Source: Trichomonas vaginalis G3
Lineage: Eukaryota; Parabasalia; Trichomonadida; Trichomonadidae
Assembly: GCF_026262505.1 (NCBI RefSeq)
Contig: NC_067207.1
Location: 30,224,082-30,288,081 of the forward strand
DNA: 64,000 nucleotides
Direction: 5' to 3'
How positions within the stretch are numbered: the stretch's first letter is position 1; each line of letters begins with the position of its first letter. Positions 1-64,000 of the stretch are shown here, in pieces. The translations under genes were made by a program, and so were the position numbers. The notes under the pieces are model-generated. The model was given only the letters and a program-made list of their open reading frames with translations. It was not told the DNA's origin and ran no database searches.

Positions 1-2
1 TT

Positions 3-122
3 ATAAATAGCGGCTGCAACAAAGATGGAAAATGCGCTGCAAAAGTTTCAATTGGATGGCTTTCCCTTGAATCAGATATCACAAGATTTGCTGATTGGAT
101 CAATCAAACATACTGTGAATAA
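3..122 (+). CDS. 3' end of an unidentified gene (cut by window start)
   Basis: The reading frame is open from the window edge to a TAA at 120-122 and encodes the last 39 residues of a protein. The tail has three cysteines and ends in an amphipathic stretch (ADWINQTYCE). That is loosely reminiscent of the C-terminal helix of secreted serine proteases, but this is too short to assign. The start and most of the gene lie to the left of the window. AT-rich non-coding sequence follows the stop codon directly. Confidence 0.35.
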   Translation: MNSGCNKDGKCAAKVSIGWLSLESDITRFADWINQTYCE

Positions 123-191
123 ATATTATTGTTAAAATAAAATTATTTTTTTATTAATAAACATTTATAACTTAATTTTTATTGATAAATA

Positions 192-300
192 TGGTTGGAT
201 GTTTCATCTAGGTGGCAGTAAAAGGAAAACGAAGAAACACACAAAGATAATTTTATAAATAATGAGGCTGAATCGAAGGACAGTAGATCATATAGATAAA
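192..300 (+). repeat. Left inverted-repeat arm of the 192-1571 element
   Basis: Its reverse complement matches 1463-1571. The best-conserved blocks are the outer 50 bp and an inner block, 267-291, matching about 1467-1492. Confidence 0.6.
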
Positions 301-762
301 TATGTTTAGAAATCGATAACTTCATATATGATCAAAGAAATTTTAGATAGAGTTCATATGATGGATTCAATTCATATTTTCAGAGGACAGATCTAATGAT
401 TTGAGCATACAGAAAACGCGAAACTTCCGATAGACATAACAGTTTCACTTAATGATACATTTATTAATGAAGATCAATTAAAGAAATGATAAGCATATCT
501 TTAATTTGACTCTTGATATCAACACTGGTAATAATCTGATTATTCGCATATGTCTTAGAAAGGGTGTCACCTGAGAATATACAATGATACGACTAATTAC
601 AATAAAAATATTTTTGAATCAGAATATTCAATTTTAAATACAACGACTATTCAAAATCAAAAAGTGCCGTTTTATTTTACAAAACCATTTAAGGTCGATG
701 AAAAAATAAGCGTTTTTAAAAAACCGCCGTTTGAGAGGAAAATTGAGAGCCCCGATGTATAC

Positions 763-843
763 TTTTTGACATTGTCAAAAACTTTGAAAGGACTAAATAA
801 AAATTTTAGTGTCAGAAAGTTTACAAATGTATACTTTCTGACA
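763..843. other. Two adjacent hairpins with a shared GTATACTTT box
   Basis: The first hairpin is 763-781 (TTTTTGACA, 1-nt spacer, TGTCAAAAA). The second is 810-843 (TGTCAGAAAGT and ACTTTCTGACA, 12-nt loop). The sequence GTATACTTT occurs just before or within each. They lie inside the 192-1571 element. No function is known. Confidence 0.5.
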
Positions 844-917
844 AACAGACTCTCAGAAAGTACTCAAACTGCGGTTTTTAATTTCCGCACTTTTTTTTGG
901 CGACCTTATACTTTTGA

Positions 918-1559
918 GTGAAATTAATTCCAATACATGGGAGAAATTTCATATACAGTATATACGATGGAAAAGTATATAAGTTAGTCTTTGATCATGA
1001 TCAAAATTATGGGAAATGCTTTGACAGTGAAAGTGACGCTCGTCACAACAACTCCAAAGGTATGTTTTCCATTCTTGATGACCTCAATTCCAGTACGTAT
1101 GTTATGGAAGATAACTTTCGCCACTTTATTCTTGATTATCCACTACTCGAAAAGATTAACGTATTTCAACAACTCCACTCACCACTTGATGATATAGAAC
1201 AGGAAGGAAATTACGAAGCTACTGATTTTAAAGCAAATTTAACTGAAATTCCCTCTTCTGAATGGGGAGGACTCGTAAAAAACACAATAAAGGATGACGA
1301 TAGAATTACGACATTAATAGATGGCCATCCTGGGCGAAGCTATTACTTTTATGCCATTGGCTTATATTGTACAGCACATGATCAATATATTGAAATAGGC
1401 CTTCCCACGAACAGCAACAACCAGTTAACAAAACATGTTAGATTGTGGGCTATGGTTCCAGCAACGTATGATATGATCTACTGTCCTTCGATTCAGTCTT
1501 ATTATTTCTTAAATTACTTTGCATGTTTCTTTGTTTTCCTTTTACTTCCACCTAAATGA
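918..1559 (+). pseudogene. Unidentified gene fragment inside the 192-1571 element
   Basis: The frame is open for 213 codons but begins at a GTG with no in-frame ATG until 1062, so it looks like an internal or 3' piece rather than an intact gene. The translated sequence is compositionally normal, and its middle (W-G-G ... SYYFYAIGLYC ... IEIGLP) loosely suggests a beta-sandwich, which I do not assign. The final ~30 residues are encoded by the right inverted-repeat arm. A second short open frame of 62 codons follows at 1575-1763. Confidence 0.3.
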
Positions 1560-1571
1560 AACATCCAACCA
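1463..1571 (-). repeat. Right inverted-repeat arm of the 192-1571 element
   Basis: It is the inverted partner of 192-300. The open frame ending at 1559 runs into this arm, so its last residues are encoded by the repeat. Confidence 0.6.
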
Positions 1572-1574
1572 TAT

Positions 1575-1763
1575 TTTGACCATATTCATCATAAAAACTT
1601 TAAAAAATTACTTGTTAAAAAATGTTATCCACTGTCTTTAAATGATAATGATGAGTATTCACTTTCTAAATGTCAAATTCATCCAGATGTCAAAGAACTA
1701 TTTGATACAATAGATCTTCCTTTTATTATAAAATTATGTTTGTTTGTTTCTATGAATACATAA
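1575..1763 (+). pseudogene. Short coding-like remnant right of the element
   Basis: Sixty-two open codons end in TAA at 1761-1763, with coding-like amino-acid composition. There is no ATG near its left end and no recognisable domain. It starts immediately outside the right arm of the 192-1571 element, so it may be host sequence interrupted by that insertion, or chance. Confidence 0.2.
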
Positions 1764-1817
1764 GATATTAATAATAATTTGTATACATGGCATAGGGCTG
1801 TACAAGATTTAAAAAAA

Positions 1818-1885
1818 CATTGCCGGGTTACCGTAGAGGCCTAAAAAAATCGCGCCTCGGCGGCAAGCCGCCTCGGCATTAAGAA
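1818..1885. other. GC-rich island with a short perfect hairpin
   Basis: A patch of high GC in otherwise AT-rich DNA contains GGCGGC-AA-GCCGCC flanked by repeated GCCTCGGC. It resembles a piece of a dispersed GC-rich repeat rather than a gene. No coding frame is evident. Confidence 0.35.
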
Positions 1886-2639
1886 TGCGCATCTAAATTT
1901 TTATATGTCCTTCTTTCTTTTATTTTTCCCTTCCCTTTCTTTTCTTTTTCTTTTTTTTCCCTCCTCTTGCTCTCATTTACCTTTTTTCCTTTTCTCATCA
2001 TTTTTCAAAATTTTAAATTTTTATCAAAAATCTTGCCTATAAAAGCAGACTATGGAACCTTTTAATGCCTCTTAATCAATATTATACAGCATAAAGCATA
2101 TTAAATGAAAGTAATTACGTATAAATTTATTTTATATCTTATTTATTAATTCTTTAGCATGTATTGTTTAATATTAACTTTTCTGTACATTAAATATGAT
2201 ATCTCCAAAGTATGAATGCCTTGTAACGAAACGAAAACTTAATTTTATGTTGAATATTTGTCACAAACATTAGATTATTAAAATATATGTTGGATATCCC
2301 TTAGTATGAGACTTCATGACTCTTGTAGTCTAACGTGAGCTTTGGATTGCAAGCTCTGTGGTTAACGAACATAAATTAATTGTAAAGTTTTCAAAATTTT
2401 TCATCGTTTCTATCAGCATCTATTTTTCCTTTAAAATAATATATTTGTATGAATACAATATTTAGTAATTTTTTTATTTCCCATAATTTCATTCAAAATT
2501 TCAGAAAAAATTAATTTCTATTCAATATTATTTCAGCTTCAAAACACTTCATTCTTATAGATGTTGATTCACTAAAGTGTGATACTCAATGTCTTATTTC
2601 AATGAAAATTGTTCTGCAAATTTATTTCACTTTTGACCT

Positions 2640-2945
2640 CACTTTTTCCGTAATTCAATTTTTTACTTTTAATATTTTAGATCTTCATAATATCATTTGA
2701 AAAATTAACCATATAAAAAAATCAAGTTATCAATTCACTTTTTCCGTAATTCAAAAATCAAAAATATAAATAATATATCTTTTTATCAAATATTATTATT
2801 ATATTCTATGAAAAATGAGGTCCGGAAATTTTGCGGATTCCCGTAACTCAATTTTACGGAAAAAGTGCAGTAAACTATTCAAAATACGGAAAAATTGGTG
2901 TAAACTAATGATTTTACGGTAAAATCACGGAAAGTCCCGGAAGAA
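2640..2945. repeat. Cluster of CGGAAAAA boxes in both orientations
   Basis: CACTTTTTCCGTAATTCAA occurs at 2640-2658 and 2736-2754. Its inverse, TTACGGAAAAAGTG, occurs at 2854-2867. Weaker copies (ACGGAAAAATTGG, TTACGGTAAAATC, CACGGAAAGTC) follow to 2945. The surrounding 1.9-3.1 kb holds no convincing gene. Confidence 0.5.
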
Positions 2946-3502
2946 TATATGTGCCTATATGAAATTATACAAAAATGAATCAAACGCATTTTAAAAGATT
3001 GTTCTTGTATTATAAATGCTATTCGCAGATTTATTAGTTGAAGAAAATTACCAAATTTTTGCCGATTTACAAAAAATGATTTACAAAGCATATTTTTATA
3101 AGGCTTTAAAAATCTTTAAAATGTGACCGGTGACGGAAATCCATGGTAACCAACCGCGGTTCCCGTTTGGAATGCCATAACATGGCACGATGGGCGCTAC
3201 TTTTTTGGCGCCAGCGGCGCCGCCCGCGCCTCCGGTGGCTCCCACTGGTGGGGAGGAGACGATAGAAAAAGATATAAATTTTACTAAAAAAATTGAATTT
3301 TGGAAATTCTTTTGATTTTTTTGAATGATTTACGAAGAGATTGAACACATTTTGTACTATGAAATATCGTTATTAATAAATTTACTTCTTAAACATCTAT
3401 TAAAATCGCAATTTTGAATATTTTTATGATTTTTTTTGACCCGATCACTTGCGCCCACTGGGAGGGGTGCTTGTAAAGTATTCAAAAATCAATGTAAACA
3501 TT

Positions 3503-3766
3503 TCAATTTTTGCTCCCACCTCCCATTGGGAGGGGGGCATATATCTTGTAGCGTTCAAGTTCAAGCGATGAAAGTGCATAAGAAAGCTCCTTAATCATAC
3601 CGATAGAAACAGCATTAGGGGCGCCAAATGGCGCTCGGTGATGTTTCCCATAAAAGCTTAATTTCAGGTATCCATAATCATAACCTGTCAGACGCAATAA
3701 TTCATTAGCACACAATCATCGTTTCTCAATCAAGAAACGAAACGCACGATTGATTATGCTGGCCAT
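3503..3766 (-). pseudogene. Short repetitive-type ORF with in-frame TGA
   Basis: An ATG at 3766 opens a frame of 88 codons interrupted once by TGA at 3716-3718 and ending at 3503. Composition is less AT-rich than the surroundings. The predicted peptide (…LCANELLRLTGYDYGYLKLSFYGK…) is well formed, which suggests a member of a dispersed short-protein or repeat family. I cannot assign a function. A neighbouring GC-rich patch at about 3120-3255, containing two GGCGCC sites, may belong to the same repeat. Confidence 0.35.
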
Positions 3767-4292
3767 TAAATTTTCATATCAAATAATTTACTACTTCAAG
3801 AAAAATTAAAGACTATCATCAACCAAAGCTTAAAATTCTCAGTGTTTACAACTCTCATACTTCGAATATGCATATTTCCAAAATAGCATGAAAATTTTTT
3901 TCATTTGAGCTCATTTTCTTTTGTTCTATTAACTAATACATGCAGTACAAGCTTGTTATACGTATACTTAATAAGTAAGGTCTTAAGGGAAATAATAAAA
4001 AACAATTTTGCTATTAATTATATTAAACAATATTTATTTGTAATTTCGTGATAATTATATTTCTTATTACAAAGTAAAGGTATTTGATATAATGTTTGCC
4101 TTACAAAAATGTTTCCTTTGTCTTGCCACCATAGGTATTCTATTTTGTCACTTTTTGCGCCCGCCGTGCCATGTATAATAATTTGATTGAATTTTCACTC
4201 AATTTCATGAAAAAAATTAAATATTTCTATGATAATTATTATATTAATAAAAAACAAGTATAATTTAAAAGCAAACAAAACATATGAACAGT

Positions 4293-5660
4293 TTACAATG
4301 CAGTGATAACAATACCGAGCTTAGATCTATTATTTGGTAAAATAGGTCTTGAATTTTGTTGATTTGAAGCGCATTGAACCCAATATTTAAATATAGGTTC
4401 ATCATCTTTGGAAAATCCAGCTTGGGAAGGGCCTTTCATCGCATCTTCTCTGTTATTTAATTTTGATATCGACAAAAATGTTGCAAATTTACCAGAAACC
4501 TTCATTATCTCTCTGTAACAAGTAGTCAAGAATGTTGCCTCATTGAACTTCGACTGTTTCTTTAGTTCTGACCAGACAAAACTCTTATGCGGGCAACTTT
4601 CGCCTTTGTACATTTTACTGTCGAGATCCAACAGAGAAACGGCACTTTTTATTTCGGAAGGGAAATTATTTACCACTGCAATGGAGTATTTCAAAGATTC
4701 GACAACAGTAAGGGATTCAGCGACCGTGAAGTAGGATTCTGTGTAGAATGGAACAAATAAAGTGAATCTGCGACCTAATGATGTGGCACTTTCTGTGTCA
4801 GATGACTTAATAACTAAAGTTTTTCCAGATAAGATGGAAAAGATGCAATGGAAGAGAGTATCACTATCAACAAGGTCTAACATGCGTATTAATGAGCTGT
4901 TTACTTCATTAGATTGTATAAATGACATGAAATCATAAAGATTTTGGAATTTACCGAATTTGAATGTAGATCCTATAGAAGGAAGCTCGCATCTAAGTTG
5001 TATGTAACTTAAAAATGATGATCTTGGCGCAGAATCAATGATTTGTTGTAAAATTTTATGTAAATCTGGAAAATTAATAAATTCTACTAGTGTTTGAGGT
5101 CTTGTGTTATCTGTGAATAATGAACTGGTGTTGCCGTTGTTAGGAATGTTTAATTTTGATAAAAATTCTTGATTTTCATTTGGATTTTCTTTTTTGTAAA
5201 TTTCTAATGAGCTATGTTGTATCTGTTGTATTAGTTTGAGAATGTCTTTCTTAAATTTCTGTTGAGCATTGATTAAAAACGATCTATCTTGATTTCCAAC
5301 GATAATTGCGAGTTTTCTTAAGGAAGTTGGTGATTTACTATCGCAAACTAAAAAGTAGAATGATGTGAAGTAAATTTTGTCATATGCATGTTGATATATA
5401 ATCGGATCAAAAGATTGAGTCATAGATATCTTTATTTTTGATAAAAAGTTGATGAACAAGGTCTTATCATCTGGAAAATCACTACTGTATATAATTTCAG
5501 GATTTGTATCTTTTGAATAATCAAGAAGAAAACAGAAAAATTTAGAGCTGGATGTTACAATTAAAGATGTTTCGGGAGAGGATGTAGGAAGCTTCATCGA
5601 CGATGGTGAAAATGATGGAGATATCGATGATGAAGCACTAGAACTCTCCATATGCAACAT
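4293..5660 (-). CDS. FLCN/SMCR8-type DENN-domain-like protein
   Basis: The protein has 455 residues. The first ~37 are Ser-rich and probably disordered; a second ATG three codons in could also be the start. A longin-like front part (beta-rich, FFCFLLDYSK…) is followed around residues 255-330 by a segment of the kind seen in folliculin/DENN modules: a hydrophobic helix, then SGKTLVIKSSD, then FTLFVPFYTES. Such proteins act as regulators or GAP/GEF partners of small GTPases at lysosomes or endosomes. The assignment is by pattern only. No upstream overlap with other genes is seen. Confidence 0.45.
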   Translation of the reverse strand: MLHMESSSASSSISPSFSPSSMKLPTSSPETSLIVTSSSKFFCFLLDYSKDTNPEIIYSSDFPDDKTLFINFLSKIKISMTQSFDPIIYQHAYDKIYFTSFYFLVCDSKSPTSLRKLAIIVGNQDRSFLINAQQKFKKDILKLIQQIQHSSLEIYKKENPNENQEFLSKLNIPNNGNTSSLFTDNTRPQTLVEFINFPDLHKILQQIIDSAPRSSFLSYIQLRCELPSIGSTFKFGKFQNLYDFMSFIQSNEVNSSLIRMLDLVDSDTLFHCIFSILSGKTLVIKSSDTESATSLGRRFTLFVPFYTESYFTVAESLTVVESLKYSIAVVNNFPSEIKSAVSLLDLDSKMYKGESCPHKSFVWSELKKQSKFNEATFLTTCYREIMKVSGKFATFLSISKLNNREDAMKGPSQAGFSKDDEPIFKYWVQCASNQQNSRPILPNNRSKLGIVITAL

Positions 5661-6373
5661 TCCGATTTTTTTTTCTTTCTTTCCTACCGAGAAAACAAAA
5701 TCAATACTGACATTAAAAATAGCTGGCTACAGTATCAATAAATTCCTTTATGAAATTAAACTTACTAAAATTGCATATATTGGTAGTTCATTCGAAATCA
5801 TAGGCAGCTGAACAGGGCATCTGACCATTTCCTCCTAGATTTACTTTTGACTATATCTTTATTATCATTTACCAATGTTAAAAGCTTAATTGCACGAATA
5901 TTTAAAATCATTACATTCCAAATTTTTCCGTTTCAACAATTTTTTTCTATCATTGATATATTTTTCTGCTTAGGTATTATATGAAGTGGAAATGTAAATA
6001 GTTCGACTAGATGGTTTCAGAAATATTTTTTAAATTAAATGGAATTAATGACTGACAATCTAAAATCAAGCTTGTTAGATAGATTTTATCGGTAAATGTT
6101 ACATCGTTTTTAAATATATGATTGATATTATGATCTATAAAATATATCTCATAAGAATAGATTGGTTATAATAAGAAGTTACTATGTTTTTATTATATGG
6201 ATTTCTGACGGAAAATTTGGGTCCGTAAGTTCGGTATATTATATTCACGTACTCCTTTTTTGATTTCGGATATCAAAACAGATGAAATTAAAAGAAGGCT
6301 CAATAAAAATCGACAATATATATTTAAAAAACAAACAAATACAAAACAAAATCATAATAAAAGAAAAAACCGC

Positions 6374-7546
6374 TTATTGAGGCATATGAATTACCGGAGA
6401 TGGGCAGTGTCTTCGTTTGGAAATGATCACTGGTGTTGCTTGTTGTGATGGAAGTGACATACGATTTCCAAAGTTAACATGCTTATTATCAAGCCTTGGA
6501 AGTGCTTCGATAGCATTGTGGCTATTTGACTTCATCGATTTTCCTTCCTTGCAAGTATGGAATAAAGGAGGAAAATTAGCCAAAAAATATTCTCTTCTTA
6601 AAATTCTGTAACTAATTGTTCCTTGATTTATTATATTGGAGTAAAGATCTTTCTCGATTTGGGTAGTATTGAACCCTAATATCTTCAGAGTGGAATTTAT
6701 CATTTCTTTGTCAAGAGAAAACTGAAGCAATTTGTCTGTCATTGTCTTAATGGAATCCTTAACCCATGGATGAGCCATTATCTCATCTAATGTTATGCGC
6801 TTGCTCTGATCTCTCTGAAGAATTTTCTTTAATAAGTCAATTAACTGATCTGAAAAATTATCTGGATAATCTAACTCTTTGAAAGCAATTTTCTGAACAA
6901 GCTTTGTCATGTTCTGGTCTTGAAATGGCAAATTTCCTGATACTAAAGCATATAATAAAACTCCAGCACTCCAAATATCAGCTGCAATGGTATACTCTTT
7001 GCATAATAGTAGTTCTGGTGAAGCATAGCATGGCGATCCGGACTGGGTTTTGAAAAGCTGTCCTCCGAGCTGATAACTCGATAATCCAAAATCGATAACA
7101 CGTATATTGTTATTTGAGTCTAAAAGGATATTCTCAGCTTTGATGTCTCTGTGAACAATTTGGAAATTGCTAAACAAGTATTTCATGACAATAATTAATT
7201 GTGCAAAAATTAATTTAGCATTTTCTTCAGTGAATGGACCAAACTCATTAAGATAATTGAGAAGGGTTCCATTTTGAGCATATTCCATGATGATGCAAAT
7301 ATTATCGTCTGTTTCGACAACATCAAAAAGTTCTGCGACGAATGGGTGGCGTATTTTCCTCAGTATCTCGATTTCACGCTGTATTCTGATTTTTGAGTCT
7401 GTATCATCTGAGAATTTCGATTTGGGAATGATTTTGATTGCAACTTTAGTTCCTGTGAGCTTGTGGATGGCGTAATAAACTTGAGCAAATCCGCCTTTTC
7501 CGATGTTATATTTGATCTGATATGATTCTAAACTATGAGTACTCAT
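6374..7546 (-). CDS. CAMK/SNF1-like serine/threonine protein kinase
   Basis: This is an intact 390-residue kinase. The glycine loop IGKGGFAQV is at 15-23, the VAIK lysine at 38, HRDIKAEN at 132-139, DFG at 152-154, and an AMPK/SNF1-style activation segment (FKTQSGSPCYASPE) at about 165-178. All catalytic residues are present, so it should be active. The kinase domain ends near residue 265 (HPWVKD). It is followed by a ~45-residue helical segment resembling the UBA-like/autoinhibitory region of SNF1-family kinases, then a basic tail. TCATTT, a possible trichomonad initiator, lies about 16 nt upstream of the ATG. Confidence 0.93.
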   Translation of the reverse strand: MSTHSLESYQIKYNIGKGGFAQVYYAIHKLTGTKVAIKIIPKSKFSDDTDSKIRIQREIEILRKIRHPFVAELFDVVETDDNICIIMEYAQNGTLLNYLNEFGPFTEENAKLIFAQLIIVMKYLFSNFQIVHRDIKAENILLDSNNNIRVIDFGLSSYQLGGQLFKTQSGSPCYASPELLLCKEYTIAADIWSAGVLLYALVSGNLPFQDQNMTKLVQKIAFKELDYPDNFSDQLIDLLKKILQRDQSKRITLDEIMAHPWVKDSIKTMTDKLLQFSLDKEMINSTLKILGFNTTQIEKDLYSNIINQGTISYRILRREYFLANFPPLFHTCKEGKSMKSNSHNAIEALPRLDNKHVNFGNRMSLPSQQATPVIISKRRHCPSPVIHMPQ

Positions 7547-7559
7547 TGTAATTTAAATG

Positions 7560-9315
7560 ATTTAAAATTTGATACTCACAAAATAGATTGAATTAACCAC
7601 GTAATTCAAAAATACTTTTCTGAGTATGAATTGAATATAAATTTTTTAAAAAGTAAGAAATTAAAACGTATATATAATAGGAATATTTTTTATTCATATA
7701 AATTCATTAATTATTTTCAATTCAATATGATTTTGATAAGTAATGAAAAATTGACTTGGATGTAAAAATTACTCAACCTTATTTTAAATAATGTTCCGAA
7801 TAATAAAATACAATAACATTTTTTAAAGGAAAAAATGTTCAACCAAAATCGAAAATACTAAGAATAAGTTCATTAATCATAGTAACTCAAAAATTCTATT
7901 TTTCATGATAAGTTATACTTTTCGATAAGATTAATTCAAATCATTGAAAACTAAGTCTCATCACACTTTTCAATGCTCGATTTTTAAAAACTGTTTAAAA
8001 ATGGAGCTTATATTGAAATAGTGTAGAGACTAAAAATTACCACAGACTATTTCAGAGGATTGAGTTGCCACTTAATCCTCTGAAAAGTCTGAGGTAATTT
8101 GCAAAATTTCTTGTTTTTATAAAATATTTGTATTTATCACTTACACTCTAATAAGAAACAATTAACCGAATTTAATTTAAAATTGAATAAAGACTTACAG
8201 ATTGTTAATTTGTGAAGTTTTACAACCAGGGATTCATTTTATTAATCAATTATTCGATTTGAATTTTAATCGTTTGTTTACTGCAAAATATCGTTTTTTT
8301 GTCAATGTAAACTTATCGAATACGATTCTAATTCCCCTACTCTTTTTGTAATTATGTACAAGTTTGAAGGTATCGTATGAGGGCAAACCCATTAAAACTC
8401 TACGAAATACGTGCCAATCATGTACTTTAAAAATATCTCCAATAATTCAAACAAACTGAAATAAGGTTTCTGGGAAAAATGCAACTTTGCCTTATTCTTA
8501 TATTATTTATTGAATCAAACTGTATACTATGATATATTACTTTTCGTGAATTTGTTTAATTCAGATAATTTCTATTGATGGATATTTGATTTTATGTCCC
8601 ATATGAATTAATCAACAGAGTGATTTTCATGATCAATCATTTTATAGCGATTTAAATAAAATAAATTAATTTTGGTTTTGGCATTGAGATCTTTATAGCT
8701 CCGTCTTGAATAAACTATTGTAAAGCATTATCTGATCACATGACAATTGTTTAAAAAGTGTTTGTAATTTTAAACAATATAATATTACTTATCAAAGGAA
8801 AAAATGGATCATAGTGATCAGGCCTATGGATGGATTTCATCTCATGAAAATATAATTCGATCGTGATAAAAACATCGGATCAAGTTAAACGTTGTCAACA
8901 TTATAATTTTGTCACTTTTATGTAAAAGAATCGGATAATTTCAATTTGTCGATAAATAAATATGTTTACCAATGCTGGTTAAATTTTCCGTAACAATGAC
9001 TTTCACAAATTCTGAAATCAAAACAAACCAGAAATTCAATTATCATATCTTCTCCTCATTGTGTTAGAATAAGGATATATATTGAAAAGAGGAACGGTTA
9101 TATTCAAAATTTGGTGGTTAGATTTCTGAGATGATAATATTATTTCAATTATGATTATTCAATATCAATCCTTACTATATATTTAAATTGAAATGGAATT
9201 CAAAATAAACAATTGATTTCATATTTTTATTGTTTTATCTTAAGCTAGATATTTTTTTTTCCGAGTGAAATAGAAATTGTTTACATTTCATAAAGTTTCA
9301 ATTCAAAAATTTATA
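7560..9315. other. Long AT-rich intergenic region
   Basis: No gene, RNA gene or duplicated element was recognised in this 1.75-kb stretch apart from the hairpin at 8034-8100. Confidence 0.6.
8034..8100. other. Long imperfect hairpin (27-28 bp arms)
   Basis: The left arm 8034-8061 and right arm 8074-8100 are reverse complements, apart from about two changes including a 1-nt indel, around a 12-nt loop. It contains the pair CAGAGGATT/AATCCTCTG. It could be a small palindromic transposon remnant or a structured RNA. Confidence 0.7.
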
Positions 9316-12300
9316 ATGTTCCAAAAGCTAGTTTTTACGCATATCCTTTCTGAAAAATGCGTACATTTAGATGAGTTCAGTAAAACAGATGGGGTTATCA
9401 CAGTTGATACGGATTCTGACTCCAGTAATCTTGATCTTCCCACGTTAATGGATAATTCTGTCACAACTTTGAAACTCGGCCCCAATGTTAATTTCTTTTC
9501 ATTCACTCGATATTTCAAATATTTTCAAGTTATTGATTTAAGCAGTAACCAAGTTTCTCAGTTAGAAACAAATTTCAATTCTCTTCCGCAACTCAAAAAA
9601 GTAATCTTACCACAATCTATTACAAAAATTCCGAACAATTGCTTTGAAAATTCAGGAATTACTGAAATTAATATGGATTATATTAAAGAAATTAGCTCTA
9701 GAGCATTTTACGGATGTATTAATCTCCAGACCATCGATCTAAGCAAAGTTACATCAATTTCGGATAGTTCTTTTGAATATTCCGGTATCAAAGTTGCAGA
9801 TCTTAGCGAATTAACAATTACAACTATTCCAACAAGCGCCTTTGCTTCATGCTATCAATTGACTACAGTAACGCTTCCTTCTGGCAAAGAATTCGTTCTA
9901 AATGACAAATCCTTTTATCGTTGCTATAAATTAACAGCAATTACAGGAACAGTTAAACAAGTTGGTGTCAGTGCTTTAGCCTTCACAGGAATTTCAACAA
10001 TTACGTTTGCAGGAACAGAATTAATTTGCAAATCAAATTCCTTTGAAAAATCATCAATTGAGACCATTCAAGGACCTGAATGACTCATTACCGTTCAAGA
10101 TAGTGCCTTCAAGAACTGCTACAAACTGAAATCTTTTTCAAATAATCTTGTTCCTTCAATAGATATTACAGCAAAGAGTGTTTTCGAGAATTGTGTCCTC
10201 CTTACACTTGCAAAAGTCAGTTGCAGGAACTCCATCAATGAAGAAACATTTAGTAACTGCAAATCTCTTACAACAATCAATATTGATGTGACACATACAA
10301 GTCTTACGATCAAATCACAAGGTTTCTTTGCTTGTGACAAGCTTACAACGTTCACAGTCTCGAATACAGTTACTGATATTTTTTATGAAGAAAGATGTTT
10401 CGCGAAATGCTCATTATTGACATCAGTACCTAGGATCACCACTGCTTATGACTATTCTTTCATTGATTGCGTTAAATTAGTTTTACCAGAGACAATTAGT
10501 AATCCTGGCACTGGCTCCTTCATGGGATTAACAGCTATAACTACATTGAAGATAATAGGAGCAACAATAAACAAATTCGCGTTCATGAGATGTACAAATT
10601 TGAAATCTGTCACTTTACAAGATACAGATACAATTTCAGATAGCGCTTTCAATGGCTGTTCATCACTTACATCTGTAACGTTCCCTAGTAAGCCTATTAT
10701 CATAAATCCTTACGCATTTTACGGAACAGCGCTTACAACTGTAGATGTAAGTAAGGCAACAAGTATTGGAGCAGCAGCATTCCAAAATACGAAGCTCCAA
10801 ACAGTAACTGTTGGTAATAATTTCTCATCTCAAACATTACCTGAAAACCAACCATTCTACAACCTCCCAACCCTCACAAAAATTGTATTGGCAAGTTCGG
10901 CCACGCAATTTTACATCGAACCTTTCTTATTGTGTGAAAATCTTGCCGAAATTACAGTGAACGGCAATTTCAAGAACACAAATGGAATCATTACATCATC
11001 CGATGACAAGAAACTCATTTGTGTCCTCCCAACGATCAACATCAGCCAATATGAAATTCCAGATGTAGAAACAATCCAGAAATACGCCTTCCAGTCAAAC
11101 CAGTTCATTACATCAGCCACAGCATATTTCCCCAAGACATTGTCTTATACGTTCTTTAATTGCAGAAATTTGACTTCATTCTCTTACAGTCCTGACGCAT
11201 CGCAGACAGATCCATTGCAGCTTGAAGGTACATTTATGGACTGCCCAATGCTGAAAACTGTGACACTTAACGGTAAAGTTCAATCAATCGGAGATGATAC
11301 GTTCAGAAACTGCGTTAAATTAGTTGATTTCGTTATTCCTGATTCTGTTACAACAATTGGCCAATATTCTTTCGCCAATACCCAAAAGATTAAAAATCTT
11401 ACCTTAAATGGAGTGGTAACCATCTCTTCCTATGCATTTTATGAATCTCATATACGAAAATTAGCTATTGGAAAGGGTTTGAAGACCATAGGAACCTATG
11501 CTTTTGCTAATTCCAAGATATCATCGATTAATTTACCAATTTATTTATCAACCATTGGTGATCATGCCTTCTACAAGGCCGAAAAGCTCACTTCCATCAC
11601 TCTCCCGAACATTTACGAGATCAAATCCAATACTTTTTCAGGAACTAGCTTAACCCAAATAAATATACCACTATCAGTACACACAATCGCACCAAATGCC
11701 TTCGACCATATTTATTCCGCCTTAAAGTTCTCATTCCCTTCAGGAGGACATCCGAAATTTACGGTTTCCAACGACCATGAATTTATTGACAAATCCACGA
11801 GCAAGCTTCTCTTTACATTTGGAAACCTCACGAAGACGTACAAGATCTCCAATTCCGTTAAATCCTTAGATATAAATTCGATAAACACTAATTTCTACGA
11901 ACAGAGGAATACTGGCTATGCATATGATATTGGTGTCCAAACACTTATCATTCCAGCCACAGTTTCTTCATTTGATCCAAGTTGTCTCTCATCATCTTCA
12001 ACATTTTTAAGAACTCTTTGTTTTGAAGGAGACATTACCTTCACAGCTACTACTTTATCATCTACTAACATTGTTAACATCTTTGCTCCAGCATATACAG
12101 GTGGTTCGACCCAATTTACACAAGGAAATCAAAATATTCCAATTAAAAGGCAACCATGCGACCAAACATCGCCTTATCCAACTTCTTATCAAGAGATAAA
12201 TGATACATGTCCACCTCCTGAGGAGATAATCATTCCTGAACCAGATAATGAAACTAATTCTTCTCAAAAAGTTGAAACACCAGCTCCTGAGAGCAACAGT

Positions 12301-12759
12301 GGATTCATTCCATTGGCAGGATGGATGGTTGCCGTAGTAATTGTATTAGTTATCGTTATTGTCGGTTTAATTGTTTTGTATCTCGTAAATCAGAAAGCGA
12401 AATCCATCAGAAGAGAGAAAAGAGCACAAGCCAAGGCAGAGAAACTCAAACAGCAACAAGAGGCACTCAATAAAGAACAAGAACCACCGAAAGAACAACT
12501 CGATGAAGAGACGAAACAAGCTGTCGAAGCTGCTGTTGCAGAAACTCAACAACAAACAGATCAGAATGCAAAACAAGGTGAAGGTGATGTTGAGAAGACT
12601 AAAGATAATCCTTTGTTGACATTTGGTGACTCAAATGAAGACGCCTTCGGAGATGACGCCGAAGAACCTGCTGATTCACCATTGGCTCAGGATGATAATA
12701 AGGATAATAGTGATTCTTCTTCTTCTAACTCTGATGGAAAAGAATTGCAAGATATTTAA
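9316..12759 (+). CDS. BspA-like leucine-rich-repeat surface protein, interrupted by one in-frame TGA
   Basis: One reading frame runs 1148 codons with a single in-frame TGA at 10081-10083; the sequence on both sides is the same repeat type in the same frame. The body is a long run of BspA/Treponema-type LRRs (I…AF.GC..L..I.LP…I…AF). Near the C-terminus a single membrane helix (about 12,316-12,390, AGWMVAVVIVLVIVIVGLIV) is followed by a basic stop-transfer and a ~120-residue Q/E/D-rich cytoplasmic tail. Trichomonad homologues are surface-exposed and implicated in adhesion. No clear signal peptide is present. The TGA makes it a pseudogene unless it is a sequence error. Confidence 0.85.
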
Positions 12760-13372
12760 TTTTTTTTGCACGTCTTTAAAAAAAAATATAACAAATTTAT
12801 AATTAATTTTATAGTTTTTCATTGATTTTTTTCATTGAATTTAAACTTCATCACAATAATTTTCAATATGAAAAATAATTTTCAAAAATATCTGTTGATA
12901 TGCAAAATTTGTTTCAAATATTGGTTATATTATTTATGTTTTTATTCAGATTAACATTTAATTATGATATCTCAATTCATAATGAATTATCAAATTAGGC
13001 GGACATTTATATATAAAATAAGCTAATTATAAGCATTATAAAACATGTAATAAGTTTTTCACCTAAATAAGCTGTTTGATACTTTATTTGTAGGAATCAC
13101 TGCCATGTTTACTGATTGTTGGTTCCAATAGTTTAGTTTTTGCCAATTTTGTATCTTAGTGCTGTCATATTCTATGCGTTTGTTGTCAGAAATGTGTAAT
13201 TTTAAATTGAGATATATAATTTCATATGAGATAATACCATGAAATTCAGATAATTATATTTGCGATACAGTGATATTTTGGTTTTTAATGAGTAGTGACA
13301 AGATAATAAATCCGTTTACTAAATTTTTTTTTTGGCGCCTAAAAAAAATAATTTATTTTTAGGAAAATTTAA
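12760..13372. other. Intergenic region with an upstream GGCGCC box
   Basis: There is no gene here. Just upstream of the next start codon, at about 13,330-13,340, lies TTTTGGCGCC, which matches an E2F-like consensus (TTTSSCGC). That it acts as a promoter element is inference. Confidence 0.3.
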
Positions 13373-16300
13373 ATGTCTTATAAAACACCATTTACTCAGA
13401 AAAACTATAATCCGTGCGCGAATGTTGGAGTTCCACGTGCTAGTCCTCCCATTTCTCGTCAAGCATTTCCGAAAACTGTGTTAGGTGTTAGAAATGATAA
13501 CGACGATCCACACGAGCTTCCTACAAAGATATCTCAACTTAATTATAATCGAGAGCTTAATGCATTAAAAGAAAATATCGAGTTAAGAGATAAAGAAAAT
13601 TCTGATTTAATAAATAAGAAAATTCAGATGGAAAATGATTACAATATTAAGATCCAATCTTTACAGAACAAAAATTCTATGCTTAACAACGACATAAGAA
13701 CACAAGAAATGCAGCTTTCACAGTTTTATTCAAAATTGACTAACCAATTATCACGCCCTATTACAACTCTGAGGGACGCAACTGTTGCCATCTCCGATAT
13801 CATTGCAGAAAACCTTGCTCTCCAGAACAAAATCGATAAACTTTCAAAAACATTAATCGGCTACGACTCAGACATTGAAGTATTACGCGAAAAACTTCTT
13901 GCTGATAAAGAAGAAAAGTCAGCACTGAAGAAAAACATCAAGGCTTTAATGGAGCAACAAAAAAATGTTCCAGACGTTAATTCCATTATCCAGCCTTATG
14001 AAAAGAAGATAGAAATACTAAATCAAAAGCTAGCTGATATGCAGGACAAATACATGCAAAGCCAAAAAGCCGTTGATGAACAAGAATCTTCTGTTATTTC
14101 TTTGAAGGACAAGCTTGATCAACTTCAGAAGAACCCACAACCAGCACAATTACCTGATAGTACTAAACAATTATACGAATCAAAGATTTCATTGTTACAA
14201 GAAAGATTTAATATCTCAGAAAAAGAAAACCAACAGAAATCAGAAGAGATCAAGAAGCTTAATGAAACAATAAACCAGAAAGAAGCTAAGATTGCAGAAC
14301 TTTCTGCTAAAATCGAAATTCTTCAAAATACAATTTCAGAAAGCGAATATTCAGTTCAACAATCTAAGGATAAGATTTCAGACCTTAAGAAGAAATTATC
14401 ACAATCCAATGACATGGTCCGATCTGTCAATGTTGAACTCGACGCAGCACATTCTAAATCATCAGAACTTGAAATTCGTGTTTCACAGTTAAATGAAGAA
14501 AAGTCTAAACTCGAAACACAACTTAATGAACAGAAAAGTGGTCAAAACTCAATCAATCAACATCTTGAATCAGAAAATGAATTTTTACATGAATCATTAA
14601 GTAATCTTGAGAATACACTTAATTCACAACGCGAAGAGATCAGCAAACTTTATCAAACAAGATTTGTTTTGTTGAACAATCTTGAACGAACAGAAAATCT
14701 TCTTCGTGAACACGAATCAATTGTAGAACGTGCACTTGAATCTAAGACAAAAGCGGAAGAATCACTTGACTCATTCATGAAACAGATCAATGCCGAACGA
14801 GAAGTCGAAGATCGTTCATTCAACGATGCATTCGACCATGTCCTTGATGTCCTTCCAGTTAGTGTTGTTGACCAAGTCTCACGATTGAACGGTCTTCCTA
14901 AATCAGAAATCTTCCGCTGTACTATTGATGCCATTCTCTCTGACAGCAAAGATCTGAACACATCAGAACAAAGTGTTGAATACAGCAACCTCGAGAAACG
15001 TCATCAAGCACTTCTTGAACAACTTCAGTACTGTGTTGATTTCATTCGTAAAATCTCACGTTCACAGATCAATGTTATTGGTCAAGATGGTCGTACAGAG
15101 ATTATCCAACAATGTGCACGTCTTGGCAAGTTCATTGATGATCACAAAATCTATCTTCCTAACAAAGAATTTTCAAGAATCTCAATGTTCGATCCAGTTA
15201 CAATGAACAATCCAGAAAACATTGCTAAACTTTTCTTCGACTTCGTTGATGATTCATTGATCGATCAATCTCCATATGTTGAATTGTACACATTGTTCTG
15301 CATCTACGCACAAATCAACATGTCCTTGACAGATTCAGCAGAGACCGTTCTTTCATTACAGAACGAACTTAAAGAATCAAAATCATATATTAAGTCACTT
15401 TTAAGTCAACTTGACTCACAATCACAACAAACACAAGAACTTAGTGAAATCAAAGATAAACTCAAAGAAGTTATTCCTAATTTTGTTGATGATTTTACAG
15501 GCGACTTCAAACGAGACTTTGAACAATTTATTGATATTGTTTCATCAGAATTCACACCATCACATGCTGTTGTTGATTTAGAACAAAAACTTTCAGAAAC
15601 ACTTCGTCGTTTAGAAGAAAGCGAAAATCAAAATTCACATGAACGTCTTTCATATGAACGTGAACGAAATGAATTTTGCAACAAATTCAACAAATTAATT
15701 TGTGTTTTAGAGAATGAGCTTTCATTAGCTAAAGAACAATTCAATGATCTTTCCCATAAGAAAGCAGAAGAAGACGAAATGTACAGATCTAAAATCGAAG
15801 AACTTGAATTACAAAATGCAGAACTCTCTAAAATCAGTGACAAAAGTTATTCAGAAGATTTGACGAACAAAGAAAAATTAACAACAGTTTTAGATGAACT
15901 TGAAAAAGTTACATCAGAAAAGAAATCATTAGAACTTGAATTAACAAAATGCAAGAAAGAACTTTCAGACATTATTGAACAAGCACACAATGATGTCCAT
16001 AAACTTATTGATAAACTGAACCGTGAGAAATCTAAAACATCAATTTACAAATCTCGTGCTCTTTCAGCCGAATCAAAGAACAACGATGTCATCATTGAAG
16101 TTCGAAAGCGAACAGATTCATTGGCATCACAATATGGCACATCCATTGTTGCATTGCAGAATGACTTGAAACAAGAACGAGAGAAAGTCACAAATATTAA
16201 CAAAGAGAAAGATATATTAAGTGACGAAAACATTCGACTTAAAACAGAAATCTCTAAATTGAAAGTTCAATTGCGAACATTAACAATCAATAACGAAGAC

Positions 16301-17083
16301 TTGAAGACGAATCTTGAAACAGAACGTTCAAACAACTCAGCCAAGATTGCATCTCTCAATATTTCAACATCATCAAAGATTGATGGTTATAACAAGTCAT
16401 TTTCAGATCTTCGAAACAAGTTCAGAGAAGGAATTGCAAAAATATCTGGTTTCGATATCAAGAGTTTACCAGAAGATGACGACGAATTAATTGATAGTGC
16501 ATACAGATTTGTCAACGAAATTATGAATTCAGAAACAGCGAAAGTCACACAGGATGCTTTATACCTCAGAAAAGTTTTACGTATTGAAGGAACAGACAAA
16601 CATCTTTCAGATGTATTCTCAGACATGAGATCTAAAATTGCAAAGCTCGATGACAAGTGCAGTGCAATTCAGTCAGAGAATGAAAGAATACAGACACAGA
16701 CAGAGAGAACTATGAGAGACAACGAACGTCTCCAGTCATCACAGGAAGAACTCCTTCAATGGAGTAGATGGGGAAGGTCTTTGTTCAGACAGATATCAGA
16801 CATGTCTCCACAAGGACAGAAAGACAAAGACATAAGGTTGACAATCGAGGAACAGTTCATTGGTTCTCTCGGTTTCGGTTCATTGAGAAGCAAACTCTCA
16901 ATTTTGAGGAGTGAGAAACAATTCTTGCTCTCTCACTCGATTCCTGGATCATCAAAAACAAATACAAATTCGATAAGACCTGTTGCAATGGTAATCGTGT
17001 TTTCAAACATTTTACAAGGAATCTCTGGAACTCAAAAGTCTACGATATTAATCAAGGAGAAGAAACCTGCTCCAAAATTGTAA
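13373..17083 (+). CDS. Large coiled-coil protein
   Basis: This is an intact 1236-residue protein. A ~55-residue non-helical N-terminus rich in Pro/Asn is followed by almost continuous heptad-repeat coiled coil, interrupted by short breaks around residues 490-520 and 600-660. The C-terminal ~100 residues (from about LQWSRWGRSLFRQ) are globular, ending in a basic tail. Long coiled-coil proteins of this kind are abundant in trichomonads, where automatic annotation often labels them as inclusion-protein-like. They probably serve as cytoskeletal or tethering scaffolds. The start is the first ATG of the frame. No enzymatic motif is seen. Confidence 0.85.
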   Translation: MSYKTPFTQKNYNPCANVGVPRASPPISRQAFPKTVLGVRNDNDDPHELPTKISQLNYNRELNALKENIELRDKENSDLINKKIQMENDYNIKIQSLQNKNSMLNNDIRTQEMQLSQFYSKLTNQLSRPITTLRDATVAISDIIAENLALQNKIDKLSKTLIGYDSDIEVLREKLLADKEEKSALKKNIKALMEQQKNVPDVNSIIQPYEKKIEILNQKLADMQDKYMQSQKAVDEQESSVISLKDKLDQLQKNPQPAQLPDSTKQLYESKISLLQERFNISEKENQQKSEEIKKLNETINQKEAKIAELSAKIEILQNTISESEYSVQQSKDKISDLKKKLSQSNDMVRSVNVELDAAHSKSSELEIRVSQLNEEKSKLETQLNEQKSGQNSINQHLESENEFLHESLSNLENTLNSQREEISKLYQTRFVLLNNLERTENLLREHESIVERALESKTKAEESLDSFMKQINAEREVEDRSFNDAFDHVLDVLPVSVVDQVSRLNGLPKSEIFRCTIDAILSDSKDLNTSEQSVEYSNLEKRHQALLEQLQYCVDFIRKISRSQINVIGQDGRTEIIQQCARLGKFIDDHKIYLPNKEFSRISMFDPVTMNNPENIAKLFFDFVDDSLIDQSPYVELYTLFCIYAQINMSLTDSAETVLSLQNELKESKSYIKSLLSQLDSQSQQTQELSEIKDKLKEVIPNFVDDFTGDFKRDFEQFIDIVSSEFTPSHAVVDLEQKLSETLRRLEESENQNSHERLSYERERNEFCNKFNKLICVLENELSLAKEQFNDLSHKKAEEDEMYRSKIEELELQNAELSKISDKSYSEDLTNKEKLTTVLDELEKVTSEKKSLELELTKCKKELSDIIEQAHNDVHKLIDKLNREKSKTSIYKSRALSAESKNNDVIIEVRKRTDSLASQYGTSIVALQNDLKQEREKVTNINKEKDILSDENIRLKTEISKLKVQLRTLTINNEDLKTNLETERSNNSAKIASLNISTSSKIDGYNKSFSDLRNKFREGIAKISGFDIKSLPEDDDELIDSAYRFVNEIMNSETAKVTQDALYLRKVLRIEGTDKHLSDVFSDMRSKIAKLDDKCSAIQSENERIQTQTERTMRDNERLQSSQEELLQWSRWGRSLFRQISDMSPQGQKDKDIRLTIEEQFIGSLGFGSLRSKLSILRSEKQFLLSHSIPGSSKTNTNSIRPVAMVIVFSNILQGISGTQKSTILIKEKKPAPKL

Positions 17084-17086
17084 TTT

Positions 17087-18124
17087 TTAAATATTTTTTT
17101 GTCTATATTTCTCATCTTCATTTTTATCTTTATCTTTTGGAACTATGAAGCATGCTAGAAGATTTTCCTGCAAATTTGGATAAATAAGGTAATAAAACTG
17201 TGATTTTTTTGGTTTTTGTGTCATGAAACAAAATTCTGTATAAAAACTTGGAATTTGATAAATATCAGAATAAATTTGATCTTCTCTTTCAAATGTAACA
17301 GTTCCTCCTGTACTTATTGAATTTGATTCAATACATGAATCAGTAATAGTCAATGTGTAACCTTTATAAGAAATATCAAACATATATACTGGAGTGTTAT
17401 TTAAAAATACGCAATGATCGACATTAGTATTATAATTACAACGAAATAGAACTTGGTCATTGTCTGTACCGCATTTATTTCCAATAACATTGCAATAAGA
17501 AACTGTTTGTATATATGAATCATTATTACTCCAAAATTCAAGAGATGGACTTCCACCTTGGTTGTTTTCTTTGAATGTTGAGAAATTACATGTACTTGAT
17601 TTTCCATCAAGGATACTATGTATTGATGAACCTGCAGTGCATTTGTTGTAAGTGATGTTGTTATTCTCAAAACGTAGATCACCCCATGCAATATCAAATG
17701 CATACCATCCTTCTGATTCACTTTCTCCGCATTTTGAAACTGAAATTTGAAAAGCGTAGTTTTTATAATCAGGAGAATATTTAACCCATTGATAAAATGA
17801 CATGTAATCACTTGCTATTGACTCAGAATATGAATTTCGTTGTTGAACAAACTGTCCTGACTGATGGCAGTCATAGTAAACGGATCCACCTTCTGAAGTG
17901 GATTTGCATCTAGTAAATTTATTGTCTTCAAGTAATGTGCAAATTTCATTATCTCTTTTGATATAAATGGCACTCTTTGATTTGCATTCGTCAAAAATGC
18001 AAAAATAAACGTAATAACTCTTAGAGCCTGTAGTATTATATAATGCTGTGACATCATTTGTTTGTGTGACTTTATCTTTCTCCTCAAAATAATCAGTCCA
18101 ATTGAACTTTCTTGCATTTTTCAT
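17087..18124 (-). CDS. Parallel beta-helix-type repeat protein (possibly truncated)
   Basis: The protein has 345 residues with irregular repeats rich in Asn, Cys and Ser (…FENNNITYNKC…, …CNFSTFKENNQGG…, …YCNVIGNKC…), the pattern of right-handed parallel beta-helix proteins. Relatives are often extracellular, but there is no signal peptide or membrane helix here. The C-terminus ends abruptly in a charged Lys/Asp/Glu stretch, so it may be missing its anchor region. It lies tail-to-tail with the coiled-coil gene, with only 3 nt between stops. Confidence 0.55.
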   Translation of the reverse strand: MKNARKFNWTDYFEEKDKVTQTNDVTALYNTTGSKSYYVYFCIFDECKSKSAIYIKRDNEICTLLEDNKFTRCKSTSEGGSVYYDCHQSGQFVQQRNSYSESIASDYMSFYQWVKYSPDYKNYAFQISVSKCGESESEGWYAFDIAWGDLRFENNNITYNKCTAGSSIHSILDGKSSTCNFSTFKENNQGGSPSLEFWSNNDSYIQTVSYCNVIGNKCGTDNDQVLFRCNYNTNVDHCVFLNNTPVYMFDISYKGYTLTITDSCIESNSISTGGTVTFEREDQIYSDIYQIPSFYTEFCFMTQKPKKSQFYYLIYPNLQENLLACFIVPKDKDKNEDEKYRQKNI

Positions 18125-18404
18125 ATTTGAATTGTACTTCTAAGCATGTGGATTGTTCAACCAATTTACTGAGCTGAGACTGAAGTATTTCAACATAGAT
18201 TTCGATTTGCATATTTATTGTTGATCGATATTGGATCCCACTTTTTCAAATATAAAAGTGACAATTTGCATAAAATTTGTAAAATAATAGTTCAAAATAA
18301 CCGTTTTTTCAATTTTTTCCAGATTGTTTCTTCTATATTTCGCATTTTCCCTTAATTCACCTAGAATGCATTTGTAATAATTCCGCTGATACATTATATA
18401 TATA
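18125..18404. other. Host spacer left of the Maverick
   Basis: No gene or repeat is recognised between the beta-helix gene and the Maverick target duplication. Confidence 0.5.
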
Positions 18405-18410
18405 AAAATA
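18405..18410. repeat. Left target-site duplication AAAATA
   Basis: The 6-bp AAAATA immediately before the terminal AGTAGTAGGATAGG is repeated exactly after the right terminus (40,275-40,280). A 6-bp duplication is the Maverick/Polinton signature. Confidence 0.92.
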
Positions 18411-19212
18411 AGTAGTAGGATAGGGCGGGGTGTGTGACTTTTTTTGTTACATCTATATATAGACGATGCATTAAAATATATTTATTTATAAATCATTAAA
18501 AAATTAACATTAATTTTAAAATAATTTATTTTTTTATCTTTTATAAAAGAAGCTATATATAGATGATGTCAGATATTCCGCGATTAATTAAACATTGTTT
18601 AAATCCTGAATGGGTTAAACTTCAATTTAAAAATGAAGATTGTGAATTATTAAATGAATATGAAAGCCAAAATAAGCTAATGAGGTATAAATATAATGAT
18701 AGGGAATATTTAATTTCATGGAATCAATGGAGTCATAATCAAAGACCTCATAAACGAGAAGAAGAAATTGAAAATAATGAAATGGAAATCATTGATGACA
18801 TTAAAGAGGATGGAATTCCTAAATTTTGTAGAAAAACCTTTAGAACTAAGTTAGGAGCATATAAACGTAGAGTATTAAATCCTGAATATCTTAAACATCA
18901 ATTTAAAAAGGAAGACTGTGAATTATTAAACGCTAATGAATATGAAAATGCTAAATCAAAACTGAGATATAAATATATTGGAAGTGATGAAAGGTGTAAA
19001 GATAAAGATAAAGTTTATTCAGTTTCATATAATAACTGGCACACGTTAGGGATAAGAAAACATTTAGGAGATTATGGTAAAAGTTCTGAATTCTTCAAAT
19101 CTAGTATGTACGAGAGAATAAAAGAAATTAGAAATAATTATTTTCATGAATGAAAGATTCACTACCATAATGAAATAAAAAATAAAAAAATAAACTTTAA
19201 AAATTCATGTCT
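18411..19212 (+). repeat. Left terminal inverted repeat of element 1
   Basis: Its reverse complement matches 39,370-40,274 from the outermost AGTAGTAGG to the inner AATTCATGTCT. It is about 100 bp shorter than the right copy because the right TIR carries extra sequence between its terminus and the TIR gene. Confidence 0.92.
18563..19153 (+). CDS. TIR-encoded protein, left copy
   Basis: The 196-residue protein is built of two related ~55-residue repeats (LNPEW.KLQFK.EDCELLN.YE… and LNPEY.KHQFKKEDCELLN…), each ending in a Y..S…W segment. The repeats loosely recall CapR/treble-clef-like modules that have lost their cysteines, suggesting nucleic-acid binding; this is inference. The right-TIR copy differs by one residue (ERIKEI versus ERVKEI). 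The gene lies within the TIR and is therefore present twice per element and transcribed inward from both ends. Confidence 0.8.
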   Translation: MMSDIPRLIKHCLNPEWVKLQFKNEDCELLNEYESQNKLMRYKYNDREYLISWNQWSHNQRPHKREEEIENNEMEIIDDIKEDGIPKFCRKTFRTKLGAYKRRVLNPEYLKHQFKKEDCELLNANEYENAKSKLRYKYIGSDERCKDKDKVYSVSYNNWHTLGIRKHLGDYGKSSEFFKSSMYERIKEIRNNYFHE

Positions 19213-19238
19213 CAGAATCAACATTGAACTTTAAGAAA

Positions 19239-19607
19239 CTAATGATTATTTGAATTTATGAAATCAATTATTTGATTCATTCTTTCTTCAATCTCTTCTA
19301 TTCTTTTTGTTAAATCATCTATTTTCATTAATGAGGTGATTCTTGATTGAGGAATAGATTTCAAACTAACCACCCCCTTTATTTTTGAAATTTTGAATCC
19401 ATCAACTTTAAACATTTTATTCAATTTACACGTTGTCAATTCTTCAAATAATTTTTTATTGTTAGCATAATAGTCATTAAATTCTTCAACAGATGAAAAA
19501 ATTTTTATTTCAGTAATTGGTTTAACAACGTTTATTTTTTGTTGAACATTTTCACTTTCATTTATTTCTTCCTCCTCTGTTTCATTTATTTTTAAAATCG
19601 GTTTCAT
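19239..19607 (-). CDS. Small Glu/Lys-rich protein of element 1, unknown
   Basis: This 122-residue protein has an acidic N-terminus, a compact middle segment (FNDYYANNKKLFEELTTCKL then a Lys/Gly-rich beta-like stretch) and a C-terminal ~30-residue coiled coil (DDLTKRIEEIEERMNQIIDF), suggesting oligomerisation. I do not recognise the family. It sits just inside the left TIR and is oriented outward, towards the TIR gene. Confidence 0.6.
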   Translation of the reverse strand: MKPILKINETEEEEINESENVQQKINVVKPITEIKIFSSVEEFNDYYANNKKLFEELTTCKLNKMFKVDGFKISKIKGVVSLKSIPQSRITSLMKIDDLTKRIEEIEERMNQIIDFINSNNH

Positions 19608-19673
19608 TTATCATTAAATAAAAATTAGAATATAAGTGATGAAATATATTTTTTAATTAATATTAAATCAGAA

Positions 19674-19910
19674 ATGGCTGCAGGATTCTTTAAAAAATTA
19701 TGGGATGGAATTAAGAAAGCTGCGGGTTGGGTTTATAAAAAGATTATTAAACCCATTGCAAACTTTTTGGCACCAGTAGCGAAAACGGCAGGAACTATCA
19801 TAGGTGGAGTATTAGGTACTAAAGCAGGTAATCCGGCGATGGGAGCACAAGCAGGTAACGCAGTTGGTGGAATAGCTGAAGGAATACTTAATAAAATAGG
19901 AGGTAGATAG
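19674..19910 (+). CDS. Short amphipathic, glycine-rich protein (capsid-associated candidate)
   Basis: The protein has 78 residues. The N-terminus, MAAGFFKKLWDGIKKAAGWV, is a strongly amphipathic cationic helix, followed by an Ala/Gly-rich hydrophobic segment with GXXXG-like spacing (GTIIGGVLGTKAG, GNAVGGIAEG). The layout is that of membrane-active or DNA-condensing minor virion proteins encoded beside capsid genes. Its N-terminus is clearly related to that of the next gene (MAAGIFKKLWDKVK…), which lies on the opposite strand and converges on it. Confidence 0.7.
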   Translation: MAAGFFKKLWDGIKKAAGWVYKKIIKPIANFLAPVAKTAGTIIGGVLGTKAGNPAMGAQAGNAVGGIAEGILNKIGGR

Positions 19911-19939
19911 TGGAAAAATAAATTATTTTAAAATTATTT

Positions 19940-20155
19940 TTATCTTAGTATCGGTTGTAGTCTTTGATAAACTTTTTCTCCTTTATTTAATATTTCTCTT
20001 ATTGGGGCGGCTTTTGGTGTTATTGATTCAGCAACGTCACTAATTGCTTCTTTATTCTTAAATATCCAATTTGCTCCCTTCTTCAATGTTTCCCAAACTT
20101 TACTCGCTCCTCTTTTTACTTTATCCCACAGTTTCTTAAATATACCTGCAGCCAT
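19940..20155 (-). CDS. Short amphipathic basic protein, paralogue of 19674-19910
   Basis: The protein has 71 residues and begins MAAGIFKKLWDKVKRGASK, sharing the MAAG[FI]FKKLWD start and amphipathic helix with the upstream + strand gene. Its C-terminal half differs (helical, charged, no Gly-rich segment). It converges with 19674-19910 and diverges from the capsid gene at 20225. It is a candidate minor virion protein by position and composition. The function is not proven. Confidence 0.65.
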   Translation of the reverse strand: MAAGIFKKLWDKVKRGASKVWETLKKGANWIFKNKEAISDVAESITPKAAPIREILNKGEKVYQRLQPILR

Positions 20156-20224
20156 AGTTGATTATTTCATTAAAATTAAAAATTCATTTTCATCTTTTAA
20201 TTTTGATTTTTTATTTAATAATAA

Positions 20225-21864
20225 ATGACGACTAACTATTTGGTGCCAAACACTAAACCGATTAATGGAAATGTGTTTCATTCATTCGAAAAGATAAATG
20301 AAATATTCGCAAAGAATGACGGTAGAAGATATTATAGAGAACTTGAAAGTTCATGCTATGACTCTGATGCTCCATATTTTGATGATAAACAAACTCATTT
20401 AAGAATTACAAATCCGGCTCATGATGTGAACCAATTAGGTGACACATATATTAAACGCAAAGTTAAAGCAACTCTAGTTTCAAATAAAGCTTTCACATGT
20501 GATGCCGCTTTTAAATGCATGCGTTTATTCGTTGGTTACAAATCATCAAATCAAAGCTTTAAACAATTAGAAGTAGAAACCGAAAGAGGTGATGCCGGTT
20601 ATCTTCAGATGGATTGCGCCCGTGAATCTTTCGCATTTGCAACATATAAACCAAAATCAGAAAGGAAAGTTAAAAAGTTTGTTCATTCGTTATATAATAA
20701 TGTTCAAAAATATGATAACTCAGTATGTGGTAAATATATTGACCCTTCAGAAGTTTTCAAGAACGCAAATGAAGAAGTTGATGTCACTTTTGATATGATT
20801 ATTCCGGTAAATGATTTGTTAGCATTTCAGGCGTTCGATGATTATCCTAAATCATTTGATGATATCATTCTTAAATATTATGTTTTCAGGGATACTTTAG
20901 TATTTTGTCAGATTGACCCGTTAAGAGTTGCTGATTTACAAAATTACGTTTATGAAAAGATAACTGATGAAAATTATGAAAAGATTATGAATCATGTTTA
21001 TAAATATGATCGCAAATTCCAACAAATCGGACTTCCTGCCAAATTAATTACAAGCTTAGCCGCTACATCTGCTGACGCAACAGTTGATAACGTTATTATT
21101 TCATGCACAAAGATGGAAGTTTTAGAGGATAAATGCATTACACCAGGATACGGTTTAATTGAAGAATCAGTTAAAGCAATACCTCGTTTATTCAGTAAGG
21201 AAGATCCATTCATGATTCCAGCTCAACATATTGACGTTCGTTCACTAAATGGAGGTTGCATCACTCCTGAAGGTATTAGCTCAGATTTCTCATACGCTCT
21301 TCATAATGTTACAGATGTTGTGTTAGCATTTCCGAAGAATGCAATGCAAAGAACAGTTTTAGAAAATCCAATGCTTCGAGGTCTTCAGGTCACTATAGAT
21401 TCCAGAAACTTCCCCGATCAAGCGATGACCACAGTGGGCGACATATTCTTTACACGTATGCTTCAGCTTCTGATTTAGATGGAGTGAATGAATGCACAGA
21501 AGAATATGAGGACTCATTAACTAGACCACTGAATGATGATAATGGCACGCCATTAGCTAGAACATGGAAAGACCAAACTTCATTCTTATGCACTATTCCA
21601 GTTCAACGTGATGGAGCGGGTATATTCTTTGATGGATTAGAAACTTTCAACTCACAAGTTACAGTACAAGTGAAAGCTTATCCAATCATTCAGGGTGTAA
21701 ATGACACTTACTGTTCAAAGGTGACAAATCCTCCTCAGGTTTGGTTTACTAGGACTACATATTGGACATGGACACCGGACGAAGGTTTGAAATATCATCC
21801 AACAGGTACACCACCACAGTATAGAAGTTCATATGATGAAATATTGATGAATAGAAATGTTTAA
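20225..21864 (+). CDS. Double-jelly-roll major capsid protein (element 1), one frameshift
   Basis: The two frames, 20225-21478 and 21484-21864, form one ~545-residue protein. The + strand frame switches by -1 near 21,440-21,460, where the upstream frame degenerates and the other frame is already coding-like before its first ATG. The pattern fits Polinton capsid proteins: an N-terminal barrel with a long loop (YLQMDCARESF…), then a second barrel with DVVLAFPKN…LRGLQVTIDSRNFPD. It is followed directly by the packaging ATPase, as in other Polintons. The shift is either a disabling mutation or a base-calling indel. No convincing slippery heptamer is seen. Confidence 0.8.
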
Positions 21865-21888
21865 AATTATAAATTTATTTTTGATTAA

Positions 21889-22716
21889 ATGGATTTAAAT
21901 TCATCCACTCCTTATGAAGAATTAGCAGGAGTATATAATACATACGTAGATGATATGATTAATGAAGCATTGAGTGATAATAGAAATGCTCTATCTAAGG
22001 AAAAATTAATGAAAATTCCATATTCTGAATGTTACTTAAATTCAATCACTGCAGCAATTGGTAAACAAAATAAAGGTAAAACATTAACGATATTAAAACA
22101 AATTATCATTATTGCTAACACTTCCCCCTATTCACATGTGTTAATTTATATCAACCGTTCAGGTTCACCTTCAGATGATACATTTGAATCTTTAAAGCAT
22201 TTAATCAAAATTCCAATTATTTATTTATCACAAGAAGAAGCAGAAGATTATTTAAAAAACTTTTTAATGTATAAAGAATTATATAATACAATCAAGAAGC
22301 AAGGATTAGAGGATAAAATTATTGATAAACAACGGGATGAATTATTTGAAACACTTTCTATTTCAAATTTTGATAGAGAATTTTTGCATTCACTCATTTT
22401 TCTAGATGATGCAGTGAAATCAAAACTAATAACAAATGAGAAATCATATTTTAATCAGTTATTAACTCAATGTCGACACATTCAGTGTTCATTCTTCATG
22501 GCTGTTCAATACTTCAAAGCATTAAGTACAAACATTAAATCAAATCTATCAACACTTTTCATTTTCAGTGGGTTTAGTCGTCAACAGTTGAACGTTATGC
22601 TTTATCAAGTGAATCTACCAATGAGCATTAATGAACTTTACACACAATATCAGCAATTAGGTGAACATGGAAAAATAATAGTTGATTTAAATAAAGGAAG
22701 TGTTAAATTTGATTAA
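21889..22716 (+). CDS. A32/FtsK-type genome-packaging ATPase
   Basis: This is an intact 275-residue protein. Walker A is AIGKQNKGKT at about residues 56-65. The Walker B-like LIFLDDAVKS is at about 166-175 after a helical insert, followed by a Gln/Arg-rich sensor region (LTQCRHIQCSFFMAVQYF). It would drive DNA into preformed capsids. It lies 24 nt after the capsid gene and is preceded by the T-rich ATTTATTTTTGATTAA start context seen at other element genes. Confidence 0.88.
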   Translation: MDLNSSTPYEELAGVYNTYVDDMINEALSDNRNALSKEKLMKIPYSECYLNSITAAIGKQNKGKTLTILKQIIIIANTSPYSHVLIYINRSGSPSDDTFESLKHLIKIPIIYLSQEEAEDYLKNFLMYKELYNTIKKQGLEDKIIDKQRDELFETLSISNFDREFLHSLIFLDDAVKSKLITNEKSYFNQLLTQCRHIQCSFFMAVQYFKALSTNIKSNLSTLFIFSGFSRQQLNVMLYQVNLPMSINELYTQYQQLGEHGKIIVDLNKGSVKFD

Positions 22717-22755
22717 CTTTTTATAATTAATTTTTATTTTTTATTATAATTAAAC

Positions 22756-23655
22756 ATGACAGAAATGGTAAATCTTCTACAGGTTCCATTAAAACAAGGG
22801 ACAAACAAAAGGGGTGCATATAATAGAACTATGAAAGTTCCTGATGGAATGAAAGAATTAGTTCATATTGTTGCTGGTCTTCAAAAAGATGTTAAACAAA
22901 TGAGAAACGTTTTAACATTACCAGAAGCTCAAGCATATGCCAAACGTCATGGTCCAAATTGGGAAGCACACGAAGCAGACATTACGGGTCCAAATGGAAA
23001 ACCTGATGGTATAAATGAAGTTTTCGTTACTGATGGTCAAGGTAATATTAAAGTCATAAATGGTTATAAATTAACTATATCTGATTATCCTAAACGTAAA
23101 GCATATAATGAACGTTATCCTATGCAATTTGATGAAAATGGAAAAGCTGTTAAACAATACATTGAAGAAGGTGAAAATGGTCCAATTAATTCATACCGTC
23201 ATAATCCATATTCTTATTTCAATGAAGAATTAAATGCTGTTGAAGAGGGACCGGATGGATTACCACGATATTCTAACCAGTTTGATGGTCAATATGCAAA
23301 TATTAGACCTGAAATTTCAGCTAAGAAATTCTTTAAAGTTGCTTTATTCGATCCAGTTTTCGCAAATGTTAAAGATGAACTTAAACAGCAATTCCAACCA
23401 ATTATAGTAGCAAGAATTGCATCAGGTGCTTTATCTCAAGCATTCAAAGATTTAATTAAGAAACCATTATATCAGCAACGAGGTTTAACTTATGATTTAG
23501 TTAAGGAATCAGATAAAAGAAAATTTGAGAAATCAGATGATTATAAGAATGCAATTAATGAATATATTCGGTCTATTAATTTCGATGAAACAGCTAAAAA
23601 TCAACTTCATGAACAAATACAGGGAATAATAGATTCAAAAGTTCCAGCAAAATAA
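22756..23655 (+). CDS. Conserved-looking structural-block protein of element 1, unknown
   Basis: This is an intact 299-residue protein. A basic N-terminus and a helix ([18 protein letters not shown]) precede a Gly/Asp/Asn-rich segment ([45 protein letters not shown]), then helices with basic C-terminal parts. It sits between the ATPase and further structural candidates with the same start context, so a virion role is likely. I cannot name the family. Confidence 0.65.
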
Positions 23656-23688
23656 AAGTTTAAATATATTTTTTTTATTCGAATATAA

Positions 23689-24357
23689 ATGAGAAGACGT
23701 TTCACTAGTCAAAAGAACACTAACGCAAAAGCAGAGATTACGGTTGGTTATAACGTAAATGATGATAAATCACGAATTATTCAAAATGTTAAAGTTAATG
23801 TTAGCCCTGAATTAACAAGGTCAGCAACTCAACCAAATTTATTAACTCGTGACTTACCGAAGAATGAGGAGAATGAAAAAACCATGAGAATGGAGACCCA
23901 ATCATTTTATCTGAACCTGGTAAAGAACCTGTTGAAATTCCCACTTATCCAACATACCCCCACCTCTTTCATCAAACATCGAGAACCCATATAAAATAGA
24001 CATTAATTCTGAATTAATGAAAATTTACCGTGATATAATAATTAATAATTATGATTCAATAATAAATTTAATTGACCAATCCGGTTTAATTATTTTACCT
24101 TATGAATCATTAATTCACATTATCGCCATTCTTTGTGATGTTCAAGATTCAGACGTTAAATTCAATTTTTCATAGATGATGAGGTTTCATGCTGCGGAAC
24201 AGTTGCAAAAATAAATCCTATAAAGGATATTAGCACAATTAAGATATCAAAGAACGGAACAACAACTGAACTTCATTTAACATATAATGATATTTATAAT
24301 AAAATAGTTGATGAATATAAAATATCACTTGAAAAATTCTTTGTTAAGGCTATTTAA
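23689..24357 (+). pseudogene. Frameshifted structural-block gene (element 1), unknown
   Basis: From the ATG at 23689 the frame is good for about 65 codons. Coding then continues in other frames to a TAA at 24355-24357, with switches near 23,890, 23,960 and 24,170. In total about 220 residues of coding-like sequence are present, with a Pro/Thr-rich middle (EIPTYPTYP) and a beta-rich end. It is tail-to-tail with the next - strand gene, and the two stop codons overlap. The family is not recognised. Confidence 0.5.
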
Positions 24358-24832
24358 TATTCAAGCATTAACATTATCGAATAATAATCCTTTGAATCAT
24401 AATCAATAATAATTGACCTTTCACCAGTTTCTATCGTTTGTTTTATTTCTTTTTGTTCCCCACTATCTGGATCGGTCATTGTAATTGTTTTTGTTATAGT
24501 ATCAGCTTTATCTTTAACTTCAATCTTTTTTCCATCGGGATATTTAAACCAAAATTCTAAAAATTCGATATTGTCAATCTGTTCATATTTTAATCTATCA
24601 ATTACATTTTAATACCATCTGAAAATCTTATGAAATGGTCATTATATGGGTTTGATTGAACTAAATTTGAATGAAGTGAAATATAACCTGTTGATGAATA
24701 TGACATTGACTCATATTTTCTGAAAACACTAAAATTTATAACATGAATGAATTTCTTATTCGTTGAATTTATGAATTCTTGAGGTAATCTTATTCTAGTT
24801 TTATTTATCACTGGAAAATAACGCTTTACCAT
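24354..24832 (-). pseudogene. Frameshifted small gene (element 1), unknown
   Basis: It starts at the ATG at 24832 (MVKRYFPVINKTRIRLPQEF…) and runs about 76 codons to a stop at 24602. A one-base shift there restores a coding-like frame rich in Lys/Asp/Thr to a TAA at 24354-24356. The total is about 160 residues of beta-rich sequence. Its start codon is only 19 bp from that of the divergent gene at 24852, so promoters must overlap. Confidence 0.5.
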
Positions 24833-24851
24833 ATTTTTAATCGTAATAAAA

Positions 24852-25559
24852 ATGTCAATTATCAATATTATTTCGAATAATAACTGTGAATTAAATTTAA
24901 CAGTTAGCGGAATTTATAATGTTACTCTCGTTTCTGTGAGTGGTAAATTTAATCCCATTCTTTTAGACCCTTCAGATTATATATCATTTATTAAAGATGA
25001 CCTTGAAAAAACGTATGTTATGTATATAAATAATGTGATAGCGAAATGGGATATTAACATGATTTTAAGTTATTTAAATGAATCATATCATATGGTATGA
25101 AGAAAATTTTAAATCAAAACCTGATAAACTTTTTGAACTTGATGAAATAAATAACCTTATTAAATTCCCGCTGAAAATTAAATTTTGTACTCCTCATCTT
25201 CGTTCATTGTTGGGATATTAAATTTTGAAAAAGATGTTGGGGATGTTTTGTATTCTGACACCGGTTCCAATTTCATTTTAATCAAATGTGATAAAGTTAA
25301 TACCCCAATGAGATTTTCACATCAAACATTAGACCCTAACTCTTACCCATCAATACAAAACATTTTATCCATCAACTTAAACACATTTTCTTTATCATAT
25401 CCGTTTCAATTATCCGGGAATTCATTTATTCTTCATTCAAAAGATTTATCAAATATTAAATTTAGAATAACTGACCTATTTGATTGTGATTTAGAATTTA
25501 TGAATGAAATATTATGGCAATTTCAAATAGAGAAAATAGCTGATGAGATAACGGATTAA
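24852..25559 (+). pseudogene. Minor-capsid/penton-like candidate of element 1, two frameshifts
   Basis: The ATG at 24852 opens 82 codons. The coding signal then shifts near 25,095 and again near 25,180-25,185, ending at 25559 (~235 residues). The C-terminal part (ILIKCDKVN…ILSINLNTFSLSYPF…LSNIKFRITDLFDCDLEF) has the alternating-hydrophobic pattern of jelly-roll minor capsid proteins and resembles in layout the two proteins at 53040 and 62683 of element 2. This is an inference from pattern and position only. Confidence 0.45.
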
Positions 25560-25583
25560 ATATTTATTTTTAAATCGTAATAA

Positions 25584-26630
25584 ATGATTAAACAACAGCA
25601 ACTTAAGGCGCAAAGCACCCAGGTCCTTCAGACCATTACATACGCCATATATGCATATAATTCAAAGACGGCAGAACAAACGCAAAGGTTGAAATATGGA
25701 GATTTGGAGATAGTATTGAAAAATGACCGTTTCGAATTCGTTTGCAAAGGTGGTGCAGTGATATCAAATATAAAAGAAATTTTATTTATGAATTCAAAAA
25801 TAAAAGGAATAACGGATGATATAACATCAATTCCACCAGAAGAACAGAGATATTACGCATTAAATGCATTTCCTAAAGTTTTGAAGATTGGAAGATTTAA
25901 TTTAAATGAGGAATTCATAGAAGGTTTCCTAAACGACATAATGAAGAAAGCAGATAAGGAATATGTGGATAGTGAGTTAAATAAGAAGGCAAATTTGGTT
26001 TATGTTGATGAAAAAGATAATGAAATTAAAGAAAAGGTTAAATGGTATCATGAATGGACATTTGAGACTTTTAAAGTTAAAGCTGATACAGAATGGGTTT
26101 CAGGATGTTTAGATCTTAAAGCAGATAAAACATATGTTGATGAAAATTATGCAAAGAAGTCGGAAGTAAATGATGTGATTACAAGCATGAAAAATGAAAT
26201 ACTTCAAACATTATATCCTGTTGGCTCTATTTATACGTCAATGAACTCAACAAATCCAGCAAGTGTTTTAGGTTTTGGTACGTGGAAGCAGATTGTAGAC
26301 AAATTCTTATACTGTGCTAGATATTCAAAGCAAACAGGAGGTTCGAAGAAAATTAAAGAAGCAAACCTTCCACCGCACACTCATACAGGAACTACAAACT
26401 TTTCTGGCGACCATAGCCACTCATTAAGAGACCACCCATTATACAACTCAGAATATGAAGCTGGTTATGATGTTTTATCTCCAGATTATAACCATTCAGC
26501 AAAAAAGACTTTTCGACAAACTGAACCAGGAGGAAATCATTCACACACTTTCACAACAAATCCAACAGGCTCGGGTAAAGATTATATGCCACCATTTGTG
26601 ACTGTATTCGCATGGTACCGCGTTCAATAA
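25584..26630 (+). CDS. Phage-type tail-fibre/collar domain protein
   Basis: This is an intact 348-residue protein. A globular N-terminus is followed at about residues 120-205 by KADK.YVD..L.KKA repeats, the trimeric stalk seen in phage fibres. The C-terminal domain begins LYPVGSIYTSMNSTNPASVL and continues GFGTWKQI, then conserved LPPHTHTG and NHSHT histidine motifs, ending in PPFVTVFAWYRV. This is the hallmark C-terminal fold of phage baseplate/tail-fibre tip proteins that bind receptors. In a Polinton it probably forms a receptor-binding fibre. Its N-terminus carries a QVLQTI motif also found in the integrase. Confidence 0.85.
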   Translation: MIKQQQLKAQSTQVLQTITYAIYAYNSKTAEQTQRLKYGDLEIVLKNDRFEFVCKGGAVISNIKEILFMNSKIKGITDDITSIPPEEQRYYALNAFPKVLKIGRFNLNEEFIEGFLNDIMKKADKEYVDSELNKKANLVYVDEKDNEIKEKVKWYHEWTFETFKVKADTEWVSGCLDLKADKTYVDENYAKKSEVNDVITSMKNEILQTLYPVGSIYTSMNSTNPASVLGFGTWKQIVDKFLYCARYSKQTGGSKKIKEANLPPHTHTGTTNFSGDHSHSLRDHPLYNSEYEAGYDVLSPDYNHSAKKTFRQTEPGGNHSHTFTTNPTGSGKDYMPPFVTVFAWYRVQ

Positions 26631-26805
26631 ACATACTTGAGACTTGACCCAAAGGGTTTAGGCTTACCGAATGAACTAAATATATTTTATGTCTGTAATT
26701 AATTAGGTAATGAAGTAATGAATGAACTGCAGAAATATATTTTATCGTTAAGTGACTCAAAGAGTCCGGAGACAAAGTCTCATGTTTTCAGGTTATTCAA
26801 TAATT
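26631..26805. other. Non-coding spacer after the fibre gene
   Basis: There is no gene here. It precedes the two satellite units that end just before the primase-helicase stop codon. Confidence 0.5.
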
Positions 26806-27039
26806 AATTATTTTTGAAGAACTGAGGGTGCTACCATGTTACCATGTGCTACCAGGTTAATTAACTTCTCTGAAAAAATGAGACAACATGACATTTAGAC
26901 AACAACACAGGAGGAAGGTATTTATGAATTATTTTTGAAGAACTGAGGGTGCTACCATGTTACCATGTGCTACCAGGTTAATTAACTTCTCTGAAAAAAT
27001 GAGACAACATGACATTTAGACAACAACACAGGAGGAAGG
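26806..27039 (+). repeat. Two 121-bp satellite units (inverted relative to the main array)
   Basis: Units start at 26806 and 26927 and contain GAGGGTGCTACCATGTTACC followed by ATGTGCTACCAGG. The same core occurs about 19 times in the opposite orientation at 29.4-32.6 kb, so the primase-helicase gene is bracketed by inverted satellite blocks. Confidence 0.93.
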
Positions 27040-27062
27040 CAAAAATAAATTCCAATCATACT

Positions 27063-29375
27063 TTATAAAGCATCATTTACAGGTATTTCATCGTCAGTAA
27101 ATGAATCCTCATTATCGTTTGGTTCAACCTGTTTATATAATCCTTTCATTTCTTCTTTCAAAACATAACACCATGTTTGTTTATCGTCTATTCTTCTATG
27201 TTTCCTATCACATTTATCCTTAATGCTCATTTGAAAGTTTTTGTCTTTCATGTCTGATGGTTTGCAGAATAGAGCATTTTTACACGTCATACCTGCACAC
27301 AATTCATCATAATGTGTATTTATCCATACATCTAAAGGATTTGTTGATAATTCAATTAAATCTTGTTTGGCTTCAGTCATCGGTATGATTCGTACATTAA
27401 ATGATGAAAGGTCATATTGCATAAAATACGTCAGTAAATTATCATAAAATTCCTTTGTGCATGAATCCATTAAATTCTTGAAGTAATCAAATTGACCCTT
27501 GAATTTATCATTAACTCTTAAAACTACGTATCTTCTGTCTCCAACTTCAATTTTGACAGGGTAGACGTTATTAGTTACGAAAATGAAGTTTGCAACGTTC
27601 TGAGCAGTTCTTCTGGGTTGATTCTTTTCATTAATTCTTATCTCATTATCCGTTATAATTGATTTCAAAGCGTTGAAGTTTGCGAGTCTGTCTTCACCAA
27701 CATTCTTGAGTTCATTAAGTACAAGAAACATTTTATTTTCAACAACCGAATTGAAATTACCCGTTAGCTCACTTATTTCAGTAATGTTTTTACATGAATA
27801 ACCAGCGAGAAGTTCAGAAATAATGTCTGTAAATCTGTTTTTACCTGTTCCCTGAAGTCCTTTCAAAATAATTGCTGTTTCATTCTTAACTCCAGGATGT
27901 TGAATCATTGATGCAATCCAGCCGAGAAGGTATTTATACACTTCATCGTTATTATCACAAATAGCTTCTTTAATGAAATTCATAAACATCTCAATTTTTG
28001 AGTAATCTACTTTTTCGAGAACGTTGTATTTATAACCCTGAAACGTTGAGAAAACATCTGGGGAATCAGATTTAAAGCAAACACCCTTAACGGTTAATGA
28101 GGATAATTGATTTAGTAGTACATCCCATGCTGTTATTGTTTTACCTTCTTCTTTAAATAATTTAATCATTTTGAGTGACTCTTTCATGTTTGATTGAAGA
28201 ACGAATGATATTTGATTCATTTTATCGTGGATATTATAGTCCTTTTGAATGAAATATTTGTTTCCACAATCTACAAAACGGATTACACGTGATAAATCCT
28301 CAATTACTTCAGAACTGTTTTTATACTGATGATTTTCAGCTTTGCGTCTAATATCTGTTATCAAAAACGAGTCATCAAGTTTGATATCAAATGTTATTTT
28401 TGGCTTACGTAATAAAGGTAAAACATATTCATCATAATATTCCTTTTGGTATAGTTTTAGAATCTTCACTAAAACAAATGGAGAAGTCATTAAATGTGCA
28501 TATCTACTACGTGCTTTTTCAAAATTACTTTTTGCATTTTCTGTTAAGCTGCAAAAGTTATAAACGTTATCGTATGCTTCATTAATTAAATAATTAGGTA
28601 ACGAATTAATTGCTTGAAACAGTGTGAATAATGTTATTTCTTTTTCTAAATTCATGTTTCCACCGTCATTATGTACTTCAAAATCACTGATGCCATCAAC
28701 TATGCTCTGGGCAAGTTTATCGTCAATGTTTACATCTTTGTTTTCATTCATGATAGTCTTTATTTCTTCGTTCTTCTGTTCAACTCTTACCTTAATATTC
28801 AAATCATTTAATATATCATTCACTGTTCTGGTTAATGTTGAATCATAACTTCCACGAATGAATGAGTATGTATTGATTGGTTCTGATGCATTCTTGCGAA
28901 CTCTTGAATCAGCCATAACCACTAAAGAACGCTTTGAATCATCCATAGAAGTCATGGTATCAATATCATAATCATTGCAGGAATAACATTTAATCATTCT
29001 GTTCGAAACTGAATAGAAGAAATTAGTGTTGCAATAAATGTGAAGACCTCCTGAAGCGGTTTTAACGATAACATCTTTATCCGAAAGTTTTGATAAAATA
29101 TCTTTTCTAACTGTTTCTTTAAGTTCATCATTGTATGATTTATTGATATCAACATCTATAATCGTTAAATTTGAAATTTTATTTACTAATAAAGCCATAC
29201 CAGTTTTCCTTCCTCTTCCTCCATCGTGTTTGAGGTAGTTATGTAAATCAATCTTGTTTTCACCAATTCTTTCGTTGAGGGTTTTAGTTTCTGCCACAAC
29301 TAATTCCTCAGCTAATGAATCAATAACTTTTTCATCAGAAACGATATAGTTGCTGTTGTTGTTTGTTGCTGTCAT
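27063..29375 (-). CDS. Primase-superfamily 3 helicase (PrimPol-D5-like replication protein)
   Basis: This is an intact 770-residue protein. The N-terminal archaeo-eukaryotic primase-like part has IIDVDIN (about residue 75), TASGGLHIYC (about 105) and YDIDTM (about 135). The C-terminal SF3 helicase has Walker A GLQGTGKN (about 503-510), Walker B MFLVLNELKN (about 545-553) and motif C FIFVTNN (about 597-603). It would prime and unwind element DNA. The start is the ATG at 29375, preceded 32 nt upstream by the shared AAAATAAAGTTAGTTTT motif (sense strand). Satellite repeats lie on both sides. Confidence 0.9.
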   Translation of the reverse strand: MTATNNNSNYIVSDEKVIDSLAEELVVAETKTLNERIGENKIDLHNYLKHDGGRGRKTGMALLVNKISNLTIIDVDINKSYNDELKETVRKDILSKLSDKDVIVKTASGGLHIYCNTNFFYSVSNRMIKCYSCNDYDIDTMTSMDDSKRSLVVMADSRVRKNASEPINTYSFIRGSYDSTLTRTVNDILNDLNIKVRVEQKNEEIKTIMNENKDVNIDDKLAQSIVDGISDFEVHNDGGNMNLEKEITLFTLFQAINSLPNYLINEAYDNVYNFCSLTENAKSNFEKARSRYAHLMTSPFVLVKILKLYQKEYYDEYVLPLLRKPKITFDIKLDDSFLITDIRRKAENHQYKNSSEVIEDLSRVIRFVDCGNKYFIQKDYNIHDKMNQISFVLQSNMKESLKMIKLFKEEGKTITAWDVLLNQLSSLTVKGVCFKSDSPDVFSTFQGYKYNVLEKVDYSKIEMFMNFIKEAICDNNDEVYKYLLGWIASMIQHPGVKNETAIILKGLQGTGKNRFTDIISELLAGYSCKNITEISELTGNFNSVVENKMFLVLNELKNVGEDRLANFNALKSIITDNEIRINEKNQPRRTAQNVANFIFVTNNVYPVKIEVGDRRYVVLRVNDKFKGQFDYFKNLMDSCTKEFYDNLLTYFMQYDLSSFNVRIIPMTEAKQDLIELSTNPLDVWINTHYDELCAGMTCKNALFCKPSDMKDKNFQMSIKDKCDRKHRRIDDKQTWCYVLKEEMKGLYKQVEPNDNEDSFTDDEIPVNDAL

Positions 29376-29425
29376 TTATATAGGAATAAAAAAATAAAAA
29401 TAATTTTAAAACTAACTTTATTTTT
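29376..29425 (-). promoter_or_regulatory. Putative promoter of the primase-helicase
   Basis: AAAACTAACTTTATTTT (29,408-29,424; the sense strand is its complement) is identical to motifs before three - strand genes of element 2. An A/T tract follows, then TTATTCCTATATAA directly before the ATG. Similar TTATTC..TA..AA start contexts precede most element 1 genes. Confidence 0.55.
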
Positions 29426-32400
29426 GGGTCATTTACACTCATTACGATGAAGTCATGACAAATCATTTCCGGGACTGTTGTCTAAATGTCATGTTGTCTC
29501 ATTTTTTCAGAGAAGTTAATTAACCTGGTAGCACATGGTAACATGGTAGCACCCTCAGTTCTTCAAAAATAATTCATAAATACCTTCCTCCTGTGTTGTT
29601 GTCTAAATGTCATGTTGTCTCATTTTTTCAGAGAAGTTAATTAACCTGGTAGCACATGGTAACATGGTAGCACCCTCAGTTCTTCAAAAATAATTCATAA
29701 ATACCTTCCTCCTGTGTTGTTGTCTAAATGTCATGTTGTCTCATTTTTTCAGAGAAGTTAATTAACCTGGTAGCACATGGTAACATGGTAGCACCCTCAG
29801 TTCTTCAAAAATAATTAATTATTGAATAACATAAAAACCATTAACGTAAACATTATTTTTGGGTCATTTACACTCATTACGATGAAGTCATGACAAATCA
29901 TTTCCGGGACTGTTGTCTAAATGTCATGTTGTCTCATTTTTTCAGAGAAGTTAATTAACCTGGTAGCACATGTAACATGGTAGCACCCTCAGTTCTTCAA
30001 AAATAATTAATTATTGAATAACATAAAAACCATTAACGTAAACATTATTTTGGGTCATTTACACTCATTACGATGAAGTCATGACAAATCATTTCCGGGA
30101 CTGTTGTCTAAATGTCATGTTGTCTCATTTTTTCAGAGAAGTTAATTAACCTGGTAGCACATGGTAACATGGTAGCACCCTCAGTTCTTCAAAAATAATT
30201 CATAAATACCTTCCTCCTGTGTTGTTGTCTAAATGTCATGTTGTCTCATTTTTTCAGAGAAGTTAATTAACCTGGTAGCACATGGTAACATGGTAGCACC
30301 CTCAGTTCTTCAAAAATAATTAATTATTGAATAACATAAAAACCATTAACGTAAACATTATTTTTGGGTCATTTACACTCATTACGATGAAGTCATGACA
30401 AATCATTTCCGGGACTGTTGTCTAAATGTCATGTTGTCTCATTTTTTCAGAGAAGTTAATTAACCTGGTAGCACATGGTAACATGGTAGCACCCTCAGTT
30501 CTTCAAAAATAATTCATAAATACCTTCCTCCTGTGTTGTTGTCTAAATGTCATGTTGTCTCATTTTTTCAGAGAAGTTAATTAACCTGGTAGCACATGGT
30601 AACATGGTAGCACCCTCAGTTCTTCAAAAATAATTAATTATTGAATAACCTAAAAACCATTAACGTAAACATTATTTTTGGGTCATTTACACTCATTACG
30701 ATGAAGTCATGACAAATCATTTCCGGGACTGTTGTCTAAATGTCATGTTGTCTCATTTTTTCAGAGAAGTTAATTAACCTGGTAGCACATGGTAACATGG
30801 TAGCACCCTCAGTTCTTCAAAAATAATTAATTATTGAATAACATAAAAACCATTAACGTAAACATTATTTTTGGGTCATTTACACTCATTACGATGAAGT
30901 CATGACAAATCATTTCCGGGACTGTTGTCTAAATGTCATGTTGTCTCATTTTTTCAGAGAAGTTAATTAACCTGGTAGCACATGGTAACATGGTAGCACC
31001 CTCAGTTCTTCAAAAATAATTCATAAATACCTTCCTCCTGTGTTGTTGTCTAAATGTCATGTTGTCTCATTTTTTCAGAGAAGTTAATTAACCTGGTAGC
31101 ACATGGTAACATGGTAGCACCCTCAGTTCTTCAAAAATAATTAATTATTGAATAACCTAAAAACCATTAACGTAAACATTATTTTTGGGTCATTTACACT
31201 CATTACGATGAAGTCATGACAAATCATTTCCGGGACTGTTGTCTAAATGTCATGTTGTCTCATTTTTTCAGAGAAGTTAATTAACCTGGTAGCACATGGT
31301 AACATGGTAGCACCCTCAGTTCTTCAAAAATAATTAATTATTGAATAACATAAAAACCATTAACGTAAACATTATTTTTGGGTCATTTACACTCATTACG
31401 ATGAAGTCATGACAAATCATTTCCGGGACTGTTGTCTAAATGTCATGTTGTCTCATTTTTTCAGAGAAGTTAATTAACCTGGTAGCACATGGTAACATGG
31501 TAGCACCCTCAGTTCTTCAAAAATAATTAATTATTGAATAACCTAAAAACCATTAACGTAAACATTATTTTTGGGTCATTTACACTCATTACGATGAAGT
31601 CATGACAAATCATTTCCGGGACTGTTGTCTAAATGTCATGTTGTCTCATTTTTTCAGAGAAGTTAATTAACCTGGTAGCACATGGTAACATGGTAGCACC
31701 CTCAGTTCTTCAAAAATAATTAATTATTGAATAACATAAAAACCATTAACGTAAACATTATTTTTGGGTCATTTACACTCATTACGATGAAGTCATGACA
31801 AATCATTTCCGGGACTGTTGTCTAAATGTCATGTTGTCTCATTTTTTCAGAGAGTTAATTAACCTGTAGCACATGGTAACATGGTAGCACCCTCAGTTCT
31901 TCAAAAATAATTAATTATTGAATAACCTAAAAACCATTAACGTAAACATTATTTTTGGGTCATTTACACTCATTACGATGAAGTCATGACAAATCATTTC
32001 CGGGACTGTTGTCTAAATGTCATGTTGTCTCATTTTTTCAGAGAAGTTAATTAACCTGGTAGCACATGGTAACATGGTAGCACCCTCAGTTCTTCAAAAA
32101 TAATTCATAAATACCTTCCTCCTGTGTTGTTGTCTAAATGTCATGTTGTCTCATTTTTTCAGAGAAGTTAATTAACCTGGTAGCACATGGTAACATGGTA
32201 GCACCCTCAGTTCTTCAAAAATAATTAATTATTGAATAACCTAAAAACCATTAACGTAAACATTATTTTTGGGTCATTTACACTCATTACGATGAAGTCA
32301 TGACAAATCATTTCCGGGACTGTTGTCTAAATGTCATGTTGTCTCATTTTTTCAGAGAAGTTAATTAACCTGGTAGCACATGGTAACATGGTAGCACCCT

Positions 32401-32587
32401 CAGTTCTTCAAAAATAATTAATTATTGAATAACCTAAAAACCATTAACGTAAACATTATTTTTGGGTCATTTACACTCATTACGATGAAGTCATGACAAA
32501 TCATTTCCGGGACTGTTGTCTAAATGTCATGTTGTCTCATTTTTAAAAGAAGTTAAATGACCTGGTAGCACATGGTAACATGGTAGC
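29420..32587. repeat. 3.2-kb two-component satellite array of element 1
   Basis: About 19 copies of a ~100-bp core (…CTGGTAGCACATGGTAACAT, GGTAGCACCCTCAG…) are separated by either a short spacer (CATAAATACCTTCCTCCTG) or a long ~95-bp spacer (ATTGAATAAC.TAAAAACC…GGTCATTTACACTC…TTTCCGGGAC). Copies are nearly identical. The last core, near 32,545-32,587, is truncated and diverged. The long spacer repeats the sequence just upstream of the primase promoter. No ORF is present. The array may serve as a replication or packaging site, or have expanded passively. Confidence 0.95.
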
Positions 32588-32597
32588 ACTGAAAAAA

Positions 32598-32894
32598 TTA
32601 AATTTGGATTGAGTTTAAAAATTCATTTTTATTAAATTCATCTCTTCCAACCAATTTATTTATTCTATTAAATTCTTTTATTTTTGCTTCACCCAGTTTA
32701 AGGATTGAACGGTAAGTTTCTAATTTTTCGATTATTTCCTTCTTCTCTTTATCGTTTTCAGTTCCATTAGTTTTATGGGCATCAACCCCACCGCATTGTG
32801 GCTTCTTTTTGTAATAGCATATTTTTGATTTAATTCTGTTTAGTTTCTTTTTATATTCATTGTCTGGACTCTTGGCTGCTTTGTTGTCACTCAT
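32598..32894 (-). CDS. Small basic protein of element 1, unknown
   Basis: The 98-residue protein is Lys-rich (about one quarter Lys/Arg), mostly helical, with two cysteines (KSKICYYKKKPQCGG). Its composition suggests nucleic-acid binding. It lies between the satellite array and the integrase with only 20 bp to the latter, and shares the TTATTTCGTAAGAA start context. No family is recognised. Confidence 0.55.
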   Translation of the reverse strand: MSDNKAAKSPDNEYKKKLNRIKSKICYYKKKPQCGGVDAHKTNGTENDKEKKEIIEKLETYRSILKLGEAKIKEFNRINKLVGRDEFNKNEFLNSIQI

Positions 32895-32914
32895 TTCTTA
32901 CGAAATAAAAAAAA

Positions 32915-34435
32915 TTAAATATTATTTAAATATAATGAAGTAATAAAATAAATCGGAATTTCTATTAATTTATTGTCAACTTCAACTAATGCATTGCCGT
33001 TAATATATCTAACAAATTCAGCTATTGTGTCAAATCTTCGTCTTCTTTTTGTCATTGATTTATCAGTTTTTCCATAATCGAGATGAATCAAAACTTTATC
33101 CCCTTGTTTAAAATTCATGAGCCCCGAATTAATTTGTTCACGTTTAACATCATTCAACCTTTCCATTTGCTTTCTAATATATTCCCATTCTTTTGAAATA
33201 TCATTTTTCATTTCCACTGGTTTCATGTTTATTGTTCTATGCCATGTATTATTGTAATAATATACTAACTGTTGTATGATGGAGTCATGATTTCCATCCC
33301 AGTATATCTGACCGTTAACCCCTAACGCATCTCTAAGAGTTCTCATTACCGCATCAACTATTTTATTATGAAACGTATATGGAGAGGATGAAAAGAAAAA
33401 ATTAATTTGTGGGAAATAATGAGCCATAGCTGCCTGAAATCCTTTATCACCATCACCCCTGATATTATCTACTCTTTCATGATCTAGTAAGTATTGAATA
33501 GCTCTTCTTGTTTCCTGTTCTGTTTTCCCTTTCACCGGAATGCAATATAAATATCTAGTGTTAATGTTAATGGCAAATAAATAAGTAACGTTTCCTTTTG
33601 AATATTCCAGATGATCGATTTCGTATGAATATGGATATGGAGCAAATGAAGGGCGACTAAATTTTTCCTTTAATGGTTGAATTTTTGGGTCAATTGGTTT
33701 ATTTAATATCTTGAAATCCTTTTTAAAATCTTTTTGCTTCTTTAATGTTTGAAATGGATATAATAAAGTGAATGATGAAGGATTAACTGAAGGAGGAGGC
33801 GGTACTGTCGTTGGAGGTTTTGGTGTTGCAGGTGGTTTAATTTTATCTGCTTTGATTTTGGAATTCATTCCTTCCTTCATTAATTCTGGATGTATTCTAT
33901 TCATTTGTTTTAAATATGCTGTATATAAAGGTTTGATATACTTTCCCGCTTCGAGTTTATGTTGAAGGATGAATTCCAAAAGTTGATCTTCATTTAAAAG
34001 TCGGGCTGAATATGGTTTAACTAATGAATCATAAATTAAAGCTTGTGCTTCATTTATGGTCTGAAGGACCTGGGCGTTTTGCACCTTTTGTTTTTGTTCC
34101 TTTGGCTTTTGCGGCTCAGGATTATATAATTTATATAATTCATCAATATCTTCTTCTGTTAATACTTTATTTTTGAAATCTTTCAACTGTTTAAGTTGTG
34201 ATTTAGTTTTTCCCTTTGAATATTCATTATTTTTAATTTTGTCTTTAATTTTAGAAATTATTCTATCATGATATTTCAAAATTTCATTTTTATAATATGG
34301 ATAATAATATTCCATATCATCACCCGTTATATTGTTATCATATTTTTGGAGATATGCTTTTAAATCATAATAATCAAGAAAATTTTGATTAAATACTAAA
34401 TCAGCAATTAAAATTTTTAAATCTACGTTATCCAT
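32915..34435 (-). CDS. Retroviral-type (rve) integrase of the Maverick
   Basis: This is an intact 506-residue protein. An N-terminal helical region of about 150 residues leads to a Lys/Gln stretch with QVLQTI, a Pro-rich linker (PPATPKPPTTVPPPPS), then the rve core at about 265-400. First Asp is in YEIDHLEY (about 274). Second is in RGDGDKGF (about 328). The third position is NKIVDAVMRTLRD (about 360), where the usual Glu is Asp. A C-terminal SH3/chromo-like segment (FKQGDKVLIHL…RFDTIAEFV) follows. It cuts and joins element ends, giving the 6-bp duplication. Confidence 0.9.
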   Translation of the reverse strand: MDNVDLKILIADLVFNQNFLDYYDLKAYLQKYDNNITGDDMEYYYPYYKNEILKYHDRIISKIKDKIKNNEYSKGKTKSQLKQLKDFKNKVLTEEDIDELYKLYNPEPQKPKEQKQKVQNAQVLQTINEAQALIYDSLVKPYSARLLNEDQLLEFILQHKLEAGKYIKPLYTAYLKQMNRIHPELMKEGMNSKIKADKIKPPATPKPPTTVPPPPSVNPSSFTLLYPFQTLKKQKDFKKDFKILNKPIDPKIQPLKEKFSRPSFAPYPYSYEIDHLEYSKGNVTYLFAININTRYLYCIPVKGKTEQETRRAIQYLLDHERVDNIRGDGDKGFQAAMAHYFPQINFFFSSSPYTFHNKIVDAVMRTLRDALGVNGQIYWDGNHDSIIQQLVYYYNNTWHRTINMKPVEMKNDISKEWEYIRKQMERLNDVKREQINSGLMNFKQGDKVLIHLDYGKTDKSMTKRRRRFDTIAEFVRYINGNALVEVDNKLIEIPIYFITSLYLNNI

Positions 34436-34459
34436 TTATATAAAAATAAAATCAATGTT

Positions 34460-34687
34460 TTAAGGGTGCCCACCTCTTTGAATCATAGTATCAAAACCAT
34501 TATTTACATATTGAATCCCATCATTAACGGTTCCTTCTTCTAAAACGGTATCAAATGGTGGCGGTTGTTGTTGCTGTTGATGCTGTGATGGGATTTAAAA
34601 AATTCGTTGTGGTTGATTATTTGGAATCTGAAAGTTAAAACCATTTGGTATAAATCGATTTGGTTCCTTTTGTCTCTTCTGTGGCAT
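34460..34687 (-). pseudogene. Small Pro/Gln-rich protein with in-frame TAA
   Basis: The ATG at 34687 opens a basic peptide (MPQKRQKEPNRFIPNG…) interrupted at about codon 31 by a TAA inside a T-run. The same frame then continues with a Gln/Pro-rich stretch to a stop at 34460-34462 (75 codons in all). It lies between integrase and PolB with the usual start context. The function is unknown. The interruption could be a homopolymer error. Confidence 0.45.
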
Positions 34688-34715
34688 TTCATTAAGAATA
34701 AAATTTTAAATTGTA

Positions 34716-37700
34716 TTAAATAAATGGCATACAACATCCATTTTCACAACATACAGCCTTAGTGTGTGCTCCTGTTAATGCAGTCTTACCGATTGTTAAG
34801 CGAGTCATTGACCCGTTTTTAAGTTGTAAATTAATATTCTGACCATCAAATATCACTTTATCATTTATTATATCCAAATATTTTTTAGGTGTTAATTGCT
34901 TATTTTGTCGTAAACTAACACCTTTCATTTTTTGTGCAATCTTTTTAAAATCACTTCCATCAATTGAACCGTTGAATGATGTATAACATTTAGGACATAA
35001 AGCAACCATGTTATCACCTTGTTTCTCAATTGCTAAACCCAATAACTTCTTCTCATGTGCTTTTTCTTCAGCTTTATTCTTTAATTTAGGTTTAAATTTC
35101 TCATCAAAACAGAAGAAATCAAATGGTGCGAATTTGAAAATGTTTTTATCATAAAATTGTTTATCGGTAACAATTGCTTGAAATGCTTGAGTGTTAGGAA
35201 GATTTGGGTCGCCAGCGATTGCCCAATAAGATGAATCAGTATCACCTTCAATGAAATGAAAACGATTAACATCCATGCATTTATACATAAAATCATAAAT
35301 GAAAACCAAATACCAGTATTTAGCATTATCTAAAGTGAAGAATGCCTCTTGTAAACATGTATCACATCTATAAAATCTATCTTTAAGCATCACTTGATAT
35401 GTATCTTCACCTATTTCTCTTATGTTTTTAAACTTATTTGACATACATGCAACGCGTGCCTTCTGTGCATTCATTATTTTAGTCTTTGCGTAATTTTGTG
35501 TATTCATTGCATCGTAACCATATGATCCATTAAGCGAAATCTTGCAAAATAAACTTTTTCCTTTATTTCCTTCTAATTCAGCCTTTTGTCTTTCTTCATA
35601 AATTTGTTCGCAAATTCATTAAAACAAGTGTTTTTCGTAAATGTTAAAATTGATTGAATGTCATCAATGATAAAATGAAATCTGTCGATTAGATACCAAA
35701 GATAATAAGAAGAAAATGGTTGATATTGGTTGTGTGTTGATGCTAACTGAGTTAATTTCTCTGTTTCTGGTCAACTGGTAGATTGTTTGATTTCATGTAA
35801 TTATACATAAAACTGCCAATTGTTTTTTCATCTGTGATAATATCTAAGTTTCTTATTATCGGTAAAAAGTTTATGTAATCATTAATGTATTTTTCATCAA
35901 TGTGACCCTTTACTTCAGCCACGAATAAAGTATTTTTCTTCTTAATTATTCCCAATGCTTTTGCTTTCTTTGTTGCTGTATCACAAATGATAACACCATT
36001 CAATCTTCCCGGCATATACATTTTATGGTCAGTATATTGAATGAAATCATGAGGATTAGATGAAAATGATGAAGGATATAATGAATTAAAGTCAACTCCA
36101 ACGAAATGAGTCATAATGTTGGTGGTGTCCTCATTTGATACAGTTTTAGTTTCTGGATTATATGAAAGTTTATTAATGTGCGTGATTCCTTTAAGATTTA
36201 CTCTATGTTGAACATTTGATAAACCACCAGTAATTCCATTACGGAGAATGTGATAAGCTTCAACTGAATCTAAAGTCATTGGTAAATTATTTTTTAATGC
36301 GTAATTTCTTAAATTGATTCTTAAACGTTGAACATCTTCATCTTTATTTGATTTTACGACATTGCAATAACAACACATTAACTGACAATTTTCTTTGGTA
36401 TGTGGTTTTTCATTATCGATTCTATCCAATGTTGGTTTATTTGCATATGTAAACGCTTTACCACACATTTTGCATTTAGATGAAAGGATTAAATCGTGAT
36501 AGTATTGAAAATCATCCATTGAAACATTATTTTTAGTATCCCTTTCTGCTTTTTCATCTTGTTTCTTATATGATTCAATTTTATATTTCCAATACTTTTT
36601 CGTTAATTCAAAACTTGATTCTATCTCTTCCTCAGGATATTTTTCATTAGGATTAAAGTCTTTATATGCTAAAGCGTAACGAATCATTGAAGCATTCGAT
36701 GATAAAGAAAGATTATGAAGCATATCAATTTTATAAACAAATGTTTCTTCAATAATTTTATCAATTGGGTCAATCATAATTTCAACATCTTTATTGCAAT
36801 AATGAATAAAATATTCTAATCTATTCTTAAAGTTTTTAGCATCATTGAGATATATTTGATAATCACTATCTGATATAGTTTCTTGAGTTAATGCTGAATA
36901 AAATGAATCTTTCGTGAATGGTTCCTCTTTATATAATTCTTCTTCGTAATTTCCCATGTGATGAATTGATAAGGGAAAAAGGATTTAACACGTGATTTAT
37001 TGTTTCCGAAATCTTGAGTGAATTGGTCTAATGTCCCACCCGCTATATAATTTCTGATGTCAATAAATCTCAATTCATATGGAGCGTTTGTTTTCTTTAC
37101 AATGATTTGCTTAAATTGTGAAGATGAACCCAGCATTGATTTTATTTTCCATTTTGCAGTGTTTAAATCACGAAGAATTAAATTTAAATCAAACTTTCCC
37201 GAATTAAAACCTATGATATTCACTTTATTGAATTCCTCATCTAGAAGTTCTTTAAATGCTTCCTTCTGTTTTTCATTTAATGTATGAGACAAAGTCCCCG
37301 CCGTTTGGTCCGTTTGCGACTTCATTAATTCTTCATATTGTTCAATATTTGATTTAGCAACTAATGAACAGGTTGAAAATAAAAACTCAATCCAATCAGA
37401 AATAAAAGAATCACTCGAAGTTAAGCAAAAATTCCTCGTATATGTTTTATCATTTAATTTAACCGTTGATGATACCATGAATGGTTTTAAGTAAGCGTTC
37501 AAAGTTGCACACTCAGAAAGTTGTAATTCTTCTTTAGTCTCTAATGTTTCGAAGTCAAAAGTAATATAATATCTTGTCGGTTGATAATATTCCTGCAAAT
37601 TATGAGCTAATAACCACTGATATATCTTCTGTTTCGTAATATGTGGTGCATATGGTTGCTGTGTCTTTTGCAACTGAACGTCTTGAATTAATCTTCCATT

Positions 37701-38189
37701 ATTTTCTTTACATTTCTCACAATGCTTTAAAAATCTTCTTTGGTTTTTCCTTTCTGGATCATCACAGATAGAATAAACTTCTTCTTTACAATATGGACAT
37801 ACTCTATAGCCGGTGAGTGCTTCAACGTCTGTTATTCTGTCAGCGTGAAGTTTTCCACATGGACTCTGTGTTAATAAAATATTTACTGTTTCAAATTCTG
37901 GATCTATCATTATTGATTCCACTAATGGAAAGTCTACCTTATTTATGTCCACGTCTTCTGGTTGAGGATCACAATAATAGAAATCAATATTAACATTTAA
38001 CATTCTCGCTAATCTCTCACTTTCTGATGAAATGTCAAACCCTTCATATGAATCTATTGCTTCATTTAAATAACTTCTACGAGTTTTAGGATTAACACCA
38101 TCAGGAATGTTATAGAAGCGTTTAAATAACCTTCTACCTTCTGCTCTAATTTGATTATCATTCATTTTAGCTGTTTCGTTTTTGTTCAT
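34716..38189 (-). pseudogene. Protein-primed family B DNA polymerase (element 1), frameshifted, with HNH-like insertion
   Basis: Three frames, 36888-38189, 35752-36957 and 34716-35507 (the last extending upstream to about 35,620), form one ~1150-residue polymerase. Exo I is FDFETLE and Exo II GFNSGKFDLN (first frame). Exo III is YCNKDVE, motif A GVDFNSLYPSS (second frame). Motif B is SLNGSYGYD and motif C EGDTDSS (third). A zinc-ribbon-like CPYC…CEKC lies near the N-terminus. Between Exo III and motif A is an HNH-like segment (CKMC…LDRIDN…CCYCN). Frameshifts occur near 36,950, 35,760 and 35,620. As read, it is inactive. Confidence 0.88.
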
Positions 38190-38238
38190 TTATGTAAGAA
38201 TAAAAAATTAAAAAATAAATAAAAATAAAGTTTATTTT

Positions 38239-39333
38239 TTAAAGCCCATAAAATGAATTAAGAATACATAAATTTTTATCATCTGCGACGTGACGAATAC
38301 ATTTTAATTTACTCAAGAATGCGTACCCTGATACATTAAATCTAATTCCTGTCTTATTTAATTTCACAACTTTGAAAAGGAATGTATGAATAGCTATAAA
38401 ATGATGAGAAGATGTTTTATGGGTTGCTTCCATTTTTTCTGAAATAAATGAATAAATATAATGTTTATAAGTTTTCATATCTTTTATGTTCTTAATAACG
38501 AATGGTATAGACCTTTCCACTTCGTCTTCCTTCGGTGCTGTTCTTTCATATGAAACATTATTGGTATCTTCAATAATGAAACCACAATCACATAAAATTT
38601 TATATGTTCCAATGGTTTCTTTTGATATTTTATCTAATAAATCAAAAACTTTATCAACACCTGTGCATTTATTTAAATAATAATTTGTGTAAATATCATG
38701 ATCTTCTTTCTTAATCGTATTAGTTGCATATGTCACGTTTTTAAGAGCTTTTTTGAATTTTTCGGAATCGAGAGGGGGTGAAAGTAAGATACAAGGGTAT
38801 TTTTCATTATCAATAAATTGTAACTTATGTTTACGAATAAATTTAGTACCTTCTTCTGAAAGTGTTTCATCTATTTCGCCATCTAATAAATTTTGTGTTG
38901 ATTCTGAGACATAATTTTTATATCTTTCTTCATGAGATTTCTGAACTGCTGATTCTGAAGCTGGGATATTCATTAAACCCTCTACTTCATTTTCAACTTC
39001 TCTTAATTCCTTAATTTTTTCATCTATTTCATCTCTTATTTTTTCCAGTCTTTCAATTTCATTGTATTCATCATCTTTAATCCGTTCTTCATAATATTCA
39101 GGGAAAACATCAGGTTCTTTAGGTTTTTCTTCTTTAGATGTGGGATATAAGAAATTTATAACATCATCTTTATTCATTTTTCCATCATAATCTAAATCAT
39201 TTAATAACTCGGCAAATTTTTGACAATTTCTTAAATAATATTTACTAACTTCATAACACATCTCATCTAATATATCCTTTATTTCCTCGTTTGTGAATCC
39301 CAATTTTTTAACGTCGTTAGTCTTGACGCTCAT
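38239..39333 (-). CDS. Unknown element 1 protein with EF-hand-like loop and coiled coil
   Basis: This 364-residue protein starts at the ATG at 39333 (MSVKTNDVKK), since the longer frame begins at TTG. An N-terminal helical part contains DLDYDGKMNKDD, a good fit to an EF-hand loop except for Asp at position 12. Then comes an acidic coiled coil (EIERLEKIRDEIDEKIKELR) and a larger C-terminal globular domain with a few Cys/His residues. It lies directly upstream of PolB on the same strand, so a replication-associated role is possible. I recognise no family. Confidence 0.6.
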   Translation of the reverse strand: MSVKTNDVKKLGFTNEEIKDILDEMCYEVSKYYLRNCQKFAELLNDLDYDGKMNKDDVINFLYPTSKEEKPKEPDVFPEYYEERIKDDEYNEIERLEKIRDEIDEKIKELREVENEVEGLMNIPASESAVQKSHEERYKNYVSESTQNLLDGEIDETLSEEGTKFIRKHKLQFIDNEKYPCILLSPPLDSEKFKKALKNVTYATNTIKKEDHDIYTNYYLNKCTGVDKVFDLLDKISKETIGTYKILCDCGFIIEDTNNVSYERTAPKEDEVERSIPFVIKNIKDMKTYKHYIYSFISEKMEATHKTSSHHFIAIHTFLFKVVKLNKTGIRFNVSGYAFLSKLKCIRHVADDKNLCILNSFYGL

Positions 39334-39369
39334 TTCATACAAAATAAAAATAAATTATTCAAAAATGTA

Positions 39370-40274
39370 AGACATGAATTTTTAAAGTTTATTTTTTTAT
39401 TTTTTTATTTCATTATGGTAGTGAATCTTTTATTCATGAAAATAATTATTTCTAATTTCTTTTACTCTCTCGTACATACTAGATTTGAAGAATTCGGAAC
39501 TTTTACCATAATCTCCTAAATGTTTTCTTATCCCTAACGTGTGCCAGTTATTATATGAAACTGAATAAACTTTATCTTTATCTTTACACCTTTCATCACT
39601 TCCAATATATTTATATCTCAGTTTTGATTTAGCATTTTCATATTCATTAGCGTTTAATAATTCACAGTCTTCCTTTTTAAATTGATGTTTAAGATATTCA
39701 GGATTTAATACTCTACGTTTATATGCTCCTAACTTAGTTCTAAAGGTTTTTCTACAAAATTTAGGAATTCCATCCTCTTTAATGTCATCAATGATTTCCA
39801 TTTCATTATTTTCAATTTCTTCTTCTCGTTTATGAGGTCTTTGATTATGACTCCATTGATTCCATGAAATTAAATATTCCCTATCATTATATTTATACCT
39901 CATTAGCTTATTTTGGCTTTCATATTCATTTAATAATTCACAATCTTCATTTTTAAATTGAAGTTTAACCCATTCAGGATTTAAACAATGTTTAATTAAT
40001 CGCGGAATATCTGACATCATCTATATATAGCTTCTTTTATAAAAGATAAAAAAATAAATTATTTTAAAATTAATGTTAATTTTTTAAAATGTGTTTAGTA
40101 TATAATATTTATTACTAATTTATTTAATAATGTCGCGCTTTCTTACGAATTCATGACTTAAAAAACGTAAGAAAAAATTTTTATATCATTTATATATAGA
40201 AGATGTGAAAATATACCTTCATCTATATATAGACGTAACAAAAAAAGTCACACAACCCTTCCTATCCTACTACT
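39370..40274 (-). repeat. Right terminal inverted repeat of element 1
   Basis: It is the inverted partner of 18411-19212. It carries about 100 extra bp between the TIR gene and the terminus, including a hairpin TTCTTACG (40,140-40,147) / CGTAAGAA (40,166-40,173) absent from the left TIR. Confidence 0.92.
39430..40020 (-). CDS. TIR-encoded protein, right copy
   Basis: This is the 196-residue duplicate of 18563-19153, differing at one residue (Val for Ile in the YER.KEI segment) and using TAA instead of TGA. Conservation of an open frame in both TIRs suggests either recent insertion or gene conversion between ends. It has the same two-repeat architecture, with a possible DNA-binding role at the termini. 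Confidence 0.8.
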   Translation of the reverse strand: MMSDIPRLIKHCLNPEWVKLQFKNEDCELLNEYESQNKLMRYKYNDREYLISWNQWSHNQRPHKREEEIENNEMEIIDDIKEDGIPKFCRKTFRTKLGAYKRRVLNPEYLKHQFKKEDCELLNANEYENAKSKLRYKYIGSDERCKDKDKVYSVSYNNWHTLGIRKHLGDYGKSSEFFKSSMYERVKEIRNNYFHE

Positions 40275-40280
40275 AAAATA
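40275..40280. repeat. Right target-site duplication AAAATA
   Basis: An exact copy of 18405-18410 directly after the terminal CCTACTACT. Confidence 0.92.
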
Positions 40281-40896
40281 TAACTTTCCAAATTGGGAAA
40301 TAAAAATTATCTGACGTGTTCAAATTTGGTTTTGAGGGAATTTGTAAATGTTATTGTACTCTTTGGTGAGAATTTGAGGTACGACGATGATAAAAATGGC
40401 TCAAAAAGATTTTATTGCTTTCGTAATCATTGTAAAATTATCATTAGATTGGCATAAGATCTCGTCAGTAATTTTTGAACATGAAAAATTTGGAAACGTT
40501 ATGCGATATATATTCAATAGCATAGTTGAGTGCCTCAAACATATATCCATAGAGTACCCGAAATAAGTTGTAGACAGAGGATTTGTTAAAGCCAAATGAT
40601 TATAAACAAAATAAAGTATCATAATACATTCTTAATTCATGTTTTAGCAAAAATCGTTCAATATCTGTATTTTGTATTACTAATATTTATAGAGGTGAAT
40701 ATAAGGAACTCAAAATTAACAACATGATGAGAACTGAAAATATTTTGAAAAAGAGCAATACCCTAATAATGTTTTTTATTGAATAATTTTGACATAATTT
40801 TGAATAGAAAATGATCGTAAAATAGTTTAAAATATTTTGTATAATTTGTATCATAAATAAATTTATCAATTTAATTAACAAACAAAAAACAAAGAT
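40281..40896. other. Host spacer right of the Maverick
   Basis: AT-rich sequence. Short open frames are present but none is coding-like, and nothing else is recognised. Confidence 0.5.
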
Positions 40897-42081
40897 TTAT
40901 AGTGGATCTTTAACAAGCATAGATCGGTAGTGTGAGTTGAATGAACCTTTGACAAGACTTGAATGAAGAGAGCGGAATGCTAAAGGACGTTCTGGTTGAT
41001 ATGTGTATGGACGATGACCAATTGTAGAGATGTAGCCGCCTTTGTTAGAAATATCTCGACTAATTGTGTACTTAGTAGATGATGGACTGCTACCAAGTGA
41101 TGTGTCATACCAGTTGCCGCCATGACGGTGTTCCTTACTGCGGATAGAGATATTTGATGCATGAGGATGTCGATCGATGTCGTATTTAGTCGATGGAGGA
41201 GGAAGAAATGTTGGTTCTGACATACGTTCTGTTTTTGAGAGGAAAAAGCTGTCACCGTGTTTAGTATTTGGTTTGTTGATGATAGGAGTACTGTATTCAA
41301 GAGCATCTGGACGCTTGTCAAGAGAACGAAGAACTTCACTAAGTTTAGATATTTTTGGATTATCTTGAACCATAGTCATGGAACGAGAATTCCCAAATTC
41401 GTCGGGTAATGTGTATGTGTCGGGAGATGGAGATTTAGATGGTGGATCTTTGAATCGCTCAAAGCCACTAACAAATGGAACTGAACTTTTGTCAAGTTTT
41501 TGGATGTCACCAATGCCATCGGTGATAACGGCGTACTTGTCGGGAGCAGGAACACGTGGTGGATCTGAAAAGAGTTTGCGTGGAACGTCACTGAAGAAAA
41601 CATTAGATTCATTTGATGTTCGGAATTGATGATTTGGAAATCTGTTCTTTGGAAATTGATTGGATTTCTTGGGTGTCCAGTCTGGATGTGTTAAATCACC
41701 GTGTAATGGTGTTGGATCTAGTGGATATGGATCTGTTGGATTCAGTTTATGGTAAATTTTCGTTTCTTTAGGAATATGTGTGTAATCTGCTGAGCTTGGT
41801 GTTCCTTTGTCGTCTTTTTTCTCTGCTGTTGGTTTGACATATTTAAGAGTTTCGCGTAGAAAAGAAGGCTTTTGTGGATCGTATGCACCTGGGCCTGGTG
41901 TTCCTTCTGGATACTTTTTATCCAGTCTGATAATAGATCCGTCTGGTTGTGGAATAAATCCAGTGCAATTTGATGATAAAACACCACCTGTTGCACCTTC
42001 ATAGACGTATTTAACTGCTGGAGGATGTTTGTCGATATATTTCTGCATTTTATTTAATTCATCTATTGTATAAAGCGCCAT
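40897..42081 (-). CDS. Sperm-tail PG-rich repeat (STPGR/SHIPPO-like) protein
   Basis: This is an intact 394-residue Pro/Ser/Thr-rich protein with repeated P.P..Y motifs: TPGPGAYDP, TPSSADYTH, RVPAPDKYAV, KSPSPDTYTL, LPPPSTKYDI and SSPSSTKYTI. Spacing is about 40-55 residues, as in ODF3/SHIPPO proteins that bind inside or along microtubule doublets. In a trichomonad it probably belongs to the flagella or axostyle-pelta cytoskeleton. The start is the first ATG. A 20-bp inverted repeat (GTGTAAAA…TTTTACAC, 42,102-42,121) lies about 20 bp upstream. Confidence 0.8.
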   Translation of the reverse strand: MALYTIDELNKMQKYIDKHPPAVKYVYEGATGGVLSSNCTGFIPQPDGSIIRLDKKYPEGTPGPGAYDPQKPSFLRETLKYVKPTAEKKDDKGTPSSADYTHIPKETKIYHKLNPTDPYPLDPTPLHGDLTHPDWTPKKSNQFPKNRFPNHQFRTSNESNVFFSDVPRKLFSDPPRVPAPDKYAVITDGIGDIQKLDKSSVPFVSGFERFKDPPSKSPSPDTYTLPDEFGNSRSMTMVQDNPKISKLSEVLRSLDKRPDALEYSTPIINKPNTKHGDSFFLSKTERMSEPTFLPPPSTKYDIDRHPHASNISIRSKEHRHGGNWYDTSLGSSPSSTKYTISRDISNKGGYISTIGHRPYTYQPERPLAFRSLHSSLVKGSFNSHYRSMLVKDPL

Positions 42082-42101
42082 TTTTTAATTTTTTTAGGGG
42101 T

Positions 42102-42121
42102 GTGTAAAAAAAATTTTACAC
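42102..42121. other. 20-bp inverted repeat upstream of the STPGR gene
   Basis: GTGTAAAA, 4-nt loop, TTTTACAC. Position just upstream of the start codon suggests a regulatory site, but AT-rich palindromes can arise by chance. Confidence 0.3.
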
Positions 42122-42754
42122 GTTATTACGGGAAAGTGACAATGTAAAGATTTTGAAAAAAAAATCAAAATCGGCTATTCCTCATTCATATAGAAAGCTC
42201 AAAGTAACCAACAAATTGAATTGCTGAGATTAGCCCCAAATCAAAAATGACGACTAAAAATCAAGATTGAATTACAATAAAAAAAGATATGAGCGTTCTT
42301 TCGATGAGTATTTGTTTCATCATGTATGTTCAAATATTTTCATGTATAATAATCTTGATGAAACAACTATTTTATGTGTTTCAATTGATTCTTAAAAAAA
42401 GTCGTACTTTGAAGATTCTAATTTTTATAGAAATTCCAATGTTGTTTTTTAATTTTATGCATATTTCTAATAAACTTGTAACCTATTCATCCATTAAACA
42501 TTCTGGATTCTTCACTGTTGTTCAATATTGATGAGTTTTTTTGGGATTTATAGTACCCCAAATCTGAAAAGTGCTATAAAGTTTTATTCTAGATTATCAT
42601 AAATTCTCCAGAAAACTAGTTGTAAACCTTCAAAGATCCAAATTTCTTGAGACGAGCGTTCATTCAAATCTTTAGCATTCAATAATATTACACATATGTT
42701 GCCAAATTATAAAAAAATCTAATGTAAAAAGAGAATTTTTATTCCAAATACTAC
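42122..42754. other. Intergenic region
   Basis: No supported gene. An 80-codon frame at 42289-42531 is low-complexity hydrophobic and is not believed. Confidence 0.45.
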
Positions 42755-44542
42755 TTAATATCTTTCTTTGACAACATCTTCTCTTGCGTACGCCAGAAGG
42801 TAAGAATTCACTTGAACTGATTCACTCTCGTTTGCTTTCTTTCCAACCATTGTTACAGTATCATCATTGAATTCATACCATCTGTTTAATGAAGGTCGAA
42901 TAGTTGCGATGAAATGTCCATCTTCAGCAGAATTTCCTAAGTGAGAAATAATTCCGTAGAGGAAATATTTTGCACCAATATTCAAACAATCTGATATTTT
43001 TATTTTCCTTTTTATTTTTTCTGTTTTATCACTCACTGGATTGTATTCCAATCTTCCAATTTATATCAACAAAACTTTAGGAAATGTTTTAATTTTAGTA
43101 ACTTTAGTAACTTTTCCTTCTTCAGATTCAAAAACATCTGGTTTACTTGTTTGTGCAATTGATTCTTCAATTGTTGCCATAAGAGGTACATCTAGTTTCT
43201 CATTATCTATTATGGCTATTGATTGTTCTTTTGTCTTTTTAGTTGTCTGTTCAGTTTGAAAACCAAAAATATTTTTCAGGAAATCTTTTTCATCAGTGTT
43301 TTTAAGACAAAGATTAATTTTGTTGAATAAAATACCAAGGAATTCTGTTGCATCATGTTGTTGTGTAACAAATTCATCTGTCCATCCGAATTTCTTAGTT
43401 AAATCTGTTGTTGAAACATAGCCAACTTTTGTTTCATCCATTTCTTTGAATAATGATCTCAAACTGACAATTATTTTGTCTCTGCACTTCAAATCATCAA
43501 TTCCTGAACTAAATGGTAATGAATGATACAAGATCTGTATGAATGCATTGATGTAACATGTCTGACCTTGATTTTCTAACCCTGGATATTTGTTGTTTTT
43601 CAAGTCTGGTTTTTTATTATATTGTGCAAGTAATTTTCTTTGTATTTCTGGATTTTCTTCATATGTTGTTGATGGTGTGGAATTTGGAACCATTTTACTC
43701 TGATTTGGTTTAGTTTGGCCTGTTCCCCAACTTGATCCAAATGAGGTAGGTGTTAATTCTTTTGTATTTGATGTCTTTGAAGTACTTGATGATTTAGGTT
43801 GCTCTGGTGGCTTTGGTTTTGTTGTTTTTTCGGTTGAATTTGAATTTGATTCTGAAAAATTTGATCTTTGAGTTGAATCTGTAAGTTTTGATTGTCCATA
43901 GAATGAAGAATTTGTTTCCTTTGTTTTTTGAGTTGCTTCTGGCTTACTTTCTTCAGAAATTGGATTTGATTTTGTAAATTTATCGGTTTCATTTGTAGAA
44001 TTAGGATAATATGATGTGTAATTTACAGAAGTATTTGATTCTGGTGGTTTATTTGTTGCATTTGGATATGGATATTGATTTTTGTAATTAGTAGCTGAAT
44101 TCTTTAATACTTCTGGATTTTTCGGAATTTGAGCATTGGGAACCTCATTTGGAGTATTTGAACTCTTTTGAACATGATAATACGAAGGATCATTTTCAAT
44201 TTCAGAATCTGGTTTTGTAAGACTTGATTTAATATTGTCTATTGTAATTTTAACTGATTTCTCTGGCGTAAATTTGTTGAAACAAATAAAATAAAAATCT
44301 TTTTTTGAAAAATCTAATACTTCAGGTACATTTTGTGATTGGTATCCTTCACTGGCTGTGATTGTAAACGTTATCTTTTCTTTCTGATTCTTAATTGGTT
44401 CTATCTTAAACTTTAATAGATAATTTGGACTTATTACGACTTTCGTTGATAATTTATATGCGTTATTTGCTAGGTCTATTGGAAATTCTAAATTTTGTCC
44501 ATTCGGTTTCCAATCAAACACTAAATTCACCATCTTTGTCAT
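42755..44542 (-). CDS. Ubiquitin carboxyl-terminal hydrolase (USP family), one in-frame TAA
   Basis: The likely start is the ATG at 44542. A beta-rich N-terminal domain (~120 residues) leads to a long Asn/Pro/Ser/Thr/Lys-rich linker, then the USP catalytic domain. The Cys box is GLENQGQTCYINAFIQIL (Cys codon about 43,556-43,558), followed by QQHDATEFLGILF. The His box lies downstream (SAEDGHFIATIRPSLNRWYEF). Between the boxes, in the conserved PKVLLI..…RLEYNP segment, an in-frame TAA at 43061-43063 replaces what is normally an aromatic/His codon. Both flanks are in the same frame. The enzyme would remove ubiquitin from proteins. As read, the His box is lost. Confidence 0.8.
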
Positions 44543-44653
44543 GAAAAAAATTGAAATCAGAAAATTTTCCAACACATTTGGAAAATATTTAAAAATAGCC
44601 AACAGATTTGTCACAACTATGATTTGTGGTCTGTATTTGTTTCCAATATGCAA

Positions 44654-45911
44654 TAATAGAAAAGGAAATATATACTTATCATATCAGAAATTATTTGATT
44701 CTTATGATTTGATAATAAGCAGTATTATTCTTAAGTAATAACTTCTAAATGGATTCCTTAGCCTATTTTTGTTTCAATTCAAAATTTATCCGAAATTTTT
44801 TGTTAATTAATTAACAGAAATATATTATGGTATTCTAAATCCTTGATTTATATAGTTGTTTGTCCATCCGATTAAATATTTCAATAATACATGTTCTAAT
44901 TTAAATTCAGATGATGATAACATGAACATTGAAATGTATGTATTAAAGATAAGCTAAAACGTTCTATATGGATGATTCCTACCTCTGTAAAGAGAATATT
45001 ATTTAATAATCTATTAAAATATGTGTACACACTTTTTATCAGCTTGGAGCTTCTCAGAAAAAGTGTGAAACATATTTTGAATATGTTTGTTAATCATATT
45101 CAACCTTCCCATAAACCAAAATAAATATTCCAAGACAATTAAACTTTTAAAAATGGAGATAAACTTTTTTTGAATGTAAATTGACGACTTTTTTAATGTT
45201 TCTGACAGTCTTTATGAATAGATATTGAAAGTTAGTATTAAACAAGTAATTTAATACTATGTCATTATGATATTTGTGATCTCTTAAGGGTTCACTCTAA
45301 CAATTCGCACACTCAATTTCACTCCAGAAACTAATGTCAATTTGTCAAATTATGGTCTGAAAGTTCTCACAAATTTCTGACATTTTCTCAATTTTTGTCA
45401 TTCCTAATTTATATTGTTCTTTTCTAAGGTAAAAAGGTAATATTTTTGGCCCAGGAAAAATTTTTATAAATACATATAATGTCCCCCGTTTGTTGCTAAA
45501 AAAATCCGCCAGCTAAAAAACGGTTATTTTCCCTCAAAAAATGGCAAATCTGGTAGTTTTGGGTATCGCCCCCATCTAAAATGAGCATTTTTTGACACTC
45601 GAGTGTCAAATTCAATGTAATGGCTCAAGAGTGAGGTTGATTCCAGACTTCAATATGAGCATTTGAATCACATATGTGATCCAGTGTTTACCCATATGGT
45701 TTTGTCTGGATCTCAAGAAATCTTATCAGATAATTTAGGATTAATTTATTTGAGGATCCCAATAAGTGATAAGAGCATCTTTAAGCTAAACCTAATGCAA
45801 TCATAATTTAAAAGTTAAAAAAATATTGACAATTATAATAATTTCAATTAAAAGATATTTATTTTAATGATGTTTTAAGTGAGGAATCAATTTTTTGGGA
45901 GTCTTTAGATT
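44654..45911. other. Intergenic region with a 20-bp perfect palindrome
   Basis: No gene is recognised over 1.26 kb. The only clear structure is the palindrome at 45,591-45,610. Confidence 0.5.
45591..45610. other. Perfect palindrome TTTGACACTCGAGTGTCAAA
   Basis: All 20 bases are self-complementary. It is preceded by a patch with unusually high GC (CGCCCCCATC, CCGCCAGC) for this region. It may be a binding site or the centre of a small repeat. The function is unknown. Confidence 0.6.
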
Positions 45912-46121
45912 TTAAGTCTTTTCTTTGCTCATGGAATTAAAATCTGGTTTAGATTCATTCGGTGCCGATGTAACAGGAGCTTGCATAATTTTTTGCGGTT
46001 GTGCTTGATTTTGCATTAAGCTTGCCGTTTGTGCTTGATTTTTTTGCTGTGGTGTAACAATTGGAGCCTTTTCTTGCAAAACCATAATGGATGGTTTATC
46101 ACTTCCATTTTTTTTACCCAT
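45912..46121 (-). CDS. Small Gln-rich protein, unknown
   Basis: Starting at the ATG at 46121 (MGKKNGSDKPSIMVLQEKAP…), the product is 69 residues, very rich in Gln, Ala, Pro and Lys, and probably disordered. The longer frame upstream uses hydrophobic AT-rich codons and is unlikely to be translated. No domain is recognised. Confidence 0.45.
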   Translation of the reverse strand: MGKKNGSDKPSIMVLQEKAPIVTPQQKNQAQTASLMQNQAQPQKIMQAPVTSAPNESKPDFNSMSKEKT

Positions 46122-46722
46122 TTCAAAAATAATAATTTTACATGTTTTCAAAAAAGTTTGAATATAAAATGAGATGAACAAGGAAGTTTTGGCTATTCTA
46201 TTATGCTGCGATAGTATGAGCAAAGATGAATAAAAATGATATCAAAAATTGAGAGTTTCTAATTTAAAATGTAGAGTTCATTTTCTCACTTTTTTTCCAT
46301 AATTTTATTTTTTATATTCATTGGATTTTATTATTATTAATAACAATAAATAATTGAATCTGTGTAAAAATGCTCTAATTTTATCTATATTTTGAAAAAT
46401 TTGGATTTGCTGGAAATTTTTTTTTAAATGACATATAATTATTCGTTACATGCTGTTAGATTACACACTAGGCTATTGTAAATAGAATGCTGAATAAATT
46501 TATGAGCATTTGAGAGTTTTAAAATTCATGCATAAATTTGTTTTTGATCGAATGAAGGATGAAGAAATTTGTGATAATCAAATTGTATTCCTTATTATTA
46601 CAGATTATAAAAAGTACTGTTTTAATCAAATACAATTAATATTCAAATTTGAAATTTTATTAATATGAAATCCAATACAATTCTCCTCTTTTTGATATTT
46701 GGTACATAACATTTAGTTTGGA
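46122..46722. other. Intergenic region
   Basis: Nothing recognised beyond AT-rich sequence. Confidence 0.4.
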
Positions 46723-47752
46723 TAGTGATGCCGATTTGGAAGATAATCCAAGATTTTCCAAAATCTAAAAAATGATATTTTCCTTGACGATTATTTTCTT
46801 GATTTTTTCATTTTCAAATTTTTTTGGAATTTTTTATCTATCAAAACATCAGATCTTAATCGACGAAAACCTTTGTTTTTAGCTATTTAATCTATAGGCA
46901 CCAAACACAGGTATTCTGGGAAAATGCAACTTGTAACTTTCACAAATCTCGGGAAGTAATTTTGAATGAATTCGGAAGAAATTGAGAGATGAGGAAGGAA
47001 AAAAGGAAGGAAATAAAAAAAAATCAAAATCTTATAATTTAGTTCCTTACATGATTATATGCAAACTTCGTTCAACAAAAAAAATTTGTATAAGGTTTTT
47101 TCTCAAATAAAAAATACGTTTGAATTTCTTTTATATATAAATTTGAATAGAAATCATGTAACAAGCAAATCATATTTTCCAGGAAAATAAAAAATTGAAT
47201 ACTCGATAGGATTTTTCTTGGTCGTAAATTGTTCTTTCATCTTAAACATATGCAAAACTTTATCTATCAACGCAATGGAATGACATACAACATGTTTGAC
47301 TATTTATATATCAAACTTATTCAATACACAATCGTTTGTTAAATCATTATTGGAACAAAGTCTCGTTCATTACGCTTCTGCGTATTGGAAAATGCATAAA
47401 ATTACATAGATCGGCAATACCATAACTATGGTAAAATGATTCCTGCTTGTTAGCCTTTCAGATACAAAAAAATCTTTATTTTACGATTGAACTAGTATTA
47501 TTCTGATTAATTATCCAAATATGTTACAGATGTATTCCTTTTTATTCACTATTTTATAGAATTTTACATCCGAGATCAATTTCAATAATAAAGCGCATCA
47601 ATTCGGCTATATACTTATTCAGATCCTGCTATATTTACTCTTGTGTTTGAATAAACATAATTTTTATTTTACATCATATCTTCCTGAAAATCTTCCCAAA
47701 CTTAAATAATTTACTTCCGAAATTGAAATTAACTTCCAAATCGGCATCACTA
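46723..47752. mobile_element. Short non-autonomous DNA transposon (~1.03 kb)
   Basis: The ends are exact inverted repeats of TAGTGATGCCGATTTGGAAG (46,723-46,742 and the complement at 47,733-47,752). They are flanked by a direct repeat, GTTTGGA (46,716-46,722 and 47,753-47,759), or TAGTTTGGA if the terminal TA is counted as target. A 7-9 bp duplication suggests a Mutator-like or hAT-like element rather than Tc1/mariner. No transposase frame is present. Confidence 0.75.
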
Positions 47753-48229
47753 GTTTGGAACTACATATCAGATTTCTTTTCATTTTTACAAAATCGGATT
47801 AAAAAAAATTTTTATAAATATTAACCATGTTTGTATATATTTCATTACTAATAAGTATGAGAGTTCTTTACATCTATTCAAAGCGAACTCGGAAATCATT
47901 TAATATCACAATGTAAACTATTCAAAATGTCTTCACGGTTTTTATTTGTCTGTAATCTGACTTCGTGAAGCGTTGGATTCAGAAGTATCTTTTCTGTTTT
48001 TTGATGTATTATCCGCTATCACGAATATTCAAATATCAACATATTATGCATATATTTCTCATATCAAAGATTTTTGAAATTTTCAGATTTTTTTCGAAAC
48101 CAATACATATCTTTTCTTATGATATTTAGAAAGCACCTTATGCAATAATTATATGTCACCATTATCAGCCGGAATTAGGTTTTCCGTTCAAAAGTTACGT
48201 TTCTGTCACCACCTATAAATCAAGAGGGG
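47753..48229. other. Spacer before element 2
   Basis: No gene is recognised. The left end of the second Polinton-like element probably lies near its right limit. Confidence 0.4.
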
Positions 48230-48422
48230 GCACAAACTTGCCCAGTGAGGTGAAGTGAAAAGTGACAAGTTTACATGTCAGAAATGTAAAGTGTCAGATT
48301 TGAAACAAAAAATGGATTAATTTATTATTATATGATAGAGAGATTTGGTAAGTTACTATCAAATTTGTAAGTAAGGGGGAGAAAAAAAAAGTAAGAAAGA
48401 AAAAAAAATTTTAAAAAATAAA

Positions 48423-48663
48423 AAGCCACTCGCTTCGCTCGCGGTTGACAAAAAGAACAAATTCGAAAAATAATTGTATGAAATTACGAAACTAAGCCAC
48501 TCGCTTCGCTCGCGGCTTAAGAAAAGAACAGATTCGAAAAATAATTGTACGAAATTACGAAACTAAGCCGGTCGCTTCGCTCGCGGCTTAAGAAAAGAAC
48601 AGATTCGAAAAAAGATTGTATGAAATTACGAAACTAAGCCGCTTGCTTCGCTCGCGGCTTAAG
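48423..48663 (+). repeat. 71-bp tandem repeat, about 3.4 copies
   Basis: Units begin AAGCC.CTCGCTTCGCTCGCGG at 48,423, 48,494, 48,565 and 48,636, an exact 71-bp period. Each carries a GC-rich CGCTTCGCTCGCG core in AT-rich surroundings. Confidence 0.92.
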
Positions 48664-48770
48664 TAAACAACATATTTCAGATTATCGATACTAAAATTTT
48701 TTTATTTTATTACATTTTTTTGCATTTTTTTTAAAGCTTCTTAACTTAAATCATGGAATGTCTCAAAGAC

Positions 48771-49062
48771 AAAAGTAGCATACAGCATGTAAAGCTAAAG
48801 AAAGATAATCATAATTAATACCTTAATTTTTAATATTACGCATTTTTAAGTGCAAAATTTAAAAACATTCTAATACAATAGAGCAGTTTCCAAAAGTAGC
48901 ATACAGCATGCAAAGCTAAAGAAAGATAATCATAATTAATACCTTAATTTTTAATATTACGCATTTTTAAGTGCAAAATTTAAAAACATTCTAATACAAT
49001 AGAGCAGTTTCCAAAAGTAGCATACAGCATGCAAAGCTAAAGAAAGATAATCATAATTAATA
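48771..49062 (+). repeat. 121-bp tandem repeat, about 2.4 copies
   Basis: Units begin AAAAGTAGCATACAGCATG at 48,771, 48,892 and 49,013 (period 121 bp), nearly identical. Confidence 0.93.
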
Positions 49063-49350
49063 CCTTTAAAGTTTAAAATCTTGATTTTTTTTAAAATCAA
49101 ATATTTATAACTTTAATACATACAGCTTAAACCTTATACTTATTTTCTCTTGTGAGAAAGCAATCTTACAAAGCTAACAATCCTAAAAAATAAAGAATTA
49201 AAATTTAATAATTTAATCTAAAATTAAAATCAAAATTAAATAAAATGAGTTCTTTGTAATAATACTTTCAAGGTAGGATATATTTTAGTGGGATCTATTG
49301 AGTCATCACTAACAGCATTGAGCAATCTATAGTTAGTATACAAGTCTCGT

Positions 49351-49377
49351 GTACGGAGGCACTGCGTTCCTCCGTAC
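49351..49377. other. GC-rich hairpin GTACGGAGG/CCTCCGTAC
   Basis: A 9-bp perfect stem (49,351-49,359 with 49,369-49,377) with a 9-nt loop, lying about 140 bp before the first gene of element 2. Confidence 0.7.
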
Positions 49378-49512
49378 GCAATACTTGTGAATTTGACACT
49401 TTACAAAACCATTAACGTATATTTTACAACACAAACACAAACACCAACTTAACCTTAAATATTTATAAAGCCGCCAACCACTTCACCTCACTACTGTAAA
49501 AAATAAACGTTC

Positions 49513-49839
49513 TCACTTACAAAAGTATTGCAACTCTTCCCATTGCTGTGCTTCACACAATAGTTCATATTCTTCAGTATCGCTGCTGTCGCTCCAATCG
49601 TCAGAGTCAAAATCACTGTCAAAATAAATGTTAGTAAGTTTTGACAAAGCTAATGAAACACGCTTACCGTTTGTATCGTATGCTTGTATAAACTTTCCAT
49701 TCTTCATTCCTTCATAAACGCTCAAACTAACTTTACCCTTTCTCCCTCGTATCTGATAGAATGTATTTTCACGAGGAACAAAGAACAAATTCTTGAACTC
49801 ATGACCGTTGTAGTTTGTTATCTCAATAGTTTTCGTCAT
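49513..49839 (-). CDS. Small acidic-tailed protein of element 2, unknown
   Basis: This 108-residue protein starts at the ATG at 49839 (the longer frame starts at TTG). A beta-rich N-terminal part (NGHEFKNLFFVPRENTFYQI, RKGKVSLSVYEG) is followed by a Ser/Asp-rich acidic tail (DSDFDSDDWSDSSDTEEYE). A T-rich TTTTTATTTGG precedes the start, like other element 2 genes. It is intact. The function is unknown. Confidence 0.55.
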   Translation of the reverse strand: MTKTIEITNYNGHEFKNLFFVPRENTFYQIRGRKGKVSLSVYEGMKNGKFIQAYDTNGKRVSLALSKLTNIYFDSDFDSDDWSDSSDTEEYELLCEAQQWEELQYFCK

Positions 49840-49886
49840 TACATCCAAATAAAAATTTTCAGTAAAAATAAAACTAATGAAATATT

Positions 49887-50129
49887 TTATTCCTCACTGT
49901 CGTCTGCTTTCTCCAACTCTTCTAACTTCTTCCTAAGTTTAGCAATGTTGTCCTCATGAAGTTTAATCTTCCTTAATATACCTTCTTTATCTAATGGTTG
50001 CTTTATCTTTCTAAACTGAACTCTACCATCCTTCATAGTATGAATGTAAAAACCTTCTGGAATAGTTCCTGATTTAATGTATTCTACCAAAAACTTTTGT
50101 TTCATTGCTTCAGTGACTTTATTTGTCAT
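49887..50129 (-). CDS. Small protein with Y-x-x-x-x-K-D-G motif and C-terminal coiled coil
   Basis: This 80-residue protein starts at the ATG at 50129. The middle segment GFYIHTMKDGRVQFRKIKQPL resembles PFYYVSQSKDGKIYVRKRKVPL of the gene at 52697, suggesting a shared small domain. The C-terminus is a charged coiled coil (KIKLHEDNIAKLRKKLEELE). It is intact. The virion or regulatory role is unknown. Confidence 0.55.
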   Translation of the reverse strand: MTNKVTEAMKQKFLVEYIKSGTIPEGFYIHTMKDGRVQFRKIKQPLDKEGILRKIKLHEDNIAKLRKKLEELEKADDSEE

Positions 50130-50199
50130 TTCAATCAAATAAAAATTTTAATATTAAATAAAAATAACGTTATTTTTTCAGTAAGGAAACGCAGGAGTT

Positions 50200-50645
50200 T
50201 TACGATTTATTTGGTGTAGGTTCTGGTTTAAATGTTGGAGTCGGTTTAGGAGTTGACTTTTGAACAGGAGTTTGTACTTCCATAGGTTCAGGAGTCATTG
50301 AAGGTTTTGCTTGTGAAGGCGTTGGTTTTGACGTTGGTTTTGGCGAAGGTGTTGGAGTTTGTTTAACTTCAGCTACTTCAGTATTATTTACAACATTTGC
50401 TTTATTTCTTTTCAACATCATAACTGCTCTGCTGTAGCTAGCAAACCTAGTGGGAGACCATATCTTATATAAGGACTTGACCAAATGCTATTTTTGACAG
50501 GAGCTGGTGGAACACCTAACCTTGGTGAGACTGCTCTTTGCCATTGTGCAGCTCGTAAGAAATATTCAATAGGTGCTCCATAATCGTTTGGTAAAGTTTG
50601 TTTCATAGATGGTGAAGGTTCACGAGAGCTTGATGAAGAACTCAT
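50200..50645 (-). pseudogene. Proline-rich protein of element 2, frameshifted
   Basis: From the ATG at 50645, a Ser-rich start and a PYIRYGLPLGLLATA hydrophobic patch run to a stop near 50,418. The coding signal moves to the overlapping frame, giving a Lys-rich then Pro/Thr/Lys repeat tail (PTPSPKPTSKPTPS…) to 50200. This probably is one ~147-residue gene with a single shift near 50,420-50,440. Position next to the capsid gene suggests a minor virion protein. Confidence 0.5.
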
Positions 50646-50668
50646 TTATAAGCTTTAAAAATAAACGT

Positions 50669-52247
50669 TCATCCTTTATTCCTCACTGTCGTCCGCGCTA
50701 AGTTATAGTCATCTAATCTTATTATGGGGATTCCATTAGCACGCACCTGAATGGCAAAGCAACAATCCCTCATAAATCCAATAAGTGGCTTTGGTACATT
50801 TTCAGTTGCTAGTTCAATAGGTCCTTTAACAGACAATTTGTATGTTATTGGAGCAGTAGATGTTTGACCTTGCTGGAAGCAAAAGTCCACTTCTGTTGGA
50901 AAACCACATAAGAAATGTGTGTTGTCATAGCTATCCCATTTATGTTCCACACTACCATCATCCACCAATGACCTCATAACATCTTCATTAAATCCAATCA
51001 TATCATTGTTTGTATTGCAAGCGTTCGCAACCATTTCATAAAATACAGGTCCATATGATTTTTCAGGTTCTGCAGGCATATTTCCATAAGCTCCCATGGA
51101 AAGCTGAAGATATTTAAACTTAGGGTTCTCAAAATTAACATAATAGTTGTCTTTCTTTCTAAATAGTGCCCAAATACTTTTAACATTAATAGGCGTATAA
51201 GCTGCTGTAAATGTTGCACTTGAACTATCTGTATTCTTTGAGAATGAACCGTCCATAGGAATCCAATCCATAACTTTAACAGGAAAACATAAAGCCTCGT
51301 TTGTATAATGTTCTACAAGTTCTGTATAAATGTTAGGGTCTAAAGAGAATGACTTTGGATGAATGAAACATTCATTAAAATCCATCTTTGTTCGAAATAG
51401 TTGCTGGGTTACAGTTGTAATAGTAACTGTTCCACTAGCTTCTACTGCCTTCGTTATCATAGTGAATGGTTCATTCCATGGAACAAATTTATTTGTCGGT
51501 GGATTTGAATCTGAAGCAAATGCAACTTTAAGAGTTGGATTGAAAGCAATGATATCATTTACAGATATAGATGTGCATTGTAAGGCGTCGCTACTGAACT
51601 TTACTTTAAGCTGAATGTTTCCTGCAAAAGCTGGAATAAATCGAATAGCTTCTAATGGAAAATCTTCTAACAGGAATTCTTAAACGAAGCTTAAAATCAA
51701 ATGATTTTCCTGCTGTAATTGGACCACTAACAATTTGTCCTGTTCTGCATGTTCCCGAATGACTCCATACATCTTCATGTCGAGTCTTTGAGAAAACATC
51801 TACTTTCTTTATTTGTTCGGTAGTTTGTGAGTTTGAAGTTATATATGCTTCTTCTCTTGCGTTGTCTTGAGAATATACGATACGACCATTTGCAAGGATT
51901 TGATATCCAGCAACTGCATAGAAAGCGTCATCGAAACCAATCCAAAATCCTGGTGGGTTTGTTTTATTGGAACCTGAACCAATTTCTTTATCTACAATAA
52001 ATTGACCTTCCATTTTATACGTAATGAATGTATTGTAAAGGTCCAACATATTTTCACCAGGAGGTGAGAGATTGAATGTTACCCATGTGTTATCTTTAGC
52101 AGTTCCAGGTTGTGATGGAATCTTTGCGTCAGAATATTTTCTATTAGTGTCACCAATTTGAACTGCATTGTCTATGATATCGAAATATGAGCGAATCTGA
52201 TGAATATGCTCTGCTGGAGTAAATTCGTTTAACTGTTCGTTCTGCAT
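50669..52247 (-). CDS. Double-jelly-roll major capsid protein (element 2), one frameshift
   Basis: Frames 51606-52247 and 50669-51460 (the latter open upstream to about 51,680) make one ~525-residue protein. The -1/+1 switch lies near 51,675-51,685. The N-terminal barrel includes WVTFNLSP…DLYNTFITYKMEGQF and AGYQILANGRIVYSQDN. The second barrel includes FRTKMDFNECFIHPKSF and ends LSVKGPIELATE…RANGIPIIRLDDYN. Length, beta pattern and neighbours fit a Polinton-like capsid protein, clearly distinct from that of element 1. As read it is truncated at the shift. Confidence 0.65.
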
Positions 52248-52274
52248 GTATTTACTTCAGATAAAAATATCTAT

Positions 52275-52697
52275 TTACTTCATTATTCTCACTCTTCTTC
52301 TTGGCATTCGTGGTGGAAGTTGTTTCTTGACATTTTCAATGAACTGTACATTCTCTTTTGTCTCAACTTCTTTCACTGGTGGTCAGGTTCTTTGACTCGG
52401 TTTTTTTCAATGAAATTCACGAACTTTGCAATAAGCTCTTGGTTCGTTATTGAAAGTACATCTGGCTTCTTTTCTTCTGGTTCTTGGTGGCTCAGTTTGA
52501 ACAGAAGGTTTTATATGGGCTTCGCCCTCGGTGCCATGCACCTTAATGTTGTCGCTTTCTGCATTCGCTAATGGAACCTTTCTTTTTCTTACGTATATTT
52601 TACCATCTTTACTCTGACTTACGTAATAGAAAGGATGTTGTATTCCTCTTGCGTCATTTAATATAATAGACTCTCGCTCTGATTTTGACAAGCTCAT
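52275..52697 (-). pseudogene. Small basic-tailed protein of element 2, frameshifted
   Basis: The ATG at 52697 opens MSLSKSERESIILNDARGIQ… with PFYYVSQSKDGKIYVRKRKVPL. Coding continues through two shifts (near 52,440 and 52,380) to a C-terminus QLPPRMPRRRVRIMK ending at 52275. The Arg-rich tail suggests DNA or capsid contact. The central motif is shared with 49887-50129. It is divergent from 52743, with a 45-bp intergenic space. Confidence 0.45.
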
Positions 52698-52742
52698 TTT
52701 ACATCGGTTAAAGTTTTAATTTTATTTTTTATCTGCAGTCAA
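52698..52742. promoter_or_regulatory. 45-bp divergent promoter region
   Basis: It separates start codons of 52697 (-) and 52743 (+). It contains TTTTATTTTTTATCTG before the + gene, matching the TTTTTAT[CT][CT]G context at 53040, 52247 and 50129. Confidence 0.4.
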
Positions 52743-53015
52743 ATGACTCAGACAAGTCATATGGACAAGACCCAAGGGGTCATAGATGTTGAAGCATTGA
52801 AGAAAGAAATTCGCGAGCAAATTTTATCCGAACTGAAGGAACAAAAACAAGAACAAAAGCCAGAGAGACCAAAGAGAAAACTTAGTGAAAAACAACTTGC
52901 TGCATTAGCTGCTGGAAGACAAAAGAACCCACGTTTGCTGGCGAAGAAAGCTAGAGAAGAAGCAAAAGCAAAGGAAGAACAAAAAGCTAAAGAAGCTGAA
53001 GCAAAGAAAGAGTAA
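52743..53015 (+). CDS. Highly charged helical protein of element 2
   Basis: This 90-residue protein is mostly Lys/Glu/Ala/Gln. A coiled-coil region (EALKKEIREQILSELKEQKQ) is followed by a basic patch (RPKRKLSEKQ) and an Ala/Lys/Glu helix. It could be a scaffolding or DNA-associated protein. No family is recognised. It is intact and lies 24 bp before the minor-capsid candidate. Confidence 0.55.
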   Translation: MTQTSHMDKTQGVIDVEALKKEIREQILSELKEQKQEQKPERPKRKLSEKQLAALAAGRQKNPRLLAKKAREEAKAKEEQKAKEAEAKKE

Positions 53016-53039
53016 ATGGTTTATTTTTATCCGAATTAA

Positions 53040-53896
53040 ATGTATAGACAAATACCTTTAACTGTTGCGTTCAGTAGTGAAAACCCTGACGTCAAAATAA
53101 AGGGGAACAGAGTAACGTTTAAGTTTCCAACAGACTGGATTGTGAACATAAATGAAGAGAAGTACATTGGCATAACATCTATGTATATAACACGTGCTTT
53201 CAGAAAGGTTGACTTTATACTTCAAGTCGAGATAGAAAATGACGAACAGTCTTTAAGCGCCCAAAACATTCACATATACAAATACTTTAAAGACGATACA
53301 ACATTGTTGCAATGTATGATTTCATTTAATGAGATGTTCGAGAAAAAGTTCAACATTGAAGTACAAACTTTACAGCCTTTACGTGAGTTTCTTGCACAAC
53401 TGAAGAAGAAGGTAGTCAGCCACAACTTATAGACTTTCATTATGAATTTAATGAAAATGAAGATGGAACTCATGACTGTCAGTTTGTTATATATTCACCA
53501 TTCAATGAAGTAGCTAAAGAGAAAGAAAATCCATTACGTATAAGGTTTCAAATCTCTGAACCCAATGAAGACTTCAAGAATGTTTTCAATTATGATGCAA
53601 TGCTTCCGAGGAAAAATGAATTTTCAAAGATTGTAACACCTGGCATTTGGGATAGAAAGCAAGCTATATTATATTCAAACTTAAGTAAGGGAGTTGAAAA
53701 TGAGTTCATTGGTCATACAAGAACTTCACCACTTCCTAACCCTAAATACTATAAATTAACTGGCTTCAATCGTGAGTTTTGGATAGACATGTTCTCCACT
53801 CATGACCATAACTGCCCAGTGTTCTTACCTCCAGACCATAAGGACTGTCTCTACATTGAAGCACAACTCTTAAACTCTACCATCGCAGTATTGTAA
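53040..53896 (+). pseudogene. Minor-capsid (penton-like) candidate of element 2, one frameshift
   Basis: Frames 53040-53432 and one open from about 53,420 to 53,896 make a ~285-residue protein. Key segments are VTFKFPTDWIVNINEEKYIGI near the N-terminus and, near the C-terminus, DRKQAILYSNLSKGVENEFIG…FLPPDHKDCLYIEAQLLN. The same order of segments is seen in the intact 61823-62683 protein, so the two look like paralogues. Jelly-roll minor capsid identity is inferred from beta pattern and position beside the capsid gene. Confidence 0.55.
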
Positions 53897-53918
53897 ATGA
53901 CCACATGGGCTTCGCCTT

Positions 53919-53930
53919 GCCGCTAGCGGC
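53919..53930. other. GC palindrome GCCGCTAGCGGC
   Basis: A perfect 12-bp palindrome follows GGGCTTCGCC in a short GC-rich patch after the minor-capsid gene. It is possibly a 3'-end hairpin. Confidence 0.45.
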
Positions 53931-54000
53931 TTATTTTTATCACGAATGACCTCATTGCTGACAAAAATAAATGACCTTATTATTTTTCTCATTCATGACC

Positions 54001-57000
54001 TCAGAACTTAAGCTTTCTTATGAATGAAGTCTTAGTCTGAATAGAAAAGTTAAACTTTTCAGCAAAGCAAGGACTAGAAGACTTACATAAGTCAAATCCA
54101 ATCTCTTGACCATCATGAAGTGCTTTGTAAAGTTTCATAACACTGAACTCAGAGTCTTTGTCAAATTTTCCTTGCGGAACCATTAAACCTTTATCTTCAT
54201 TGTAATAGCATTGTATAGCTTCAGGAAACATTTCATTAGCTGTTAAAGCAAACGTCTTGTTTCACCTTTGCACTGCAGGAATGCAACTTCATTTAAATCG
54301 TTAGTGAGTAAGTCTATGTAAGTCTTCTTTCCACAAAATATTGACTTGTATGCTAAACTTTGTTTTCCAGGTGTTATTTCTGCGAAGTCACTATGAAACT
54401 GACCAAGGTTTTTACCAATGAGAACTCTTCCATAACGTTTCTCAAACTCTTCAGCTAAACGAGGGATATCTTCATTGTAGAGATGCATACTGTCGGTATC
54501 GCTATAAAAGATGTCCATTCCTAAGTCTTCAGCAGTACAGAATACTTCACACATTATTCTCTTCGACATAGATAGAATATTAACACCAAGTGGACAGAAG
54601 TTAAAGTGTCTGCAAATGCTTTTCGTTAGCTTGAAAATAGTTTTATCTGAACCATCCAAACCTTCGAACTTCACTATATGGTTGTAGTTTCTGATGGCAT
54701 ATCTTATAGCATCTTTGTCATTTACTATGGTTATTTTTGACTCAATAGGAGATAGAATAGTTTTGCCATAAATACTGTTCAGAATGAGCTTTATATTTTC
54801 TTGCAAAGGATTTCCTTCTTTCTTATACTTTAACCTTAACTCAAACAACTTCTTTACTTCATCTCTTATTCTAATATCTCTGTTTCCATCGTAATAGTAT
54901 CCTTGCAACACTTCACATTTGACACCTTGATATTTTATGAGGTCTTGTAATGTTATATGGTCAACATACATTAAACAGCAAGTGTTTGAACTTCTGGGAA
55001 CGTTAAGTTCTGGATTTAGTTCAGGGTCACAAACTATTAAAGGAAAGTGTCTATGTATTCCAATCTCTGTTATCTTAATGAGAACAAAGAAGCCAGACAT
55101 AAACTTTTCACCAATGGGTTCCTTTTGGTCGTCGTTGAATAAATGTCTCATGAGATACTCTGTGCTTAACATCTCATCCTTCAATACTTTTGGAATTCCT
55201 TCTAAAGTATAAAGTCTTGCTATAGCGGATGGATATAATGAAACAGCGTCGAAGTCAGCAATGAGTTTCTTTTCGCTCTTTTGTTTCATGTTATCTGACA
55301 CACATACATCTTCCACCTTGAATGCATCTCGAAATAAATTCTCTTGGTTTATTTGAGAGGTCATAAAGATTTCCATTCGGGAAGTATACTCTGTTCTCAA
55401 ATAATTTGTTAGCAATTGAACAAATACTAACGTAGTCATAAACGTTTAAATCAAATTCTTTCAATATGTCATTGCGGAACTTAACAAAACCTTCTCTTAA
55501 AATTCTTACATCTTGTTTGCAATAAAATGTGCTATATTTTTCTAAGTCGAAGTGGTTTTCATCTATTCTGCAACCTTTGATGGAATCTATGTTTTTCATA
55601 AATGTATCTGCATCCTGGATAAACTTACATGCTTCAGAAATGACACCAGTTCTGTTGTCATTTGCTAACAAAACACTGCTGTAGTAGTTGTATGGAAATA
55701 CTTCTTTCGGTCCTGTTTGTAAGTTAAACATAGCAGGAAATAGTTTAAGCTTCTTATTTATAACACTGTAAGAGTCTTTTATAATAATTGCCCTTCCTTT
55801 ATATAAGCCAGTTATTTGCATTGTTCGTGAACCTTTAATGATGGGAGTTCCTTTCACTTCTGTCATGTGTCTTAAGATGAAGTTTATATCATAACTGAGG
55901 TTATGGAAATATATTAAACTCTTGTCAGGAAGTCGTTCCAAAAATTCTGTTGCACAGTTCTGACCCCAAATGCTTTCACTCACTGAACCATCTTCACTGT
56001 CATAACAGATGTTAAAAGCTTTATGAAAGCCATCCGTACTACACTCAAAGTCAGCAAAGAAAACGTGCTCAGGAATGAACTTGCACTTATTTTTATTTAC
56101 TTCTTTTGACTCGGCTTTCTTCTTCAGTTGTACACAATACTTTGGAGCATATGTCAAATCTTTAAATGGTGCAAGGTTCTGTTTATATAAGTCAGTCGTA
56201 TATGTGAAAAGTTCTCCATAAGAAATAGGTTCGAAATATTTGCACTCCCACAATGTTTTCATAACATCCCATAGCGGTGTAGTTCTATCCATGCGAACTA
56301 CATATTTATCTTCTCTCTTTGTATAAATCTTCATCTGTTTCTCAATGTTCATTCCACCACACTCCTTCAAGATTTCTATATAGTTGCGAATGAAATATGT
56401 TGTCATTGGAAGTCTTTCATTTAGCATGTAGTGGTCTTCAACAAGAAGTAAGTCAATAGTTCGAACAGTTTTACATTCTTTTGGTATGTATCTCTTTATT
56501 TCATTATGTCTTGAGTCATTGAAGTAACCAATGGTAACATTAAATGCTATACCTGTTGCGTCAGAATTTCTTGTACTTTAACTTTGAGGAAAGTCTCTAA
56601 CACGAATGACTTCTCTCATGTGGTCAATAGTTTCTTCATTTACTCAGCCTGAATGCAAGCATAAACGAAACAATTGTCCTCTGTCATAAGTGTTGCAGTT
56701 CTTTTTGTTCAGTTCATTGAAGATTTGGTAGCGTTCAAGATTTATAGGTAATGTGCAAAGATACTTCCAGAACTGACCGCTTCTCTTCTTATAAAACTTC
56801 TTTTCACCAAGGATTTCATTCCGAAGTCATCTATATCTGTTTATCTCCTGTTTGTTTAAGTCTGTTCAATAATCTTTCTGTCTTTCTGTCAGTGTGCTTT
56901 CATCTCTATATGGTCGCTTCTGTGGCTTTCCTTCTTAACATCTGACATCGTTAAGCCTTCATATTCAGTTAAATCATACATCTTTATTTCAGTAAGATTC

Positions 57001-57134
57001 TTTATGTTTGTCAAGAAGAAGTCATAGTGCATTTCAACAATACCTGCGGCATTTGCTTCTATCTCTGATATAAAGTTCTCCTTCAAGAGCTGATGTAGTA
57101 ATGTTCCAATATTATTGAGGTTTAACGTAGACAT
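54001..57134 (-). pseudogene. Protein-primed family B DNA polymerase (element 2), multiply broken
   Basis: The coding signal is continuous in changing frames over 3.1 kb. The N-terminal region contains EDNCFVYACIQA, typical of viral PolB front domains, then an in-frame TAA at 56578-56580. Exo I is FFADFECS, Exo II YFHNLSYDINFIL, Exo III FYCKQDVRIL (55291-56427). Motif A is ADFDAVSLYPSA, motif B LILNSIYGKT, motif C IFYSDTDSM (54243-55439). The last 76 residues are in a third frame (54001-54231). Inclusion of 56889-57134 as the N-terminus is likely but not certain. As read it cannot be functional. Confidence 0.85.
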
Positions 57135-57182
57135 TCATACTTTCACCAAGTTTATAACATACCATCCATCTTTGTTGGGAGT

Positions 57183-57810
57183 TTATTTAATCTTCTCTAA
57201 GAGTCTCATGAAAACCTTACCGAAATGTTTGTGTAAGTAGTCTCTGTTTGGTTCATCTAAAGCTTCGATGTTAAAGTCAATGAGTCTATTGCCTGACTTC
57301 ACATTTCTCTTCCTATTCTCTTCATCTTTCTTTAACCATCTCTCACCTTCTTTTGGTTTGTCGTCAATGGAACGAATGACATTATTAGCTTTGCGAACTT
57401 GTTCTATAGCACTTTTAAACATCTCTCTTCTCTGTTGTTTCAGTGTGTGTCTCTCTTTCGTGTTTCACCAACGTTTGAGTTCGTAAGTTCAAACATCTTT
57501 GACGAACATCATGCGAAAGAGCTTTACGAGTATGACCAACGTTTGCATTTGTTATGTCAAACATTTCTCTTCTACTTCATGAGGTACTGAACGTCTATGA
57601 TATAAGTCAATAGCAACGTCCATTTAAAGGAAATGCTCTTGCATTTATGAACTCATGAATTCTATCATAAGTTATTTCACCATTGTAGTCATTGAGGATG
57701 TCAGCGAGTGATTTTTTGTTTGTCGCGTATGTTTTGCAACATCTATGTTAGCTTCTGTAAGAAGTTGTTTTATTTCCGAGTGTTCTAACTTAGACAACTT
57801 CCGATAACAT
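57183..57810 (-). pseudogene. Broken gene with SAP-like N-terminus
   Basis: Starting near the ATG at 57810, coding-like pieces in several frames include KLSKLEHSEIKQLLTEANID, which resembles a SAP/LEM-type helix pair. Further pieces read YNGEITYDRIHEFINARAF, then RKALSHDVRQRC, and finally the intact 79-codon end at 57183-57422 (basic, helical). At least three frameshifts. Possibly a DNA-binding or late-gene regulator. Identity is not established. Confidence 0.4.
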
Positions 57811-57899
57811 CTTTAGTAGGAAATAAAAAAATTTCTTAGAAAAAAATTAGCTTAGATTTTTTAAGGCTAGTTTTAAAATATTTCGAACTTTTTATTATA

Positions 57900-58377
57900 A
57901 TGAAACACATGCAAGATTGCAAGTTCTTTTCATACAATGCTCTCGCTACTGCCATCAAGAATGAGTTCAATGGTGCTTCAAACGTCAATGTTATTCTTTA
58001 ACAAGAAGTTTGTGAAAGAATCTAAGTTCGGTCAGTATGTCAGACCATTAGCTATTGTCATTGACCGCAAACGTTATACTTCACAAGAGTTAGCAGTAGT
58101 TTTGAAACAAAAGAGTTTTTCTTCGTGAATGTCAAAGATACTCATTATACTGTTATAAAGAACTCTAACATTGACTTCTTCAGTATTGCTATGAATCTTT
58201 TTCGAACAGAAAGAATATAAGAAGGGTGAAACAAATGTGAAATATTATCCTTCATCTCTGAAGACAATAACGAACAAAGATGTTATACAGAAATTCTTAC
58301 CAAAGGTTGAAGAAGCTTCTATTGACATTGACGAAGGAAGTGAAATGGTTGAAGAAATTGACCCTGACGTCATTTAA
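57900..58377 (+). pseudogene. Broken + strand gene of element 2, unknown
   Basis: The ATG at 57900 starts MKHMQDCKFFSYNALATAIK. The coding signal hops frame about three to four times to a TAA at 58375-58377, giving about 155 residues with an acidic C-terminus (DEGSEMVEEIDPDV). It is the only + strand gene among the replication/regulatory block. The family is not recognised. Confidence 0.45.
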
Positions 58378-58402
58378 GCAAAAATATATTTTTGGTTAGT
58401 CT

Positions 58403-59417
58403 TCATATCGACATTTTAACAACACTTAAATGGTAAAAAAAAATAAACTTGACGAAGTGAAGATTTGCACTTCGTCGATTATGATCGACATGGAGCGTTT
58501 TGTTTTTATCATGGTTTTCTCCACTATGTTCTAACGTGCCCCGACGAGATTTTTTTTCATTCTTCCTCTTGAAGTTGTCGAAATATTCTGTTATCTTTTC
58601 TTTCAGTAATGTTAAGTCTTCTTTGAATGTAAGTATTGTGCAACCTTTGATGTCATAGTGTGTTTGAGGTAACGTATCTTGAACTATTTGTTTCACATCT
58701 TCATTCGGTGTCATTGAAATCGGTAAGTTTTCACGATAGAACCAGTTTCTGTCAGATTTTTTATATTTTAGCTAAGTCATAAAAGCTCTTGTTGTTTCTT
58801 CTGACTAAATGCAACATAACCATATCTTTATCTTCTTCTTTCTCCAACTCTTCAGTATATATCATATACTTATAACTCTTTTCCTTTCCTTTTGGTACTG
58901 AACGTGGTATTCTTTTCTGTATGCTTTTGTCTTTGGATTCAATGACTTCATCTTTTGCATGAAGTTTCTTTTCCATATCTTCGCGTTCTTGTCTGTGAAG
59001 TTCGTCAAGAAGTTTACAAACATACCATGAATAGCGAGCTGAAGCCCATTTGTGCCACATTATTTACGAGAAGTCTATGAACATAATATCCTCTCAAACC
59101 GTTTGGCAATTTTTCACGGTTTTCATAGAGTTTTGGCGACTGGATTTTTACCTACTCGCTGTTCTTCACTGTTTTCAGAAAAAAGTATGTCTCGCTGTGC
59201 TTCGCTTAAGAGTTCAATGGTGCTTTGGTTCCTAAACCAGTCTTTAGGAAGCTTAGTGTCTGGAGCAAAACAAACGCGTCAAAATACTTTGCATCTGGTA
59301 CATATCGTCTTTGACCGAACGAATGAGTCTCAATTGTTTGTTATACTGTATGTATTCATATTCTTCATTAATGGCTTCATGAACGATAGCAGTTGTTGTG
59401 TTCTCTGTTGTTGACAT
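58403..59417 (-). pseudogene. KilA-N domain protein with viral C-terminal domain, broken
   Basis: Starting at the ATG at 59417, pieces in several frames include KLPKDWFRNQSTIELLSEAQ and LRGYYVHRLLVNNVA…WASARYSWYVCKLLDE. These match the KilA-N pattern (…W.rN..T.elL… G.YVh..L…iA.W.S..y…v). A coiled coil follows, then RIPRSVPKGKEKSYKYMIY…, the kind of C-terminal domain that follows KilA-N or MSV199 in large DNA viruses. It binds DNA, probably as a regulator. Frameshifts occur near 59,290, 59,140, 59,060 and 58,750. A shared promoter motif lies upstream. Confidence 0.6.
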
Positions 59418-59454
59418 ATCTGTCTTTATATTCCGGATAAAAAAATATTTATAA

Positions 59455-59471
59455 AAAACTAACTTTATTTT
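59455..59471 (-). promoter_or_regulatory. Shared 17-nt upstream motif, KilA-N gene
   Basis: AAAACTAACTTTATTTT (sense AAAATAAAGTTAGTTTT), starting 37 nt before the ATG at 59417. Identical to motifs at 29,408, 60,159 and 61,459. Confidence 0.6.
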
Positions 59472-59502
59472 CTGACTTTCACAAAGACCAAAAATAAACG
59501 CT

Positions 59503-60119
59503 TTACATGTATTTTTCAGCAACTTCGTCAAATAATTTTATAGCTTTTATCTATCTCATCTACTTCAAACGTTTCTTTACCTTTCATGGGAGCACCATAC
59601 CTTTTCTCAAACTTTTCAAGTTAGTTCTGTTTCAGCAGCTCTCATATCGTTAACAAACACAACCTTGACTCTATTGACTATACTGTCATATTCTTTGAGT
59701 TATATTAATGTTCTTCCTATCTTATATCTTTTTGTATTGAAGTCCTTCGGTTTCTGAACGATGTAAAGTAAGCCTTCACTGCAACGTTCCGTATCGAATG
59801 AACCATATGTTATGAAGTTATATCCAACAACTGGGTCTAACCATAACAAAACTATTGGTATAAGACTTTTGTCTATAAGATATGCTGTAGTTCCATAGAA
59901 TCTTACCGATATCATAAGCTCAGGATTTCTTGTCAAAATTTTCTGAGTAGAAGCAATTCTAACCCAGTCGTGGGATGTTTTCTTTCCAGATGGAGATATA
60001 ATGTCTGACAAAGAATATTTGTTGTATTTCTTTGAGTATCTTACGTTTAAATCACCTATTCTAACCACTTTGGTGTTATTGTCTATCTTTTTAACTGTTT
60101 CAAACTCAATGTTTGTCAT
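59503..60119 (-). pseudogene. T5orf172/GIY-YIG-like (MUG113-type) domain protein, frameshifted
   Basis: From the ATG at 60119 (MTNIEF) a KilA-N/Bro-like first part (SLSDIISPSGKKTSHDWVRI…) leads to GLLYIVQKPKDFNTKRYKIGRT, the opening of a T5orf172 domain. The rest of that domain (VNRVKVVFVNDMRAAETELT, then EKFEKRYGAP…GKETFEVDEID) lies in shifted frames down to a stop at 59503. Such proteins are virus DNA-binding regulators or nucleases related to GIY-YIG. At least three shifts are present near 59,700, 59,625 and 59,530. Confidence 0.6.
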
Positions 60120-60158
60120 TTCTGTTCTTACATACAAAATAAAAAAAAATAAAAAAAT

Positions 60159-60177
60159 AAAACTAACTTTATTTTTT
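60159..60177 (-). promoter_or_regulatory. Shared upstream motif, T5orf172 gene
   Basis: AAAACTAACTTTATTTT begins 39 nt before the ATG at 60119. Same motif as at 29,408, 59,455 and 61,459. Confidence 0.6.
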
Positions 60178-60198
60178 CTATCTTAAGGAAACTCATGA

Positions 60199-60253
60199 TT
60201 TTCATAGAGTTTTGGCGACTAAGTTTTCTTACGTACTCGCTGTTCTTCATGAT
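60199..60253. repeat. 55-bp copy of a KilA-N coding segment in an intergenic region
   Basis: The stretch CATAGAGTTTTGGCGACT…TACTCGCTGTTCTTCA here matches 59,122-59,175, which encodes part of the KilA-N protein, with several changes. Here it has no intact frame. Confidence 0.65.
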
Positions 60254-60339
60254 TTTCGTACGGAATCTCTACCCTCGGTTTTCCTCGGGTAGCAAACATA
60301 TGAGGAAATTCATGAAATTTGGTCATTTTTCAGCAAAAA

Positions 60340-60500
60340 TAAAGTTTAGGGTAGAAGGTTAGATCTAACCTGTTTTCTAACCTGTTTTCTAACATGATCT
60401 AAAACACACAAAACTCATGAAATTTGGTCATTTTTCAGCAAAAATAAAGTTTAGGTGAAGAGGTGAGATCTCACCCGTTTTTTCACCTGTTTTTTCACCT
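60340..60500. repeat. Palindromic operator-like repeats, left pair (L1, L2)
   Basis: L1 has the palindrome AGGTTAGATCTAACCT (60,356-60,371) followed by TTTTCTAACCT and TTTTCTAACAT. L2 has GGTGAGATCTCACC (60,462-60,475) followed by two TTTTTTCACCT boxes. Both are preceded by CAGCAAAAATAAAGTTTAG. The same units occur inverted at 61.5-61.8 kb. Confidence 0.85.
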
Positions 60501-60508
60501 CAGTTATT

Positions 60509-61423
60509 TTATAAGCGTTTTACATGAATTGTACGATGTATATTTGAAATCCTAAACAGTTTTGTAGCTTCTATTTCTTCTGTCAGTATGTCAAAAGTTT
60601 TAACTATGCCGAAAGTCTCTTTATACTTCTTCTTGACGTCAGATAGAAGGAAATCTTCTGCTGTTGGATAGTTTTTGTTCAGAAATGTCAACATGTCCAT
60701 TTTATCTTCTGCTGGCTTTTCTGCTTCTTTCTTTAAGTCAGCATAGTCGTTTCTCATACGTTCTATCTCTTTGACGGAGTAGTTATATTTTCTTATTGCT
60801 GCTTTACATTTAGAACATTGCGGGTTCATTTTTGCGTTATATTCTGAAACCTTACCTGCTAGAACAACCAAGGCGTCAATGGTTTTCTTTAAATCTGAAG
60901 CAGTTGGTTTTATCTGTTCATTCCATACCTTACCTCTTCTATCTTTATCTCTTATCTGCCATACACATTTTGCAACTAACGAAACAAAGTTGTCGTAGGT
61001 CTTAAACTCCCCAGATTTATATATGTCAGAAACATTTTTATATACCATGTCGCAATCTTTGTCCATAACCTTATGGTTGCAATGAAATCCTAGAAACTCA
61101 TAGTTTACCTTTCGTATGAACTTCTTTATTTCTACTGAGTCAGTTGCTTTGACTTCAATTTCGTCGAATTCAGGAATAGTTAGTTTTTGTTGCTGAATTT
61201 CAGGTAGTTTAGGCAAATGGTCAATAATGTCCTGCATTTCATAAAGATACTGTTCATTTGTTTCATCTTTCGCACTACAGTCTAAATTACTTGTTAACAG
61301 TTCTTGCTTTATCTTCTGGATTTCTGTTTCAAAAGTATATGAAGAAGGAATGAAGCTTTTCATCTCTACTAACATAGATGTTGGGTTCATAACTAACGAG
61401 TTTGGTGCTGTTGTTGCTAACAT
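60509..61423 (-). CDS. Unknown element 2 protein with CxxC pair
   Basis: This is an intact 304-residue protein. Helical N-terminus; a middle region with several Cys/His residues (GFHCNHKVMDKDCD, then NPQCSKCKAAIRK), possibly zinc-binding; and a C-terminal segment (TAEDFLLSDVKKKYKETFG…TKLFRISNIHRTIHV) with the look of a winged helix. It is flanked on both sides by inverted palindromic repeats and carries the shared 17-nt promoter motif 35 nt upstream. It is one of the few unbroken genes in this element. A DNA-binding role is inferred, not shown. Confidence 0.65.
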   Translation of the reverse strand: MLATTAPNSLVMNPTSMLVEMKSFIPSSYTFETEIQKIKQELLTSNLDCSAKDETNEQYLYEMQDIIDHLPKLPEIQQQKLTIPEFDEIEVKATDSVEIKKFIRKVNYEFLGFHCNHKVMDKDCDMVYKNVSDIYKSGEFKTYDNFVSLVAKCVWQIRDKDRRGKVWNEQIKPTASDLKKTIDALVVLAGKVSEYNAKMNPQCSKCKAAIRKYNYSVKEIERMRNDYADLKKEAEKPAEDKMDMLTFLNKNYPTAEDFLLSDVKKKYKETFGIVKTFDILTEEIEATKLFRISNIHRTIHVKRL

Positions 61424-61458
61424 GTTCTTACAATAAAAATAAAAAATATTTTTTTAAA

Positions 61459-61477
61459 AAAACTAACTTTATTTTTT
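61459..61477 (-). promoter_or_regulatory. Shared upstream motif, gene 60509-61423
   Basis: AAAACTAACTTTATTTT begins 35 nt before the ATG at 61423. Same motif as at 29,408, 59,455 and 60,159. Confidence 0.6.
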
Positions 61478-61496
61478 ATTTCGGGAAAATTCATGA

Positions 61497-61818
61497 AAAT
61501 TCAAGAGGGTAGAAATGAGGGTAGAAAAGAGGTTAGATCTAACCTTCTACCCTAAATTATATTTTTGCTGAATTCATGAGTTTTGGTTGAAAGAATACGG
61601 TGGAGCCAAAAGTGGCTCGACCTCAAAACAAGCATTTTGTGAAGAATAATACAAAATTCAACGGGTGAGAAAAGAGGTGAGAAAACAGGTGAGATCTCAC
61701 CTTCTACCCTAAACATTATTTTTGTGCTATGTTTTCTGTATAAAATTCATGACAAATTCAAGAGGTGAAAAAAGAGGTGAAAAAACAGGTGAGATCTCAC
61801 CTCTTCACCTAAACATTA
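61497..61818. repeat. Palindromic operator-like repeats, right trio (R1-R3)
   Basis: Palindromes are AGGTTAGATCTAACCT (61,530-61,545) and AGGTGAGATCTCACCT (61,687-61,702 and 61,787-61,802). Each is preceded by two related half-sites (GGGTAGAAA, GGGTGAGAAAA or AGGTGAAAAAA type) and followed by CTACCCTAAA or TTCACCTAAAC. Orientation is opposite to L1/L2. A short hairpin GAGCCA-AAAG-TGGCTC lies at about 61,605-61,620. Confidence 0.88.
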
Positions 61819-61822
61819 TTTT

Positions 61823-62683
61823 TCAATACTTTTTCAGCACTTTTCCGTAGTTATATATGAAAGACAATTCGAGATAAAAGTCATAGTACAATGGAATAAT
61901 ATGTTGCACACCATTTGTTGTGAACCAAACTTGAAAGTCAGAGAAACTGTTACTAGGTGGTTCGTAGAATTTAGAAGCAAAGTCATAAAAGTCCTTACCA
62001 ATACATAGAAAACTATTGTTGCTTGAACTGAAACTTGCATGACACATAACATTTTGAGGGTCAAACACGTTTCTATAAACTGTCAAATCTGCTGGTGGAA
62101 GTATAAATTGAAATGGACCATCTGGTGGTAATGGTTCGTTCTGGTTTAGTAACCGAAGAAATTGTGCCCAAGAACGTTTGTCTACTTCCCAAAATAAAAA
62201 CTCTGTATCTCTTGGAGGGTTAATTTCAATCTTTTGAAATGAAACGGTGGAGTTCATCTTGTCATATTCTAGTTTCAGATAGTATGTTCCATTTAGTAAA
62301 GAGTCGTATTTTTCTTGAAATTCCCAATAATATTTGTTCATTTGAGTTTGAAAGTCATTTAGAGTTTTCTCAAGACTTTCGTCTGAACGAACTGTAAAGA
62401 TTCTCATTTCGTCAAATTTGTCTATTAGACCACCAGAACCTTTATACTGCCCATGAAAATATACTGCGAACATAAATGCGTTAGTTCTATTTGAAAACAA
62501 AACTCTTCTAAATCCTATTGCCTTTGCATCTGAAGGACTTTGAAGCCAACGAATTGGATAGTCAAACCTGTATATTCGGGATGAAATTTCTTCATCTGAT
62601 ATTGTCCTACCAGCATTTGTAAAGATATAGTCTAACGGTTTTGTATCTGCTACTTTTGTTCTTTGTTTTTCAACCTGAAGCAT
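61823..62683 (-). CDS. Minor-capsid (penton-like) candidate, intact paralogue of 53040-53896
   Basis: This is an intact 286-residue protein. The segment IYRFDYPIRWLQSPSDAKAI then GFRRVLF corresponds to VTFKFPTDW…YIGI of 53040. The C-terminal order (NVMCHASFSSSNNSFLCIG … FQVWFTTNGVQHIIPLYYDFYLELSFIYN) parallels that protein too. Beta-rich throughout, consistent with a jelly-roll capsid component. Its stop codon is 4 bp from the palindromic repeats. Function is inferred from pattern. Confidence 0.55.
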   Translation of the reverse strand: MLQVEKQRTKVADTKPLDYIFTNAGRTISDEEISSRIYRFDYPIRWLQSPSDAKAIGFRRVLFSNRTNAFMFAVYFHGQYKGSGGLIDKFDEMRIFTVRSDESLEKTLNDFQTQMNKYYWEFQEKYDSLLNGTYYLKLEYDKMNSTVSFQKIEINPPRDTEFLFWEVDKRSWAQFLRLLNQNEPLPPDGPFQFILPPADLTVYRNVFDPQNVMCHASFSSSNNSFLCIGKDFYDFASKFYEPPSNSFSDFQVWFTTNGVQHIIPLYYDFYLELSFIYNYGKVLKKY

Positions 62684-62690
62684 TTAATAT

Positions 62691-62853
62691 ATGTAAAAAT
62701 ATATTGTTTTAAAATGGTATGCCATATAGCTTCTTGAATTTGTTAAGAAGTATTTTGAACGTATTTTCCATCTGTATCTCTAGTGTTTACATAAGCAAAC
62801 TCAGCGTACAGTTCAAATAAAATTTAAAAATGTCACTTTTTTGAAAAACGTTT
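62691..62853. other. Spacer before the PolB-like gene
   Basis: No gene or clear repeat. It may hold the boundary between element 2 and another element, but no TIR was recognised. Confidence 0.35.
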
Positions 62854-63999
62854 TTACTTCATGCAATGTTTTATTTCTGTGCCGTCTTCAAGTATGCCCC
62901 AGTACTTACGCTTGGAGAGGACATGAACTTCGGAAAATACCTTATCTAGCTTAAAACAGCCCATCTTTTCACCGACCATTCCCATTTCAATGAGTTTGTT
63001 GTATCCTTCTTCGTTCGTCATGAGTGCGTCAATGTTCTCATAGTAAACCACAACTTTCGATTTGACTTCGGAGAAGAATTTGTTGTAGTTGTCAAGGACT
63101 GCCTTTGCGAACTGAGGGTAAGACCAATGTTCGACAATAGGTTTTAATGTGGTTACTAAGCCACTTTGACCTTGAGTGAATTCGTACTTCAAAACAAAAG
63201 GAGAAAACCTTTCAACAAAGTTGTCGACCTTCTCATAATGTTTACTCTTCATCTCTTGAGGTTTTTTAATGGAATATCCCCATGTCGAATTCATAAGCAA
63301 TTTGAGTGTCATTGCAAGTTTGGGGTTTGAAGCTTTCCTAATATCATACAGTTGTTGTATGACTTTTCCAACTGTATAGTTCCTTCCCGGGAACTCACCA
63401 TCTTCGTTTGGAATTCCAGTCGGAATATATTGGACAAACCTCATGTATGCAGCGTTAAGGTCGACATAGTATATTTTTTCGTTTGAGTCGAACTTGTCGC
63501 AACCAATTGGTCCAGTTTGTGGAAATTCAAGTGAGTCTCTTATCTTCTGAGAAACTTCTCCTGTTATCTCATAAACATCGTCGAAGCAACCTGTTTCATA
63601 TAAAACCTTCTGACCTAACTCAGATGCTCTCCAATACAATTTGACGTCAATTGGATGTCTCAATGGAAGTTTGCTTATAGCATCTTGAAGTTCTTGCAAC
63701 CTCATTGGAAGTTCTTCTGGTTCAGGTTGGTATCCGAACAATCCAACTCCTTGTGGAATTGTGTACTTCTTTTGTACTAGAACTTTGTCTGGAACAACTT
63801 TTGGTCTTGCTAACAGTGAAAAGTTTGTTTCGTCTTTTGGTACAAAAGTTTCTGTCAGCTTGTCATCTGGAATTGGTTCCAACAAACCTTTCTCGAAAAA
63901 ATGTTTACAGCTCTGACAATGTTGCACTTGCCTTTTCCGAACAATGGGTTTGTAAGACTTTCGTTCAACATGAAGTGGTTGTGGACAATTACAATCTTC
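62854..63999 (-). CDS. Divergent family B DNA polymerase-like protein (5' end outside window)
   Basis: The frame is open from the right window edge (381 residues seen) and ends at TAA 62854-62856. Near its visible start are CNCP and HCQSCKHFF, a possible zinc ribbon. Motif A-like IYYVDLNAAYM (about 63,442-63,474), motif B-like TLKLLMNSTWGYSIKK (about 63,255-63,305) and a motif C-like VVVYYENIDALM (about 63,015-63,050), then KRKYWG before the C-terminus. Motif C lacks the usual DTD (N-I-D instead), so catalysis is doubtful. It is distinct from both PolB genes above and could belong to a third element. Confidence 0.65.
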   Translation of the reverse strand, partial: EDCNCPQPLHVERKSYKPIVRKRQVQHCQSCKHFFEKGLLEPIPDDKLTETFVPKDETNFSLLARPKVVPDKVLVQKKYTIPQGVGLFGYQPEPEELPMRLQELQDAISKLPLRHPIDVKLYWRASELGQKVLYETGCFDDVYEITGEVSQKIRDSLEFPQTGPIGCDKFDSNEKIYYVDLNAAYMRFVQYIPTGIPNEDGEFPGRNYTVGKVIQQLYDIRKASNPKLAMTLKLLMNSTWGYSIKKPQEMKSKHYEKVDNFVERFSPFVLKYEFTQGQSGLVTTLKPIVEHWSYPQFAKAVLDNYNKFFSEVKSKVVVYYENIDALMTNEEGYNKLIEMGMVGEKMGCFKLDKVFSEVHVLSKRKYWGILEDGTEIKHCMK

Positions 64000-64000
64000 A

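Follow-up and report, generated by a model that had tools for sequence, protein, structure and literature searches.

The DNA analysed here, referred to throughout as the window, is a stretch of 64,000 nucleotides of Trichomonas vaginalis (G000:C5:30224082-30288081, in a genome of 180.85 Mb). It holds a fragment of a viral-type DNA polymerase B (PF03175, E 7.2e-10) together with open frames that cluster with the KilA-N and T5orf172 genes of related loci, and because of these it was taken to be Maverick DNA. Judged by gene content, the host of the units described below is the Maverick (polinton-like) element; KilA-N (PF04383) is matched in L046 and L041, loci that also hold units, and an integrase-like gene, cluster c4, so named by eye, shares loci with them. 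One published survey gives Mavericks as the largest transposable element family in T. vaginalis, with ~5,000 copies amounting to 73 Mb, and the RNA data presented there count just 25 of 38,656 transposable element ORFs as expressed (PMC7845603).

The region of interest is centred on a DUF3839 gene with five units of ~60 bp around it, each made up of an A/T-rich tail, a box, a 14-base palindrome and two half-sites. Two types of unit dominate, here called G-type (words GGTGAA and GGTGAG) and T-type (words GGGTAG and GGTTAG). With the spans of the units set by a profile search, the features are as follows.

59700 to 60137, minus strand: neighbouring open frame of cluster c6, placed by clustering with longer c6 members
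60337 to 60393, plus strand: unit L1, T-type, with tail, box GGGTAG, palindrome GGTTAGATCTAACC (60357-60370) and half-sites CTAACC and CTAACA
60442 to 60500, plus strand: unit L2, G-type, with box GGTGAA, palindrome (60462-60475) and two TTCACC half-sites
60509 to 61423, minus strand: DUF3839 gene, a Maverick accessory gene of 304 aa (PF12943, E 7.4e-158)
61462 to 61475, minus strand: core-promoter-like motif AAAATAAAGTTAGT, ~49 nt before the DUF3839 ATG
61506 to 61564, minus strand: unit R1, T-type, the 5' unit of DUF3839 and in the same direction
61663 to 61721, minus strand: unit R2, mixed, with a T-type box and G-type palindrome and half-sites
61763 to 61821, minus strand: unit R3, G-type, its tail abutting the DUF7777 stop codon
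61823 to 62683, minus strand: neighbouring DUF7777 gene (PF24992, E 2e-23)

Five units with a shared layout had been described in the first-pass annotation and they are real, with palindromes at 60357, 60462, 61531, 61688 and 61788. Allowing two mismatches the palindrome is found five times against a chance mean of 1.22, at least five being reached in 0 of 100 shuffles, and a longer pattern of tail, box and palindrome also occurs five times in the window against a chance mean of 0.00. The mirror arrangement around the ORF at 60509-61423 stands as well, with two units facing right and three facing left, and the half-site end of the window units points toward the DUF3839 gene. L2, the 3' unit of that gene, begins 8 bp after the stop codon and has the opposite orientation, and R1 sits 34 bp before the core promoter of the gene.

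Other details of that description had to be revised. The tail, said to be fixed, reads AAATATAATTTAG in R1 and has several further variants elsewhere. CTAACC half-sites do follow a GGTTAG palindrome as claimed, yet CTACCC is found there too, R1 having CTACCC only and L1 having CTAACA as its second half-site. The matching of words within a unit mostly holds in the window, with R2 itself discordant. To this can be added that the box (GGGTAG or GGTGAA) belongs to the covarying set, and that the centre of the palindrome is not always AGATCT, as there are 4265 (2101 + 2164) further sites of the form GGTKAGATDTMACC genome-wide.

Pfam places the DUF3839 protein in DUF3839 alone above its cut-off, and no transposase or informative family match was found in Pfam, PHROGs or PDB sequences. 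The AlphaFold model, at a pLDDT of 41, is too poor to use; by eye the last 60 residues may resemble a winged helix, and the protein has invariant Cys/His. There are no relatives in viral contigs and none in phages at E 1e-5; the best 120 of 285 homologues all carry T. vaginalis names, and among these matches the window protein has homologues recorded under Trichomonas vaginalis G3. In some NCBI entries a DUF3839 protein is called 'organellar and viral DNA polymerase type B', a name that may come from a neighbour given that Pfam reports DUF3839 alone. Short remnants that end in NNVYHVKRL and resemble the DUF3839 C-terminus lie between tandem 3' units at L036:3016, L046:3392, L059:1500 and other places. 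DUF3839 was considered as a specificity partner of the units and rejected: the variant found at its C-terminus corresponds to the 3' unit next to it, yet the 5' units vary freely, and because the type of the 5' unit is independent of the variant the agreement at the 3' side is explained by linkage.

Among the genes nearby, the longer c6 member in L034 matches T5orf172 (PF10544, E 4.2e-06) and has no KilA-N match, and the window c6 frame, which is shorter than its relatives, has no T5orf172 match in Pfam. Elsewhere in the window a near-identical 196-aa frame occurs as inverted copies at both ends of the first Maverick (18563-19153 and 39430-40020), presumably within its terminal repeats. The same Maverick contains a 121/193-bp tandem repeat array (29476-32589) that runs into the upstream region of a 770-aa gene, and long copies of this array contain AAAAATAATGTTTACG, which is similar to the unit tail.

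Abundance and covariation of the units

The first-pass annotation had proposed a search for more units in other copies of the element, and thousands were found genome-wide: the core GGTNAGATCTNACC has 8139 matches, with 0 for the same core read backwards. Box and left palindrome arm are both G-type in 4069 sites and both T-type in 3517, with 306 of 7892 mismatched (221 + 85); the two palindrome arms differ in 507 of 8139 sites (237 + 270), both being T-type in 3504. The covariation was therefore kept as more copies were aligned, in these counts as in 111 sampled units, with none of the loss that had been named beforehand as speaking against it.

The sample of 111 units comprised 56 G-type, 50 T-type and 5 mixed, and 17 of them, R2 of the window included, were mismatched or partly unclassified. 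Mutual information was calculated on 106 units, leaving out the 5 mixed palindromes (91 for the second half-site and 88 for the outer flank). Normalised values against the class of the palindrome were 0.77, 0.71 and 0.65 for the classes of the box and half-sites. The base between box and palindrome gave 0.00, with 44 A and 12 T in G-type units and 39 A and 11 T in T-type units. The sequence class behind the half-sites gave 0.02 once shifts of 1-2 bases were allowed, a value reached by 312 of 500 shuffles; the 8-mer at that place had given 0.47 before shifts were allowed and is alignment-sensitive. Tail (0.16) and spacer (0.14) are weakly associated with type, 0 of 500 shuffles reaching these values, and 59 of 500 reached the 0.13 of the outer flank.

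Such covariation could in principle be nothing more than descent from two ancestral units, with linkage in a functionless block of 60 bp. The units are indeed short and have been duplicated as blocks, as in the 128-bp tandem copies in L046, tandem neighbours share type and centre base in 49 of 65 pairs, and the association of tail and spacer with type points the same way. Against this, five hexamers shift jointly whereas the inner base and the sequence behind the half-sites ignore type, which makes linkage alone a poor explanation; both types also occur within one locus in 11 of 36 sampled loci, and in the window they do so with the same flanks. It would seem unlikely that descent accounts for the pattern, and a common reader is the better explanation for why the hexamers match, because in a linked block the inner base would be expected to follow them. 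The copies are related, however, and the A/T independence of the inner base could reflect recurrent mutation.

Position of the units relative to genes

The arrangement around the DUF3839 gene of the window recurs in related loci. All 28 DUF3839 starts with a recognisable core motif have a unit in the same direction 24-71 bp upstream of the motif, with a mode of 34-36; a looser detection of starts gives 11 of 12 with an upstream unit in this direction. An inverted unit lies 0-9 bp behind the stop in 29 of 29. Upstream units in the same direction are also found at the starts of KilA-N genes of type b (8/8) and of methyltransferase genes (3/3), and an inverted unit overlaps the stop of the ORF164 gene in 10 of 10 cases. 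These counts include related copies: a single near-identical group supplies as many as 15 of the DUF3839 stops, four of the KilA-N type b starts and all 10 ORF164 stops.

Other families differ. KilA-N genes of type a have a unit in the same direction at 0 of 10 starts (four have one in the opposite direction), T5orf172 (c6) genes have one at 1 of 8 (again with four opposite), and the starts of eight further families have no upstream unit in either direction in 32 cases: the integrase-like c4 (0/2), polymerase (0/3), c12, an ATPase by eye (0/1), DUF7777 (0/10), c1 (0/3), c8 (0/6), c9 (0/3) and c13 (0/4). Since upstream units are present for some families and absent from these, the modules belong to some of the accessory genes. 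A unit does stand behind the DUF7777 stop in 6 of 11 cases, tail first. Read in the orientation of the unit, the tail is similar to the core promoter motif that these elements carry, and in reverse it gives TAAA and then a T-rich run just past the stop codon, UAAA being a signal of T. vaginalis. The modules upstream of DUF3839 and of c6 are almost identical in L034.

Several smaller observations concern the surroundings of the units. A 272-aa DNA methyltransferase-like protein is encoded directly behind unit pairs at L049:3571-4389 and L043:2251-3069, the L049 copy matching PHROG 56 (E 1e-13), and these unit pairs have AGATCT palindrome centres, which bear GATC. The idea that the adjoining methyltransferase methylates GATC in the centres was set aside because 4265 palindromes are without GATC and because a nanopore study gives WATW and TAT as the methylation contexts with no enrichment in transposable elements (PMC12695648). 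Copies that are otherwise similar differ in whether a small palindrome like GCCGCTAAGCGGC separates the 5' unit from the core promoter (the L032:4546 and L040:4108 regions and L052:871-927). A tRNA-like stretch with a GGTTCGAACC box lies near a Maverick gene at L052:375-490; ARAGORN finds no tRNA in it.

Exchange of genes between units

The sampled loci form three sets: L031-L050, which were chosen for clusters of sites; L051-L066, which came from the best DUF3839 matches and include five of one near-identical group; and L067-L076, which all belong to that group, being 10 further members of it among the matches listed. The first five members, L051-L055, are 97.7-99.7% identical over ~2 kb or more, and where L052, L054 and L055 have an ORF of 164 aa and L051 a frame of 136 aa, L053 has a KilA-N gene on the opposite strand, bounded by the same two units. 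Across the 15 related Maverick segments, the interval bounded by these units holds ORF164 or its shortened form in 10, a KilA-N gene in 4 and no gene in 1; L068 also has the 136-aa frame together with an extra unit, and L069 is the segment without a gene. In the best of the comparisons, L054 and L053 share both units fully, their similarity ending 3 bp past the first tail and resuming 10 bp before the second. Compared with L054, the four KilA-N copies are 97.9-100% identical over 158-191 bp in the second unit and beyond, and L069 is 99.1% identical over 457 bp of the flank past it; for the first unit together with the end of the preceding gene, identity is 94.6-100% among the KilA-N copies and 96.4% for L069.

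Exchange among close relatives is seen in 15 copies with three contents, with edges at the module in the comparison of L053 with L054, and the support from a wider test of break points is moderate. In L031-L050 and the window, 32% of 180 breaks in intergenic similarity fall within 30 bp outside a unit, against 8.3% for random positions. This excess shrinks with stricter identity: a threshold of 94% leaves 21% of 91 breaks, with 6.9% expected at random, and one of 96% leaves 15% of 27, with 8.4% expected. When the interior of the unit is included at 96% identity, 5 of 27 breaks lie within 30 bp, which is the random level (0.19 against 0.18).

Rearrangement on a larger scale is seen in the order of genes, which is c2-c0-c6-c4 in L034 and c2-c6-c0-c4 in L040 and L032. 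In L034 the DUF3839 block precedes c6, and in L040 and L032 it follows c6, which is interrupted in L032. The move is not a clean one, since c2 and the DUF3839 block are separated in L034 by ~700 bp that are missing from L040. The two ends of a cassette also tend to agree. Among the 192 sites in the initial 2.31 Mb of contig 1, type and centre base agree across a gene-sized gap in 24 of 30 pairs of units, whereas units separated by 5-60 kb agree in 25 of 76 and the random expectation is 0.21. This matching across gene-sized gaps suggests that the ends of a cassette evolve together, which might be as the ends of one mobile block or through conversion.

One candidate for a mobile block would be a small transposon within Mavericks, with the units as its terminal inverted repeats and DUF3839 as its transposase. 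The units do face inward on both sides of DUF3839, as inverted ends bounding one element would, and the matched subtypes, the position of the DUF3839 block on either side of c6 and a solo unit in L031 are all consistent with jumping. Yet the same units enclose other genes without DUF3839, in some cases with both units in the same direction, and DUF3839 has no transposase match in Pfam, PHROGs or PDB sequences. By eye, comparison of L031 with the window shows its solo unit in place of an intergenic stretch and of the gene end next to it, and neither a clean empty site nor a target-site duplication could be seen at this one solo-unit site and one moved cassette. We consider a transposon unlikely. 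Short unit pairs ~237 bp apart, too close together for a DUF3839 gene and often with ATAT centres, are found at G000:C1:1512119-1512684 and similar places; the idea that gene-less short pairs are MITEs was rejected on one pair, in L035, where by eye the sequence between the units looks like Maverick flank.

The units could alternatively be recombination sites for an element-encoded enzyme, for example the T5orf172 protein, which is presumably kin to GIY-YIG nucleases, in an integron-like or homing system. The swap leaves units whole, with edges 3 and 10 bp outside them, the perfect palindrome and repeated half-sites would suit such an enzyme, a T5orf172 gene is found in the same region, and the covarying hexamers imply a recognising protein. 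The near-identity inside the swapped units, however, hides the point of crossover, so passive homologous recombination fits equally well, and the c6 frame of the window is the short one that does not match T5orf172. Dedicated enzyme sites seem quite improbable.

Proposed function and relation to known systems

The reading that we favour, with moderate confidence, is that the unit is a regulatory module, an operator array with promoter- and terminator-like ends, that doubles as a junction for the exchange of gene cassettes. Operators for paralogous DNA-binding proteins were one of two functions suggested in the first-pass annotation, and this part is strengthened by the position of the units, their layout, the genome-wide covariation and the KilA-N genes between such units in related loci; as is expected of an operator array, several copies of one recognition word change together. 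The suggestion had missed that the units bound swappable cassettes, that the type of the 5' unit is independent of the DUF3839 variant and that the layout is family-wide in Mavericks. For the other function, a foldable signal for replication or packaging, nothing was found within the scope of a folding test. A hairpin in single-stranded DNA or RNA serving in replication, packaging or 3' end formation is very improbable since, although each of the five window units, folded as DNA, does better than the mean of its shuffles (z -1.7 to -3.6) and the reversed tail has its TAAA and T-rich run past the stop codon, a hairpin needs one partner per arm whereas the extra half-sites covary too and give competing folds, and the 5' units, being upstream of a core-promoter-like motif, are unlikely to be in mRNA.

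Under the regulatory module that we favour, about five hexamers (the box, two palindrome arms and usually two half-sites) would be read by a sequence-specific DNA-binding protein with one of two specificities, GGTGAR or GGKTAG. The module stands ~35 bp upstream of the core promoter and is repeated, inverted, behind the DUF3839 stop; it would affect the transcription of accessory genes, and the ends of the unit may, by their resemblance to known motifs, act as promoter and terminator. Since several different genes are bordered by one and the same module, it would also supply short homology for exchange, so that whole genes may be exchanged, gained or lost between Maverick copies with the modules left intact, plausibly by homologous recombination or by template switching during replication of the element. 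What is directly seen of this is the swap of gene content between two units in near-identical copies. Points that weigh against the favoured reading are the shrinking of the break-point excess at high identity, the weak tie of tail and spacer to type, the families whose starts have few or no units, and the small number of transposable element ORFs counted as expressed. A more far-reaching version, which we think rather unlikely, is an integron-like cassette system of two-specificity operator arrays, in which an element-encoded protein both controls the genes and drives their exchange; if it were true, accessory genes would each have their own promoter in a eukaryotic virus-like element.

A shared boundary module would explain the shuffling of Maverick accessory genes, and the units are a concrete and abundant site at which to look for the proteins that control these genes. 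Thousands of natural variants within one genome also allow statistical tests of recognition and recombination.

The pattern of tail, box and palindrome that finds all five window units has 0 matches in viral contigs, and no published account of the units was found among open-licence papers. There are nevertheless several known systems with which they share features. Small DNA transposons have terminal inverted repeats, and the inverted units with matched subtype at both ends of one gene resemble these, but here several unrelated genes lie between the same units, which in some cases are direct repeats, and no target duplication was seen at the sites inspected. Bacterial REPtrons consist of dispersed palindromic REP sequences flanking tyrosine transposase genes; the units are likewise dispersed, palindromic and intergenic and form inverted pairs around one gene, whereas Pfam and PHROGs give no match between DUF3839 and these transposases and the units are arrays of hexamers. 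Integron gene cassettes carry attC sites, and here too genes are swapped between palindromic sites of variable sequence; the differences are that no tyrosine integrase is tied to the units and that DUF3839 cassettes have their own promoter-like motif.

By analogy, the nearest known kind would be the PeSLs (promoter early stem-loops) of T4-type phages, which a paper citing the original work presents as short, repeated intergenic modules, promoter-like with a stem-loop, that are reported to shuffle genes between close relatives (PMC4503421). The units are similarly a module repeated in the intergenic space of one virus group, as the 8139 exact cores attest, and close relatives have swapped the genes that lie between them, the edges of the swap falling at the module, while their likeness to promoters and terminators is one of motif resemblance. 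They differ from PeSLs in sitting in a eukaryotic Maverick, with a different host and polymerase, and in being arrays of covarying hexamers, of two types, that are inverted on the two sides of a gene.
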